From Deltaproteobacteria bacterium (lineage in GTDB: Bacteria; Myxococcota_A; Bradymonadia; REDH01), in NCBI GenBank assembly GCA_007693585.1, contig REDH01000075.1:1-64000 (forward strand): a stretch of DNA of 64,000 bases, given 5' to 3'. A program made the translations under genes and the position numbers. Of this stretch, positions 1-64,000 are shown one piece after another. Below the pieces are notes generated by a model. It was not told the DNA's origin, searched no databases, and saw only the letters and a list, made by a program, of their open reading frames with translations. The first letter of the stretch is position 1, and each line of letters opens with the position of its first letter.

Positions 1-55
<55 letters not shown>

Positions 56-73
56 GGGGCGCTGATCCTTCCT

Positions 74-1903
74 GTGCTGATCGGCTGGTGGACGCTGCGG
101 ACGTTGCCGTGGCTCGTGCTGGATGTCCTGGCGCTGCTGTGGCGGGTGGTGCGGTGGTCGGTGGCGCGTGCGGCAGGTGTGCTGCTGGCGGGGTGGGCGA
201 GGGTGGCGGCGCGTGCGGGAGCCGGTGCGGGACTGCGTCGGGGAGGGCGGCGGCTGGCGTCGGGTTACGTGGGGCTGGTGCGTCATGCGTTGCGGCGTCC
301 GGCGGGGGTGATCTTCCTGGTGGTGTTGCTGGCGGTGGGGTTGTTCCGCCTGTACGGGGACGTGGGCCTGCAGCTCCTTCCGGAGATGGCGCAGGGGGAG
401 GTTCGTGCGGAGCTTCGGTTGCCTGTGGGTACGCCTCTGGCGGAGACGGTGGCGGTGGTGGAGCGGGTGGAGGCTCGGCTGGCGCAGACGCCGGAGGTGC
501 TTCGTGTGGCGTCCTTCGCCGGCGTGTCGGACGATGCGATCGACCGACGGGAGCGTGGGGAGCACATGGCGGAGCTGACGGTCCGCGTGGTTCCGTCGCG
601 GGACCTGGCGCAGGCCGAGGAGCGGGTGATGGCGGCGTTGCGCCGGGCGCTGCGTGTGGAGCCCGGTCTGGATGCGGAGCTTCGTCGTCCGACGCTGTTC
701 ACGCTCGACGCGCCGATCGCCGTTCAATTGTTCGGGCGCGATCCGGCGGAGCTGGAGGGTGCTGCACGGCGGGTGATGGAGGTGGGGTCGGGGCTGCCCC
801 TGCTCGCGGACGTGCGGACCACGGCCGCGGCGGGGTTTCCCGAGGTGCGCGTGCGTTTCGATCGGTCGCGGATGGCGTCGCTGGGGCTGGACGTGCGGCA
901 GTCGGCGGAGACGCTGCGCCGGAAGGTGCAGGGCGTGCGTGCATCGGAGCTTCGGGACCGGGAGCGGACGCTGGACATCGAGCTGGCGGTGGATGTGGCC
1001 TCGCTGGGCTCGCTGGAGGCGCTGCTGGACCTTCCGATCGGGGTGGTCGGCGGTGCGGGCGGGGTGATGTCGCTGGACGATGCGCTGGCACAGGGGGGAG
1101 CGGAGGACATGCGCGGTGTGTCGGTTCCCCTGCGCGCCGTGGCCCATGTGGAGGTGGGGCGGGGTCCTGCGGAGATCCGGCGCATCGAGGGGAGGCGCGC
1201 GGTCGTGGTGGAGGCACGCGCGGCGATTCTGGATGTGCGCGCGGCGCGGGAGGCGCTGACCGCGGAGCTGGACGACATCGCTTTCGGCCCCGGGGTTCGC
1301 TGGGAGATCGGGGGGCAGTCCGCGGAGCTGGAGGCGGCGCAGCGCGGGCTGCTCCTTGCGCTGCTTGTGGCGGTCTTCCTGGTCTACGTGGTGATGGCTT
1401 CGACGTTCGAGTCGTTCCGGGGTCCCCTGATCATCCTGTTCACCATTCCGCTGGCGCTGGTCGGGGTGATGCTTGCCTTGTTCGCGCTGGGGCTTCCGTT
1501 GTCCGTGGTGGCGGGCATCGGGGTGATCGTGCTGGTGGGGATCGTGGTGAACAACGCCATCGTTCTGGTCGATGCGGCGCGCCGTCTCGAGCGGGAGGGC
1601 CTGTCGGTGGAGCGCGCCACGTTGCGGGCGTGCGAGATCCGCCTGCGGCCGGTCTGCATCACCGCGCTCACGACGGTTCTCGGGCTGGTGCCCATGGCGG
1701 TGGGGCTGGGGGCGGGCACGGAGCTTCGGCAGCCGCTGGCCTGGGTGGTGATCGGTGGCCTGGCGGTGGGGACCCTGCTGACGTTGCTCGTGATCCCGGT
1801 GCTCTGGAGCCTGACGGCGCCCTCCCGGGGCGCGGCGGCCGAACCCCCGCTCGCCGCTTGCGATGGGCCCGCGGACGAGCCGGTGACGGCGGGTCCCCGG
1901 TGA
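74..1903 (+). CDS. RND efflux transporter permease (AcrB/CusA-like), C-terminal half, 5'-truncated at window edge
   Basis: LLPEMAQGEVRAELRLPVGTPL and C-terminal TM block VVNNAIVLVDAARRLEREG...RPVCITALTTVLGLVPMAVGLG typical of RND permeases; frame stays open upstream (ALILPVLIGWW). Confidence 0.9.
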   Translation: MLIGWWTLRTLPWLVLDVLALLWRVVRWSVARAAGVLLAGWARVAARAGAGAGLRRGGRRLASGYVGLVRHALRRPAGVIFLVVLLAVGLFRLYGDVGLQLLPEMAQGEVRAELRLPVGTPLAETVAVVERVEARLAQTPEVLRVASFAGVSDDAIDRRERGEHMAELTVRVVPSRDLAQAEERVMAALRRALRVEPGLDAELRRPTLFTLDAPIAVQLFGRDPAELEGAARRVMEVGSGLPLLADVRTTAAAGFPEVRVRFDRSRMASLGLDVRQSAETLRRKVQGVRASELRDRERTLDIELAVDVASLGSLEALLDLPIGVVGGAGGVMSLDDALAQGGAEDMRGVSVPLRAVAHVEVGRGPAEIRRIEGRRAVVVEARAAILDVRAAREALTAELDDIAFGPGVRWEIGGQSAELEAAQRGLLLALLVAVFLVYVVMASTFESFRGPLIILFTIPLALVGVMLALFALGLPLSVVAGIGVIVLVGIVVNNAIVLVDAARRLEREGLSVERATLRACEIRLRPVCITALTTVLGLVPMAVGLGAGTELRQPLAWVVIGGLAVGTLLTLLVIPVLWSLTAPSRGAAAEPPLAACDGPADEPVTAGPR

Positions 1904-1995
1904 GCGTTCCGGCGTGCCCGGCCGAGTGGGCATGACCGTGTCCGGCGGGGGGAGGAACTCGTCGCCGTGAGATCGGCGCCGCGGGGTGGAGTGCC

Positions 1996-2024
1996 TTGTC
2001 GACTCCGGGGGCATCTGATAGTCG
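1996..2024 (+). promoter_or_regulatory. Putative sigma70-type promoter TTGTCG-N17-TAGTCG
   Basis: TTG hexamer, exact 17-bp spacer, TAG-type -10, upstream of the FHA gene; shares architecture with other candidates in the window. Confidence 0.4.
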
Positions 2025-2091
2025 GGGGTCGATTGATTCGGTCCCGGAGTTCGGCCGGGGCGAGACCCATCATCTGCGTCAGGAGAGGCAC

Positions 2092-2817
2092 ATGAGCGAG
2101 CACCGCCGAAAGAGCCTTCGGAGCTTCTACTGCGAAGAAGCGCTCTGGAAAGCGCTGGAGCAGCAGTCGCAGGAGCAGGACGCCTCGATGGATCAGCTCC
2201 TCAACGATGCGCTGAGGGCGTTTCTGGAGGGCGCCTCCGCCGGCGCGCCGCCGGCGGCGTCGCCGCAGGCTCCCGTCCCCGCTCCCGCCCCGCCACCTGC
2301 TGCGCCGGAGGCCCCGCCCGAGGCCCCGCCCCGCCCCCGTGCGGATGCCGAGCTGCCGTCGTCCGGCGCCCTCCGTGGAGGGGCGGATCATCGCACCCTC
2401 GAGCGCATCCCGGCGGTGAAGCCTGCCGGGCGGGCACCGACGCTGACGCCTCCGCCGCCGCCGGCGGTGAAGCCCCCCGCGCCGCCGCCACCGTCGCCGA
2501 GCGGAGCGCAGCCCGCGGTCGATGCCAGCGGAAAGCCACGCCTGTTCATCCAGTTCGACGGCCAGACGTACACCGTCGAGAAGGAGAAGTTCATCATCGG
2601 TCGCGGCACGCAGGGCACCGACCTCACGATCCGCGACGGAAACGTCTCCCGCAAGCACGCCGCCGTGATCTTCCATACCGGCAACTTCTACCTGCAGGAC
2701 ATGGGCAGCACCAACGGCATCGAGTTCCAGGGGAGCCGCATCGACACGAAGCGGGTGGAGGATGGAGACATCTTCCACATCTGTGACCACGAACTCCGCT
2801 TCAGCTTCCAGCCCTGA
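2092..2817 (+). CDS. FHA domain protein with N-terminal ribbon-helix-helix-like segment and Pro/Ala-rich linker
   Basis: N-term KSLRSFYCEEALWKALEQQSQEQDASMDQLLNDALRAFL; C-term FHA motif IGRGTQGTDLTIRDGNVSRKHAAVIFHTGNFYLQDMGSTNGIEFQG; ATG after AGGAGAGGCAC. Confidence 0.85.
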   Translation: MSEHRRKSLRSFYCEEALWKALEQQSQEQDASMDQLLNDALRAFLEGASAGAPPAASPQAPVPAPAPPPAAPEAPPEAPPRPRADAELPSSGALRGGADHRTLERIPAVKPAGRAPTLTPPPPPAVKPPAPPPPSPSGAQPAVDASGKPRLFIQFDGQTYTVEKEKFIIGRGTQGTDLTIRDGNVSRKHAAVIFHTGNFYLQDMGSTNGIEFQGSRIDTKRVEDGDIFHICDHELRFSFQP

Positions 2818-2941
2818 CGACGTTGTCGGGTTGCTGGGGATGAGCCGGAGTGCGCATCCCTGCCCGGGCCACTCGCATCCCGTTCCCCGGGGCGACGTGT
2901 CCGCCCCGCTCGAGCAGGCTGTTCTGCGCAAGGGAGGACCC

Positions 2942-3991
2942 ATGTTCGCCGTGCACACCTGGGCACCCGGTCGAACCCGGATCGCGCTCGCCCCGATGAC
3001 CCCGCTCGCTCGGCCCTGGAACCGGGTGGTGCATGTTCATCTGCTCCATGAGGGGCAGTACGCGGCCCTCGTGGATACGGGACTTCCGTCAAGCCGGGAG
3101 CCGCTGATGGCGGCCCTGGAGCATCTCGGCGTGTCGCCGTCGCGCGTGCGCCGGATCCTGCTGACGGGCCTCGGCCCCGCCTCCACCGGGAACCTCGAGG
3201 TGTTCCCGGACGTCCCGGTGCTCTCGGTGTCGGAGAATGGGCCGCAGGAGGCCTGTCCGGAGGCACGGCGCGCGGCTTCGTCGGAGCGCCTGGTTCGCGC
3301 GGTGGCTGCGCTCTCCGAGGTCGGGGCGCTCTCGCAGGAGGAGGGGGAACGAGCGGTGGAGGCGCTGCTCGATGCGCTCTTCGGAGGGGGGGGGGCGAGG
3401 CGGACCGTGATGGGGGTCCGCGACGGGAGCCTGATCGCGGCTGACTCGGCCCGGCTGGAAGCGCTGTCGGCCCCGGGAAGCGAGGAAGGCTCCTGTGTGT
3501 ATCACGACAGCGCCTCCGGTGACCTGTACGGGGGTCGCGCGCTGGTCTTCGACGAGCATTTTCCGGTGCTGAGGATCGACGACGTGATCGCGAGTTTCGA
3601 TCGCCTGTCGCAGTTGGCGCCGCGTCGGATTCTGCCGTTGACGGGTCTGCTGCAGGAAGACCATCGCGCCGCGTTCCGCTCGCTCGGGCTCCTGGTTCAT
3701 GGAGCGCTCAGTCATCTCCCCTATGCGTTCGCGGGGCCCACGCGTGCGGTGGATCTGGCGCGGCGGGACTTCGGCGACGGAGAGGGTCAACCGGTCGCGC
3801 TGATCGCGCGGACGTTGCGCTATGAGGTGTTGCTCGACGAGCTGGCCCGTTCGGGGGTGGTGGAGCGTGAGGGAGAGGGGCCCCTTGCCGTTCATCATGG
3901 CGGTTCGGCGCAGGGCAGCCGCACGGCAGCCCTGCTCGCGGAGGTGCGCGCGCGCCGGGCTGCACGGGCCTCGGGGACGGGGGAGTCCTGA
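2942..3991 (+). CDS. Metallo-beta-lactamase-fold-like protein with apparently degenerate metal-binding motif
   Basis: ALVDTGLPSSREPLMAALEHLGVSPSRVRRILLTGLGPASTGNLEVFPDVPV matches MBL-fold layout, but HxHxDH is replaced by GLGPAS; ATG 2942 chosen within ORF 2762-3991. Confidence 0.6.
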   Translation: MFAVHTWAPGRTRIALAPMTPLARPWNRVVHVHLLHEGQYAALVDTGLPSSREPLMAALEHLGVSPSRVRRILLTGLGPASTGNLEVFPDVPVLSVSENGPQEACPEARRAASSERLVRAVAALSEVGALSQEEGERAVEALLDALFGGGGARRTVMGVRDGSLIAADSARLEALSAPGSEEGSCVYHDSASGDLYGGRALVFDEHFPVLRIDDVIASFDRLSQLAPRRILPLTGLLQEDHRAAFRSLGLLVHGALSHLPYAFAGPTRAVDLARRDFGDGEGQPVALIARTLRYEVLLDELARSGVVEREGEGPLAVHHGGSAQGSRTAALLAEVRARRAARASGTGES

Positions 3992-4057
3992 AGGGCGGGA
4001 CGGGACGGCGGGGGTGCGGGCGGAGGTGCGGAGGGTCTGGCTGTGGCGGGCGGGGCT

Positions 4058-4489
4058 TCAGCGTGCGGTGTCGGGCTCGGGAAGGAGCGCGAGGACCTCG
4101 ACGACACGGTAGCGGAGTTGGTTGCCGGCCGGTTCCAGTCGTGCGGTGGGCGCGATGAGGACGGGGAAGGCGGCGCCGGTACCGATGTCCGGGGATTCGA
4201 GGAGGGCGATCGCGTCGTCGGTGGCGTCGCGCGCAGGTCGCAGTGCGACGCGGAACCAGTGATCGCGCAGTCTGATCTCCCACGCTGGGACGTCGCAGCG
4301 GGTGGGGTTGTAGCGGGCGAGGGTGGAGAACCGGTCGATGTCGTCGGCCTGTCCAAGGGCCGTGGCGATTGCGGACTCGGTGTGGGCGGCTGCGCGCTGG
4401 ACGGGGGACATGGGCGGCGCGGAAGTGGCGGCGCAGCCTGCGAGGAGCAGAGCGAGGGACGCCGTGGGGATGAGGCTGGCTCGCGTCAC
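4058..4489 (-). CDS. Small putative lipoprotein of unknown function
   Basis: Signal peptide/lipobox MTRASLIPTASLALLLAGCAAT. Confidence 0.7.
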   Translation of the reverse strand: MTRASLIPTASLALLLAGCAATSAPPMSPVQRAAAHTESAIATALGQADDIDRFSTLARYNPTRCDVPAWEIRLRDHWFRVALRPARDATDDAIALLESPDIGTGAAFPVLIAPTARLEPAGNQLRYRVVEVLALLPEPDTAR

Positions 4490-4501
4490 GGTGAACGATG
4501 C

Positions 4502-5800
4502 TCAGGGGAGGTGGAGGTCGAGCATGGCGAGGCCTGGGGGGACCTTCGGGAAGAAGTAGGTCGACTTCTGCGGCAGGAACAGCCCGGCGTTGCCGATCTC
4601 GAGAAGCGGGTCGATGGCGAGGCGGCCCGGGAGTGCGGCGAAGTGCGTGTCCGGATGGCCGAGTGCCTCGCGTACCTCGGCGAGCGCGTGGGTGTGCAGG
4701 ATGTGGCTGGTGGTCTCCTGCTCGCGCACGGAGAGGTTGGCCAGGCGGGGGAGGATGAGGTCGTGGAGGAGCAGGAGGGGGATGCGCTCGGCGACGGGGG
4801 GAAGGCGGTGCCGCCGGATGGCTTCGGCGACGCGGTCGCGTCGGGGGTGCAGGCGCAGGAGGCGGGGGCGGGCGCCCGGTGTGTCGGCGAGGGCGAGCAG
4901 CAGGGTCTCGGTGTCGTCGAGCAGGGGCTGGAGGGCGGGCTGCTCGAGGGGAGCATCGACTTCTTCGAGGGAGAAGAGTGCCCGGAGCTGTTCGACGAAG
5001 CGATCGGTACGGAATCCGGGGAGTCCGCGGAGGATGCGATGGGTCGGCTGGACGACGGTATCCGGGGCGTGTGCGTTGGCGAGGAAGCCCATGATCCAGT
5101 CGGTGTCGGCGCCGGTCGTTGTGGACTCCCTGCGGAGGGCGAGTGCGGCCTCGTAGCGGTGATGTCCGTCGGCGATGAGGAGTTGTCGTTCGCGGAAGGT
5201 GGTCGCGATGGCGTTGACGACTCCGGGTTCGTCGAGGACGTGGATGGTGTGCAGGACGTCGTCGCGGTCCTGCCAGGCGCAGAGCGGGGGGCGTTCGGGC
5301 GCTGTGGAGAGAGTGCGCTCGAGGGAGAGCTCGGGGTCTCCGTACAGGAAGTAGATGGGCGAGAACTGTGCGTGGGTGCTGCGGAGGAGGTCCGTTCGGC
5401 TCAGGCGGGGGGCGCGGAGGGTCCGCTCGTGGGGAAGGATGACCCGGTCGCCATAGTCGTGGAGGCGTACCCGACCGATGACCCCCGTCCGGACCATCGG
5501 GGCGCCGTGGAGGACGAAGCGCTGTTCGAGTCTCAGGAAGGCGGGCTGCGGGAGGTGGGTGAGGGTTCCGTTGCGGATCCAGGATCTCAGGGTGCGGCCG
5601 GCCTGCTCGTGGAGGCGTGGGGCGTCCGGGTGGGGGACGAGACCGGGCTCGAGTCTCCGGAACGCGAAGGGAGAGCGGTCCCGGTCGTATGCGAGCAGGT
5701 CCGAGGGTGCGGACGCGGGAACGGTGGGCAGCACCGTCGCGACGTCGGGCACGACGTCGGGGTTGTAGTGAAGCGCCCGAAAGGGCCGGACGTCAGCCAT
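4502..5800 (-). CDS. DUF1015 family protein
   Basis: MADVRPFRALHYNP...RFVLHGAPMVRTGVIGRVRLHDYGDRVILPHERTL...LLIADGHHRYEAAL; start at 5800 within longer ORF. Confidence 0.85.
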   Translation of the reverse strand: MADVRPFRALHYNPDVVPDVATVLPTVPASAPSDLLAYDRDRSPFAFRRLEPGLVPHPDAPRLHEQAGRTLRSWIRNGTLTHLPQPAFLRLEQRFVLHGAPMVRTGVIGRVRLHDYGDRVILPHERTLRAPRLSRTDLLRSTHAQFSPIYFLYGDPELSLERTLSTAPERPPLCAWQDRDDVLHTIHVLDEPGVVNAIATTFRERQLLIADGHHRYEAALALRRESTTTGADTDWIMGFLANAHAPDTVVQPTHRILRGLPGFRTDRFVEQLRALFSLEEVDAPLEQPALQPLLDDTETLLLALADTPGARPRLLRLHPRRDRVAEAIRRHRLPPVAERIPLLLLHDLILPRLANLSVREQETTSHILHTHALAEVREALGHPDTHFAALPGRLAIDPLLEIGNAGLFLPQKSTYFFPKVPPGLAMLDLHLP

Positions 5801-5883
5801 GCGGACCTGAAGAGGGGGCGTGCGTTCGGGTGGGTGGGGTCCAGTGCCCCGGCAGTGGCTGGTAGCGGAGAATCCGTGGGCTG

Positions 5884-6528
5884 TCACGGGTCGTTCCGGG
5901 CCGGACCGTGCAGGGTGTGCGGGTCGACACCGAGCGTCGTGGCGAGCCGGTCTGCGGAGAGGTCTCCCGTGCGCAGAATCCGTGGAGTGGAGCGGCTGAG
6001 GTCGAGATGGGCAGGTCGGGCGACCGCCTGCGGGGCCTGGCTGGCGACAGCGGCGTCCCAGCCGGTGTTCGCGAGCCGATCGGCGGCGTCGGCGAGGGTT
6101 GTGCAGGGTTCGTCGCCGAGGAGGATGGGCCACAGGGCGAGCGGGTGTTGCGAACGCAGCAGCAGCTCGAGCAGCGCGGGAGAGTCATCCATGCAGAGGT
6201 CGACGGTGCCGGGGACCGGCTGGAGGGTGTGGGGGACTGTTCGCCTGCACGGGAGGCGAAGGACGAGCGGTCCGGGCCAGTGCCGGTCCATGAGGCGCTG
6301 CGTGGGCGGCGAGGGGGCCCTGTCGAGCAGGGGAGCGAGGTGGGCGGGTCGGGAGACGGCGATGATCGCGGTGCTGTCGACGCCGCGGTCCTGGAGGAGC
6401 TGGCGCGCGCGCATCGCTGGCGCAGGCCTGGCGTGGTGTGCGAGGACGATGCCCGCCGTCGAGGGCGCGAGCACGAGGCCATCGGTCGAGACGGCACGGA
6501 TGGCCAATTCCACTTGCGTGCTGTGCAT
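5884..6528 (-). CDS. Divergent Sua5/YciO/YrdC-like protein
   Basis: GLVLAPSTAGIVLAHHARPAPAMRARQLLQDRG...LLDRAPSPPTQRLMDRHWPGPLVLRLP resembles the YrdC fold (WPGPL motif); canonical binding motifs look altered. Confidence 0.5.
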   Translation of the reverse strand: MHSTQVELAIRAVSTDGLVLAPSTAGIVLAHHARPAPAMRARQLLQDRGVDSTAIIAVSRPAHLAPLLDRAPSPPTQRLMDRHWPGPLVLRLPCRRTVPHTLQPVPGTVDLCMDDSPALLELLLRSQHPLALWPILLGDEPCTTLADAADRLANTGWDAAVASQAPQAVARPAHLDLSRSTPRILRTGDLSADRLATTLGVDPHTLHGPARNDP

Positions 6529-6595
6529 GCGTATCCTAAGCGTGCGGCAGTCCGGGCGCGGCCCGGACGGTTCCCCCCACCGTGCAGGTCGACCC

Positions 6596-6907
6596 ATGAT
6601 CTATGTGATTGCCGAGCCGTGCGAGGGTGTGTGCGACACCGCATGCGTGGATGTCTGTCCGGTGGACTGCATTCACGGTCCCGCGCCGCTCGAGGAGATT
6701 CGCGAGGTTCGCGACAAGGAGGGCGAGGAGGGCCTTCGCGCGAAATTCGGCGAGAAGATTCAGCTCTACATCGATCCCGAAGAGTGCATCAGCTGTGGCG
6801 CGTGCGAGCCGGAGTGTCCGGTGGACGCGATCTTCGAGGACGACGAGCTCCCGGAGAAGTGGGCGCATTACGCCGAGTCCAACGCGAAGTTCTTCGAGGA
6901 TCGCTGA
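6596..6907 (+). CDS. Ferredoxin family protein (two Cys-rich Fe-S clusters)
   Basis: CEGVCDTACVDVCPVDCIH and CISCGACEPECPVDAIFEDDELPEKW; ATG at 6596 inside a longer spurious ORF. Confidence 0.92.
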   Translation: MIYVIAEPCEGVCDTACVDVCPVDCIHGPAPLEEIREVRDKEGEEGLRAKFGEKIQLYIDPEECISCGACEPECPVDAIFEDDELPEKWAHYAESNAKFFEDR

Positions 6908-6911
6908 CACG

Positions 6912-9188
6912 TCAGTCCAGCTCCACGTAGTCGAGGATCACCCGCTTCTCGCCGACCCCGGGGAAGTCGATGGTGAGCCGGATGCGGGAGCCCGAGGGAT
7001 CCGCTCCGGTGACCGTTCCCGTCCCGAAGAGTCGATGGCGCGCGGAACGCCCCACCAGGCGCTGGGCGTCCGCAACGCGCTCCTCGGGATAGTGGCGGTC
7101 GTCGAAGACGATGCCCTCGACCGGAACCTGCCGGACGGGATCGGCGATGCGCTCCGGCGCCGGTCGCTGATCGAACTCGTCCCAGGCGGCCGAACGCCGG
7201 CCGTGGGTGTGGGTGCCCGGGGCTGAACCGGGCCGTGCCGAGCCGGGGACGGCTTCGACCTGATCGTCCGGGAGAAGGCTGACGAAGGGACTCAGGGGCG
7301 CCGGTCGCGTCTGCCCATGCAGCCTCCGCTCGGCAGCGGCCGTCAGGATGAGGTGTTCTCGGGCCCGGGTGACCGCCACGTAGAAGAGGCGGCGCTCCTC
7401 GTCCTCGTCCGTGGGTCGCAGGCGGCTGCGCAGGGGAAAGCGTCCGTCCTCGAGACCGGTGACGAACACCACGGGGAACTCGAGCCCCTTGGCCATGTGG
7501 ACGGTCATCAGCTGCACTTCGCCCCCGTCCTCGAGGACGGTGTCGGCTGCGCCCCGCAGGGTGATCGACTCGAGGAAGTCGACGACTCCGGTTGCGCCGG
7601 AGGGGGCGTGCATGGCGAACTCCACGGCGGCGTGTCGCAGTTCCTCGACGTTGCGGATACGGTCTTCCGCATCGGGGTCGCGGCTTGCTGCCAGTGTCTC
7701 GAGATAGCCGGTCTCCACGAGCAGCACGTCGAGGGCTTCGTCGACTCGGCCCTCGTGTGCCGCCATCTGGAGGGCCGCCATGGTGTCGCGGAACTGCCGG
7801 AGGCCTTCCCGGGTGCGCCGGTTGAGCCGGGACGGGGGGGCGGCCTCGAACGGGCCCAGGGCGGCGAGGAGGGAGAGGCCCTCCCCACGGCGGGCCTGGT
7901 CCAGAAGCTCGATCGTGGTCCTGCCCACCCCCCGGGATGGGGTGTTCACCACCCGGAAGAAGGCGTTGTCGTCGAGGGGGTTCACGGCGAGCTGCAGGTA
8001 GGCGAGTACATCCCGTACCTCGCGGCGCTCATAGAAGCTTACGCCCCCGATGATCCGGTGATCCGTGCCCGCCGCGCGGAGCCGCTCCTCGAGCACGCGG
8101 CTCTGGGCGTTGGTGCGGTAGAAGACGGCCATGTCGTCGAAGGACAGCCCGTGCTCGCGACGAAGACGGTGGATCTCCCCGGCGACCCACTCGGCCTCTT
8201 CCCGGTCGTTGCGTCCGATGAAGAGCCGCACCCGCGGTCCGTCGCTGCGGGTGGTGAAGAGGCGCTTCGGCATCCGGTCCGGCAGCGACTCGACCACGGC
8301 GTGTGCGGTCTCGAGGATCTGGGGGCTGGAGCGGTAGTTCTGCTCGAGCTTCACGATGCACACGTCGCGATAGTCCTCGGTGAAGCGACCGACGTTCTCG
8401 ACGGAGGCACCGCGCCACCCGTAGATGGACTGATCGTCGTCCCCCACCACGGTGATGTTGCCGTCGTCCGGCACGAGGGCGCGCAGGAGGCGGTACTGCG
8501 CGACATCGGTGTCCTGGAACTCGTCCACCATGACGTATCGGTAGCGCTCGCGAAACTGCTCCCGGAGGTCGTCCTCGTGCTCCAGCAGGTGAAGGGTCCA
8601 CGCGATGAGGCCTCCGAAGTCCACGCTGTTGCTGGCACGCAGGGTGTCTTCGTAGCGCTGGTAGAGTCGGGCCTCCTCTTCGGCTTCCCGTCCGATGGCC
8701 CGCTCGACTGCCTGCGCCGGCGAGGCCCCGTCGTGGCGCCATTCGTCGATGCGCTGTCGATAGTGACGCAGCGTGCCGGAGTCGTGAGGGAGGGCCATGG
8801 TTCGGGTGAGTCTGCGCAGGATCTGGAGCTGGTCCTCGTCGTCCACGATGGTCATGGCCCGCGTGAGCCCGAGGCGGCTGCCTTCGGCCCGAAGCCAGCG
8901 GGCACAGACGGAGTGGAAGGTGGAGAGCGTCGCGCCGTCGAGCGATGAGCCGGCGAGGCGCTGCGCACGGCTGCGCATCTCGCGCGCTGCCTTGTTGGTG
9001 AAGGTGAGGGCGAGCAGGCTGTGTGCGGGAACGCCGGACTTCAGCAGGGCAGCGATCCGGTGGGTGATGACGCGGGTCTTGCCGCTGCCCGCTCCGGCGA
9101 GGACGAGCAGCGGGCCGTCGCGGTGTGCGACGGCCGCGGCCTGCATGGGATTGAGTTCCATCCGCGTCGGCGACTCGGGAGCGCTCAC
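6912..9188 (-). CDS. UvrD/PcrA-type superfamily I DNA helicase
   Basis: LNPMQAAAVAHRDGPLLVLAGAGSGKTRVITHRIAALL, YVMVDEFQDTDVAQYRLL, VVGDDDQSIYGWRGA, VQLMTVHMAKGLEFPVVFVTGLEDGRFP; GTG start at 9188 overlaps upstream stop (ATG alternative at 9161). Confidence 0.93.
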   Translation of the reverse strand: MSAPESPTRMELNPMQAAAVAHRDGPLLVLAGAGSGKTRVITHRIAALLKSGVPAHSLLALTFTNKAAREMRSRAQRLAGSSLDGATLSTFHSVCARWLRAEGSRLGLTRAMTIVDDEDQLQILRRLTRTMALPHDSGTLRHYRQRIDEWRHDGASPAQAVERAIGREAEEEARLYQRYEDTLRASNSVDFGGLIAWTLHLLEHEDDLREQFRERYRYVMVDEFQDTDVAQYRLLRALVPDDGNITVVGDDDQSIYGWRGASVENVGRFTEDYRDVCIVKLEQNYRSSPQILETAHAVVESLPDRMPKRLFTTRSDGPRVRLFIGRNDREEAEWVAGEIHRLRREHGLSFDDMAVFYRTNAQSRVLEERLRAAGTDHRIIGGVSFYERREVRDVLAYLQLAVNPLDDNAFFRVVNTPSRGVGRTTIELLDQARRGEGLSLLAALGPFEAAPPSRLNRRTREGLRQFRDTMAALQMAAHEGRVDEALDVLLVETGYLETLAASRDPDAEDRIRNVEELRHAAVEFAMHAPSGATGVVDFLESITLRGAADTVLEDGGEVQLMTVHMAKGLEFPVVFVTGLEDGRFPLRSRLRPTDEDEERRLFYVAVTRAREHLILTAAAERRLHGQTRPAPLSPFVSLLPDDQVEAVPGSARPGSAPGTHTHGRRSAAWDEFDQRPAPERIADPVRQVPVEGIVFDDRHYPEERVADAQRLVGRSARHRLFGTGTVTGADPSGSRIRLTIDFPGVGEKRVILDYVELD

Positions 9189-9988
9189 GGCGGCAGGAGT
9201 CCGTACGGTTGCGATCGCCGGGTCGTCGAGTGCGCGTCGACGACCGCCCAGATGTGGGTGGCGAGCCCGGCGGGGGCGAACACCGAGTACAGCAGCATGG
9301 TGGTGAAGAAGAACGCGAGGGCCTTTCCGATCTGGCCGTTGTAGAGCTGTCCTGCTCCGGGGAAGAAGCTCAGGAGTGCGGCCGTCGATGCGGAGCGCGG
9401 CGGGTCCTGGCCGTGGAGGGCCGGGGGCCGGTGCCCATGCGGGACCAGCGCGCCACCGGGTCCCTGCCCCTGCTGCCAGGGGGGAGCCTGTGCGCCCTGC
9501 TGCCAGGGCGGCGCCGCGGCGGGCTGGGCGTTGCCATAGCCCTGACCCCCCATGCCCGGCGACGGACCTGCCGGCGCGCCCCACGCCGGTCCGCCGTGTG
9601 CGGGTCCGGGGCCGGCGGGGCCAGGAGGGGCGCCCCAGCCGTGCGATGCCGCTGGACCGTGTGGCTGACCGGGCCAGTTCCCCTGCGGTCCTGCGCCCCA
9701 CTGTGCGGCCGGCTGTCCTGTCGCGGAGGCCGATGACGGGGCCGATGCGGCATCGGCGTCCCAGGACGATCCGGCCCCACTCGGGGCGCCGGGGAGGAAG
9801 TAGAACAGGTTGCCATCATCGTCGCTGTCCAGCTCCAGCGTTCCCTCGGCGACCATTCGATCGAGGCGCCGCTCCGAGTCCTTGACCGGGAGGCCGAGCT
9901 GATACGCCACCGACGCGGGGGTGAGCCGCGGCATGCCGCCGCCGTACACGAGGTGGAGTACGGCCTGTTCGAATTGGCGTTGTTCCAT
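9185..9988 (-). CDS. TM2 domain protein with N-terminal winged-helix-like segment and Gly/Pro/Gln-rich linker
   Basis: C-term FPGAGQLYNGQIGKALAFFFTTMLLYSVFAPAGLATHIWAVVDAH is TM2-like; N-term HLVYGGGMPRLTPASVAYQLGLPVKDSERRLDRMVAEGTLE resembles a winged helix. Confidence 0.75.
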   Translation of the reverse strand: MEQRQFEQAVLHLVYGGGMPRLTPASVAYQLGLPVKDSERRLDRMVAEGTLELDSDDDGNLFYFLPGAPSGAGSSWDADAASAPSSASATGQPAAQWGAGPQGNWPGQPHGPAASHGWGAPPGPAGPGPAHGGPAWGAPAGPSPGMGGQGYGNAQPAAAPPWQQGAQAPPWQQGQGPGGALVPHGHRPPALHGQDPPRSASTAALLSFFPGAGQLYNGQIGKALAFFFTTMLLYSVFAPAGLATHIWAVVDAHSTTRRSQPYGLLPP

Positions 9989-10067
9989 TCACTCCTCCAG
10001 CTCACGGGCGTGCGGGTATCGACGGGGGGGGAGGCCTGGCCTCGAACGATCCGTCACGCCCGCGCAG

Positions 10068-10096
10068 ATCCTAGCGGATCAGCGTGCGGGTGGAAA
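10068..10096 (-). promoter_or_regulatory. Putative promoter TTTCCA-N17-TAGGAT (minus strand)
   Basis: Plus strand reads ATCCTA-N17-TGGAAA upstream of gene starting at 9988. Confidence 0.4.
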
Positions 10097-10129
10097 GGTA
10101 GGGGCAGGCGGGCCGATGTCCACTGCTGG

Positions 10130-11959
<1,830 letters not shown>

Positions 11960-11976
11960 GGTCGCTCTCGGGAGAT

Positions 11977-13392
11977 TCAGGAGGAGGGTTCGTCCGGGTT
12001 GTCGGCCCGCTCGCGCTTCCGTTCTGCCCAGCCATCGATGTTTCGCTGCCGGCACCGCGAGAGGGCCAGCGCACCCTCCGGGACATCCTCCGTGACGGTG
12101 GTTCCGGCGCCCACGTACGCCCCGTCTCCGACGGTCACGGGGGCAACGAGCTGGGTGTCGGACCCGATGAAGGCCCCGCGCCCGATCACGGTGCGGTGCT
12201 TCCGCTGCCCATCGTAGTTGCAGGTGATCGTTCCGGCACCCACGTTGGCACCGGCGCCCACATCGGCGTCGCCGATGTAGCTGAGGTGGCTCGCCTTCGC
12301 GCCGGGTCCGAAGACGGCCTGCTTGGTCTCGACGAAATTTCCGATGCGGACGCCTTCCTCGAGCTGCGTGCCGGGTCGCAGGTGGACCCAGGGGCCGATC
12401 GCGCAATGGTCTCCGATGGCCGTTTCCTCCGCATAGACCCCTGCGCGCAGGGTGACGGCGTCGCCCACGGTGGTGTCGCGCAGATGGCAACCCGGCTCGA
12501 TGCGCGTGCCGCTCCCGACGCGGGTCCGGCCAAGAAGGGACACTCCGCCGGCGATCTCGACGTCCCGGGACAGCTGGACGTCGACCTCGAGACGAACGCT
12601 GTCCGGGGCAAGGAAGGTGACTCCCTCGTCCATCCACCGTTCCCGCAGTCGCGCCTGGGCCCACGCCTCGGCGCGTGCGAGCTCGCTTCGGCGATTGACC
12701 CCGTGCAGGGGTGCGATGTCGGGGGCGACGAGGGCCGCGGCCGGCGTTCCCTCGGCGGCAGCGATGGCGACGAGGTCGGTCAGATAGAACTCCTGCTGCT
12801 CGTTGCTGTCGTCGATGCGGTCGAGGGCCCGGTCGAGGAACGCGGCCTCGACGAGGTAGAGCCCGACGTTCACTTCCTGCAGGGCGCGCTCTTCGGCGGA
12901 GGCGTCGGCGAACTCCACGATCCTGAGTGGCCGCCCGTCCGCGTCCCGGACGATCCGTCCGTAGCGGTTGGGCGATGGGTCGTGCGCGGTGACGAGGGTC
13001 ATGGGGCAGCCCGCGTCGGCGTGGAGCCGGATCAGTCCGTCGAGGACCTCCTGGGGGAGGTTGGGGACGTCCCCGTACAGGATGGCGACGCTGCCGGCGA
13101 AGTCGTGGAAGTGCTCCCGAGCGGCGAGCACGGCGCCCGCAGTGCCGTCCAGCGGGCCCTGGGTGCAGAACACGACGCGGGGGTTGTCGGCATAGCGGGA
13201 GGCGAGGGCGGGCTCCACGAGCTCGCGGCCGTGCTTGAGCACGACGGCCACTCGATCGGCGCCGGACGCGAGCGCGCGCTCGACGGCCCAGCAGGCCATC
13301 GGCAGTCCGGCCACGGGATGGAGGACCTTCGGCAGGTCCGACTTCATCCGGGTTCCGGCACCGGCGGCGAGCACGACGGCCATCAATCGCAT
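11977..13392 (-). CDS. glmU: Bifunctional N-acetylglucosamine-1-phosphate uridyltransferase/glucosamine-1-phosphate acetyltransferase
   Basis: MAVVLAAGAGTRMKSDLPKVLHPVAGLPM plus left-handed beta-helix hexapeptides and ICNYDG-like TITCNYDGQRKHRTVIGRGAFIGSDTQLVAPVTVGDGAYVGAGT. Confidence 0.95.
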   Translation of the reverse strand: MRLMAVVLAAGAGTRMKSDLPKVLHPVAGLPMACWAVERALASGADRVAVVLKHGRELVEPALASRYADNPRVVFCTQGPLDGTAGAVLAAREHFHDFAGSVAILYGDVPNLPQEVLDGLIRLHADAGCPMTLVTAHDPSPNRYGRIVRDADGRPLRIVEFADASAEERALQEVNVGLYLVEAAFLDRALDRIDDSNEQQEFYLTDLVAIAAAEGTPAAALVAPDIAPLHGVNRRSELARAEAWAQARLRERWMDEGVTFLAPDSVRLEVDVQLSRDVEIAGGVSLLGRTRVGSGTRIEPGCHLRDTTVGDAVTLRAGVYAEETAIGDHCAIGPWVHLRPGTQLEEGVRIGNFVETKQAVFGPGAKASHLSYIGDADVGAGANVGAGTITCNYDGQRKHRTVIGRGAFIGSDTQLVAPVTVGDGAYVGAGTTVTEDVPEGALALSRCRQRNIDGWAERKRERADNPDEPSS

Positions 13393-13425
13393 GAGGATCT
13401 CCTAGGATTCCGGGCCGGGCAACGG

Positions 13426-15558
13426 TCAGTAGCGATGCAGGTCGCGAGCTGCCTCCGCGACGTCGTCGACCTGAGGCAGGATGGCATCCTCGAGGCCGGG
13501 CTCGTAGGCGACGAAGCAGTCGAGGCTGCCGACGCGGCGCACGGGGCCGTCGAGGTATTCGAAGAGCTCGTCGGCAATGCGGGCGGCGATCTCGGCGCCG
13601 TAGCCGTGGGTGATGTGATCCTCGTGAATCATGAGGGCCTTGCTGGTCTTCCGCACGGAGGTCGCGATCGCGTCCCAGTCGTAGGGGCTGAGGGAGCGCA
13701 GGTCGAGGATCTCCACATCGATGCCTTCCTCGGCCAGCAGCGCGGCGGCCTTGACCGAGCGTTGCACGAGGGAGCCGTAGGTGATGATGGTCAGATCCGA
13801 GCCCTCGCGGACCAGACGGGCCTTGCCGAAGGGGATCATGTAGTCGTCCCCGGGGTTGGCGCTCTTGTTGTACGTCTGGCGGTAGAGGTGCTTCGGCTCG
13901 AGGAACATGACCGGATCGTCACAGCGGATGGCAGTCCGCAGCAGTCCGTTGGCGTCGAGGGCGGTGCTCGGCATGACGACGCGCAGACCGGGGATGTGCG
14001 TGAAGAGGACCTCGCCGGACTGGCTGTGGTAGGGTGCACCACCCTTGAGGTATCCGCCGATGGGGACGCGGACGACGATCGGAGCCTTGAACGCGTTGTT
14101 CGAGCGCCAGCGGAAGTTGGCCAGTTCGTTGCGCAGCTGCATGTAGGCGGGCCAGATGTAGTCGAAGAACTGGATCTCGACGACAGGCTTGAGTCCGCGG
14201 GCGGCCATGCCGACCGCCCGGCCGATGATGTTGGCCTCGGCGAGCGGGCTGTTGAACACGCGGTCGGACCCGTGGGCGAACTGCAGACCGTGGGTCACCT
14301 TGAAGACCCCTCCCTTGCCCTTGACGTGGTCCGCGTACTCCTCGCGACTCACGTCGGCCACATCCTGCCCGAAGACGACGATGCGCGGGTCGCGCGCCAT
14401 CTCCGACTTGAGGCAGGCGTTGAGGAGGTCCACCATCGTGCCCTCCTTCTCGTCGACGAAGGCGGGTGCGGTCTCGAAGTCCGGGCCGGTCGGGTCCACG
14501 TCCGGGCTGTAGACGAAGTCGAGGGCGGACTCCGGGGAAGGCTTCTCCGCGGCGAGGGCCTCATCGGTGGCCTGGAGGACGGCGGCGTCGACCTCTTCCC
14601 GCAGGGCCTCGAGCTCTTCGTCCGACAGGATGCCCTCCCCGACGAGCCAGTCCGCCAGGGTGTGGAAGGGATCCCTGAGCCGCTCCTCCTCCCGCTCCTC
14701 CTCGGGACGGTAGAGGTCTTCGCTGTCGCTCATGGAGTGGGAGTAGGGGCGAATCACGTGGGCATGACAGAGCACGGGGCCCTTGCCCGCGCGCAGGTGC
14801 TTCACCGCGCTGCGCATGGCGTCCCAGGTCTCGAACAGGTCGCAGCCGTCGAACTCGATGATCTTCAGGTTGGGGAAGGAGCCCACCAGCTTGCTGATCG
14901 ATGCGCCCGCCGTGCCCACCTCCACGGGGGTGCTGATCGCGTAGCCGTTGTCCTCGATCATGTAGAGGACCGGCAGGGACAGGTTGCACACCGTGTTGAG
15001 CGACTCCCAGAACTCCCCCTCGCTTGTGGTGCCGTCGCCCGCGGACACGAAGACGATCTCGTCGTCGGCCACGGGGATGGACCCGTCCTGCAGCGCGTCG
15101 ACGGCCTCCACGATCCGACCGACCTGGGCTGCACCCGCGGCATGCAGGAAGTGCATGCCGGTGCACGAGCTCTTCGTGATGATGTTGAGGTCCCTGTGGC
15201 CCCAGTGGCAGGGCATCTGGCGCCCGCCGGAGTTCGGGTCCTCGGCCGCTCCCACCGCCTCCAGGAGGATCTCGGTCGGGGTCATGCCGAGCGCGAGGCA
15301 CAGGGCGCGATCGCGGTAGTAGGGCAGGAACCAGTCCCGCGCCGGATCGAGAAGACGCCCGGCGATGACCAGAGGTAGCTCGTGGCCCGCACCCGAGATC
15401 TGGAAGTAGATCTGGTTCTGCCGCTTCATCTTGATCTCGCGATCGTCGAGCCGTCGCGACAGGTACACGGTTCGATAGATGTCGACGAGATCCGCCTTGC
15501 GGAGCCCTTTCCAGGAACTGCGGCTGCTCGACGAGCGGGACTTGCGGGTCGTGGCCAT
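13426..15558 (-). CDS. Fused alpha/beta thiamine-dependent 2-oxoacid dehydrogenase E1 component
   Basis: N-half [33 protein letters not shown]...[19 protein letters not shown]-half [27 protein letters not shown]...[33 protein letters not shown]. Confidence 0.92.
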
Positions 15559-15613
15559 GCTTCTCTCCTCTCCTGCTGGTCCGGCGCCGTCCCCGGAGGA
15601 GGCGCCGAGTCAT

Positions 15614-18136
15614 TCACTTCACGATGAGGTTCAGGATTCTTCCCGGAACGTAGATCTCCTTCACCACCGTTCGCCCGTCCAGGTGCGCCTGCACGTTCTC
15701 CACGGTCCGGGCCTCGGCGAGGACCTCGTCCTTCGCGGCGTCCTTCGTCACCACGATCGTGCCGCGAAGGCGTCCGTTGACCTGAACGGCCAGCTCGATT
15801 GTCTCCTCCTCGAGGAGACGCTCGTTGACCTCGGGCCACGCCTCATAGGCCAGCGTCTCCGTTCCGCCAAGACCCTCCCACAGCTCCTCCGCAAGGTGAG
15901 GGGCGAAGGGCGAGAGGAGAAGCACGAACGTTCGCGCCAGGTCGACGGGCACCTCCTCGACACGGTAGAGCTCGTTGAGCAGCTCGATCAGGGCGGCGAT
16001 CCCCGTGTTGAACCGCATTCCCTCCAGTTCGTCGGTGACCTTGCGGATCGTCCGGTGCAGCGCCTGCTCCAGTTCGCGCGGTGCGGACGTGTCGACGACG
16101 CGCGCGGCGCGCTGCCCGTCCTCGGCCGCCAGCAGCCGGAAGGCGCGCGCGAGGAATCGGTGCATGCCGCGCACGCCGTCCGTCTGCCAGGGCTTGGTCT
16201 GGTCCAGCGGCCCCATGTACATCTCGTAGAGCCTCAGCGCGTCCGCGCCGAACCGGTCGATGACCTCGTCCGGATTCGCCACGTTCAACTTCGACTTGGA
16301 CATCTTCTCGATCTGCGTGTGCAGACGCTCCTCCGTTCCCTTGACGTACCACTCCCCATCGCGCTCCTCGACGTTGTCGGGGTGATGGTACTTCCCGTTC
16401 CCGTCGCGGTAGCTGAACGCCAGAATCATTCCCTGATTGTACAACTTGCGGAACGGCTCCTTCGTGGAGACCACGCCCGCGTCGTAGAGCACCTTGTGCC
16501 AGAACCGGGCGTACAGAAGGTGCAGCACGGCATGCTCTGCGCCTCCCACGTAGAGATCCACCGGCATCCAGTAGCGCTCGAGTTCCGGATCCACCGCGAG
16601 CTCGTCATTGTGCGGATCGATGAAGCGCAGGTAGTACCAGCAGGAGCCTGCCCACTGGGGCATGGTGTTCGTCTCCCGCAGGGCGGGAGCCCCGCTCCCG
16701 GGATCCGTCGTCCGGACCCAGTCCCGGGCCCGGGCCAGCGGAGGCTCGCCATCTTCCGTCGGGCGATAGGCGTCCACATGCGGCAGCTCCACGGGGAGTG
16801 CATCTTCCGGCAGTGGGCGGACCGTGCCGTCTTCCAGCGTCACCACCGGGAAGGGCTCGCCCCAGTAGCGTTGCCGGCTGAACAGCCAGTCGCGGAGCCT
16901 GTAGTTGATCCGTCGCTCCCCCAGTCCCCTCTCCTCCAGCCAGTCGATGATACGGCCCTTGGCCTCGGCTACCCGCAGTCCGTCCAGAAACCCGCTGTTG
17001 ACCAGCTCCCCGTCGCCCGTGTGCGCCGCCTCGGTCACGTCGCCGCCGGAGATCACCTCCACGACGGGAAGGTCATACGCGCGCGCGAACTCCCAATCCC
17101 GTTCATCGTGGCCGGGCACCGCCATGATGGCCCCCGTACCGTAGGTGGCGAGAACGTAGTCTCCCACCCAGACGGGAATCGTCTCTCCCGTGACCGGATT
17201 GAGGGCACGCGCCCCCGTGTCGACCCCGGTCTTCCCCTTCGCGAGATCGGTTCGTTCCAGGTCGGACTTGTTCCGGGCCTGCGCCCGGTACGACTCCACC
17301 GCCGCGCGCTGTGCCGATGTCGTGATGCTGTCCACCAGCACATGTTCCGGCGCCAGCACCATGTATGTCGCCCCGAACAACGTATCGGGTCGAGTCGTGA
17401 ACACTTCGATCGTCGCGTCCGCCACGTCCTCCACCGCAAATCGCACCAGCGCGCCTTCCGAGCGGCCGATCCAGTTGCGCTGCATCTCCTTGATCGACTC
17501 CGGCCAGTCCAGCTCCTCCAGGTCGTCGAGCAGTCGCTCGGCGTAGGCCGGGATGCGGAGCAGCCACTGCTTCATCAGCCGTCGCTCCACCGGATCGCCC
17601 GTCTCGACGTACCGTCCGTCCTCGACTTCCTCGTTCGCCAGAACCGTGCCCTGCGCCGGGCACCAATTCACCGGAACCTCGGCCTGATAGGCGAGGCCCC
17701 GCTCCATCAGCTTGAGAAAGATCCACTGCGTCCAGCGGTAGTACGACGGATCCGTCGTGCTCAGCTCGCGATCCCAGTCGTACGAGAATCCCAGCCTCTT
17801 GATCTGACGACGGAAATTGTCGATGTTCTCGATGGTCAGCTCCGCAGGGTGTCGTCCCTCCCGCATCGCCGCGCGCTCGGCCGGCAGCCCGAACGCATCC
17901 CAGCCCATCGGATGCAGCACGTTGAAGCCACGCATCCGCTTGTAGCGCGCCAGGATGTCCGTCGCCGTATACCCTTCCGGGTGCCCCACATGGAGCCCCG
18001 CGCCCGAGGGGTACGGAAACATGTCGAGCACGTAGTACTTCGGACGTGTGCGATCCTCCGGCGTGCGGAAGGTCCGGTGTTCCTCCCAGTACGACTGCCA
18101 GCGCTTCTCGATCTCTTCGGGACGGTACTCCGCCAT
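15614..18136 (-). CDS. leuS: Leucine--tRNA ligase
   Basis: [78 protein letters not shown]. Confidence 0.97.
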
Positions 18137-18377
18137 GCTCGCTTCCTCGTGTCCACGGTACCGGCGCGCGACCGAGGCGCATGCCCCGAAGGCAAGGCGT
18201 GGGCCCACTCCGGTACGATTCACTCTCCCCCACGGAATCTCCCCGCGGGCGGTCGCCTATCACACACCGTTCGCGGGGCGCAACGCGACTCGTTCCCCCA
18301 TGGTCTTGACCGCCTGACGCCTCGATGCCACGCACACCGCAGGCACCCTCGGGTGCATCCTCTGCCCCGGTAGGTTC

Positions 18378-18899
18378 ATGCGTCTCGTCCCCGTCCTCGT
18401 GCTCCTCACTGTTGCCATCGCCTTTCCCGCGGCCTGCGCGGCCCCCGAAACCCGGCGCGCCCAGCTGACGGCCAGCGACCTCCAGACGCCCGCGGAACGC
18501 CGGGAGGTGGAGCGATTCCTGCGCCGGTCGGCGGCGACGGAGAGACCCGTGGAACGCGCGCGGCGGCAACTGGAGAATGGGTGGATCGACCACGGGTTCC
18601 TCGAAGCGCTCGAACCTCGCGACATCTTCCGGGAGATCACGCTCGCTCCCCATGCCGACGCCGAAAGCGGCGAGAACATCGGCCTCCAGGTCGAGTGGCT
18701 CGGCCACGTGGCGCGCCGTCTCGGGCCGAGCGGTCTGGTCGAGGGAGACGTCGTGCTCGAGGTCAACCGCACCAGCGTGCTGGATCCCGAGTCCCTGCTG
18801 GCGACGCTGGAAGGGTTGGCCGATGCGGATCAGGTGATCCTGACGATCGTTCGTGCAGGGCAGCCGCTCTCCCTGCAGGCCGAGGTGAGGCGGGAGTGA
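18378..18899 (+). CDS. Secreted/lipoprotein PDZ-domain-like protein
   Basis: Signal MRLVPVLVLLTVAIAFPAACAAP; C-term PDZ-like ARRLGPSGLVEGDVVLEVNRTSVLDPESLLATLEGLADADQVILTIVRAGQPLSL. Confidence 0.7.
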   Translation: MRLVPVLVLLTVAIAFPAACAAPETRRAQLTASDLQTPAERREVERFLRRSAATERPVERARRQLENGWIDHGFLEALEPRDIFREITLAPHADAESGENIGLQVEWLGHVARRLGPSGLVEGDVVLEVNRTSVLDPESLLATLEGLADADQVILTIVRAGQPLSLQAEVRRE

Positions 18900-19627
18900 T
18901 GGCCCTGGCGAATCGGGCTGCGCCCGGACTCCACGGGGCGGGGATCTGGATCGTCCTCACGATGCTCCTTTCGCTGACGGTGTCGGCGCAGGTCGTGGCT
19001 GCCGCGCAGGGCGAGGAGCCCCGGACAACAACCGTTCCCCTCGTCCTCTTCGCCCTGCTCCCCAGCGTGCTCCTCGCAGGGGCCATGCTCTCTCCGTGGC
19101 GACGCCGGCTCCTGGCCACGGTCGCCACCGCAGCATGGCCGCTCCTGCTCGGCCTGGCCGTGGTTCGCCTTCCCGAGGAGACGTACGGCGCCTTTCTCGC
19201 ACCCGGGCCACAGTTCTTCTTCCTGACCAATGTGGCGGGTACGCTCCTGCTCGCCGGGCAGGCCATCCGGCGGCTCGGCGACCGTCGGGGCACCGTCGGT
19301 GTTCGGCACAGAAAGCCGGTCGATACTCCGCCCGCTCTCCCGCGTCGCTTTCTTCTGCTCCATCTCGCGCGCGCCTGTTGCGCCATGCTGCTGCTTGCCT
19401 CGCCCGTCTTCACGCTGCTCGCGCGACTGGACGCACCGGCCGGGCCTCGGGAGGTCTTTCTGTTGCTGGTCATCCTCTTCCTCTGGATCCTGGCGACCGC
19501 CTTCTTCTTCCTCTGGCCGATGCTCGGGGAGGAGAACGAACGGCTGCGACTCGACTCGACCCTCGAGGCAGAGGCCGGCCGGACCCGGCGACGATGGGCG
19601 AGGGTGCTGGCCCGCGAATTGCGCTGA
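18899..19627 (+). CDS. Multi-pass membrane protein of unknown function
   Basis: TGATG overlap with previous gene; several hydrophobic helices. Confidence 0.65.
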   Translation: MALANRAAPGLHGAGIWIVLTMLLSLTVSAQVVAAAQGEEPRTTTVPLVLFALLPSVLLAGAMLSPWRRRLLATVATAAWPLLLGLAVVRLPEETYGAFLAPGPQFFFLTNVAGTLLLAGQAIRRLGDRRGTVGVRHRKPVDTPPALPRRFLLLHLARACCAMLLLASPVFTLLARLDAPAGPREVFLLLVILFLWILATAFFFLWPMLGEENERLRLDSTLEAEAGRTRRRWARVLARELR

Positions 19628-19644
19628 CGTGGCCAGACCCCGAC

Positions 19645-19673
19645 TTGTCGATGCGCCCGCCAACCGCTAGAGT
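19645..19673 (+). promoter_or_regulatory. Putative promoter TTGTCG-N17-TAGAGT
   Basis: Exact 17-bp spacing, TAG-type -10, upstream of 19725 gene. Confidence 0.4.
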
Positions 19674-19724
19674 CACGAGGCCCTTCTGCCGGAGGGACTC
19701 CGACGCGTTTCCTCCGTGTGTCCC

Positions 19725-19916
19725 ATGGCACTGATCGAGATCACCAGCCTTCTTCTCGCGCTGGCAGCGGTGGCTGCCTTCTCCTGGATGGTCGTCTTCC
19801 TGCACGACGGGGCGTTCCTGTCCGGCCTTCTCGTTTCCGGCGTCGGCCTGCTCCTCCTGCGCGCGTCCACGGCGACGGCGCGGGTAGCCGGATACGCCAT
19901 GCGGTCGGAGCGCTAG
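19725..19916 (+). CDS. Small membrane protein (about 63 aa)
   Basis: MALIEITSLLLALAAVAAFSWMVVFLHDGAFLSGLLVSGVGLLLLRAST; located between a promoter-like motif and the next gene. Confidence 0.5.
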   Translation: MALIEITSLLLALAAVAAFSWMVVFLHDGAFLSGLLVSGVGLLLLRASTATARVAGYAMRSER

Positions 19917-19919
19917 GAC

Positions 19920-20990
19920 ATGCGAGTGCGTCTTCCGAGCACACTGCGGACCCTCGCGAGGGCTGCGAGCCTGGGACTCGTCGCCCTGGCGGCGACGTCC
20001 TGCGAGCGGGAGCAGGAGCATTCGATGGCGTTCGCTGCCGAGATCGACCGCCACCACGAGGCTGTGGTTCACGACCTGTTCGATCGGGCGACCAGCCCCC
20101 GTGCCGTCGTGGCCACGGTGGGTGATCGGGACCTGCGCGTGGTCGACGTCGCGCTTTGGCTCGAACTGTTTCCGATGCTGTCGGTGGACCAGGCCGTGGA
20201 GGATCTGATCGAGCTTCTGGCCATGGTCGAGACCTCGAGCGCGGAGGGAACGGCCTGGCCGGATGCGCTCGCGGACGGCGCTCAGCGTGGCCGGGCGAGG
20301 GGGTGGATGCGCACGGTCTCCGCGGATGAGCAGCCGGCCTCGTCGATGACGGACGGCGAGGTCGCTGCGGAGAGCCTGCCCGATGTCGTCCTCTCCCAGC
20401 TCGGTCGACCTGCCACGCGTATGGTCAGCCACGTGCTGGTGCCTCTCCCGGCCGACGCTTCGGAGGGTCTCTGGCGCAGTGCGGAACACCTTGTCCGGGA
20501 GCTGGCCGAGGACCTGAACGCACTGCCTGAACCGAGCCGCCAGGATCTGGCTGACGCCGTGGCGGTGCGGCTGGAGCGCGAAAGCGATGATGTACCGGCG
20601 GGCGTGCGTGTCGAGGGGCCCTTTCGTGTCGCCGAACGAAACCGGGGCGTGGTCCCCGGAGGTGGTGTTCGCACCGTCGTGCTTCCCTTCGCAGAGGCGG
20701 CGTTCGCCGGACCGGTGGGACAGCTCGGAGAGCCGGTGCGGACGCGGTTTGGGGTGCACGCCATCCTCGTGCACGGCCATGTCGACGCGAGCTGGGCGGT
20801 GACGGATGAGGAGGTTGACAGGATCCTGCGTGGCCAGGCCCGGGCCGAGCAGGCAGGGAACGCCCTGGTGGACCTGCGCAGGAGACATCGGGCCGTCGTG
20901 GATGCCGAAGCTGCCGAGCTTCTGTCGCTGGATGCGTTCGAGCGAATGCGACGAGAGCGGGCCGAGGCGCTCGCGCCTGGGCAACCGTGA
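19920..20990 (+). CDS. Lipoprotein, PpiC/SurA-like peptidyl-prolyl isomerase
   Basis: Lipobox LAATSC; RAVVATVGDRDLRVVDVALWLELF...VEDLIELLAMVE; parvulin-like PFAEAAFAGPVGQLGEPVRTRFGVHAILV. Confidence 0.7.
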   Translation: MRVRLPSTLRTLARAASLGLVALAATSCEREQEHSMAFAAEIDRHHEAVVHDLFDRATSPRAVVATVGDRDLRVVDVALWLELFPMLSVDQAVEDLIELLAMVETSSAEGTAWPDALADGAQRGRARGWMRTVSADEQPASSMTDGEVAAESLPDVVLSQLGRPATRMVSHVLVPLPADASEGLWRSAEHLVRELAEDLNALPEPSRQDLADAVAVRLERESDDVPAGVRVEGPFRVAERNRGVVPGGGVRTVVLPFAEAAFAGPVGQLGEPVRTRFGVHAILVHGHVDASWAVTDEEVDRILRGQARAEQAGNALVDLRRRHRAVVDAEAAELLSLDAFERMRRERAEALAPGQP

Positions 20991-21011
20991 GGCGCCGACC
21001 TTGCCCGTGAC

Positions 21012-21839
21012 TCAGCGGGACAGCAGGAACGTCAGGTTGTCCGCGATCCATCGGCGCGCATCGTCCAGTCGTGGATAGCGCTCCTCCAGCGCACGGAATG
21101 CGCGGTGGTGGAGCCGGTGCTCACCCGCCACGGATGCGGTCACTTCGTCCAGTGGTGGCGCCGCGAAGTGGCAGAGTTCGTGGAAGACAACCTGTCCGGT
21201 GACCCAGAGGGGGACGCCGGGATCATCGAGGGCCGGGTGAATGACGATGCTGTTCTCGGTCAGACGCGCGGAGCCCAGTCGGATTGCGCGCCTTCGAGGG
21301 CCAGCGGGAGGTCGGCGCCCCCAGCCGATGCGCAGCGGCGAATGGCCGTTCAACTCCGGGAGCAGACCGATGCCTTCCTGAAAAAGGGGCCTCAGGTCGG
21401 TGAATCGACCTTGCGGGGCAAGTCGCATCAACCGTCGAGAGGGCAGACTTCGGCGCACGTCGTCTCGCCTCGCCAGCTCGTCGAGCAGTTCCGCGGTCCA
21501 CGGAGGAAAGCGGCTTCGGGCCGCGGCAGCGGCGAGCGCTCTGGCCGTGCGTTCGGGTTCGAGGAGCAGCGCCCAGTGCATGGTGGCTTCGGACACACCG
21601 CGGTGCTGCCCGGAGGGATCAAGCCGGACGTCCACTCGGCGACGAACGTGAATGGCGAGGCTGCGCAGTCGGAGTGCGGGGGAGCCGAAAGCGACCAATT
21701 CGTCGGCCCGCTGCCGAAGGGTCACTCGATCCAGAGGCACCCGCGACCAGGCGGGAGCGCGGCCAAGGAACCGCAAGGAGACCTCCGCATCGGGAGGGAG
21801 CCAGAGGTCGAGCTGTCCGTGGGGGGCGGGCAAGGTCAC
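21012..21839 (-). CDS. SprT-like/YgjP-like zinc metallopeptidase-fold protein
   Basis: VVFHELCHFAAPPLDEV...GEHRLHHRAFRALEERYPRLDDARRWIADNLTFLL (HExxH); probable GTG start at 21839. Confidence 0.6.
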   Translation of the reverse strand: MTLPAPHGQLDLWLPPDAEVSLRFLGRAPAWSRVPLDRVTLRQRADELVAFGSPALRLRSLAIHVRRRVDVRLDPSGQHRGVSEATMHWALLLEPERTARALAAAAARSRFPPWTAELLDELARRDDVRRSLPSRRLMRLAPQGRFTDLRPLFQEGIGLLPELNGHSPLRIGWGRRPPAGPRRRAIRLGSARLTENSIVIHPALDDPGVPLWVTGQVVFHELCHFAAPPLDEVTASVAGEHRLHHRAFRALEERYPRLDDARRWIADNLTFLLSR

Positions 21840-21859
21840 TGCCGTGAAGTACTGAAGAT

Positions 21860-24613
21860 TCAGCCGAGCCGGGCGAGGGCGGCCTCGAGGCTGGAGCGGG
21901 TCTGCCGGGCGGCTTCGAGGCGAGCCCGGTCCCTGGCGACGACGTCTGCGGGAGCACGCTCGACGAACCGTGGGTTGCCCAGCTTGCGCTCGAAGAATGC
22001 GATGTCCTCGATGGCGCGATCGAGCTCCTTGCGGATTCGTTCGCGCTCGGCGCCAGGGTCGACGAGTCCCTCGAACGGAATGACGATCTCCACCCCGGAG
22101 ACCACGGATGTCGCAGCATCGTCGGGCCGGCTGGTCTCCGGAGGCCCTGTTTCGATAAGCTCGGCTCGCGTGAGGCGCTTGATGAAGCGCTCGCCTTCGC
22201 GAACGGCGAGAGCTGCCTCGGGGTTGGCGGTGAGCAGCAGAACGCGGGGCAGCGACCGGCCGGGGGGAATCTGACTCTCGCTCCGGATTCGGCGGATCGC
22301 GGTCACCACTTCGGTCATGAGCGTGACCCGGGCCGACTCCTCGGGCCATCGACTCATGGAGGAGGACTCGGGGAATCGCGCGTGGCAGAGCAGCTCGTCC
22401 GGTCGCTCCGCAAGGTGCAGCGCTCCCCACAGCTCCTCGGTGATGAAGGGCGTGAAGGGATGGAGGAGTTTCAGAAGGCTGTCGAGGACGTGGCGGAGGG
22501 TGAGCTGTGCCGCCCGTCGGGCTTCCGGGGAGTCCTCGTCGTGGAGCACGGGCTTGGCGAGCTCGACGTACCAGTCGCAGAATTCGTGCCAGGCGAAGTC
22601 ATACAGGGCCTGGGCGGCCTCGTTGAAGCGGAAGTCACCAAGCGCTCGCTCCACCACCGCGCACGTATCGGCCAGTCGGGTCAGGATCCACTTGTCGTTG
22701 GACGAGAGGCCTGGTTCTCCGGAGGGCGCCGGTGCCGGTCCGGTCATTTCTCCAACGTGCATGTTGGCGAAACGAACGGCATTCCACAGCTTGTTGAGGA
22801 AGGCGCGGTAGCCCTCCACGCGACGGACATCCAGCTTGATGTCGCGCCCGGCCGCGGCGTAGATGGCCAGGGTGAGCCGAAGCGCGTCGGCCCCCTGGGC
22901 TTCGATGCCGTCCGGGAAGTCGCGCAGGAGCTGCTGATACGTGTCCCGTTCGCGCGGGTCGAGTCGGTCCGGGTGCACGCCGTCAATGAGGTGGAGGGGA
23001 TCGATCACATTGCCCACGGACTTCGACATCTTCTGTCCGTGCCGGTCGCGTACCATCGCGTGCAGGAAGACGGTTCGGAACGGGACATCGTCCATGGCGT
23101 ACAGACCCATCATGATCATGCGGGCAACCCAGAAGAACAGGATATCGAATCCCGTCTCGAGGACCTCCGTGGGATAGAAGCGCCGAAGGTCTTCCGTGTC
23201 CTCCGGCCAGCCCAGCGTGGAGAATGGCCACAGCGCCGAGCTGAACCAGGTGTCGAGGACGTCCTCCTCCTGATGGATCGCATCCGAGCCGCAGTGCGCA
23301 CACCGGTCCGGATCCTGACGAGCCACGGTGACTTCGCCGCAGGACTCGCAGTTCCAGGCGGGAATCCGGTGTCCCCACCAGAGCTGGCGGGAGATGCACC
23401 AGTCGCGGATGTTCTCCATCCAGTGGAAGTAGGTGCTTTCCCACTGCTCGGGTACGATCCGGATGCGTCCGTCGCGAACGGCGGCGATGGCCGGCTCCGC
23501 AAGGGGCTGCGCCCTCACGAACCACTGCTTCCCGATGCTCATGGGTTCGACGATGGCTCCGGTGCGCTGGGACCGGCCGCGGGCCAGCCGATGGGCCTCG
23601 ATTCGCACGAGGAAGCCCTGGGCCTCGAGATCCTCGACGACCCGGTCACGGGCCACTTCACGATCGAGTCCGCGGTATCGCTCCGGGACCTCGTCGTTGA
23701 GGCAGCCGTCGAGGTCCAGGATCGTGATCGAGGGGAGCGTATTCCGACGTCCGGTTTCGAAGTCGTTGAAGTCGTGTGCTGGCGTGATCTTGACGGCTCC
23801 ACTGCCGAACGCCATGTCGGCGGCTTCCGGATCGGTGATGATGGGGATGGTCCGGTCCGTGAGGGGCAGCGCCACGCTCTTCCCGTGGAGGTGCGTGTAG
23901 CGTGGATCATCGGGGTGCACAGCCACGGCGGTGTCGCCGAGGAGCGTCTCCGGCCGGGTGGTGGCCACGACGATTCGGTCGTCGGAGTCCACGACCGGGT
24001 AGGCGATGTGCCAGAGGTGTCCGTCCTCCTCTTCCTGCTCCACCTCGAGGTCCGAGAGCACGGTCTGGCCGACCGGATCCCAGTTGACGAGGCGGTCATC
24101 CCGGTGAATGAGGCCGTCTTCCCAAAGCCTGACGAAGATCTCGCGCACGGCTCGGCTGAGGCCTTCGTCGAGGGTGAAGCGCTCCCTGCTCCAGTCGAGG
24201 CTGGAGCCCATTCGCTTCATCTGGGACACGATGCGGTCGCCGTATTGGTCCTTCCATTCCCAGACGCGGTCGACGAACGCATCGCGTCCGAGCGTGGGTC
24301 GATCGAGGCCCTCCTCACGGAGGCTGCGTTCGACCACCATCTGGGTCGCGATGCCTGCGTGGTCGGTTCCCGGGAGCCACAGGGCTTCGTAGCCGGACAT
24401 TCTTCGGTGCCGAATCAGGATGTCCTGGAGCGTGTTGCCAAGAGCGTGCCCCATGTGGAGTGCGCCGGTGACGTTGGGGGGGGGCAGCACGATGGTCCAT
24501 GCGGGCCGGTCGCTGGACGCGTTGGCCCTGAAGGCGTCCGCGCGCTCCCAACGATCGGAGCCACGTTGCTCCACTCGGGTGGGGTCGTAGCCTGCGTCGA
24601 GTTCCGTGCTCAT
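21860..24613 (-). CDS. valS: Valine--tRNA ligase
   Basis: WTIVLPPPNVTGALHMGHALGNTLQDILIRHRRMSGYEALWLPGTDHAGIATQ; KMSKSVGNVIDPL; C-terminal coiled coil. Confidence 0.97.
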   Translation of the reverse strand: MSTELDAGYDPTRVEQRGSDRWERADAFRANASSDRPAWTIVLPPPNVTGALHMGHALGNTLQDILIRHRRMSGYEALWLPGTDHAGIATQMVVERSLREEGLDRPTLGRDAFVDRVWEWKDQYGDRIVSQMKRMGSSLDWSRERFTLDEGLSRAVREIFVRLWEDGLIHRDDRLVNWDPVGQTVLSDLEVEQEEEDGHLWHIAYPVVDSDDRIVVATTRPETLLGDTAVAVHPDDPRYTHLHGKSVALPLTDRTIPIITDPEAADMAFGSGAVKITPAHDFNDFETGRRNTLPSITILDLDGCLNDEVPERYRGLDREVARDRVVEDLEAQGFLVRIEAHRLARGRSQRTGAIVEPMSIGKQWFVRAQPLAEPAIAAVRDGRIRIVPEQWESTYFHWMENIRDWCISRQLWWGHRIPAWNCESCGEVTVARQDPDRCAHCGSDAIHQEEDVLDTWFSSALWPFSTLGWPEDTEDLRRFYPTEVLETGFDILFFWVARMIMMGLYAMDDVPFRTVFLHAMVRDRHGQKMSKSVGNVIDPLHLIDGVHPDRLDPRERDTYQQLLRDFPDGIEAQGADALRLTLAIYAAAGRDIKLDVRRVEGYRAFLNKLWNAVRFANMHVGEMTGPAPAPSGEPGLSSNDKWILTRLADTCAVVERALGDFRFNEAAQALYDFAWHEFCDWYVELAKPVLHDEDSPEARRAAQLTLRHVLDSLLKLLHPFTPFITEELWGALHLAERPDELLCHARFPESSSMSRWPEESARVTLMTEVVTAIRRIRSESQIPPGRSLPRVLLLTANPEAALAVREGERFIKRLTRAELIETGPPETSRPDDAATSVVSGVEIVIPFEGLVDPGAERERIRKELDRAIEDIAFFERKLGNPRFVERAPADVVARDRARLEAARQTRSSLEAALARLG

Positions 24614-24700
24614 GTCACCTCTGTCGTTCCATGCGTCGGTGGACCTCCTGCGGGCGCAGCGGCAACACCGAGCGGTGGTCTGCTGCAGCGCAGGCGCAGG

Positions 24701-24729
24701 GTTCTACTCCTCGAATGGCGACGGCACAA
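24701..24729 (-). promoter_or_regulatory. Putative promoter TTGTGC-N17-TAGAAC (minus strand)
   Basis: Plus strand GTTCTA-N17-GCACAA upstream of valS. Confidence 0.4.
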
Positions 24730-24812
24730 CCCACGCCTGCCACGGTGCGCGGCAGGGGTGCGTCGCGGTGCCGTCGTCCCGGGAGGGGTGCGGGGAGGCC
24801 CGGCGGTTCGCG

Positions 24813-26063
24813 TCAGTCCTGCGTGTCGCGGTTGCCGATGCCCTCTGCGACACGCCGTTCGGCGATGGAGGGAAGCTCCTTTTCCACGAACGCGTCGATG
24901 CGGGTCTTGGTGTAGGATTCGATTCGCGAGGCGAGCTGTTCGCGAAGCAGTTGCGCGAGCAGTTCGCGGACGATAGCGGGGAGTTCTTCCCGCACGATGG
25001 CCCGCAGTGCTTCAGGATCCAGCGGGCTCGCTGCGGGAGGGCCGGCGGCCGGGGCTTCCGTCGTGGGGGCTTGCGGGAGCCGGGAGGCTGTCTCCGGAGT
25101 TGCATCCATCGCCGAGGCAGCAGGGCCGGGTGCCTCGGGCGGAGGTGCCGGGGCTGCAGGTGCAGCCGGCGGCGCGGCAGCGGCTTCGTCGTCGACACTG
25201 GGCTGGTCCGAGGTGATGGCCTCGTTCCGTGGCATCGCAGGCCGGGCGGGGCGCGATGCAGGGGGCGGCATGAGCGGGCCAGGGCCTCGGAGGCCTCCCG
25301 GTCTGGGCAGTGCCCCCGGGGGGCGGAGGGAACCGGTGGAGGGTCTCCGCGGCGGGGGTGAGGCGGGGAGGGGGGGGCTCGTCGGTGGAGCCGGGGGTTC
25401 GTTGTCGATTGCGCCGATCTCGACGTCGAGGTCGGCGGTGTCGTCGTCCCCCATGGCGTCGGCCGGCATTGCGGCCTCGGGCTCGGCGGTGTCGTCGACG
25501 AAGACGAGGTCATCTTGCTCGTCGGGGTGCTCATGGAAGTCCGCGGACGTTCCCTCGTCCTCCTCGTCGTCGATGACGAAGACGATCTCTTCCTCGCCGT
25601 CCGGGTCGTCGACGGACGTGCCGATCGGGTCCAGGCTGTCGTCGGGTTCCGGTGCGGCGGGTTCCGGTGCGGCGGGAGGTGCAGCATCCCCCGTGGCAGC
25701 GAGCGCCTCGTCGATGGTCTCGAGCAGCGCCTCGCTGCGAAACGGCTTCAGGATGGATGCGTGTGCGCCGGCGGCGACAGCGTCGGCGTCCTCGTGGGGG
25801 TGCCACCGGCCGCCCACGAGGATGATGCGCATCTGGCTGCAGTCGGGATCTGCGCGGAGCGCCTGGCACAGGTCGACACCACTGCCATCCGGGAGGTGGT
25901 AGTCGATCAGGGCGATGTCCGGGGCGTGCGTGCGGATCTGGTCGCGCGCCTCGGCGGCTGACGCGGCGGTGAGCACGGTCCAGTCGGTGTTCCGGAACAT
26001 CCAGTCCACCGCGGTGGTGACGGTGGTGCTGTCATCGACGATCAAAAGGGTCTTCGCCATCAT
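24813..26063 (-). CDS. Response-regulator receiver protein with long acidic/Pro-Ala linker and charged helical C-terminus
   Basis: KTLLIVDDSTTVTTAVDWMF...DIALIDYHLPDGSGVDLCQALR...GAHASILKPF; C-term LDPEALRAIVREELPAIVRELLAQLLREQLASRIESYTKTRIDAFVEKELPSIAERR. Confidence 0.85.
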   Translation of the reverse strand: MMAKTLLIVDDSTTVTTAVDWMFRNTDWTVLTAASAAEARDQIRTHAPDIALIDYHLPDGSGVDLCQALRADPDCSQMRIILVGGRWHPHEDADAVAAGAHASILKPFRSEALLETIDEALAATGDAAPPAAPEPAAPEPDDSLDPIGTSVDDPDGEEEIVFVIDDEEDEGTSADFHEHPDEQDDLVFVDDTAEPEAAMPADAMGDDDTADLDVEIGAIDNEPPAPPTSPPLPASPPPRRPSTGSLRPPGALPRPGGLRGPGPLMPPPASRPARPAMPRNEAITSDQPSVDDEAAAAPPAAPAAPAPPPEAPGPAASAMDATPETASRLPQAPTTEAPAAGPPAASPLDPEALRAIVREELPAIVRELLAQLLREQLASRIESYTKTRIDAFVEKELPSIAERRVAEGIGNRDTQD

Positions 26064-26240
26064 CCGCCTGTCGCTGCCTGGGGTTGTCCGGTCACTGCCC
26101 GGCGTTCGGTTGAACGTGCCCGGGCAGTTCGGCGTCGTCGAGCCGGGCTTCTGGCTCCGACGAACGGCCGGGTGGGCCGAGGCAAGCCAGCTCCGCTCTC
26201 CTGACGCCTCGGCGGGCGTATCACCTTGCCCGGCGGATCG

Positions 26241-28598
26241 TCAACTTCCGCGCGCCGGACAGGGCGGCAAGGGGGTCGTGGAGGCCGGGGAGTGCTCGAG
26301 GGCGGAAATGGTGAGCGGTCCGGCAGCGGAAGACAGATGGAGGCGTCCGTCGCTGTCGGATTCGAGGGCGGCGCACACGCTGCGCCAGGCGTCGTCGACC
26401 AGGCGCGCGAGTTCCCCGGATTCGAGTCGAAGGGCCACGAAGCGAGCGCCGTCCGTGACCAGGTGCTCGGCCCCGATGGAGACGGTGGTGCCGTCTGCCA
26501 GTTCGGCGAGTGGAGGTGTGGTGTTCAGGCGCAGGCGGGTGACGAAATGCCCCGTGAGGTCGACGAGCACCGGATACGTGTAGGGCGGAATACGGAGGAC
26601 CCATGTACCGGCTGTGGTTCGTTCGAGCGAGCGGTGGAAGAGGGCGGCGAGCCGTTGGTTCGTGAAGCGGACACCCTCGTGATGCCATCGCCCGAACGGA
26701 TCGAGACGGATCTCCTCGAGTGGTGAGCCATGGGCAAGAAAGTTGCGAACGGCCGAGGGGATCTCGGGATCGGACAGTGCGCGGTCGCGAAGAAGATCGA
26801 GTCGATTGACGTTGGTCATGCCGAGGAACTCGTGCGGATGGGATGTGCCGGGGGGCGAGGCTGCTCGCTCCGGTTCCGGCAGGACTCCTCGGCGGAGGTA
26901 GCGGCTGAGGCGCTCCCCGTCCACCAGCACGAGGCGGTGATCGTCGACGACGCGGGGCTCGCCCCGGAGGACGATCGTTCGCGTTCCGGGAGTGCTGGGG
27001 ATGGCGACGGACAGGTACTCCTCGCCGGTCCGGTGCGTGGCGAGTACGGGCTGGCTGGCGAGCTGCATTCCCCGCTGCAGTCCCGCACGGTCGGCTGGCG
27101 AGCCGGGGACCACGGACGTGATGTACCAGGTGTTCCGAAACGTCCGGTCGAATCGAAGGCCGAAGTCCATCACCGTGACGGACCGGACGGACGTGGCGAT
27201 GCCGATGTCCGAGAGTGCCGGGAGAAGCGAGGCGAGAGACTCTCCCGTCGCCGTTGCGCGCTGCACGGCGGTCCAGTCTCCGCCGGTCCGGGACTCGAGC
27301 AGGGACATGAGTCGCGCGGTCGTCAGTGACGCTCTCGTCTGCCGTGGTTGCTCGGCGAGCCACGTGACGAACGCCCCAAGACTGTCTTCCCCACGGGACC
27401 GCAGTCCGAGATCGATGATTGCCCCCAGGAGCAGTCCGACGTCGTAGGGCAGACGCTGCTCGGCGCCATGGGGGGGGGCGTGCGAGAACACGAGCATGTC
27501 CTGGACATCGTGTCCGGCGATGGCGCGCCAGGCGGCGTCGAGTCGGCTGGCGAAGGCGCTCGGAGGCATGAGCTCGGCTGCAGACAGGGACAGCAGGGCG
27601 AGATAGTCCGTGACTCCCTCGATGAACCACCCCATGTCGCTGGCCGAGCGGGGCGCGGGGCGGATGCGATGACCGATCAGCCGATGCATCTCCTCGTGCG
27701 CGACGAGTTCGACGAGAGCGTGTCCGAGAGGCGGTCCTTCGGGGGGCACCTCGAGGATGTGTCCCCCGGGGAATGCCGTCCCCGTCAGCGGATTGAGCGG
27801 GTCGACGCGGGGGACGAGAACGGTCCAGGTCTGCCGATGGCGATGAAGGCGACGCTGGGCGCGGATGACGTTGCAGATCAGCTCGGGGAGGGCGTCGGGA
27901 ACGGGGACGGCGCTGAACACGGAGAGGAGCTCGCCTGCACAGAGATGGTCGAGGGCGCGCCACCGACCCGCGAGAAGGACGGCGTCGTGCAGCTCGGAGA
28001 GCGTGACCTCGCGGTCGCGCGGCAGACCGGCGGCGACGATGTCGCCGGAGAGGGTCACGCGAATACGAGGCGACAGGGGGAGATTCAAAGGAGCGGGCAT
28101 CAGCGCGAATCCGGAGGCGAGCAAGCGGTCCCCATCCGAGAAGGCCCGATGCCTCGTCGCGTCATCGAACACGCGAGTGGCCGGTGTGAGTGCCCACGAG
28201 ACGGTGACCGGTCCCCTCCCGTCGGTCTGGAGCAGGAATCGCCCCGGACCGGCCGAAAGCACACGCAGGGGCACGCCTTCGTGGTCCGTGGCCGAGATGC
28301 CATGAATGTCATCCATGAACCCGGTGCGGCCCGCGAGGCTGGTCGGGAAGGCGAGGTCCAGCGGCCCGCCGGCGCCGGCGAGCAGCTCCTCCGGGACAAC
28401 AAGGCGCGCGCGCAGCGAAGGGCCCCGATCGGCAGTGACGGTCAGTTCGAGCAGGGCCTCCGGTGCTGTTCGTGACCGCTCTGCCTCGGGCGACTGGCGC
28501 GACCCGCAACCCGACAGCGCTCCCAGGAGTACCAGGAGCAGGAAACCGGCGCTGACAGCATCAGGTGATGAATCGAACAGGGGAAACTGTGCGGGCAT
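26241..28598 (-). CDS. Lipoprotein, M61-like (gluzincin) peptidase with PDZ domain
   Basis: Lipobox GALSGC; LVAHEEMHRLIGHRI...GWFIEGVTDYLALLSL; PDZ-like WYITSVVPGSPADRAGLQRGMQL. Confidence 0.75.
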   Translation of the reverse strand: MPAQFPLFDSSPDAVSAGFLLLVLLGALSGCGSRQSPEAERSRTAPEALLELTVTADRGPSLRARLVVPEELLAGAGGPLDLAFPTSLAGRTGFMDDIHGISATDHEGVPLRVLSAGPGRFLLQTDGRGPVTVSWALTPATRVFDDATRHRAFSDGDRLLASGFALMPAPLNLPLSPRIRVTLSGDIVAAGLPRDREVTLSELHDAVLLAGRWRALDHLCAGELLSVFSAVPVPDALPELICNVIRAQRRLHRHRQTWTVLVPRVDPLNPLTGTAFPGGHILEVPPEGPPLGHALVELVAHEEMHRLIGHRIRPAPRSASDMGWFIEGVTDYLALLSLSAAELMPPSAFASRLDAAWRAIAGHDVQDMLVFSHAPPHGAEQRLPYDVGLLLGAIIDLGLRSRGEDSLGAFVTWLAEQPRQTRASLTTARLMSLLESRTGGDWTAVQRATATGESLASLLPALSDIGIATSVRSVTVMDFGLRFDRTFRNTWYITSVVPGSPADRAGLQRGMQLASQPVLATHRTGEEYLSVAIPSTPGTRTIVLRGEPRVVDDHRLVLVDGERLSRYLRRGVLPEPERAASPPGTSHPHEFLGMTNVNRLDLLRDRALSDPEIPSAVRNFLAHGSPLEEIRLDPFGRWHHEGVRFTNQRLAALFHRSLERTTAGTWVLRIPPYTYPVLVDLTGHFVTRLRLNTTPPLAELADGTTVSIGAEHLVTDGARFVALRLESGELARLVDDAWRSVCAALESDSDGRLHLSSAAGPLTISALEHSPASTTPLPPCPARGS

Positions 28599-28856
28599 CG
28601 CGGCTCCGAACCGTCCGGACGAGCGTGACCATCCTGCGCAGCGAGCCATCTCCACGAGACGTTCGCGACAGGAGATGAGCCTAGCACGCCCCCCCGAGCT
28701 CCGCGAAGAATCGACGGATGATGAGCAGGCCCGTGCGCGCGTCATGATCCCGCGGTGCGATGACTCGGGGCCGGAGACCGGACTGTCGTGAGGAACCACT
28801 GCCCACTGATGCCAGCTCGGCGCATCGTTCGCTCACCCCCCTCCGCCAACAGAACC

Positions 28857-28885
28857 TTGCAAAAGGAACCCCGCACGGCTAGCAA
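28857..28885 (+). promoter_or_regulatory. Putative promoter TTGCAA-N17-TAGCAA
   Basis: 17-bp spacing, TAG-type -10, 43 bp upstream of ATG 28928. Confidence 0.35.
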
Positions 28886-28927
28886 TGCGTGAGCTGAAGC
28901 GTCCACAGTTCACTCTGGAGAACCGGA

Positions 28928-29644
28928 ATGAAGAAGAGGCTCATCGTCACGGCGGTTGCTGGCACCGTCGCCCTGCTCCTGCTTTCGCCCGCCTCCGCCG
29001 AAGCGGAAGGCGACGATTCTCCGACTGCCGGCATGATTGCGCAGGCGGGAGATGCTGCGAGGGACGGCAGTCGGACGGAACAGCGCCCCCTCGACTTCGA
29101 CATGCGCATGCGCGAGATCGAAGACCGCGTCGGAGAACTCAAGGACGAGGTCTTCCGTTCGCGTTCTCGCCTCTTTCTGCTCCGCGAGCAGGTGCTTCAG
29201 GATCGAATCGGCGGATCCAGGGTCGTGATCAACCACCGCGACCGCCTGGGCAACCGCTACCGCGTGGTCCGGGTGCTCTACGCGCTCAACGGCGAATCGG
29301 TGTTCGTGGCCAACGAGGATACGACGGACTTTGCGGCCATTCGACACCATCAGGTTCACTCGGGATCGGCCATTGCGGGTCCCCAGAACATCACCGCTCA
29401 GGTGTGGGTCGTCGGGAACCCGCTCGGTGTCTTCTCCTACATGTCGGGTTATCGCTTCACCATCCGGAACGCGCACTCCTTCAGCGTGGAAGAGGGCCAG
29501 ACGGCCGAGATTTCGGTGGTGATCGAGAGCCGGGGCGGCGTGAACACGCCCATCGACGAGCGGCTCGTCGTTCGCTTCGATGCCGACTTCTACGACACCG
29601 TGGATGGGGTCGGTGACGAGGTCGCTGCCGGGCAGACCCCCTGA
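28928..29644 (+). CDS. Secreted protein of unknown function; first gene of the envelope-machine cluster
   Basis: Signal peptide MKKRLIVTAVAGTVALLLLSPASAEA; short helical region then beta-rich domain; overlaps next gene TGATG. Confidence 0.75.
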   Translation: MKKRLIVTAVAGTVALLLLSPASAEAEGDDSPTAGMIAQAGDAARDGSRTEQRPLDFDMRMREIEDRVGELKDEVFRSRSRLFLLREQVLQDRIGGSRVVINHRDRLGNRYRVVRVLYALNGESVFVANEDTTDFAAIRHHQVHSGSAIAGPQNITAQVWVVGNPLGVFSYMSGYRFTIRNAHSFSVEEGQTAEISVVIESRGGVNTPIDERLVVRFDADFYDTVDGVGDEVAAGQTP

Positions 29645-32328
29645 TGTTCCTGCGCTTTCCTCATCTCGGGGTCTCCGCGTTCGCCGCGTGTCTGGTCCTC
29701 GTTCCGCCTGTGACCGCATCGGCCCAGTCGGTAGGCGATCTGCGCTCTTCCGTGGAGCGAGTCGAGGGCATCATCGCGGACATGGCGACGTTCGATGAAC
29801 GCTTTCTCGGTGATCTCTACATCGATCGGGCACGAGACTTCGAGCGCCGGATGGTGGAGGGACGGCTCCTGGTCGACCTCGAGCAGCATGATGCCGCGGC
29901 CATCCTGCTGATGGACCTGTTCGAAGACCCCCGGCATCGTGAGCGTCCGGAGCGCACGGAGCTGCAGCGCCTGCTGGCGGACAGCCTGTACGCATCGGGG
30001 GTGCATGATCTTGCGGTGCTGCATTACCGGGCGCTGTTGTACGAGCGAGATGCGGAGCTTCAGGTGCATGCGGGTCAGCGCCTGCTGGACATCGCCCTCC
30101 GAACGGGGCGCGTCGACCGTCTGCCGGAGACTCTCCGTGTGCTTGAGGAGGCCCTTCAGGGTCGGGACGCCGACGACGAGCTCAACTATCTGCGTGGCCG
30201 GGCGCTCTTCCACACCGGGGAGCGCCAGGCCGCCCTTCGGGCGTTCGATACCGTTCGCGGGAGCAGTTCGCTGGCAGAACGAGCATCCTACTTCGCAGCC
30301 GTCGTCGAGGCGGCGCTGGGGGACCACGAGGCTGCCCTGAGTCGGTTCCGCGATCAGTTCACGCGTCTCGCAGACGCCGGCGATGAATTGGCCAGAGAAC
30401 TCCGCAACCTTGCGGCACTCGGTGCGGCGAGGGTTCTCTACGAGCAGGGGAACTGGACCGGCGCACTGGGATTCTACGGTCGCGTGGATGCGGATTCGCG
30501 GCACTTCGACCGAGCGCTCTACGAGAGCAGCTGGACGATGATTCGCCTGGATCGCTTGCCGCAGGCCAGTCGCGATCTGGAGATTCTGGCTCTCACCGCA
30601 CTGGACAGCCGAGTTCGGCCCGAGGCGCTGCTGCTGCGGGGCGAGACGGAGCTGCGGCGTGGCGAGTTCGACTCGGCTGTTGCCGTCTTCGAGGAAGTCA
30701 GGGCGGCCTATGAGCCGATCGAGGACGAGGTGCGAGACGCCATGGGTCTTCTCCAGCGCCGCGTGCGGGAGGAGGGGGTGACCATCGAGGGCTTGCGGAT
30801 TCGACGCATCCTGTCGCCCCGCGCGCGCGACTGGCTGGATCGGGGGCGGGGGTCGGCCTCCCTGCTCGAAGACCTGGAGGACCTTCAGGCGGAGTTGCTG
30901 TTTCAGGTACAGCTCGTCGAGGACCTGAACGAAGCGCTGGCGCTCGATCGGCAGATCGCGGGATTTCCCATCCTGCGGAACGGCTGGAACCTCGCGCTGC
31001 AGTACCGAATGGAACTCGTGGCCATGGAGTCGTCGTTTCTCGACATGGAGCGCGATGCGCTCTGGGATCGACTGTCCGATGAAGAAAGGACGCGCTATCG
31101 AAGCATTCGCAACCAAAGGGTGATGCTGGCCCGCCAGGTGCAACGTCTGCCCAGCACAGCCCGGGCGATGGGGGAGCGAGAGGAACAGCGTGCGGCGCGA
31201 ATCCGAGGCGCCGAGCAGGAACTCTTCCTTGCCATGCAGGAGCTGGAGGCCGATTCGGCCAGGCTCGATGCGATCGAGCAACTCGTGCGCGACGCACAGC
31301 GCCGCGGGGAGCCAATGGAGGACGAGGAACGGATTTTCGGGAACCTGGAGGTGTCACGCCAACGCGCTGCCGCCAGGATGGAAGTTGCGGAAGATCTGCG
31401 TCGACGACTCTCCCGCCTGCGTGCCGAGGCGCTCGGTGGAGGAAGCCTTACCCCGGATGAACGAGCCGCGCTCGACGCGTACGAGACGGTCGTTCTCGAG
31501 GAGCGTACCTTTCTTCAGCAGTACCGTTCCCGAGTGAGAGGATTGTCACCTGTCGACCCGGGGCGAGGCGACGCATCCGGGCGCGTTGCCCGCCTGCAGG
31601 CCGAAGGCGTCCTCGTGCGACGGGACCTGCGACAGCTACTGGACGAGATCGGACCGATCGAAGCCGCCCTGGATGACGAGCAGTCGCTCACGGAGAGCGA
31701 GCGCTCCCGAGCCCGCGCCGAGCTTGATCGATTGCGGGCCGACCTCGCTGCGCTGCTCGAACGGCTCGACGACGAGGTGGTGGCAAGGCTTCAGCGCGAG
31801 GAGGCAGCTCTCGGTGACGTCGTGGACGAGAGCGAACACGAACGCACCGCGAGGGTGGAAGAAATGGTCGATGATCTGATCCTGCTGGAGCGCGGCGCGC
31901 TGACCGCGGCCGAGATCGAACGTCGAAGGGAACTGCTTGGGCGGATCGACGAGGCCCGGGCCCGTCGTGATGTGGCAGAGCGCCAGGTGGCGGGGTTCTT
32001 CGCCGCCGCACAGGCGGTCGTGGCTGCTGAAGGTGATCGACTGCGGATCGCGCTCGATGCAGCCACCGATGAAGTGATCGCCCTTCAGGAGCAGTACGTG
32101 GTCACGGAAGCCGTGGCGCGACGCGCGGCGCTCGATCAGGCGCTCCTCGCCCTGGCTGGGGTGCGAGACCGCTTCGCCGATATCAACCTTCGGGCGAACC
32201 TGGGCGTGCTGGACGTCTCATGGCGCGAGTTCGAGGAAGCCACAACCGAGCGTCGGAATGTCACACAGGAGCGAATACGTTCACTCAATGTGCTTCGCGC
32301 CGACTTCGAAGAGATTCTTGGGGAGTAG
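29644..32328 (+). CDS. Secreted TPR/coiled-coil protein (Glt-like periplasmic component)
   Basis: Signal peptide ending ASAQ; TPR-like helical repeats in N-half (e.g. LNYLRGRALFHTGERQAALRAFDTV, PEALLLRGETELRRGEFDSAVAVFEEVRAAY); coiled-coil C-half. Confidence 0.75.
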   Translation: MFLRFPHLGVSAFAACLVLVPPVTASAQSVGDLRSSVERVEGIIADMATFDERFLGDLYIDRARDFERRMVEGRLLVDLEQHDAAAILLMDLFEDPRHRERPERTELQRLLADSLYASGVHDLAVLHYRALLYERDAELQVHAGQRLLDIALRTGRVDRLPETLRVLEEALQGRDADDELNYLRGRALFHTGERQAALRAFDTVRGSSSLAERASYFAAVVEAALGDHEAALSRFRDQFTRLADAGDELARELRNLAALGAARVLYEQGNWTGALGFYGRVDADSRHFDRALYESSWTMIRLDRLPQASRDLEILALTALDSRVRPEALLLRGETELRRGEFDSAVAVFEEVRAAYEPIEDEVRDAMGLLQRRVREEGVTIEGLRIRRILSPRARDWLDRGRGSASLLEDLEDLQAELLFQVQLVEDLNEALALDRQIAGFPILRNGWNLALQYRMELVAMESSFLDMERDALWDRLSDEERTRYRSIRNQRVMLARQVQRLPSTARAMGEREEQRAARIRGAEQELFLAMQELEADSARLDAIEQLVRDAQRRGEPMEDEERIFGNLEVSRQRAAARMEVAEDLRRRLSRLRAEALGGGSLTPDERAALDAYETVVLEERTFLQQYRSRVRGLSPVDPGRGDASGRVARLQAEGVLVRRDLRQLLDEIGPIEAALDDEQSLTESERSRARAELDRLRADLAALLERLDDEVVARLQREEAALGDVVDESEHERTARVEEMVDDLILLERGALTAAEIERRRELLGRIDEARARRDVAERQVAGFFAAAQAVVAAEGDRLRIALDAATDEVIALQEQYVVTEAVARRAALDQALLALAGVRDRFADINLRANLGVLDVSWREFEEATTERRNVTQERIRSLNVLRADFEEILGE

Positions 32329-32333
32329 CTGCG

Positions 32334-35300
32334 ATGCGGATTCCCGAATGCTTTCAGTCCCGTCTGACGGACACGCTGCGCTCGGCGACGCTTGTGCTGT
32401 CGATCCTGCTCGCACATGGGGCGGTGGCGCTCGCCGGCGACGTACCCGACAACCCCGGCGACATGGAAGCGATGCGTCAAGGGGCTGCCGATGAGGACAC
32501 GTCAGCCGATGAAGAGGGAGACGACGAATCCGCGTCCAGCGAAGATCGGGACGAGGAAGTTGGGGGGGGGCTTTCACGTTCGCTGCCGAGGGCGAGCGGA
32601 CTATCGGCACGCGGCCGTGTGGAGCTCGGGCGATACGAGGAAGCGTTGCGCCTCTACTCCGATCAGTTCGAAGCGTTCCGCGAAGCCGTGGCTCGCGTCG
32701 TGCAGGAGGAGTACGAGCGACAGGTGCGGGTGATTGACGAGCGGCTTCAGCCTCGCATGGAGGAAGCGCGGAACCGGGAGACAAGGCACCGGCGGGACGC
32801 AATTGCTTCGTTCAGCCAGTTTGCGGAGCGATATCCGGATCATCCCGAATTTACAGGTGACGTTCTCTTCCGCCTCGCTCGACTCCAGAACGAGGAGGAG
32901 CAATACCTCCACATTCAGGCACTGAACGCGTACGACGAGCAGCAGCGGCGGTACGAGCTCGGCATGATTCCGGAACCGCCGACCTTTCCCATGCTGGAAC
33001 ATGTGGACAGCCTTGCCACACTCTCTCGATTGCTGGAGACCTTTCCGGAATACCGTTACGCGGACGCGGCCCTCTACCTGCTTGCAATCGGCCAGCAGGA
33101 CGAGGAACTGGGCATGGCCTACTATGAGCGACTGATCCGGGAACGGCCCGACTCGGAGTTTGTCCAGGAGAGCTGGCTGCGAATCGGAGAACTTCTGTTC
33201 GATCTTGAACGGTTCCGAGACGCTCGCGAAGCATACCAGGAAGCGCTCGCCCTCGGCCCGTTCAACCGTACCGACCTCACTCTCTTCAAGCTCGGGTGGA
33301 CGAACTATCTCCTCAACGACTTCGGGTCTGCCCTGGAGAACTTTCACGATCTGCTCGTGCTGTATCAGGGAGACGAAGAAGCGGCATCGGTGCTGGAAGA
33401 GGCACGTCAGTACTACGCAATCGTTCTTGCCGAGCGCGACTGGAACCTCGATGGTCAGGTGGACGAGGACTTTCTCATGCCGCGTGTGCGGCACTATCTG
33501 TCGGGAGACGCAGGCTACGAACTGCCGGTTCTTGACGTCATGGCGGAGTTGCTCAGGGAACTCGAACCGCGCGAAGAGTACCTGCTTCACACCTCGGATG
33601 TCATGGCATTTGCGGTCGCGAACTTCCCGCTCGATCGGGATACACCATCGCGCCATCTGCTGGTGTACGAGATTCTCTACGCGCTGGACTATGAGGAGGA
33701 GGCCGTGGCGGTCCTCGCCGAGATTGCGGCAAACTACGGTCCCGACAGCGATTGGTTCCTTGCCATGGAGCTTCAGGGAGAGATCGAGGCCATGGCGTTC
33801 GCCGAGCGACTCGGCCGTGAAGCCATGCTGAACAGCGCGGCGATCGCATTCTTTCGTGGCCGAACCCATCGGGACGAGTACGAACTGTCAGGCGATGCGA
33901 CCCTCGACGAGCGTGCTGTCGCATCCTTTCGGCAGGCGGCAGAGATCTACGGCGACTTTCTGAGCAGTTTTCCGAATGACGAAGCGGTCTACGAATCGCG
34001 ATTCTTTCGGGCACGCGCACTCCATGAGGCACGACTGTACGAGGACGCCGTGGAGGAGTATGCCCGGGTTCGGGACTCCCGGTTGAGCGAGGCGCATCAG
34101 GAGGAGAGCGCAGCGCGACACATCGAGGCTCTCACGGCCCTTGCGCAGCAGGAGGTCCTGGCCGGGCTTCTCGACCCGAGGGGCGTCCCGGATCAGCCCA
34201 GCGAATGGCCCCGGCCGCTCGACGAAGGCGAAATCCCGGAGCCGGAGTCCATTCCCGACCGACTCCGGCAATTGCTCGCTTCGTACGACCGCTACATCGA
34301 GCTCGACGTCACGGTAGAGGACAGCCCCGAAGTTCAGGGCGAGGTCGCCCTCGCTGCCGCGCGAATCCTCCTGGAGTACGAACACAACCGTGAGGCGCGC
34401 CAGCGCTTCGTGCAGATGTTCGACCGGTACTGCGGCGAACGCCCGGCGGGCATTGCCGCGCTACTCCTGATTCAGTCGTACGAACGGGAGGGTGATTACC
34501 GACACATGGAGTACTGGGCGAATCAGGTCGAGACCAGGTCGGACTGCATTTCACTGCCAGGTGACGATGCACAGCGCTTCGCGGAGAATATCGACATCTA
34601 CCGACGCAATGCTGCGTTCGCGAATGCGGAGAGACTGCGGGAGGCCGGGCGCTACGAAGCCGCAGCGCGTGAGTTCACACGAATCGCAGAGGCCTATCCG
34701 GAGTCCGATGATGCGCCGATCGGGCTCTATTTCGCCGGTGAGATCTACGAGGAGGAACTCCGACGATATGACCTCGCCATGGAGCGCTTCCGCACGCTGT
34801 ACGAGCGCTATCCCGACACGCGATTCGCAGAGCCCGCTCTCCTCAGCCTTGCCATCAACTCGCAACAGTTCTTCGACTTCGATGGTGCGATTGCAGCCTT
34901 TCGTGAACTGCATACGCGCGGCTTCACCCTGCCCGCGGAAGGGGGAGGGCCCCGTTACCCCATCCTTGTGGCTGCCGAGATGCACGAAGTTCAGCGACAG
35001 CATGATCAGGCGGCAGAGGCTTACCTGATGTTCGTGGACGACAACCCCCGGGCACCGGAAGCGCCCCGTGCACTGTACAGGGCCGCCGTGAACCTCGATG
35101 AGTCGGGTCGACAGCGTGAGATGGCAGACCTGATCGAGCGACTGATTCGTGAGCACGGAACACAGTCCGAAGTCGGCGGCTTCAACATCGACAACGCAGT
35201 CATCGATGGACTGGCGCGCGTGGCCGCATGGCATGGTGCACGCAACGACGCTCGGAATCTACGTCGCTTCGAGGACCGCGTTCTCAATGAATTCGAAGGC

Positions 35301-36041
35301 CGTGTGCCGCGTGATTGGGAGACCCCGGAGGAGCTGGCCCGAAACGCTCCTGCCCGGCGCGCGGCGGCCGACATCGCGATGCGACGTGCCCAGGAGTCGG
35401 TCGCCGAGTGGAGGCGTATCTCCGTCAGCAGCAATCCCCGCGCCGCACAGCGAGACATCGAACGAAAGAGGGATGGTCTCGCCACGGCGATTCAGGAGTT
35501 CGTGGACGTGGATCGATTGTTCAATGATCCGGACGCCAGCATCTGCGCCCGGCTCGAACAGGGACGGGTCGCGCGCGAAATGGCGGACTTCATCTTCGAT
35601 CTTCCGGTGCCCGACTTTCAGGGGGACATCTACGCGGAGGACGCGTACATGGAAATCATCGAGGACATCGTCCGACAGTATGAGGAAGTTGCTCTCGCCG
35701 AATGGCTGGAGCTGTACAACCTCATCGAGGAGATGGGCGTCGTGAACGACTGTACCATCGAAGCCTCGACCCTCCTGAATCAACGGTTCGGCGCCGAGTA
35801 CCCTGCCTACAAGCAGCGAATGCGTCCAGCCAGCTCCCGCGTGCTCTTTCCGGGGCTCATCAACGTGCCGGTAGGCGTTTCGGTCCGTGCCAGCCATGCA
35901 CCAACGCCCGACACGAATCTCGACGATATTCCGGCGCGCACCGATGCGTCTGGTCGGGACGAGGAAGCTTCGGAGCCGCCCGGTGCGAGCGAGACCGAAG
36001 TTCGTGCCGCGCCGAACGAGGAGGAGCCGGAGGATGAGTGA
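32334..36041 (+). CDS. Large (about 1235 aa) secreted TPR protein, GltD/AgmU-like
   Basis: Signal peptide; many TPR-like repeats (QFAERYPDHPEFTGDVLFRLARL, YYERLIRERPDSEFVQESWLRIGELLFDLERFRDAREAYQEAL, PIGLYFAGEIYEEELRRYDLAMERFRTLYERYPDTRFAEPALL); position upstream of channel genes. Confidence 0.75.
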   Translation: MRIPECFQSRLTDTLRSATLVLSILLAHGAVALAGDVPDNPGDMEAMRQGAADEDTSADEEGDDESASSEDRDEEVGGGLSRSLPRASGLSARGRVELGRYEEALRLYSDQFEAFREAVARVVQEEYERQVRVIDERLQPRMEEARNRETRHRRDAIASFSQFAERYPDHPEFTGDVLFRLARLQNEEEQYLHIQALNAYDEQQRRYELGMIPEPPTFPMLEHVDSLATLSRLLETFPEYRYADAALYLLAIGQQDEELGMAYYERLIRERPDSEFVQESWLRIGELLFDLERFRDAREAYQEALALGPFNRTDLTLFKLGWTNYLLNDFGSALENFHDLLVLYQGDEEAASVLEEARQYYAIVLAERDWNLDGQVDEDFLMPRVRHYLSGDAGYELPVLDVMAELLRELEPREEYLLHTSDVMAFAVANFPLDRDTPSRHLLVYEILYALDYEEEAVAVLAEIAANYGPDSDWFLAMELQGEIEAMAFAERLGREAMLNSAAIAFFRGRTHRDEYELSGDATLDERAVASFRQAAEIYGDFLSSFPNDEAVYESRFFRARALHEARLYEDAVEEYARVRDSRLSEAHQEESAARHIEALTALAQQEVLAGLLDPRGVPDQPSEWPRPLDEGEIPEPESIPDRLRQLLASYDRYIELDVTVEDSPEVQGEVALAAARILLEYEHNREARQRFVQMFDRYCGERPAGIAALLLIQSYEREGDYRHMEYWANQVETRSDCISLPGDDAQRFAENIDIYRRNAAFANAERLREAGRYEAAAREFTRIAEAYPESDDAPIGLYFAGEIYEEELRRYDLAMERFRTLYERYPDTRFAEPALLSLAINSQQFFDFDGAIAAFRELHTRGFTLPAEGGGPRYPILVAAEMHEVQRQHDQAAEAYLMFVDDNPRAPEAPRALYRAAVNLDESGRQREMADLIERLIREHGTQSEVGGFNIDNAVIDGLARVAAWHGARNDARNLRRFEDRVLNEFEGRVPRDWETPEELARNAPARRAAADIAMRRAQESVAEWRRISVSSNPRAAQRDIERKRDGLATAIQEFVDVDRLFNDPDASICARLEQGRVAREMADFIFDLPVPDFQGDIYAEDAYMEIIEDIVRQYEEVALAEWLELYNLIEEMGVVNDCTIEASTLLNQRFGAEYPAYKQRMRPASSRVLFPGLINVPVGVSVRASHAPTPDTNLDDIPARTDASGRDEEASEPPGASETEVRAAPNEEEPEDE

Positions 36042-37488
36042 CTCTGCGGGACATGTGTTTTTCGCCCGAGGTGTGCTGCTGAGCTTCTGCCTCATGACGG
36101 CATGGGGATGCGCTGCGGGACATCAGCAGGCAACTGCAGACCCCTCCGATGGCATTGCAGTGACCCCCCAGCAGCGCCCGAATCCGGAGCTGGTCCACTC
36201 CATCTGGGACGAGGACGCCGTGGCGTTCGAGCCCGATGAGGAACGACCCGCTGTCGACGAAGCTGCCGACGATGACGACGATCTTCTCGATGTCGAACTG
36301 GAAGAGGAGTTTGCGGACGTACTCCCGCCCGAAGAGGAGCCGGAGACCGAGGAGCCCTGGGACGCGCGAGCGCTTGAGGCCTTCGCCGCAGCACGCGCCG
36401 ATGTACTCGGCTCTCGCTATTCGAACGCGCGACGAACGCTCCAGACATTTCTGGACCACGAAGACCGGCGTGTCCGTTCACTGGCGCAGCACAACCTTGG
36501 CGTGGTGGCATGGTACGAGGGAGACCATGTGTCCGCCGAGAGCGCGTTCAGACGCGCCATGGACGAAGACCCAGGCCAGGCCGCACCGCTGAGAGCGTTG
36601 GTGAGGCTGTATCTCGCGGACGGACAGCACGACCATGCACGGTCTCTGGTACGCGAGCAGGTGACCCTCTCGGAAGAAGCGGCCTCGATTCGAGCCGTGG
36701 AGCTCCTGCTCCTGCTGGAAGAGGGACGCGATCAGGAAGTGGAGGAGCTGTCCCGTGCACTCCTTCTCGAAGATGGAGCCAACCTGGATATCTTTGAGGC
36801 CCTTGCCTTCACACAGCTCAACGCCCAGCGACTTCCGCTTGCGGAGTATATCGCGGAGCAGGGACTCGAACGCGACGAGACACGAACCGAGCTGTGGTAC
36901 GTGAGGGCAGTGACGGCAATGGAAAGAGGCGACAATCTGACCGCAATCCGCCATCTGGAAACGGCTCGGGAGCGCGGAGCAAACACGCGACAGCCCGAGC
37001 TGCTGAATCTGCTGGGCGTACTCTACCTCCGAACGCTACGCTGGGAGGATGCACAACGTGTTCTCGAGGAAGCCACGAGAGCTGCTCCCAGCTACGCCGA
37101 CGCCTGGGTCAACCTTGGAAATGCGCATGTAGGCTTGCGTGACTATGATGCAGCTCTCGTCGCGTATACGAGAGGACGTGATCTTGGCCTCGAAGGGGGC
37201 GGTCCACTGTTCAACCTGGGCCTCCTGTACATGGAACCCGGCTGGGAGCACATGGAACGCATCGCGCAGCTTCGAGAGGCAATCGAATTCTTTGATCGAT
37301 TCGCTGCGGAGCGTGGCGACATTCCCGAGTCACATCTTGTGCACGAGTACCGACGTGAAGCGCTGGCCGCAATTGAGGGAATGGAAGCGCTCGCGCGCCC
37401 ACGAGAGCAGCCTGTCGAGCCGGTGTGCGACGACCCGTTCGGCTGCGACGATGAGCCGGTGTGCGACGACCCGTTCGGCTGCGACTGA
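36034..37488 (+). CDS. TPR lipoprotein, GltE/AglT-like, with duplicated Cys-containing C-terminal motif
   Basis: Lipobox WGCAAG; TPR ELLNLLGVLYLRTLRWEDAQRVLEEATRAAPSYADAWVNLGNAHVGLRDYDAALVAYTRG; ends EPVCDDPFGCDDEPVCDDPFGCD; 8-nt overlap with preceding gene. Confidence 0.8.
   Translation: MSDSAGHVFFARGVLLSFCLMTAWGCAAGHQQATADPSDGIAVTPQQRPNPELVHSIWDEDAVAFEPDEERPAVDEAADDDDDLLDVELEEEFADVLPPEEEPETEEPWDARALEAFAAARADVLGSRYSNARRTLQTFLDHEDRRVRSLAQHNLGVVAWYEGDHVSAESAFRRAMDEDPGQAAPLRALVRLYLADGQHDHARSLVREQVTLSEEAASIRAVELLLLLEEGRDQEVEELSRALLLEDGANLDIFEALAFTQLNAQRLPLAEYIAEQGLERDETRTELWYVRAVTAMERGDNLTAIRHLETARERGANTRQPELLNLLGVLYLRTLRWEDAQRVLEEATRAAPSYADAWVNLGNAHVGLRDYDAALVAYTRGRDLGLEGGGPLFNLGLLYMEPGWEHMERIAQLREAIEFFDRFAAERGDIPESHLVHEYRREALAAIEGMEALARPREQPVEPVCDDPFGCDDEPVCDDPFGCD
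37417..37488 (+). repeat. Two-copy 36-bp in-frame tandem repeat (EPVCDDPFGCD[D])
   Basis: GAGCCGGTGTGCGACGACCCGTTCGGCTGCGA(C) at 37417 and again at 37453. Confidence 0.95.
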
Positions 37489-37514
37489 TCCGCGACACCT
37501 GACAGGAGACTGCC

Positions 37515-37793
37515 ATGAATGGCGCTGACGAAGTGGGCAGAGATCGTTTCGCGGGGTGGGGCAAGAGTGTTGCCTGCGCGTTTCTCGGCGTCGGGTTGCT
37601 GGCACTTGCCTCTGTCGAGGCCGTGGCTCAGTCAGGCGTCATTCGGCTGGAAGAGGAGGTATTCGAGGTGGAGATCGAAACCCCGACGGCCACGCTCTTT
37701 CTGGCACCGCATGCGCTGGAGTATCGATTCCGCGAGCCGGTAGACTCCTTTATGGATGCTCTTCTCGAAACCGTGGAAGACGAGCCGTTTTGA
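37515..37793 (+). CDS. Small secreted protein (92 aa), unknown function
   Basis: Signal peptide (FLGVGLLALASVEAVAQ) and about 50 aa mature part IRLEEEVFEVEIETPTATLFLAPHALEYRFREPVDSFMDALLETVEDEPF. Confidence 0.7.
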   Translation: MNGADEVGRDRFAGWGKSVACAFLGVGLLALASVEAVAQSGVIRLEEEVFEVEIETPTATLFLAPHALEYRFREPVDSFMDALLETVEDEPF

Positions 37794-38030
37794 CGGCTTG
37801 CGCGGGGTGCTGGGTGCAGCGGTCGAATTGCTGGCCACCCTGCACGCACTGTGATAGACCGACCGACGCAAAGGCGCTTCCGTTGGTCTCCAACGAAGTG
37901 TGAGAGGCGCTTCCGGCATTGCGCACGGAACGCATGACGTAACGAGGGGAATGATGTGGTCCCTTGCGCCAGTGAATGACTGGTGCCGCATCATTTCCGG
38001 GAAGCCACCCCACGCAGGAGAGAGTCGAAC

Positions 38031-38675
38031 ATGGGAACCATCGCTGAAGCATTTCGGGTTAGTGGCATCTGGATGTATCTCATCCTGGTGATCTCGATCT
38101 TCGCGCTCGGCATTGTGCTCGAGCGGTTCATCTTCCTGTTCTTCAAGTACAACATCAACGCCTTGGCATTCATGCGGCAGATCGAGAAGCTCGTCATGGC
38201 GGGCAACATCGACCGTGCGCTGAAGCTCTGCAGTGCTGCGCAGGATGCCGCACTTCCGAAGGTTGTGAAGGCGGGTCTCATGCGTGCTCGGAAGAGCAAG
38301 GAGTCCATCCAGAACGCCATCGAGGAAGCGACACTCGAAGTGATTCCGCTGGTGACGCGTCGCACGCCTGCGCTGCTTGCACTCGCGAATATCGCCACTC
38401 TCCTTGGTCTGCTGGGTACCATCGTCGGTCTGATCGATGCGTTCGCGGCCCTGGAGAACGCAGCTCCGGAAGAGCGTCAGCAGCTTCTGGCGCGTGGTAT
38501 CTCGCTCGCGATGTACACGACGGCCGCTGGTCTCATCGTGGCGATTCCGACGATGCTCTTCCATCTGTTCCTGAGCGGAATGACGAAGAAGATCGTCGAG
38601 GAGATCGACCAGAACGCCGTCAAGATCGAGAACCTGTTGGTTGCCCAGGCGCGCGGTACGGCCGCCGCGGAGTGA
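38031..38675 (+). CDS. MotA/TolQ/ExbB proton channel family protein (AglR-like)
   Basis: ILVISIFALGIVLERFIFLFFKYNIN...RKSKESIQNAIEEATLEVIPLVTRRTPALLALANIATLLGLLGTIVGLIDAFAAL...SLAMYTTAAGLIVAIPTMLFHLFL. Confidence 0.93.
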   Translation: MGTIAEAFRVSGIWMYLILVISIFALGIVLERFIFLFFKYNINALAFMRQIEKLVMAGNIDRALKLCSAAQDAALPKVVKAGLMRARKSKESIQNAIEEATLEVIPLVTRRTPALLALANIATLLGLLGTIVGLIDAFAALENAAPEERQQLLARGISLAMYTTAAGLIVAIPTMLFHLFLSGMTKKIVEEIDQNAVKIENLLVAQARGTAAAE

Positions 38676-38787
38676 CTTCCGGTGCTGGAGGGCTCGGTCT
38701 GCGACTGAATGCAGGCTGAGCCCATTTTTCGGAACTCCGCGCACGAAAAGTTGTCCCTGTCTGAGCAGGGACGCCCGAGGAGGAGCC

Positions 38788-39576
38788 ATGGCGAAGCGAC
38801 GCAGGAAAGATGTGGTGGATGAGGTCCAGGATCTGAACCTGGCGCCGATCATGAACATGGTCATGATTCTCATTCCACTGCTGCTTCTCTCCACCGAGTT
38901 CATGAAGGCCGGTGTGGTCAACATCAGCTCGCCGCGACAGGCACAGGCGACGCAGGCTGACAGCGAGGAACAGGAAGAAGAGGATCCGGTGCCCCGAGTA
39001 CTGATCGCGATTTCCAGTGATGGTTTTCGTGTGATGGACCAGCGCAACCTTCCGGACTTCGCTGGCTTCACGACGCCGATCGAGCGATGTGGCGGCGCAG
39101 CCGCGGCGGGTGGAGAGGAGACGCCGGCGGGTGGGTCGCCCCACGCGCGAGCAGAGACCCTTCCGCCGACGATTTGCTTGCGCACGGAGTCGTCCGATGG
39201 TGACGCGCTGCTCGACCGGCTGGATTACGCCTCGCTCTACAATCACCTTGCGACCATCCGGCTTCAACCGCAGTGGTACGACCGGTTCTCCGAGGAGAAC
39301 AATGACGTGATCAGCCTGCTCGCCAGCCCCGAGGTGGATTTCGCGTCGCTGATGAAGACCATGGATACCGTCCGGTTCTTCCTGAGGCCCGAGGGTACGG
39401 ATCCAGGTGAGCCAAGTGGCGGAGCGAACATAGACGCGTTTCTGTTGGGGGGAGGCGGCGAGCCGACGCTCGAGCAGCTCGAGAACGCAACGTATCTCAC
39501 CGGAGGCGAGGACGGCCCGTACCGGTTCCGACTGTTTCCCGACCCAGTGCTGATGTTGCCGCGTGCAGGTGGCTGA
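38788..39576 (+). CDS. ExbD/TolR-like stator protein 1; TM helix has Asn where Asp is expected; long extra-TM region
   Basis: KRRRKDVVDEVQDLNLAPIMNMVMILIPLLLLSTEFMKAGVVNISSPRQAQ, single N-terminal TM. Confidence 0.8.
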   Translation: MAKRRRKDVVDEVQDLNLAPIMNMVMILIPLLLLSTEFMKAGVVNISSPRQAQATQADSEEQEEEDPVPRVLIAISSDGFRVMDQRNLPDFAGFTTPIERCGGAAAAGGEETPAGGSPHARAETLPPTICLRTESSDGDALLDRLDYASLYNHLATIRLQPQWYDRFSEENNDVISLLASPEVDFASLMKTMDTVRFFLRPEGTDPGEPSGGANIDAFLLGGGGEPTLEQLENATYLTGGEDGPYRFRLFPDPVLMLPRAGG

Positions 39577-39648
39577 CACGCCCGACAGCACGGGTTCGAA
39601 GGAGAATGCTGCGCCAATCTGGCGGGCTTGAAGCAGGAGTAGGTAGCA

Positions 39649-40254
39649 ATGTCTGACATTATCAGCGGACCGCAGCAGGATCAGGATGACGCGCTGGATG
39701 CGGACAAGAAGGCGAAACGCGCCGCTCGTTCCGCTTCAAGGCGCGACGACGGTGGTGGTGGGCTGAACATCAACTCGATGATGGACATGATGACCATTAT
39801 CCTGGTGTTCCTTCTGAAGAGTTACAGTACCGAGCCCATCCAGATCAATCAGAGCGAGGACCTCCGACTTCCCTGGTCAACCACGGAGTTGGCGCCCGAG
39901 GACACGATGACCATCACGCTCACGAAGACGAGTGTCCTTGTGAATGACGAGCTTGTGGTTGCGGTCAACGATGATGGTCGAATCGACCCATCGCATCTGC
40001 AGTCCGCCGATTCGCCACTGATCCCCAATCTTCAGCAGAAGATCGAGGACGAGCTTGAGGTAGCCGCCCGAAATCGGCTTCGAGGTTCAGGCGATGTCCA
40101 GCGCGTGGTGACCATCATTGCGGATTCTGATGTGCGTTACGAACTCCTGACTCAGGTGATGATCACGGCGTCTGCGGCGCAGGTGCAGAACTTCAAATTT
40201 GCGGGAATTCAGCGCGAACAGGGATCAGGTCTGCTGCAGGCGGCTGCGCCCTGA
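39649..40254 (+). CDS. ExbD/TolR-like stator protein 2 (AglS/AglQ-like) with TM Asp
   Basis: GGGLNINSMMDMMTIILVFLLKSYSTEPIQINQSEDLRLP...VTIIADSDVRYELLTQVMITASAAQVQNFKFA. Confidence 0.9.
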   Translation: MSDIISGPQQDQDDALDADKKAKRAARSASRRDDGGGGLNINSMMDMMTIILVFLLKSYSTEPIQINQSEDLRLPWSTTELAPEDTMTITLTKTSVLVNDELVVAVNDDGRIDPSHLQSADSPLIPNLQQKIEDELEVAARNRLRGSGDVQRVVTIIADSDVRYELLTQVMITASAAQVQNFKFAGIQREQGSGLLQAAAP

Positions 40255-40356
40255 GTTCTGCCCGGGAGGGTGCGCCGCCACAACTGTGCAGGCAGGCGGA
40301 GTAGGAAGATGGAATTGACCCCGCACGTTTCTGGAAGACCGTAGCCTGGTGTAGCG

Positions 40357-41727
40357 ATGGCGACACAGTCCGGACAGAAGATTCTCCGAGTAGGTGTGAT
40401 TCAGAACGATCGGGTGATCGAGGAACGAATCTTCCGCACTCGTGAGTCCGTGACGATCGGTCAGGGGTTCCAGAACACGCTGGTCGTCCCGCTGGCCGAG
40501 GCGCCGAAGTCCTTCACGCTCTTCGATGTGCGCGGCGGGAAGTACTACCTGTGCTTCACGCCCGAGATGAGCGGCCGAGTGGCATCGGGAGCGTCCGCCA
40601 CTTCCCTGGCCGAACTTCGTTCGAGTGGAAAGGCCACGGTGTCCGGAAAGGCGGCGATGGTCGAGCTGCCGGAGAATGGACGGGGCAAGGTCACCCTTGG
40701 GGAAGTGACGTTCCTGTTCCAGTTCGTGAATCCACCTCCACTCCGCGTCCTTCCGCAGCTTCCCGCGAACATGCGCGGGGGAATGCTTCAGTTTCTCTCG
40801 ACGATCATGGGTTTGAGCGGCGCCTATCTCTGGGCATTGCTCTTCTCGTTCATCGTGCAGTTTGGAGCTGCGCTCTACCTGGTTCTGCTTGTCCCGCCGC
40901 CACCGCGCCCTCGCAGCATTGATGAAATGTCGAGCCGCTTCGTGCGGGCTGTGGAGCTTCCAGAGCAGCAGGAACAGGAGCCCGACGAGTCGGAGCCGGA
41001 TGACTCCGCCGAGCTCGTGCCGGAGGCGGCACCCGAGCCCGAACCAACGCGGGAGCGGGAGCCTGAGCCGGAACCGTCGGTCGAACGACGTCCGTCGGAG
41101 ACCCGGGAGGAAGCCATGCGAGTGGTGGAACAGACTGCGATCGGCGCTGCCTTTGTAGCCGACGGTGGCATTGATCTGGGACTTTCCGCGGTAGATCGAA
41201 CGGGCCAGCGTGACCTTTCCGAGGTGCTGGCCGGCGGAAATATCGGAGGGTCCGAGCCCGGGCTGGCGAGCAATCTCGGTGCCCGTCCAGGGATCGATCC
41301 CGGTCAACGGCCGGCGACAGGGAGCAACATCGACACCAGCTCAACGGGACCGGCCGTCGCGACAGGGCCTGCCGACTCCGGGCCGAGTCGACCCACCGGG
41401 TCCATTCGTGCAGGCGGCTTCGAAACGGCCGGGACCGGTTCACTCGATCGGGACAACATCAACGGGGTGCTTCGTCGCGCGAATCGACAGATCGAGTCGT
41501 GCTATCAGCGCGCACTCGGAAACAACCCGAGTCTTGCCGGACGAATGGAGGTGCGTTTCGAGATCGGTGGCGATGGTCGAGTGGCCAGCGTGCGGATTCC
41601 GAGCCACAATCTTGGACGAGAAGTGCAGTCGTGCATCGAGGGTGTTTTTCGCGGTCTGAGGTTCCGTGCGCCCGACGGCGGATCGGTCTGGGTGCAGCGG
41701 CCGTACGTCTTTTCGTCCGGACGCTAG
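40357..41727 (+). CDS. FHA-like/TM/Pro-Glu-rich linker/AgmX-PglI C-terminal domain protein (GltG/GltJ-like)
   Basis: N-term ILRVGVIQNDRVIEERIFRTRESVTIGQGFQNTLVVPL; TM GAYLWALLFSFIVQFGAALYLVLLV; C-term RRANRQIESCYQRALGNNPSLAGRMEVRFEIGGDGRVASVRIPSHNLGREVQSCIEGVFRGLRF. Confidence 0.88.
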   Translation: MATQSGQKILRVGVIQNDRVIEERIFRTRESVTIGQGFQNTLVVPLAEAPKSFTLFDVRGGKYYLCFTPEMSGRVASGASATSLAELRSSGKATVSGKAAMVELPENGRGKVTLGEVTFLFQFVNPPPLRVLPQLPANMRGGMLQFLSTIMGLSGAYLWALLFSFIVQFGAALYLVLLVPPPPRPRSIDEMSSRFVRAVELPEQQEQEPDESEPDDSAELVPEAAPEPEPTREREPEPEPSVERRPSETREEAMRVVEQTAIGAAFVADGGIDLGLSAVDRTGQRDLSEVLAGGNIGGSEPGLASNLGARPGIDPGQRPATGSNIDTSSTGPAVATGPADSGPSRPTGSIRAGGFETAGTGSLDRDNINGVLRRANRQIESCYQRALGNNPSLAGRMEVRFEIGGDGRVASVRIPSHNLGREVQSCIEGVFRGLRFRAPDGGSVWVQRPYVFSSGR

Positions 41728-41890
41728 TCCCTGCAGGTTCGACAGGTGGGCGTCAGCGGCCTGGGACTGTGGTTCACGGGAAGGACTGGGCGCCTTCAGT
41801 GGTGTATGTGGCGGATTTTCAACGGTGTGTGGCTGGCGCCGGGTGATGGAGTCAGGTTGCGCCGGTTCGAGTTGCAATGGCGCCCCGCAC

Positions 41891-41919
41891 TTGACCGGAG
41901 TGCTGTGCGCGTGTAGGCA
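41891..41919 (+). promoter_or_regulatory. Putative promoter TTGACC-N17-TAGGCA
   Basis: 17-bp spacer, in 220-bp gap upstream of ATG 41949. Confidence 0.4.
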
Positions 41920-41948
41920 ACGTCTGTCTGGTCTTCACAGGAGTCCTC

Positions 41949-42521
41949 ATGGCTAGTCTACGTATCTTCGTTACGGGTTCTTGGGCCGCGCTCATGCTGA
42001 TTGTGCTTTGCTCGGTGGCGTTTGCCGTCGAGGAAGAACCCGAGCAACTCTCGGACGAGGCGGTCGATGCGTTGATGGAGGAGGCCGCCGAGCTCCTCGC
42101 TGGAATCAACAGTGACGTGGAGCGGGTCGTGGCGATCGAGGGCGAAGTGCGAGGCAGCGACCCCGATCTTGCGGATTCGTGTGTTGCTCCGGTTCTGACC
42201 ACCATCCGGGCCATCGGAAGAAGCGCCCAGCAGCAAGTCGAGGCGATGTCGGGCCTGGTGCAGGACGGCCGTTCAGACCAGCTGAGCAGGGAGATGAGCT
42301 CCCTGAGCCGGCTCGCTGCGCAGGCCGCAGGAAGCAGGCAGGAGGCGGAGCGCTGTCTCGGTGAAGCCGAGGGAGTGAGTGATCCCGTGGACGGACAGAC
42401 AAGGTCCGCCGAAATCGACGAACCCCTTGATGGAGCGGATCTCGACATGGAGTTCGATGCCGTGGTTGACGACGACGTGGTTGTCGATGATCGTACGCCG
42501 GAAGCAACTCCCTTCTTCTGA
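41949..42521 (+). CDS. Secreted helical protein of unknown function with acidic C-terminus
   Basis: Signal peptide ending VAFAVEEEP; predicted helices; tail EFDAVVDDDVVVDDRTPEATPFF. Confidence 0.7.
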   Translation: MASLRIFVTGSWAALMLIVLCSVAFAVEEEPEQLSDEAVDALMEEAAELLAGINSDVERVVAIEGEVRGSDPDLADSCVAPVLTTIRAIGRSAQQQVEAMSGLVQDGRSDQLSREMSSLSRLAAQAAGSRQEAERCLGEAEGVSDPVDGQTRSAEIDEPLDGADLDMEFDAVVDDDVVVDDRTPEATPFF

Positions 42522-42522
42522 G

Positions 42523-43833
42523 ATGTCCATGATGCGTTCGTTCATGTCCACCAATCGCCGGAACCCGTCGTGTGCCTTGTCGGCACTCGCGGTGAGCGTT
42601 CTGATGGTGTCGACCTTTGCGGGAACCTCAGAGGTGGCGGCGCAGGACGGCGTGTCAGTCGGTGAGCTGCGCCTTGGCGCCGGACTCGGCGCGGGTGCAG
42701 GGTACAACAGCAATCTGTTCCTCGCCGCCGATAACAATCCCGATGGACAGGTATCGTCGGTCAGCGCCTTCGTGGAGCCACGGATCGGCCTGTCGACCAT
42801 CGAGCCGAGAAGCTACGACTTCGATCTCGAACTGTCGGCCGAATGGATGCAGTACATCAGCGAAGAAGAAGGCGAGCGGGAGCAGAGTGGACTATCATTG
42901 ACGGGACACACGGGTCTGCGACTCAATCCGATTGGGGATGTCAGCGCTGCGGCATCCTTCCGGGTAAGGCGAACGAACGACCCCGCCTATTCGGTCGACG
43001 GTTCACCGCTGCGGAACTGGCGTTTGGCACCCGGCGTGGAGGTCGGTTTCCATCCCGGTGGAATCGGGGAGTCGCGCCTCGGATTCAGCGGTTACCTGCG
43101 TGGCACGTATCGAGTCGCCCGGTTCGAAGAGCGGTCGCAGCTCGATCGAAACACCCCAGGAGTCAGTGCGCGGCTTCAGTACAATTTCCTCCCGCGAACG
43201 GCCCTCTACGTCACCGGCGGTCTGGCGCGAACGATGTACGTGGATGAGCGCGATGAGGAAGGAGGAGCGGGGGAGGATGCCCGGAGTGCCGCGCGTTCGG
43301 ACTCGACGTCGCTGAACGGTGTTCTCGGTTTCACAACAGCCTGGACGCGGTTTCTTGGAACACGTACGGCTGTAGGTTACGCAAGTATCAATCACGATGT
43401 GGGCCCCAGTGCGGCAGCGTTGACAGCCGAGGCATCGGTGATGCTGCAGCCTGTGTCCTCCCTTCGGCTGACCGCTGGATGGCGGCGAGGGCTCGAGGAT
43501 TCTCCCGTGGCGAATGCGCTCCGGTATGATGGGATTCGGCTCGAGGGAAGCTACCGGTGGAACATCGTCGAGCTCGAGGCGTATACGGGTCTTCGCTTCG
43601 TGAGACTCGATTCGTTCGTGTCCGGAGATGGAGAACTCGAGGATCGGACGGATCGATTGCTGGACGCCGGTTCGTCGCTGCGGGTGGCGGTGGCTCGAAA
43701 CGTCGGGATCGGTGTGCGCTACCGGCTGCGAAGCAGTCTGGATGAAGCGGAAGAGTTCGAGGAGGGTGTCAGTGCGCTGCCCCGCGGCTATGTGCAGCAT
43801 CTGGTCTCGGGTGGAGTGGATGTCCGGTTCTAG
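42523..43833 (+). CDS. Outer-membrane beta-barrel protein (BBP2/Wzp-like porin candidate)
   Basis: Signal peptide; GAGLGAGAGYNSNLFLAADNNPDGQVSSVSAFVEPRIGLSTIEPRSYDFDLELSAEWMQY and alternating beta strands ending in VSGGVDVRF (C-term Phe); adjacent to OPX gene. Confidence 0.8.
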   Translation: MSMMRSFMSTNRRNPSCALSALAVSVLMVSTFAGTSEVAAQDGVSVGELRLGAGLGAGAGYNSNLFLAADNNPDGQVSSVSAFVEPRIGLSTIEPRSYDFDLELSAEWMQYISEEEGEREQSGLSLTGHTGLRLNPIGDVSAAASFRVRRTNDPAYSVDGSPLRNWRLAPGVEVGFHPGGIGESRLGFSGYLRGTYRVARFEERSQLDRNTPGVSARLQYNFLPRTALYVTGGLARTMYVDERDEEGGAGEDARSAARSDSTSLNGVLGFTTAWTRFLGTRTAVGYASINHDVGPSAAALTAEASVMLQPVSSLRLTAGWRRGLEDSPVANALRYDGIRLEGSYRWNIVELEAYTGLRFVRLDSFVSGDGELEDRTDRLLDAGSSLRVAVARNVGIGVRYRLRSSLDEAEEFEEGVSALPRGYVQHLVSGGVDVRF

Positions 43834-44500
43834 CCAACGGACGTCTCCGCGAGCACAGTCGAAAGGAGGAGCGGTTGCGCTACGGAAGCAGCGCGCGCTG
43901 CTGGTCCTGTTGGTTCTGTGCGTCGTGGGATTCGCGTCTGCATGCGGTACGCGGATCAGTTCCGACTATCTCGCGCACTCGCTGGATTCGTTTCAAGGCG
44001 AGTTCTCGACTGCATTGGGTCCGGGTGATCGGTTCGAAGTCCGGGTGTTCAGGGAAGAGGAACTCTCTGGGGAGTACTCCGTTTCATCCCGTGGGATAGT
44101 CGGCTTCCCGCTTGTCGGTTCGTTTGAGGTTGCGGGCCTGAGCTGTGAAGACGTGGAAGAGATTCTGGTGGAGCGCCTGGGTGATGGGTTGATTCATGAA
44201 CCATCGGTACAGTGCAGGATCGTCGAGCAGAGATCCCTGCAGGTTCTGGTCGTCGGTTCTGTGAGTTCACCGAGGAGCATTCCCTACTCGGATTCGCTCA
44301 CGATTGTGGAAGCGATTGCGTTGGCGGGGGGACTGTCGCAGAATGCGTCCGAGGACCGTGCCATTGTCACGCGGCGTGTGGACGGAGAGATGGTGGAGAT
44401 TGAGGTGCCGCTTCGGCTGGTCATGAGTGGACGGGCTCCCAACCTGCGGCTCTGGCCGAACGACCTTGTGTTCGTGCCGGCTTACCGGTTTCTGCAGTAG
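43820..44500 (+). CDS. OPX/Wza-family polysaccharide export lipoprotein (short form)
   Basis: Lipobox GFASAC; GPGDRFEVRVFREEELSGEYSVSSRGIVGFPLVGSFEVAGLSCEDVEEILVERL; SLBB-like LQVLVVGSVSSPRSIPYSDSLTIVEAIALAGGLSQNAS. Confidence 0.88.
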   Translation: MSGSSQRTSPRAQSKGGAVALRKQRALLVLLVLCVVGFASACGTRISSDYLAHSLDSFQGEFSTALGPGDRFEVRVFREEELSGEYSVSSRGIVGFPLVGSFEVAGLSCEDVEEILVERLGDGLIHEPSVQCRIVEQRSLQVLVVGSVSSPRSIPYSDSLTIVEAIALAGGLSQNASEDRAIVTRRVDGEMVEIEVPLRLVMSGRAPNLRLWPNDLVFVPAYRFLQ

Positions 44501-44550
44501 AACGCTCACGGTGTGGGTGGCCACGGTCCACCGGAAAGGAACAGGGAGCC

Positions 44551-46794
44551 ATGGAAGCTGGGGAGCGTCGAGAGTCTAGTGCGGGGGACCGGAACGCCGA
44601 TGGTTCGGTGGCGGCGGTCCAGTTCTGGATCGGCCTTCTGTGGAGACACGCCTGGGCCATGCTCGCGGTGTTCGTGGTCGTGTCTGCCGGAGGGTACTGG
44701 TACACCATGCAACAGCCGAATGTCTATCAGGCTTCGGCAACGGTACTTGTGTCGCCCGAAGGCGATCAGGTTCGCGCGCTGAGTCCTTTCGGAGATGGAG
44801 CGGCTCCACAGGGGAGCAGCTTCATGGCCAACAGGATCCAGTTCGCCATGCAGGAGCATCTGCTGCGGAGTCCCGAGCTTCTGGACGAGGTCGCCGAGAG
44901 GCTATCGTTGCGGAGTAGCCCATCATTCCTCGGTCTCTTCGGTGACGAAGCCACACCAGACGCGATTGTGGAACGATCGGCAGTTGCAAATCCGGCGATC
45001 ATGCTCCGCGGAATGCTGCGCGTGAACGCGGATGATGAGCGAAGAGTGGTGCAGATTACGATGTCCTCCCGGGATCCTGTTCTGGCCGCGGACGTGGTGA
45101 ACGCTGTGGCGGAGGCTCACGTGGAGAGGAACCTCCTGCGCCAGCTCGAGGCCACGGATCAGGCGCTGGACTGGTTGATGGAGCAGAGCGCAAGCCTTCG
45201 CTCCTCATTGGAGAACGCCGAGCTTGCGCAGTTGGACTATCTGCGTGACCAGGGAACGCTTTCGGTCGCGCTCGACGATAGGCGGAACCTGAGCGTGCGC
45301 GCCGTGGAGGAGTTGAGCACTCAGCTGGCGAACGCAAGACTGGAGGTGGACAGGCTGGGTTCGGTCGTGCGGCAGATTCGCACGTACGACTCACTGGATG
45401 ATCTGCTTGCGGCGAATATTCCGGAAATACTGGATAACAGCATGATTCAGTCCTTCAAGGGTCAACTGGTGGCTCTGGACGAGAGGGACCTGGAACTGCG
45501 CGAGCGCTACGGTGAGCTGTGGCCTGAGCGACGCGCGGTACTCGCAAGAAGGGAGATGCTGGAGAATGTCCTTGAGCGGGAGATCCAGAACGTTCTTCGT
45601 TCATACGTCCAGCGTTTCGAGACGGCACAGCTTCTCGAGCGTACGGTGGCCGAGCGGCTGTCCAGCGCGCAACGGGATGTTTTGCGAAGTGGAGAGAACG
45701 AAATTGCATTCAACGCGCTCCGTCGTGAAGCGGAGACGAATCGCGAGCTCTTTGGAGTGATGGAGCGCCGGCTGAAGGAGATCGAGCTTCACCGCATGTT
45801 GCAGCACAACAACCTCAGTGTGCTGGAGTCCGCAGTCGTCCCCGTCGTTCCCGTTCGGCCGCGAAGGGCAGTGTATTTTCTCGCGACACTGTTGCTTGCG
45901 GGTGTTCTGTCCCTTGGAACCGCTCTTGCGCTGGAGTTTCTGGATCAGAGCGTCAAGCCCGATACCGACTTCGACCGCGAGTTCGGACTTGGACTCCTCG
46001 GAATGTTGCCGGAGATCTCTGCAGGCAAGGGGCGTCGAGGGAGTTCGCGTGGTCCGGCCAAGGGCCAGGAGTTCAACCCCGACATCTTCGTTCACAGCTT
46101 TCCACGTTCCGGAATGGCGGAAGCGTGTCGGTCCATCCGTACCAACCTCTTGTTCATGGACCGTGAGGACACGCTGAAGCGAATGCTGGTAACGTCCAGC
46201 GGACCGCGCGAAGGGAAGACGCTGACATCGGTCAGCCTCGCTACGGTGTTCGCGCAGTCCGGGAACCGCACGGTGCTTGTGGATGCGGACATGCGCAAGC
46301 CAAGACTCGGAAGGGTGTTCGGGGTCGATGATGCAGGTCGAGGTCTGGTCAATGTGTTGGTGGGAGAGTGCACGCTTGATGAGGCGCTCGTGGAAACCGA
46401 GGTGCCGGGCCTCTTCTTGCTTCCGTGCGGTTCGGTACCTCCGAATCCGGTCGAGATTCTGCACTCGGTGGCCTTCGGCCGCTTGCAGGACGAGCTGGAC
46501 GAACGATTCGATCGAGTGCTTTTCGACACGCCTCCTGTCGGTCCGGTGACGGATGCGCGTGTCCTCTCCGGGAGGGTGGGCGGCGTTGTTCTTGTCGCGC
46601 GCGCGTCGCATACGAACAAGGATGCGTTCGCGCGCGCGATCGATGACCTTGACGCAGTCAAGGCCAATCTCCTCGGCATTGTGCTGAACAGCGTGAACTT
46701 CGAGAAGCGGTCAACGGGAGGTGGGTACTACCGGTACTACTATCAGCAGTACAACCAGTACTATGGGGATGCGGAGGAGTCAGCGAGCAGCTAG
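44551..46794 (+). CDS. Wzc-like polysaccharide co-polymerase with BY-kinase domain and Tyr-rich tail
   Basis: Wzz N-domain; Walker A SSGPREGKT, A' VLVDADMRKPRLG, B RVLFDTPPVG; tail GGGYYRYYYQQYNQYYGDAEE. Confidence 0.93.
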   Translation: MEAGERRESSAGDRNADGSVAAVQFWIGLLWRHAWAMLAVFVVVSAGGYWYTMQQPNVYQASATVLVSPEGDQVRALSPFGDGAAPQGSSFMANRIQFAMQEHLLRSPELLDEVAERLSLRSSPSFLGLFGDEATPDAIVERSAVANPAIMLRGMLRVNADDERRVVQITMSSRDPVLAADVVNAVAEAHVERNLLRQLEATDQALDWLMEQSASLRSSLENAELAQLDYLRDQGTLSVALDDRRNLSVRAVEELSTQLANARLEVDRLGSVVRQIRTYDSLDDLLAANIPEILDNSMIQSFKGQLVALDERDLELRERYGELWPERRAVLARREMLENVLEREIQNVLRSYVQRFETAQLLERTVAERLSSAQRDVLRSGENEIAFNALRREAETNRELFGVMERRLKEIELHRMLQHNNLSVLESAVVPVVPVRPRRAVYFLATLLLAGVLSLGTALALEFLDQSVKPDTDFDREFGLGLLGMLPEISAGKGRRGSSRGPAKGQEFNPDIFVHSFPRSGMAEACRSIRTNLLFMDREDTLKRMLVTSSGPREGKTLTSVSLATVFAQSGNRTVLVDADMRKPRLGRVFGVDDAGRGLVNVLVGECTLDEALVETEVPGLFLLPCGSVPPNPVEILHSVAFGRLQDELDERFDRVLFDTPPVGPVTDARVLSGRVGGVVLVARASHTNKDAFARAIDDLDAVKANLLGIVLNSVNFEKRSTGGGYYRYYYQQYNQYYGDAEESASS

Positions 46795-46910
46795 TTGTTT
46801 CCCGGGTGCACGATGGACCGATCCGTCCCCGTTCGACGGTGGCAACGACGCCGCTCGAACGTCAGGGGGTTCGGAAGAGGAGGGGGGCTGGTGAAGGGCG
46901 AGGCGACGCT

Positions 46911-47882
46911 TTACACGGTTGCCTGGGAGCGTTCGTGATACGCTGCGGCACGTGCACGATCATCCGCGACTTGTTCAAGAAGGGCGTCGGTGGAGGGGAA
47001 ACGTCGTTCCTCGCGGATGCGCGAGAGAAAGCTGACGTCTATCCGAACGCCCGGTTGTACATCTGGTGCCATGGGGCCCAGACACATGGTTTCCACGCTG
47101 ATGCCGCTGTCGACTTCGAAGGTGGGTCGGTAGCCTACGTTCGTGACGGCGCCTGCATGGAACCCGGTTGCAGGTACGCGCAGGGTGGTCACGTAGACTC
47201 CAGGAGGAGGAAGCAGGCGACCTTGTGGATAGAGGTTGATGGTCGGAATTCCGATACCAGTTCCACGTCCTGCGCCCGGTGTTCTTGGGCCGGACAGCGA
47301 CCAGGGTTGACCGAGCAGTCGGTTCACTTCCTCACAATCTCCGCGTCGAAGAGCGGACCGAATCCGGGTTGATGACACGGGAGCGCCATCATCGATGACT
47401 GCGGGATGAACCGTTGCCGTCAGTTCGCCGTGCTTCGCATAGTCAAGCAGGGTGGCGGTGCTTCCCGAGCGGCGGTGACCGAAGTTGAAGTCGTAGCCGA
47501 CATGGATGCTCTCGGCCCGCAGGGTGCGGACAAGGAGTGCATCCAGAAAGTCGAGAGGGGAGATGGCTGCGAAGTCCCGACTGAAGGGTACGGTCCAAAC
47601 CTCACTCAAGCCAGCGTCCAGGAGGGCCTGTCTTCGTTCGTCTGCGGTGGCAAGCCGGAACTCCTTCGGCGCCTTCTCGGCGAAGATCTCCACCGGGTGT
47701 GGCTCGAAGGTCATCGCCAATGCGGGCAGTTCACGATGCTCGGCGTCTTCGACCGTCGAGCGCAGAATCGCTCGATGACCGCGGTGGAGTCCGTCGAAGT
47801 TCCCAATGGTCCAGACCGCGCCCTGGTGCACCAGTTCACGAACGTGTGAGGGGGGAACGACTGGAAGAGCCGGAAAGATCAT
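46911..47882 (-). CDS. ribF: Bifunctional riboflavin kinase/FAD synthetase
   Basis: VWTIGNFDGLHRGHRAIL...MTFEPHPVEIF; VSSTRIRSALRRGD; GIGIPTINLYPQGRLLPPPGVY; VTNVGYRPTF. Confidence 0.95.
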   Translation of the reverse strand: MIFPALPVVPPSHVRELVHQGAVWTIGNFDGLHRGHRAILRSTVEDAEHRELPALAMTFEPHPVEIFAEKAPKEFRLATADERRQALLDAGLSEVWTVPFSRDFAAISPLDFLDALLVRTLRAESIHVGYDFNFGHRRSGSTATLLDYAKHGELTATVHPAVIDDGAPVSSTRIRSALRRGDCEEVNRLLGQPWSLSGPRTPGAGRGTGIGIPTINLYPQGRLLPPPGVYVTTLRVPATGFHAGAVTNVGYRPTFEVDSGISVETMCLGPMAPDVQPGVRIDVSFLSRIREERRFPSTDALLEQVADDRARAAAYHERSQATV

Positions 47883-47932
47883 GGCATCAGTTGCAGGCGC
47901 AGGTACGGGTTTGTCCCGGGTGAAGGAGTAAC

Positions 47933-48904
47933 ATGGACACGAAGCGAGAACCAGTCATGCCCGGGCAGACGTTCGGAGCGGAACTGGTGCTTCTGGGGCG
48001 ACCCGTTGCCCACTCGGTGTCGCCGGCCTTCCAGACTGCAGGGTTGCGCGCCTGCGATCTCGGGTGGCGCTACCGTGCCGTGCTGGCGGACGAGGCCACA
48101 GTGGAACGTGCCTTCGCTGCCATGGAGTCGGATGACCTCGTGGGAGCGAACGTCACCCTTCCATGGAAGGGACTCGCGGCCCGAGGTCGGTTCGCCCCGA
48201 GTGACTCGGTCGTCCGGACCGGGGCAGCAAATACGCTCTGGCGGGACGGGCAGGGAGCTTGTCGTACCGCCAACACGGATGTGTACGGCGTGCGTGCATC
48301 CCTTCACGCTCTCGGCATTCGGGAAGGTGATCCGGTGGAGGCGGTCGTCCTCGGCGGTGGCGGTGCTGCTGCGGCTGCCATTTCCTGTTGCCGAGGATAT
48401 CGGCTCCCGGTTCGAGTCGTGGTGAGACGGCCCAGAGCGGTGACTGCCATCCTGGCACAGGACCTTGTCGAGGAGGTAGACGTGCGGTGCTGGGATGCGA
48501 GCGCTCTGGACGACTTGAGGGGTTCGCTCCTCGTGATCGACGCCACTTCACTGGCGCATCAGGATCCGCGAGTGGCCTCTCGGGCGTACCGCGTGCTCGG
48601 CCTCGCGAAACCGATGGCCGACAGCCGTTGGCTGAGCCTGAGCTACAGCCGCGAACGCCTGTCCTTCGAGAAGCTGGCCCTGCAGGCAGGCGCACCATGC
48701 CTTGATGGTCGGGTGATGCTTCTTCATCAAGGGGCGGTGTCCTTCGAGTTGTGGACCGGCCTTGAAGCGCCACTGCAGGTGATGGCGAGCGCTCTCGACT
48801 CGGCCACGAACGCCATTGCCAGCGGTCGGATGCCCACCGAACCGATCCATGAGGCCGTCCGTGCAGGCGTGGAGGCGGAACGTTTCCTCGCACGGGGGAG
48901 CTGA
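47933..48904 (+). CDS. aroE: Shikimate dehydrogenase family protein
   Basis: LVLLGRPVAHSVSPAFQTAGLRA; DLVGANVTLPWKGLAA; GAANTLWRDGQGACRTANTDVYGV; GGGGAAAAAI. Confidence 0.88.
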   Translation: MDTKREPVMPGQTFGAELVLLGRPVAHSVSPAFQTAGLRACDLGWRYRAVLADEATVERAFAAMESDDLVGANVTLPWKGLAARGRFAPSDSVVRTGAANTLWRDGQGACRTANTDVYGVRASLHALGIREGDPVEAVVLGGGGAAAAAISCCRGYRLPVRVVVRRPRAVTAILAQDLVEEVDVRCWDASALDDLRGSLLVIDATSLAHQDPRVASRAYRVLGLAKPMADSRWLSLSYSRERLSFEKLALQAGAPCLDGRVMLLHQGAVSFELWTGLEAPLQVMASALDSATNAIASGRMPTEPIHEAVRAGVEAERFLARGS

Positions 48905-48919
48905 GCGCCTCCGCTCAGC
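48900..48919. terminator. Perfect 8-bp hairpin overlapping the stop codons of two convergent genes
   Basis: GCTGAGCG-CCTC-CGCTCAGC; contains aroE stop (48902-48904) and opposite-strand stop (48915-48917); no poly-T tract. Confidence 0.45.
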
Positions 48920-50528
48920 GCAGGATACCGCGAATTCCTGCGGACAGGATGGCATCGACGAGCACAGTCCGGCTCTGCATCGTCCATGGATAGGCAAGCC
49001 CTCCCTGCACTTCGAGGAAGAGTGGCAGGCTGCTCTGCCAACGAAGCGCGACGTGTCCGCCAATTGCGTGGTGCGTGGTTTGCGCGCCCATCGTGCCAGC
49101 GATGGGGTTGGATAGCATGCCCAGTCGCCAGTACTCGACAGCAGCGAAGCCGCTGAGCTGTCGCGAAGTGATCCCTGCGCGCGAGCCGACGCCTACCCTG
49201 GAGAACTGCATTCCGCGTTCGGTGGGTGGACCGTCCTGCGTGGTGAGTGCAAAGTCACGTCGGACGTCGACATGAAGTCCGACATGCCGGAAGTGCATGC
49301 CCTGCATCAGCCGCAAGGTCATGCCGCGTTCGACCTGTCCGCCGATCTGTCCACTGAAGAGCTGCGTGCCCGAACCCAGAAGCATGAACACCTCTGTGGT
49401 CGAATCGGCGCGAGCCGAGCCGGGCGTGATCAGGACGAGCAGCACGACCGTCCACGCTGCCGATGGTCGGCTCAGGCGAAGAAGACCGAGAAGCAGGACG
49501 AGGCTGAAGAGAAGGGGGAGCGCAGTCAGGGCGCCTCGTGTCGCATGACAGCCTCCAGACCGGTCATCCTCCACAAGGCAGTATCCGTCAGATGTGCAGG
49601 TTTCCGAGCTGGCACAGTCGGCCACCCCGGTACATTCGAGCGGTGTCGCGATCACGGTGTGCTGGAAGGTTCCAAGACAGGGCCCGGGAGCGCACGTGAC
49701 ACGAAGCACGAGCCGATCGCCGATTCCCAGCACTTCCGGTCCGGTCGTGCCCGACTGGACACCACCGGCTTCCATGTTCAGGTCCAGGCGTTCCAGAGGG
49801 CCACTCGTGCCGGCGCATGTTCGCGGCACGCGCCGCCCACGCGCACAGTCCTCATGCACCATGAGGCGCGTATCCAGTGGTCCGTCGGGAAACGACACGA
49901 CATGGATTCCCTCCTCGAGAACAAAGCTCCTCGTGGTGCCGCCGACACCGGGGCACGTGGGAGAGGCACTCCTGGTCGCTTCCGGGACCAACTCCGTACC
50001 CGACAGAGTACGGATGGTCACCGCAAGGTCGGCGTCCACATCAGTCACGAGCCAGACGGAATCCCGTGGAATCTGGAGCCGAAAGGAAGGTTGAAATCCC
50101 GGAAGTGGCCTCTCTTCGATGCGCACGAGGAGTGGTGTGCCTACCTCTCGTACAAGGGGAAGGGCGTTCAGGTCTTCCTCCGTGGGCTCCGCGAAGGAGT
50201 GCGGAGCCGGGTTGACGCGCCGCCCCGAGCCGGAACGAAGCAGCGTACACGCCTCATCATCCACGCGACCACTGGTCTGGGCCTGGACCTCGATCTGGAC
50301 CCGCGTCTCGGTCCCTTCGGCTTCCTCCAGCGCGACCATCCAGTCCATGGAAAGCCTGCCGATGACCGGCTGGGTATACAGGATGCCGGAATCGTCCTGT
50401 ACTTCGGAAAACTCGAGGGTCTGCAACTCACCGATGTCCTGCACGTCGCATGTGGCACCAAGTGCCATCACCGCCAGAACAAGGACAGCGCCCTTCAGAG
50501 GCGAACGAGGACCGATGGATCGGTTCAT
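48915..50528 (-). CDS. Two-part envelope protein: secreted N-region ending in MYXO-CTERM-like hydrophobic segment, fused to signal-like segment and beta-barrel-like C-region
   Basis: [33 protein letters not shown]...GGCHATRGALTALPLLFSLVLLLGLLRLSRPSAAWTVVLLVLITPGSARADSTTEVFMLLGSGTQLFSGQIGGQ; ATGA overlap with upstream nnrD. Confidence 0.65.
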   Translation of the reverse strand: MNRSIGPRSPLKGAVLVLAVMALGATCDVQDIGELQTLEFSEVQDDSGILYTQPVIGRLSMDWMVALEEAEGTETRVQIEVQAQTSGRVDDEACTLLRSGSGRRVNPAPHSFAEPTEEDLNALPLVREVGTPLLVRIEERPLPGFQPSFRLQIPRDSVWLVTDVDADLAVTIRTLSGTELVPEATRSASPTCPGVGGTTRSFVLEEGIHVVSFPDGPLDTRLMVHEDCARGRRVPRTCAGTSGPLERLDLNMEAGGVQSGTTGPEVLGIGDRLVLRVTCAPGPCLGTFQHTVIATPLECTGVADCASSETCTSDGYCLVEDDRSGGCHATRGALTALPLLFSLVLLLGLLRLSRPSAAWTVVLLVLITPGSARADSTTEVFMLLGSGTQLFSGQIGGQVERGMTLRLMQGMHFRHVGLHVDVRRDFALTTQDGPPTERGMQFSRVGVGSRAGITSRQLSGFAAVEYWRLGMLSNPIAGTMGAQTTHHAIGGHVALRWQSSLPLFLEVQGGLAYPWTMQSRTVLVDAILSAGIRGILR

Positions 50529-52006
50529 CGCGGTCCCAGTTCGGACAGGACGGACGGGACGTTCCGAGCCACTTCCTGTGCTCGCACCCGAAGGGAGCCG
50601 GTGGCCAGAGCGGCTGCGTGGCCCGCCGCGGCATGGACCCAGCAACCGAGGATCGCTGACTCCAGTGGGGGGAGATGAGGACGCAGTGCTGCAATGATTC
50701 CTGCCAGAACATCGCCGCAGCCGGCGGATGCCATCTTCGAGGAACCCGGTTCGACAAAGTAGACGGGACCATCCGGCGCCGCGATGACTGCCCCAGCGGT
50801 CTTGGCGACGACGACGGCATTCCACATGCGAGCGGCTCGCATGGCTGCTCCCGGGAGATCGCCGAGAACGTCGGCAAGCTCCACGCCGAGAAGACGCGCC
50901 AGCTCGGCAGGATGGGGGGTGAGGATTGCACTCCAGTGCTCCGTGGAACCCACGAGTCCACGTGCCGCCATCAGGTTGAGCGCATCTGCATCGAGGACAA
51001 GCGGACCTCGCACCTCGGTCACGGTGGACTCGAGTTCCGCCGCGGCTTCGTCGCTGGTGCCACGTCCCGGCCCGATGAGCACCACATCGTGCTGGCGCCC
51101 CGAGTGCGCAGCGACACACTCCGGTACGGTGCGGAGCACCAGCGAGAGAACGTCCTCCGAGGCATCGACGGAGAGAAGACCGGTGCCCGTCATCACAGCG
51201 CCCAGAGCTGCCAGCACCGCAGCACCGGGCATCTTCGGCGAACCTGCCCTGAGCAGAATCGTACCACTGCATCCCTTGTGCACGTTTCTCGAACGCTGTG
51301 GCACGAGCGTGCCAGCCATGCGTCGGTCGACGATCGTCGCAGCGGCGGCCTCGTCGAGCCAGCACCGGGGTAGCCCGATGTCTGCCACCTCGACCGTTCC
51401 ACAGCGCTCGGCTCCGTCGCCGAGGACATGGCACCACTTCAGTGCACCCATGGCGACTGTGTGGGTTGCGCTCAGCGTTCCAGGATCGCAGCTCCCGGTG
51501 TCGCTGTGAACGCCGCTGGGTACGTCCACCGCGAGCACGGTGCCGTCATGTTCACGACGGACGATGTCGAGTAGTTGCACCACCTCGCGGGGAAGTGTAC
51601 CGCTCAAGCCGATTCCGAACAGCGCATCAACGACGACGGGCCTCTGGTGAAGCTCCGCCCGCAGGCGATCAGGTGAAGCCGGGGCAATCTCGCAGCCGGC
51701 CCGACGGGCGATCTCCAGATTGGCGCTGGCGTCGGGAGGGTAGCTGTTCGGGTCGCCCAGCGTCAGGATGGTCGCACGATGCCCACGACACCGACGAATG
51801 CGTGCAATGCAGGACCCGTCACCACCGTTGTTGCCGGGTCCAGCGAGGATCAGCGACGGTGCTCCGGGCGCCAGGCGTTCGAGAGCATCCGCACAGACCA
51901 GAGAGGCTCGCTCCATAAGCACCATACCCGGGATTCCGAGTGAGTCGATGGCGCGCCGGTCGAGCGCTGCCATCGCTTTGGAGGTCAGGACTCTCTGGTG
52001 GATCAA
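50525..52006 (-). CDS. nnrD: Bifunctional ADP-dependent NAD(P)H-hydrate dehydratase/NAD(P)H-hydrate epimerase
   Basis: [71 protein letters not shown]. Confidence 0.95.
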
Positions 52007-52764
52007 TGTCGACGATGGGGAACGGGGTTCAGGGCGTCGAGCATCTCTCGGACCGCCTGGTCAAAGCCGACCATGATGGCCCTGGCCACGATGGCATGAC
52101 CGATGTTGTACTCCACGATCTGCGGAATCGTGGTGAGCGCGCCCACATTTCGGTAGTCGAGGCCATGCCCGGCCGCCACGGTCAGTCCGCAAGCCTGCGC
52201 GTGCTCGGCTGCGGCCCGGAGGCGGTGCAATTCCCGCTCCTGGTCATCATCCCGACCCGTCGCGTGCGCGTAGTCACCCGTGTGGAGCTCGATCATCGGA
52301 ATGCCGAGTTCAGCGCACGCCTCGATCACCTGCAGATCGGGAGCAACGAATGCACTGCAGGTGATGCCCGCCGAGCCAAGAGCCTCGCTGAACCTCTCAA
52401 GCGAACTCGATGTTTTTCGCACATCCAGCCCCCCCTCTGTCGTGCGCTCCTCGCGACGCTCGGGTACCAGCGTCACCATCGAGGGACGCTGGTCGAGCGC
52501 GATGCCCAGCATCTCGTCCGTCATCGCCATCTCGAGGTTGAGGCGCGTCGTCACCACCTCGCGGAGTACCGAAACATCCCGCTCCTGAATGTGCCGTCTA
52601 TCCTCCCGCAGATGAACGGTAATCTGGTCCGCCCCCGCCAGCTCCGCCACCATCGCGGCCGCCACCGGGTCAGGATAGCGTGTTCCTCTGGCCTGCCGAA
52701 TGGTGGCGACGTGGTCGACGTTGACCCCCAGTGCGGGCCTTGCGTGTTCGCGAGCAAGCGTCAT
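52003..52764 (-). CDS. pdxJ: Pyridoxine 5'-phosphate synthase
   Basis: [67 protein letters not shown]. Confidence 0.97.
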
Positions 52765-52801
52765 GAACCGGGCTCCGTGTTCTGGCCGTATGGCCGAGCG
52801 A

Positions 52802-54157
52802 TCAGCGGTCGAGTTCCTTCACGAGGGTGTCGGCGAGGTCCTCTGCCATCTCTCGGATGCGAGCCTCGTCCTCGCCCTCCACCATAACGCGAATCTTCGA
52901 CTCCGTTCCAGAGTATCGCACCAGAAGTCGACCTCGGCCTGCGAGCGACCGCTCGAGGTTCGCCATGAGTGCCTGTGAGGCGGGGAGTTCCTCCACCGGC
53001 CTCTTTCGCGAAACGGCGCGGTTGACGAGGACCTGCGGTACGCGCTGCATGATCCCGGAGAGCTCGCTCAGAGGTCGCTGCCGCGAAAGCATCACGTTGA
53101 GCACCTGAATCGCTGCGGCAATGCCGTCTCCCGTGGTCGCATGGTCCAGGAACACCAGGTGGCCAGACTGCTCTCCTCCAAAATTCAGGCCTGTCTCGCG
53201 CATGTGCTGCACGACGTAGCGGTCACCCACGTCGGTTCGCACCAGCCCTACCCCTTCGCCGGCGAGGGCGTGTTCCAATCCCAGATTGCTCATGACCGTC
53301 GCCACCACTGTCGGTCCCCGCAGTCTTCGTTCCTGGTGAAGGTGCAGGCCGCACAGGGCGAGAATGGCATCCCCATCCACCACCTCGCCGCGCTCGTCGA
53401 GAAGGATGAGTCGATCCGCGTCGCCGTCGAGTGCCACACCAAGATCCGCACCATGCTTGCGCACGGCCTCTGCGCAGCACTCCGGATGCAGACTGCCGCA
53501 CGACGCATTGATGTTCAGCCCGTTGGGGTGAACCCCCAGCGGAATCACTTCTGCGCCAAGTTCCTCGAACACGGCCGGAGCCGCTCGATAGCCGGCTCCG
53601 TTGGCGCAGTCCACCACAACGCGCAGCCCGTCGAGGTCAAACGTCTCGTGCAGCAGGGCCTTGAGGTGCGTGATGTACCGGCCGTTCGCGTCCTCGATAC
53701 GGCGCGCACGGCCAATATCCGCACCCCGCGCCAGATCGGGATGCTCGAGTTCGGACTCCATGCGGAGCTCGAGCGCGGCCTCCACCTCATCCGGAAGCTT
53801 GAATCCATCATGCCCGAACACCTTGAGGCCGTTATCCTCGTAGGGATTGTGGCTCGCGCTGATCACGATGCCCGCCTCCGCGCGCATGCTCGTGGTCAGG
53901 TAGGCGATACCAGGGGTCGGGATGGGACCAAGCAGGATCACGTCGGCGCCGGTGCTCGTGATGCCGGCCACGAGCGCAGACTCCAGCATGTAGCCGCTCA
54001 GGCGAGTATCCTTGCCGACGAGGATCTTCGGCCGACTTTTGCTCGATGCGCCGAACGTGAACGCCACGGCACGCCCGAGACGCAAGGCGTTCTCCACCGT
54101 CATCGGGTCACTGTTCGCAAGGCCCCGAATGCCGTCGGTACCAAAGTACTTTCTCAT
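52802..54157 (-). CDS. glmM: Phosphoglucosamine mutase
   Basis: [64 protein letters not shown]. Confidence 0.97.
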
Positions 54158-54196
54158 CGTGCTGCTTCCGGTGTGATGGAACCCACGGTCGACCCC

Positions 54197-55165
54197 TCAC
54201 TCATCGCCTTCCTCCCCCGTCTCGTCATCGCTCTCCGGCGCCTCCTCGTGCTCGGCGACACGAACCCGGACATCCCGCGGCTGAAGATCCATGACCTCGA
54301 TTCCCTCGGGCAGATTGCGGACTGCAGGCGCGACGGTGTACGTGCCCGGACGACTGCTGTCGAACTGGTCCAGTGACACGGAGACGAACACCTCCTCGGT
54401 CTCCAGGCGCTCCACCAGGCTGCGCGGCCCTCGAACCCGCAGCCTCACGGCGCCTACCTCGACGCTGGCCGTCGATGGCCAGCTCCCGAGCCGTTCCACG
54501 GGAACGGCTTCCAGCACCCGCACGGTCTCCTCCACCGAAATGTCTACCCGAACACGGATGGCCGAGTCGTCGGTCCGGCTCAGGAAGGGGCGGTGAAGCG
54601 CCAGATCGACCTCCCGTTCGACGGTCGACCGTTGCTGGCTCAGCGAAATCGTCTGCGTGAAGACGGTATCGAGCCCCTCCAGTGACGAGCGCGGCCCGGA
54701 GACCTCCACCCGGGCAGGCTGGACGTCGATGTCGCCCAGTTCGTACCCTTCCGGCGGACTCCCGCGAAGGTTGGCCCGCACCGCCACCATGCGGCGCTCG
54801 CGTGTCTCCACGTGAATCCGCACGGTGGCCGGGACGATCGATCGAAGAGTGACTCCAGCCGGCAGCCGAATCTGAGCATCCCGCAGGGTGTAGTCGTGCT
54901 CTCCCTCATGAATTTCCGGCAGCTTGAGAGAAGGTGTCTCGGCCAGACTCCAGCGTCGAAGGACGTTGCGCCGTCCCTCCAGGGTCAGGCTGATCTCCGG
55001 GAGCGGAGACAGCAGCATCTGCTCCTCGTCAAGCGCGGGAAGTTCCAGGGGGACCACCATCGTCTGGATGTCGCGACGCTCCGCATCCACCAGGAGGAAG
55101 AGAATCAGCGTCAGGACAAAACTGAGGATCACGGCAGGCAGATTCCGTCTGCGCTGAGGCGTCAT
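54197..55165 (-). CDS. YbbR-like domain protein (CdaR-type regulator)
   Basis: N-terminal TM NLPAVILSFVLTLILFLLVDAERRD then repeated YbbR-like beta domains; between cdaA and glmM. Confidence 0.85.
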   Translation of the reverse strand: MTPQRRRNLPAVILSFVLTLILFLLVDAERRDIQTMVVPLELPALDEEQMLLSPLPEISLTLEGRRNVLRRWSLAETPSLKLPEIHEGEHDYTLRDAQIRLPAGVTLRSIVPATVRIHVETRERRMVAVRANLRGSPPEGYELGDIDVQPARVEVSGPRSSLEGLDTVFTQTISLSQQRSTVEREVDLALHRPFLSRTDDSAIRVRVDISVEETVRVLEAVPVERLGSWPSTASVEVGAVRLRVRGPRSLVERLETEEVFVSVSLDQFDSSRPGTYTVAPAVRNLPEGIEVMDLQPRDVRVRVAEHEEAPESDDETGEEGDE

Positions 55166-55971
55166 GAGCGAGCCTCCGCGCGCTTATCGCCTCCGCCAGC
55201 GCCACGAAGCGCCAGCTCGTGCTGCAGGAGCTCGCGCAACTGGTTGCTGTCCAGCCCGCGACGAATCTGGCCGTTCAGGCACACCGACACGGTTCCCGTC
55301 TCCTCCGAGACCACGAGGACAACCGCGTCCGAGTCCTCGCTGAGGCCGATGGCCGCACGATGCCGTGTGCCCAGCGTCTGATCAACTCGAGGGTTGCTGG
55401 TCAAGGGCAGAAAGCACCCGGCTGCGGAGACCCGCCCGTTACGAATGATCGTGGCGCCATCATGCAAGGGATTGGCATTCGCCGGGTTGAAGATCGCGAA
55501 GAGCAGTTCGTCCGTGACCTGCGCGTCCACCGCGATTCCCTCCTCGGTGTAGGGGCTGAGGTCGGCATTGCGCTCCAGGACGATCAGGGCACCGATGGAC
55601 GCATTGCTCAGCTGTTCCGCGGCCTTCACCAGCTCCTGGATGATGTGCGTCTGCTCCGCAGGCTTCAGGCCCATGAGGAAGCGCGTGTTCGTGAACTTGA
55701 GCAGCCCAAGGCGAATGTCCTTCTGGAACAGGACCACGAGGACGAGAAAGAACGAGGCCATGAACTTGTCGAGCAGCCAGTTGAGCGTCTGAAGGCCGAG
55801 CACGTTGTCGCCCGAGACGAAGAACACGACGATGATGCCCAGCAGCCCGATCAGCATCTGCATGGCCCGGGTGCCACGAATCAGCAGCAGGAGCTGGTAG
55901 ATCACCAGGAACACGATCGCGAAGTCCAGAACCCGCAGCGCGAATTCCTGAATGGAGTCGAAGGTGCTCAA
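55162..55971 (-). CDS. cdaA: Diadenylate cyclase, CdaA-type
   Basis: N-terminal TMs; NPLHDGATIIRNGRVSAAGCFLPLTSNPRVDQTLGTRHRAAIGLSEDSDAVVLVVSEETG (DGA and RHR motifs). Confidence 0.95.
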   Translation of the reverse strand: MSTFDSIQEFALRVLDFAIVFLVIYQLLLLIRGTRAMQMLIGLLGIIVVFFVSGDNVLGLQTLNWLLDKFMASFFLVLVVLFQKDIRLGLLKFTNTRFLMGLKPAEQTHIIQELVKAAEQLSNASIGALIVLERNADLSPYTEEGIAVDAQVTDELLFAIFNPANANPLHDGATIIRNGRVSAAGCFLPLTSNPRVDQTLGTRHRAAIGLSEDSDAVVLVVSEETGTVSVCLNGQIRRGLDSNQLRELLQHELALRGAGGGDKRAEARS

Positions 55972-56148
55972 GGCGTTCGCTGCCTGATCCGGCCGCTTGT
56001 GCGGCGAAGGGAGGGGACGTGGGGTGCCGCCTCACGCGCCGCGGAACCGTCTGTTTCGGCCGCGAAGTCCACCACGACCTCCGGCTTGCGGACAACGCGC
56101 GTCGAGGATGCGATACCCTATCCGATCGAACACAGGAATCAAGGGCGT

Positions 56149-57054
56149 TCAGGTCGACGGCACCCGCTCCCCCTCTCCGGATCCACTGTCAGGCGCGGCG
56201 TGTTGCCGAAGCGCATCCACCACTGCCAGGGCAGCCCGGACCGAGCGTACATCATGTACACGAAAGATGGACGCTCCAGCCATCCGTGCGAACGCACACG
56301 CCGTGGCTGTAGCCACATCCAGGGCGTCCTCCGTCACATCTGCTCCCGCCGTGGAAAGGGCGTCCCGGAGCATTCGCTTGCGACTGACACCCACCAGCAG
56401 CGGCCGCCCTGGTCTGCGCAACTCCCGAAACGCCGACAGCAGACGCCAGTTGTCGGCGGTCTGCTTCCCGAACCCGAACCCGGGATCGAGCACGATCTGC
56501 AACTCCTCGACGCCGGCCTCGCGTGCGATGCGCATCGACCCCTCGAGAGAGGCTCTCACGCTCGCAGTCACGTCCGCGTACGTGGCGTGGTTCATCATCT
56601 CCCGGGGGCGTGCGGGTGTGTGCATGAGGACGCAGCCCGCCCGGTGCTCCCCAACCACCCCAGCCAGATCGGGCTCGAACCGAAACCCCGAGATGTCATT
56701 GATGATGTCCGCGCCCTCGTCGAGGGCTGCGGCCGCCACCGAAACCCGAGTGGTGTCCACGGAAATCGGTACGGCGGAGCGTGCCCGAAGCGCTCGAACG
56801 ACCGGTACGATGCGCTTCAGTTCCTCGTGTTCCTCCACCCGGACGGCGCCCGGTCGAGTGCTCTCACCCCCAACATCGATGATCGAGGCGCCCGCTTCCT
56901 CCAGACGCAGCGCCTGACTCACCGCAGCGTCCAACGAAAGGTACCGGCCACCATCCGAGAACGAGTCCGGTGTCACGTTCACCACACCCATCAAGGCCGG
57001 CGTGTGCTCGACATCCAGCACCCCACGACGATGCGCCCAGACCGCCCGACTCAC
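56149..57054 (-). CDS. folP: Dihydropteroate synthase
   Basis: [70 protein letters not shown]. Confidence 0.97.
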
Positions 57055-59039
57055 GTGCCGGCACTGCTCGCCGGACTGGAACCGGCAAGGGCCGTCACCC
57101 GTCCGGACGCTTCGTCTTCCTCGTCTTCATCCGCATAGGACGTGCCCGGTCTCGGCTGTTCAGCAGCCTTCTCGGCGCGCTGAAGGCGCCTGCGCACGCG
57201 CGCCTCCTCGCCCCGGCCCTCGACGAAGAGACGGATCTCCTCCGCGTCGACCACCTCGAACTCCAGCAGCGCCGACGCCACCTCCTCGAGAAGCGTCATG
57301 TTGTCCCGCAACAACTGGCGCGCCCGATCGTAGCTCGACTGCACGATGTTGCGGACCTCCTCGTCTATCTCGATCGCGGTTCGCTCCGAGAAGCCGCGCG
57401 ACGTCCGGTTGTAGTCCCGACCGAGGAACACCTCCTCCTTTCCATCCCCATAGTGGATCGGACCGAGTCGTTCGCTCATTCCCCAGTCGCACACCATGTT
57501 GCGCGCCATGTCCGTCGCCTGCTGGATGTCCGAACTGGCCCCCGTGGTGATCTGGCCGAACACCAGCTCCTCCGCGATTCGACCCCCCATCGCGATCGCA
57601 ATGCGGTTCAGCGCCCACTCTCGCGTGACGTTCAGGCGGTCTTCGGAGGGCAGCTGCTGCATCACCCCGAGGGCACGACCCCGCGGGATGATCGTGACCT
57701 TGTGCACCGGGTCGACATCACGCCCCTCCGGCAGCAGCGCGGCCACCAGCGCGTGCCCCGCTTCATGAAAGGCCGTCACCCTCCTGTCCCGCTCGGAGAT
57801 GACCGCAGTCCTCCGCTCCGCACCCATCAACACCTTGTCGCGCGCAGTCTCGAAGTCCTCCGGCTCAAGCCGATCCTTGCCGAGCCTCGCCGCGATCAAC
57901 GCAGCCTCGTTCACCAGATTCTCCAGGTCCGCTCCACTGAATCCCGGCGTTCCCCGTGCGATCTGATCAAGGTCGACGGCCGGATCCAGCGGCGTCCTGC
58001 GCGTATGCACCTCGAGGATGCCCTTGCGCCCGGCAATGTCGGGCCGTGGCACCACAACGCGTCGGTCGAAGCGCCCGGGGCGCAGCAACGCCGGATCAAG
58101 CACGTCCGGGCGGTTCGTGGCAGCGATGAGGATGACACCCTCGTTGCTCTCGAAACCATCCATCTCCACCAGCAACTGATTCAACGTCTGCTCACGCTCG
58201 TCATGGCCCCCGCCCATCCCCGCCCCACGGTGACGTCCCACGGCGTCAATCTCGTCGATGAAGATGATGCACGGCGCATGCTTCTTGCCCTGCTCGAACA
58301 GGTCGCGAACTCGGCTTGCACCCACCCCGACGAACATCTCCACGAAGTCAGAGCCACTGATGGAGAAGAAGGGAACACCAGCCTCACCGGCCACGCCGCG
58401 AGCCAGCAGCGTCTTTCCCGTCCCCGGAGGACCCATCAGAAGAACTCCCTTCGGAATCCGTCCTCCCAACCGGGTGAAGCGCTTCGGATCCCGAAGGAAC
58501 TCGATGATCTCCTGAAGCTCCTCCTTCGCCTCCTCCACCCCCGAGATGTCCGCGAACGTCACCTTGTTCTGGTTCTCGTTGAGTAGCTTGGCCCGAGACT
58601 TGCCAAAACTCATGGCCTTCCCGCCTCCCCCCTGCAGCTGGCGCATGAAGAAGAAGAAAATGAACAGGATGAGCAGCAACGGAAGAGCAATGGTCAGGAT
58701 GGGCGTCCACAGGCTCGGCTCCTCCCGGCGGAAGGTGAACTCCACCCCCTGCGCCACCAGCACGTCCTGAAGGTCGTCCGACACGCGTCCCACCGTCTCG
58801 AACGCGGCGATCCCTTCCTCCGACCACTCCGCGATCGCGTCCTCCCGCAGCTCGCCGGTGATGCGACCATCCCCGTGGATCGTCATCTGCTCGACGGCGC
58901 CAGCCTCGATCGCCGCCCGGAGATTCGAAAACGCGATCTCCTCCGTCGGACCGTCATCGGCCGTGATGATCTGAACGATGATCACCACGACCGCGATCAG
59001 GAGAAGCCACAGCAGGATCGACTTGTGGGACTGCTTCAA
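57051..59039 (-). CDS. ftsH: ATP-dependent zinc metalloprotease FtsH
   Basis: [81 protein letters not shown]. Confidence 0.98.
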
Positions 59040-60508
59040 CGGAACCCTCGCACCGGGGGGTGGGGGGATGCGGATCCCCCGCCGGAATCTGATGAACTAA
59101 GCGGAACAGAGCCTCCACGCAAGGGACCCGCCCCAACGAATCCTGGCCCCGTTCCGTACGACCAGCAAAGCATCCCCCGCAAATCTCCAGCCCCTTCGGT
59201 CGGCGTGGACCGGACTCCGGAGGACCATCGTCCGCCAACGACGCCGAGCAGGTCGTCACCATCCTGCAGAACGGGGGCGCATCTGCGCTCGCGATCCGGC
59301 CACCCGTCCCGAGCAAGGCGCGCCAGCAGATCCATCTCGGAGCCCTCGCGCCACGGGATCCTGTCGCCCGCCGCGGGACAACGCAGAAGAAGCGGCCCGG
59401 AAACGCGCTCCGGCAAGGGCACCGCGCCCGACCACCCGCGAGCACGCTCGGGCATGGCCGGCGCGCGTTCGCGCGCCCAGCACACCCTGAGCAATCCCCA
59501 GGGCACCCACTCTCCCGGCCGCAGGACCCGCTCCTCCTCTCCCTCCAGCAACGCGCGTCGCGGACTCAGACGAAGGCTGCGAACACCGAGAACCGCATCA
59601 ACACCGCTTCCGCGAAGCGTTCCCTCCCGACCCTCCGCAAGCATCGTGCACAGCGAGGACACAAGACGTCGACTCGGTCGCACGCCCATCTGGCGACACG
59701 CCTCCGCCAGCACTGCACGGACCGTCGGCCCCGGCTCGGCCGCAAGGCCCGCACGATCGATCCGCAACGTCCCCGTCGGATAGGGCCGCGACAACCGCTC
59801 CAGCACGTCCCGCAAGAGAGCGCCCAGCAACTGCCCATCCTCCTCCAGCTGCTGCAGCGAACGCGCCAACGGCACCAGACCGTGCGGCCCGTCCACCGCT
59901 CGCTGCACCAGCGGTCCGACCACATCCGAACGCAGCGTCACCCGAAGGCGACCACGATCCTCGTTCATCGGATCATCCAGCCAGGGCAGCGACCGAGCCA
60001 ACGCTTCACGCCGCACGCCGGAGCGGCTCCACGCAAGCATCGGCCGATGCCACATCACCCCCTCGATCTCCACACTCCGCCGAGGCCCCGCGAGCCCGGC
60101 CGCGCTCGTCCCCTGAATCAGCCGAAGCAGGAGCGTCTCCAGCCGATCATCGAGCGTGTGCGCCGTCACCCCGTGAGCCGCTCCCAGCGAACGAACGGCT
60201 CGGGCCAGCAGCCCATACCGTTCCTGTCGCGCGGCGCCCTCGATGCCCTCGTCCCCTCTCCGGATGACCAGAGGATCGGCGTGCAGTACCTCCAGTGGCA
60301 CGCCCAGCGCGCGCGCCAGCCGTCGCGCCATGGCCTCGAGCTGCGCAGCAGCAGGTTGAAGATGGTGGTTCACATGAACGAGATGAGCGTCGCCCCGGAC
60401 CGCCACGGCCGCCGCAGCCAGCAGTGCCGAATCCGCTCCCCCACTGACGCCCAGCACCAACGGGCCGGGCAGGGACGCGAGCTCCCCGCACAGGACGTCC
60501 CACGTCAT
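59036..60508 (-). CDS. tilS: tRNA(Ile)-lysidine synthase
   Basis: [56 protein letters not shown]. Confidence 0.93.
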
Positions 60509-61500
60509 CGGCTCCGGGGGCGCAGCGCATCCTCCCCCGTCGTTGGCTCCACCTGCTCCTCAATGACCCGGGGCCGGAGCTGGCCGCTCCCCTCGGGGTC
60601 GATGCGATCCCGGTTCTCGTACCAGTCTCGAATCAGCGTCATCGGCACCGCCAGCACCTCGCCTCGCCGTGTGGCCGCCGGAAAGCTGGACAAGGCCACC
60701 AGCTCCCCGTGAACGTTCACGATGGGATAGCCATTGCGAAAGCGGAACGGACTGTGGATCAGCAGCGTCTGCTCTCGGCCGATCCGCGCCGGCTGGGCGT
60801 CCAGGGTGCCGGGGTGCAGCAGGGGAGTACCAGAGCCCTGAAGCGTCGTCGCAGGAGTGGTCGAGGCGGCCGATGCCCCCCCAGTCCGGTTGTCATCCGC
60901 CTCCGGGACGGGGTGTGGCCCCCGAACGTAGACGTCCGGAGGGCTCGGCCACTCCTCGGCCAGAGGCAGGGCACGGCCCCTGGCCACCCCGTCCGGAATC
61001 GAGCTGACGTCGAGGGCAGTGACGCCATGCACCGCACTCGCCCAGCGCGTCTCGACGACGTGGCCGACATCCCCCACATACACCGTGATCCGATCCGCCC
61101 GGTCCAGAGGGCCGAGGGGAAAGAGAAGCAGCGGGTCGCTATCGTCGCTGGCCTGCACGAGCGTGGCCACACCCTCCGCATGGACGTACCGCGGGTGGAA
61201 GCCCGCTCCCAGGTCCTCCCGGATTCGCACCGGAAACATGGCCCGCTGCAGCGCCTCGTCCACTCGCTGGAGATCCGCGGCCCGGACCGGACCGGGAAGG
61301 CGATCCGAACGCGTTCTCTCTCGCTCCCCGGCGCCATCCTCCGCATGCACTACGACGGACCACGCCAGCGACGCGAAACCGGCCACGGCGCAGGCCAGCA
61401 CGAGGGTCCTTCCCACCCACGGACACCGACCCCGGGAAGGGATCGCGGAAGACTGGACTCCATTCCACATCACGTCTGGCTCGTCTCGCCATGGGAACAA
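60505..61500 (-). CDS. Secreted trypsin/HtrA-fold-like protein, apparently lacking the catalytic triad
   Basis: FRNGYPIVNVHGELVALSSFPAATRRGEVLAVPMTLIRDWYEN resembles the S1C C-lobe, but GNSGGP is absent; 4-nt overlap with tilS. Confidence 0.5.
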   Translation of the reverse strand: MFPWRDEPDVMWNGVQSSAIPSRGRCPWVGRTLVLACAVAGFASLAWSVVVHAEDGAGERERTRSDRLPGPVRAADLQRVDEALQRAMFPVRIREDLGAGFHPRYVHAEGVATLVQASDDSDPLLLFPLGPLDRADRITVYVGDVGHVVETRWASAVHGVTALDVSSIPDGVARGRALPLAEEWPSPPDVYVRGPHPVPEADDNRTGGASAASTTPATTLQGSGTPLLHPGTLDAQPARIGREQTLLIHSPFRFRNGYPIVNVHGELVALSSFPAATRRGEVLAVPMTLIRDWYENRDRIDPEGSGQLRPRVIEEQVEPTTGEDALRPRSR

Positions 61501-61566
61501 GGGGCGACGAAGGGCGCGTCGACGACCACGGCCCTGCCATGGCCCGCTCCCCGACCGCCGCCAGCG

Positions 61567-61595
61567 ACGCTAACGCTCCCGCGGACCTTCCGCAA
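61567..61595 (-). promoter_or_regulatory. Putative promoter TTGCGG-N17-TAGCGT (minus strand)
   Basis: Plus strand ACGCTA-N17-CCGCAA upstream of gene starting at 61500. Confidence 0.4.
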
Positions 61596-61742
61596 ATCCC
61601 TGTCGCCGACCCGCGCCCCGTCGAGCCGCCGGCAACAACCGCCTCGAGCGGACCCACGAGAGGATCTGCACCCCGCGGGAACTTTGTCCGCGCGACGGTG
61701 TCCACCCTGCCTGAGCCCTCATGGCGGTCTCGGGGAAAGACC

Positions 61743-61771
61743 TTGACCGTTCTGTGGCGCCCCCGTAGTCT
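61743..61771 (+). promoter_or_regulatory. Putative promoter TTGACC-N17-TAGTCT
   Basis: 17-bp spacer upstream of GTG 61880. Confidence 0.45.
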
Positions 61772-61879
61772 CTCCGCGCCCCGGGTGCGGCATCCTCAAG
61801 GAACCACGGACACCTGGCCGCGGTCCAATCGCCGCAACCCCCCCGGCATCCAGAGTCAGTTCATCAACGGTGAGCCATC

Positions 61880-63166
61880 GTGAGCAGCAAGCTTCTTCGG
61901 GTAGCCCTCGTCTGGAACGGTACGGTCATCAACGAGCGGATCCTCCGCAAGCCGGAGGACGTCGTCGTCGGACCCAGCCCGAAGGCCATGTTCGTCGTGC
62001 CGGCCGCCGACGTGGAGGAGCACGTGCTCTTCACCCCCTCCGGCAGCGAGTACACCGCCTCCCTGCTCTCCGGCATGGATGGACAGGTCACTCTCGCCGG
62101 AGACAACAAGGCGATCTCCGCCCTCGGGACGAGCTTCCAGATCCGCCCGGGGGACTACGGCGTCCTCACCATCGGAGAAGTGAGCATCTTCTTCCAGTGG
62201 GTCGATGACGAAGGAGCCATCCTCGGCGCCTCGCCGCTCTCCACCGTGGACTTCAACCTGGCGTCCACGGTGCTCGTGGCCGCCGTCGTCCACATGCTCC
62301 TCCTCCTCTTCGCCTTCATCACCTTCGACCCCGAACTCCGGCGCGCAAGCATGGAGTTCCCCGATCGCTTCGTCCGCATTCTCGCCCAGGAACCCCCCGA
62401 CATCCTCGAGGAAGAGGAAGACGAGGTGCCCGACGAGACCATGTCGGAAGCCGCCGCAGGCGAAGAAGGCGAGTTCGGTGATCCGGAAGACGAAACCGAG
62501 ACGGAACTCCCCGACCACGATGCTCCACTCGTCGAGGAACTCGAGACCCCCGAACTCGGACGCGCCTTCGACGCCGCCATCGCCGAGTCCGGTGCGCTCA
62601 CCAACATCTTCCAGCAGAACGACAGCTTCGCCAACCAGTTCGGCGCCGACTTCGCCACCGCCGGCGAAGGCGACGCCTTCAACGCCGGTCACGGCAGCCT
62701 CGGCCTCGGCGGCTCCGGCTCCGGCTCCGGCGGCGGCGGATTCGGGGCCGGTCGGGCCGGGGGCGTGGGATCCCTCGACACCGGCGGCGGACGAGGGCAG
62801 GGCGCCGCGGTCGGACGTCGTCAGGCGCGAGCGCCCCAGGCCCGCGTCGAACGCGGCAGCCCCTCTGTCTCCGGATTCCTCACCCGGGAACAGATCGAAC
62901 GCGTCGTGCGACGACACAGCCGCGGAATCCGCTTCTGCTACGAACGTGAACTGCAGACCGATCCGTCCCTCGGTGGCCGCGTTGCCGTCAACTGGACCGT
63001 CGGGCTCGATGGACGCGTCACCGCACAGTCCGTCGTCGAGAACACCATGGGCAACCGAAACGTCGAGTCCTGCATCCTCCGCGAAGTCAGCAGGATGCGC
63101 TTCGACGAGCCCGACGGCGGCATGGTCAACGTCACCTACCCGTTCACCTTCCGCTCCGCCGAGTAG
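61880..63166 (+). CDS. FHA-like/TM/Gly-rich linker/AgmX-PglI C-terminal domain protein, paralog of 40357-41727
   Basis: KLLRVALVWNGTVINERILRKPEDVVVGPSPKAMFVVPA; TM STVLVAAVVHMLLLLFAFITF; C-term REQIERVVRRHSRGIRFCYERELQTDPSLGGRVAVNWTVGLDGRVTAQSVVENTMGNRNVESCILREVSRMRF; GTG start. Confidence 0.88.
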   Translation: MSSKLLRVALVWNGTVINERILRKPEDVVVGPSPKAMFVVPAADVEEHVLFTPSGSEYTASLLSGMDGQVTLAGDNKAISALGTSFQIRPGDYGVLTIGEVSIFFQWVDDEGAILGASPLSTVDFNLASTVLVAAVVHMLLLLFAFITFDPELRRASMEFPDRFVRILAQEPPDILEEEEDEVPDETMSEAAAGEEGEFGDPEDETETELPDHDAPLVEELETPELGRAFDAAIAESGALTNIFQQNDSFANQFGADFATAGEGDAFNAGHGSLGLGGSGSGSGGGGFGAGRAGGVGSLDTGGGRGQGAAVGRRQARAPQARVERGSPSVSGFLTREQIERVVRRHSRGIRFCYERELQTDPSLGGRVAVNWTVGLDGRVTAQSVVENTMGNRNVESCILREVSRMRFDEPDGGMVNVTYPFTFRSAE

Positions 63167-63224
63167 CGCGCGGATGCCGCACGAAACAGCTCGGTTCACC
63201 CGGGCACGGTGCACACCCCGATGC

Positions 63225-63320
63225 GCTGAACCTCCGCGCATCGCGGATGGCCCGAAGCTGAACCTCCGCGCATCGCGGAAGGCCCGAAGCTGAACCCATC
63301 CGCGCGCATCGACGCATCAC
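63225..63320. repeat. 32-bp tandem repeat (two full copies plus degenerate third) with internal hairpin TCCGCG-CAT-CGCGGA
   Basis: GCTGAACCTCCGCGCATCGCGGATGGCCCGAA at 63225, GCTGAACCTCCGCGCATCGCGGAAGGCCCGAA at 63257, GCTGAACCCATCCGCGCGCATCG at 63289. Confidence 0.9.
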
Positions 63321-63463
63321 CGCACTGACCGGAGATGCCTCGCGCAACCGATGCGCCGTGCCCGGCACGCAGCCAACCGTCCCGAGAAGGCCCCCTCAGG
63401 GGCCCGACGAGATACCGGGCGCGAGTGCAAGCCGAGGCACCTGGCGGCCCCCAGACCAACCCG

Positions 63464-63748
63464 TCAGCCCTCGCTCGCACCGTGAACGATGCCGTGCTGC
63501 TCAAGCAGGGGAACAAGCTCCCCCGACTCGTCCAGCGCGCGGAGATCCGTGAACCCCCCGACGCTCACGTCCCCCACGAAGATCTGCGGCACCGTGCGCA
63601 TGCCCGTTCGCTCGAGAAGAGCGGCCCGCTGCGCCGCGTCCGTCGTGACATCCACGCTGGTCCACGGCACGCCGCGCGCGTCCAGCAGGCGCTTTGCCAT
63701 GTCGCAGTAGGGGCAGTAGCCCGTGACGTAGATCGTGACGACACTCAT
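63464..63748 (-). CDS. grxC: Glutaredoxin 3-type
   Basis: MSVVTIYVTGYCPYCDMAKRLLDARGVPWTSVDV...RTGMRTVPQIFVGDVSVGGFTDLRALDESGEL. Confidence 0.93.
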   Translation of the reverse strand: MSVVTIYVTGYCPYCDMAKRLLDARGVPWTSVDVTTDAAQRAALLERTGMRTVPQIFVGDVSVGGFTDLRALDESGELVPLLEQHGIVHGASEG

Positions 63749-64000
63749 CGCTTTCCTCGAGAAGCAGGGGGGCATCGGCCGCTGGGGTGGCCCGCGGGCC
63801 GGACAGACGTCCCCTAGGGGCGCTCCATGGCAATGGCCAGTCACGGAGGAAGCCCCGTTCAAGAGCGAGCCATGACCTCTCTCGGAAGATCAGGGCCAGA
63901 CACCTACGCCGCCGCTCCGAGGCCTTCCGCACCCGACCGCGTACTCGCGCCCCCACCCGCGCACACACGGCCATGGTTGCCCCATCGTTCGCGTCGTTGC

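Follow-up and report, generated by a model that had tools for sequence, protein, structure and literature searches.

The window, a 64,000-nt stretch of Deltaproteobacteria bacterium contig REDH01000075.1, encodes a stator operon in which one ring protein is followed by two different ExbD-type proteins, D1 and D2, and only D2 carries the proton-carrying Asp of this family; D1 has Asn at that position. This variant of a known motor type is real and conserved, and its consequence is unexpected and testable. D1 and D2 are paired within the operon and match AglQ and AglS, respectively, and the class of residue in D1 covaries with the ring protein across loci. On balance, we favour the reading that these genes encode a stator of the AglRQS kind, probably with a mixed D1–D2 axle and one proton site, working a Glt-type load.

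The genes from 32220 to 41727 lie on the forward strand. Upstream of the motor genes are a large TPR protein (32220–36041, start uncertain), which matches TPR_6 and YbgF profiles and is a possible GltD/GltC counterpart, and a second, weakly GltE-like TPR protein (35887–37488, start uncertain, perhaps 36001; 47.3 bits with NF033758 GltE, under the cut-off of 225); both are neighbours kept in many loci. The ExbB/TolQ/AglR-type ring subunit (38031–38675; Pfam MotA_ExbB, 91.4 bits) is followed by D1 (38788–39576), D2 (39649–40254) and a GltG/AgmX-like protein (40357–41727) with a hydrophobic segment and a TonB-like C-terminal domain. This last protein would be the expected force-transmitting partner. 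It scores 77.5 bits with NCBIfam NF033768, a C-terminal domain model with a cut-off of 40, and 103.9 bits with GltG NF033760, under the equivalog cut-off of 650; because only the C-terminal domain model was passed, we infer the identity of the load. Directly downstream (41949–46794) are genes for a small predicted protein, a BBP2_2-type outer-membrane barrel, a Wza-type polysaccharide export protein and a Wzc-type kinase. Polysaccharide export genes adjoining a Glt/Agl-type motor are reminiscent of the Nfs–Exo link in Myxococcus xanthus, and they are absent from most other loci in the limited flanks inspected.

D1 and D2 both pass the Pfam ExbD model (PF02472, cut-off 25.4 bits), at 27.5 and 39.9 bits, respectively. 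The D2 membrane helix reads LNINSMMDMMTIILVFLL, with Asp46 (codon GAC, 39784–39786) at the proton site, the only proton-carrying Asp of the pair; the D1 helix reads LNLAPIMNMVMILIPLLLLSTEF. Profile alignment to solved ExbD chains sets D1 ‘lnLapimNlv’ over ‘inVtpfiDvm’, which places Asn23 (codon AAC, 38854–38856) on ExbD Asp25, the position of AglQ Asp28, and MAFFT with Escherichia coli ExbD and TolR returns the same placement. The preliminary description had reported Asn in D1 where the proton-carrying Asp is expected, next to a normal pattern in D2, and both observations are borne out, as are the two reading frames. As aligned, D1 is homologous to the ExbD/TolR family and yet lacks its proton-carrying Asp. 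A sequencing or start-site error as the source of Asn23 was rejected, since many assemblies have the same residue. The three other ExbD-like proteins found in the window’s genome all have Asp at the proton site, so the change in D1 is confined to this operon.

Beyond the proton site, D1 has a proline, Pro30 (codon CCA, 38875–38877), at position +7 from Asn23. The helix had been described as free of any other acidic residue; the predicted helix spans residues 19–42 and does include Glu37 (in STEF), but this residue lies 14 residues from Asn23 on the periplasmic side and is not conserved, with Val, Lys and others in relatives. An unusually long region after the membrane segment had also been described, and here the alignment gives a different picture. 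The segment concerned, NNDVISLL...FFLRPEG, aligns with the usual periplasmic domain of ExbD (approximately chain residues 93–123 in the profile alignment), and the extra length of D1 is a loop at about residues 86–145, preceding the periplasmic domain and variable among orthologues. The domain is covered by the sequence profile, and a Foldseek search with a D1 model returned ExbD/TolR domains as its best, weak match (E = 0.66).

To place this pair among its relatives, we compared 151 loci with the same ExbB–D1–D2 genes, taken from the matches listed after removal of near-duplicates. D2 has Asp at the proton site in every locus (151/151), whereas D1 has Asp in 58 and lacks an acid in the other 93 (85 with Asn, 5 with Ser, 2 with Ala and 1 with Cys). 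Two E. coli reference rows are left out of these numbers; counting them gives 153 rows and 60 with Asp in D1. Proportions in this set describe a sample of best matches rather than a census, and within it the contrast between D1, without an acid in 93 of 151 loci, and the always acidic D2 is far from chance. The gene order, mostly with a GltG/AgmX-like gene next, was read in 29 relatives and in most of 80 loci from named assemblies among the matches listed for a ring-protein query, a search in which the D1 residue therefore played no part. Phylum-wide searches gave a D1-like match in 307 of 379 genomes, with further loci from best matches.

Non-acidic D1 proteins occur in assemblies titled Myxococcota, KSB1, Calditrichota, Nitrospinota, Sumerlaeota and Bacteroidota, among them those of the cultivable Nannocystis and Plesiocystis; with other phyla represented, by record title, a lineage-specific oddity was rejected. 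An acidic D1 is found in Bdellovibrionota-type loci, in several other Myxococcota and in one genus of the window’s own family. The asymmetry between D1 and D2 is real, old and conserved, but because relatives exist with Asp in D1 it is not essential to this type of machine. The preliminary description had named a variable Asn position among functional homologues as evidence against its reading, and such variation is in part seen: Asp stands there in Bdellovibrionota, several Myxococcota and the sister genus, and Ser, Ala or Cys elsewhere. Asn as a specific requirement was accordingly rejected; since Ser, Ala and Cys occur at the same site, the trait that is kept is the absence of an acid.

Several loci in the sample have features of their own. 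Both loci with Ala at the D1 proton site (L182 and L187; SPIMALLVILIPMLL) are otherwise unchanged in pattern, and in L182 the ExbB residue that corresponds to E. coli Glu176 is Lys. The same Lys is present in eight loci in which D1 and D2 both have Asp (L080, L090, L093, L094, L098, L099, L108 and L110), mostly titled Bacteriovoracaceae, and amounts to a charge reversal in the channel helix. In L057, D1 can be read only as a 105-residue fragment without the helix, between an intact ExbB and D2; a frameshift or an assembly error is possible.

The state of the D1 proton site goes together with a second residue in D1 and with the ring. The proline seven residues on from the proton site is present in 91 of the 93 non-acidic D1 proteins and in none of the 58 acidic ones. 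In E. coli numbering, ExbB Pro190 is found in all 93 loci with a non-acidic D1 against 4 of the 58 with an acidic D1, and ExbB Glu176 shows the reverse (1/93 against 38/58). Alignment of the window’s ring subunit to E. coli ExbB gives Pro173 (codon 38547–38549) for Pro190 and Leu159 (codon 38505–38507) for Glu176. When 211 ExbB columns are ranked by mutual information with D1 class, 190 comes first, 176 second and 186 third, all in helix 3, in a ranking that ignores the relatedness of loci although all columns share one tree. D1 positions 25 and 32 covary with ExbB 190 and 176 more than other columns do. The equivalents of ExbB Thr148 and Thr181 (Thr130 and Thr164 in the window) are kept in all complete ExbB sequences read; the ExbB threonines and the ExbD Asp are the channel residues in solved relatives (PMC12965293). 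That D1 covaries with a channel-lining helix of ExbB fits a non-carrying D1 seated in the ExbB pentamer.

These associations were placed on a tree built by a quick search from ExbB and D2, leaving out D1 and ExbB columns 176 and 190. On this tree, in which several deep branches are weakly supported, D1 acidity changed at least five times. Averaged over sets of five independent pairs, the D1 proline changed along with D1 acidity in 4.8 and Pro190 in 3.6, and loss of Glu176 went with loss of D1 acidity in 2.1; for all three, pairs in the opposite direction averaged none. The median sign-test p is 0.0625 for the D1 proline and 0.125 for Pro190, values that cannot reach significance with only five independent transitions.

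A sister genus of four members (g2, L008–L011), placed on the tree inside the window’s family beside two Asn genera, has Asp in D1, has lost the D1 proline and has Val at ExbB 190; the Glu176 position is still replaced, by Met. We read this genus as a natural reversal of the loss of the D1 acid. Its D1 helix (LNLxAMIDMMT) resembles that of its own neighbouring D2, which makes gene conversion from D2 to D1 a possible origin of the Asp. Around ATGATCGACATGATGAC the two genes are alike in protein and in DNA, a DNA likeness that codon use alone could explain.

The closest known counterpart is AglRQS, the motor of M. xanthus gliding and sporulation, which combines a single ring protein with two distinct ExbD/TolR-like proteins, in the gene order R–Q–S, and the window’s operon also encodes a GltG/AgmX-like partner. 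In a Myxococcaceae assembly (L097), a reverse-strand set in ring–Q–S order contains a first ExbD-like protein (157 residues from the likely start) that scores 51 bits with the D1 profile and 9.5 with the D2 profile, and a second that scores 54 bits with the D2 profile and 8 with the D1 profile. In the first, residue 28 is Asp, which matches the numbering of AglQ Asp28, and this set is probably the AglRQS genes proper. Profile scores and gene order in L097 thus make D1 the counterpart of AglQ and D2 that of AglS. The comparison with AglQ and AglS suggested in the preliminary description calls for a correction: AglQ and AglS both carry Asp, according to a review (PMC9389320), whereas the window’s D1 has Asn as wild type, another residue takes the place of the ring Glu and the D1 helix contains an additional proline. 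The window’s motor departs from AglRQS and is no copy of it.

Other relatives share parts of this arrangement. The core complex of Luciano et al. 2011 (PMC3169522) likewise combines TPR proteins, an AglRQS-like motor and a GltG-like protein, which here stand in one operon, but the text consulted contains no residue-level asymmetry. The 5:2 stators TolQR and ExbBD share the ExbB and ExbD families, by Pfam, and the channel threonines, but they use a single kind of ExbD protein, so that both helices carry Asp, and their ring has Glu176 and Pro190. Ton systems with two ExbD genes beside one ExbB, such as that of Xanthomonas (ExbD1/ExbD2), were compared by gene set and context: they resemble the window in having two ExbD genes with one ExbB and differ in their setting, which is TonB-dependent uptake. 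A search of passages from open-access papers gave no report of a one-Asp mixed stator.

In the arrangement we propose, a proton-driven ExbB/AglR pentamer would surround a dimer of ExbD-like helices and act on an envelope-spanning Glt-type complex via the GltG/AgmX-like protein. The dimer would most likely be mixed, one D1 with one D2, and proton uptake and release would occur at D2 Asp46 alone. D1 would be a non-carrying axle helix, permanently neutral and resembling a protonated Asp, much as MotB D22N mimics the protonated state (PMC9389320). The ring would be adapted to such an axle by a hydrophobic residue in place of ExbB Glu176, with Pro190 kept, and D1 by its proline about two turns from the lost proton site. 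The preliminary description had suggested a heteromeric stator with one conducting subunit type; the conserved asymmetry and the D1–ExbB covariation lend this partial support, and the mixed D1–D2 dimer would be its likely form.

If the motor rotates as modelled for its relatives, one proton would pass per D2 passage only, and with one proton site in two, rotation like that of other 5:2 motors would take some 5 protons per turn where those take 10. The review cited above states that 5 ions per turn would call for a new model, and it treats mixed AglQ–AglS dimers as an unsettled question (PMC9389320). Engineered AglQ D28N abolishes proton conductance and paralyses the gliding and sporulation machines of M. 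xanthus (PMC3858216), though AglS keeps its Asp, so a one-site motor would need compensation; the covariation suggests that it may have one. More tentatively, and with somewhat less confidence than we would need to assert it, these loci may form a widespread stator class whose mixed axle has a single proton-carrying Asp and spends about five protons on each turn. The second helix would then permanently take the place of the protonated state, in a naturally evolved half-site 5:2 motor stabilised by matched ring changes.

D1–D1 and D2–D2 homodimers could form instead of the mixed dimer. It is unlikely, though still a serious contender, that D2 homodimers are the proton-driven motor and that D1–D1 or D1–D2 dimers in the same ring are non-conducting and throttle or switch off part of the motors. 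The D2 Asp is invariant and self-pairing is feasible, and covariation of D1 with ExbB helix 3 would be expected if D1 enters the ring at all. An exchangeable pool of inactive subunits would also be expected to include D1-like genes outside the operon, all non-acidic, and such orphans exist (L215–L219, L221:2877-3515, L222:2891-3568 and L223:6359-7315): each carries Asn in place of the Asp and has neither an ExbB nor a D2 gene next to it. They occur in Nannocystis, Plesiocystis and three assemblies of the window’s class, and Nannocystis, Plesiocystis and G053 have an orphan as well as a full operon. A strict one-to-one presence of D1 and D2 genes is thereby rejected, and the orphans suggest that D1-like subunits may be exchanged. 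But in the operon the D1 and D2 genes are adjacent and in fixed order, and D1 matches AglQ by gene order and profile, a protein that, with AglR and AglS, M. xanthus requires for sporulation and motility (PMC3858216). In L222 and L223, the orphan genes adjoin large proteins with a Glucodextran_B-like domain.

The orphan copies would also suit a D1 that has kept the ExbD fold and works outside the channel, as an anchor or adaptor in its own right for peptidoglycan or the GltG-like protein, and the periplasmic part of D1 is bigger and more variable than that of D2. We regard this as improbable: the membrane helix is among the most conserved parts of D1, and covariation of D1 25 and 32 with ExbB 190 and 176 is unexpected for a helix outside the ring. 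There is still less to recommend a D1 that aids proton transport by way of a different residue, or of water near Asn, Ser or Cys, which would leave the motor with two sites. Those three residues are polar and Glu37 lies near the periplasmic end of the window’s D1 helix, but Ala occupies the site in L182 and L187, the D1 helix has no other conserved acidic residue, and ExbB Glu176, the other buried acid, is missing in 92 of 93 loci. That D1 is a decaying or irrelevant duplicate is hardly credible, for although decay commonly shows itself in a lost catalytic residue, D1 is conserved across the sample and six phylum titles (Myxococcota to Bacteroidota), its helix motif strongly so, and dN/dS is low in most calculable close pairs (0.03–0.12 in four, 0.5 in a fifth).

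The proposed mixed D1–D2 stator bears on how motors of this type are understood. Current 5:2 models assume a pair of equivalent Asp sites and ten ions for each turn. The lineage described here, to which the cultivable Nannocystis and Plesiocystis belong, is a natural case in which one of the two proteins lacks an acid at that site, with accompanying changes in the ring. A change lethal to the motor when engineered into AglQ (D28N) is wild type in this lineage. If D1 and D2 share a ring, its two helices come from different genes and each could be mutated alone, which is impossible in symmetric stators, and the natural variants (Asn, Ser, Ala and Cys, with Asp in the sister genus) are ready test material. 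Nature may, in these bacteria, run a version of the motor with one proton site.
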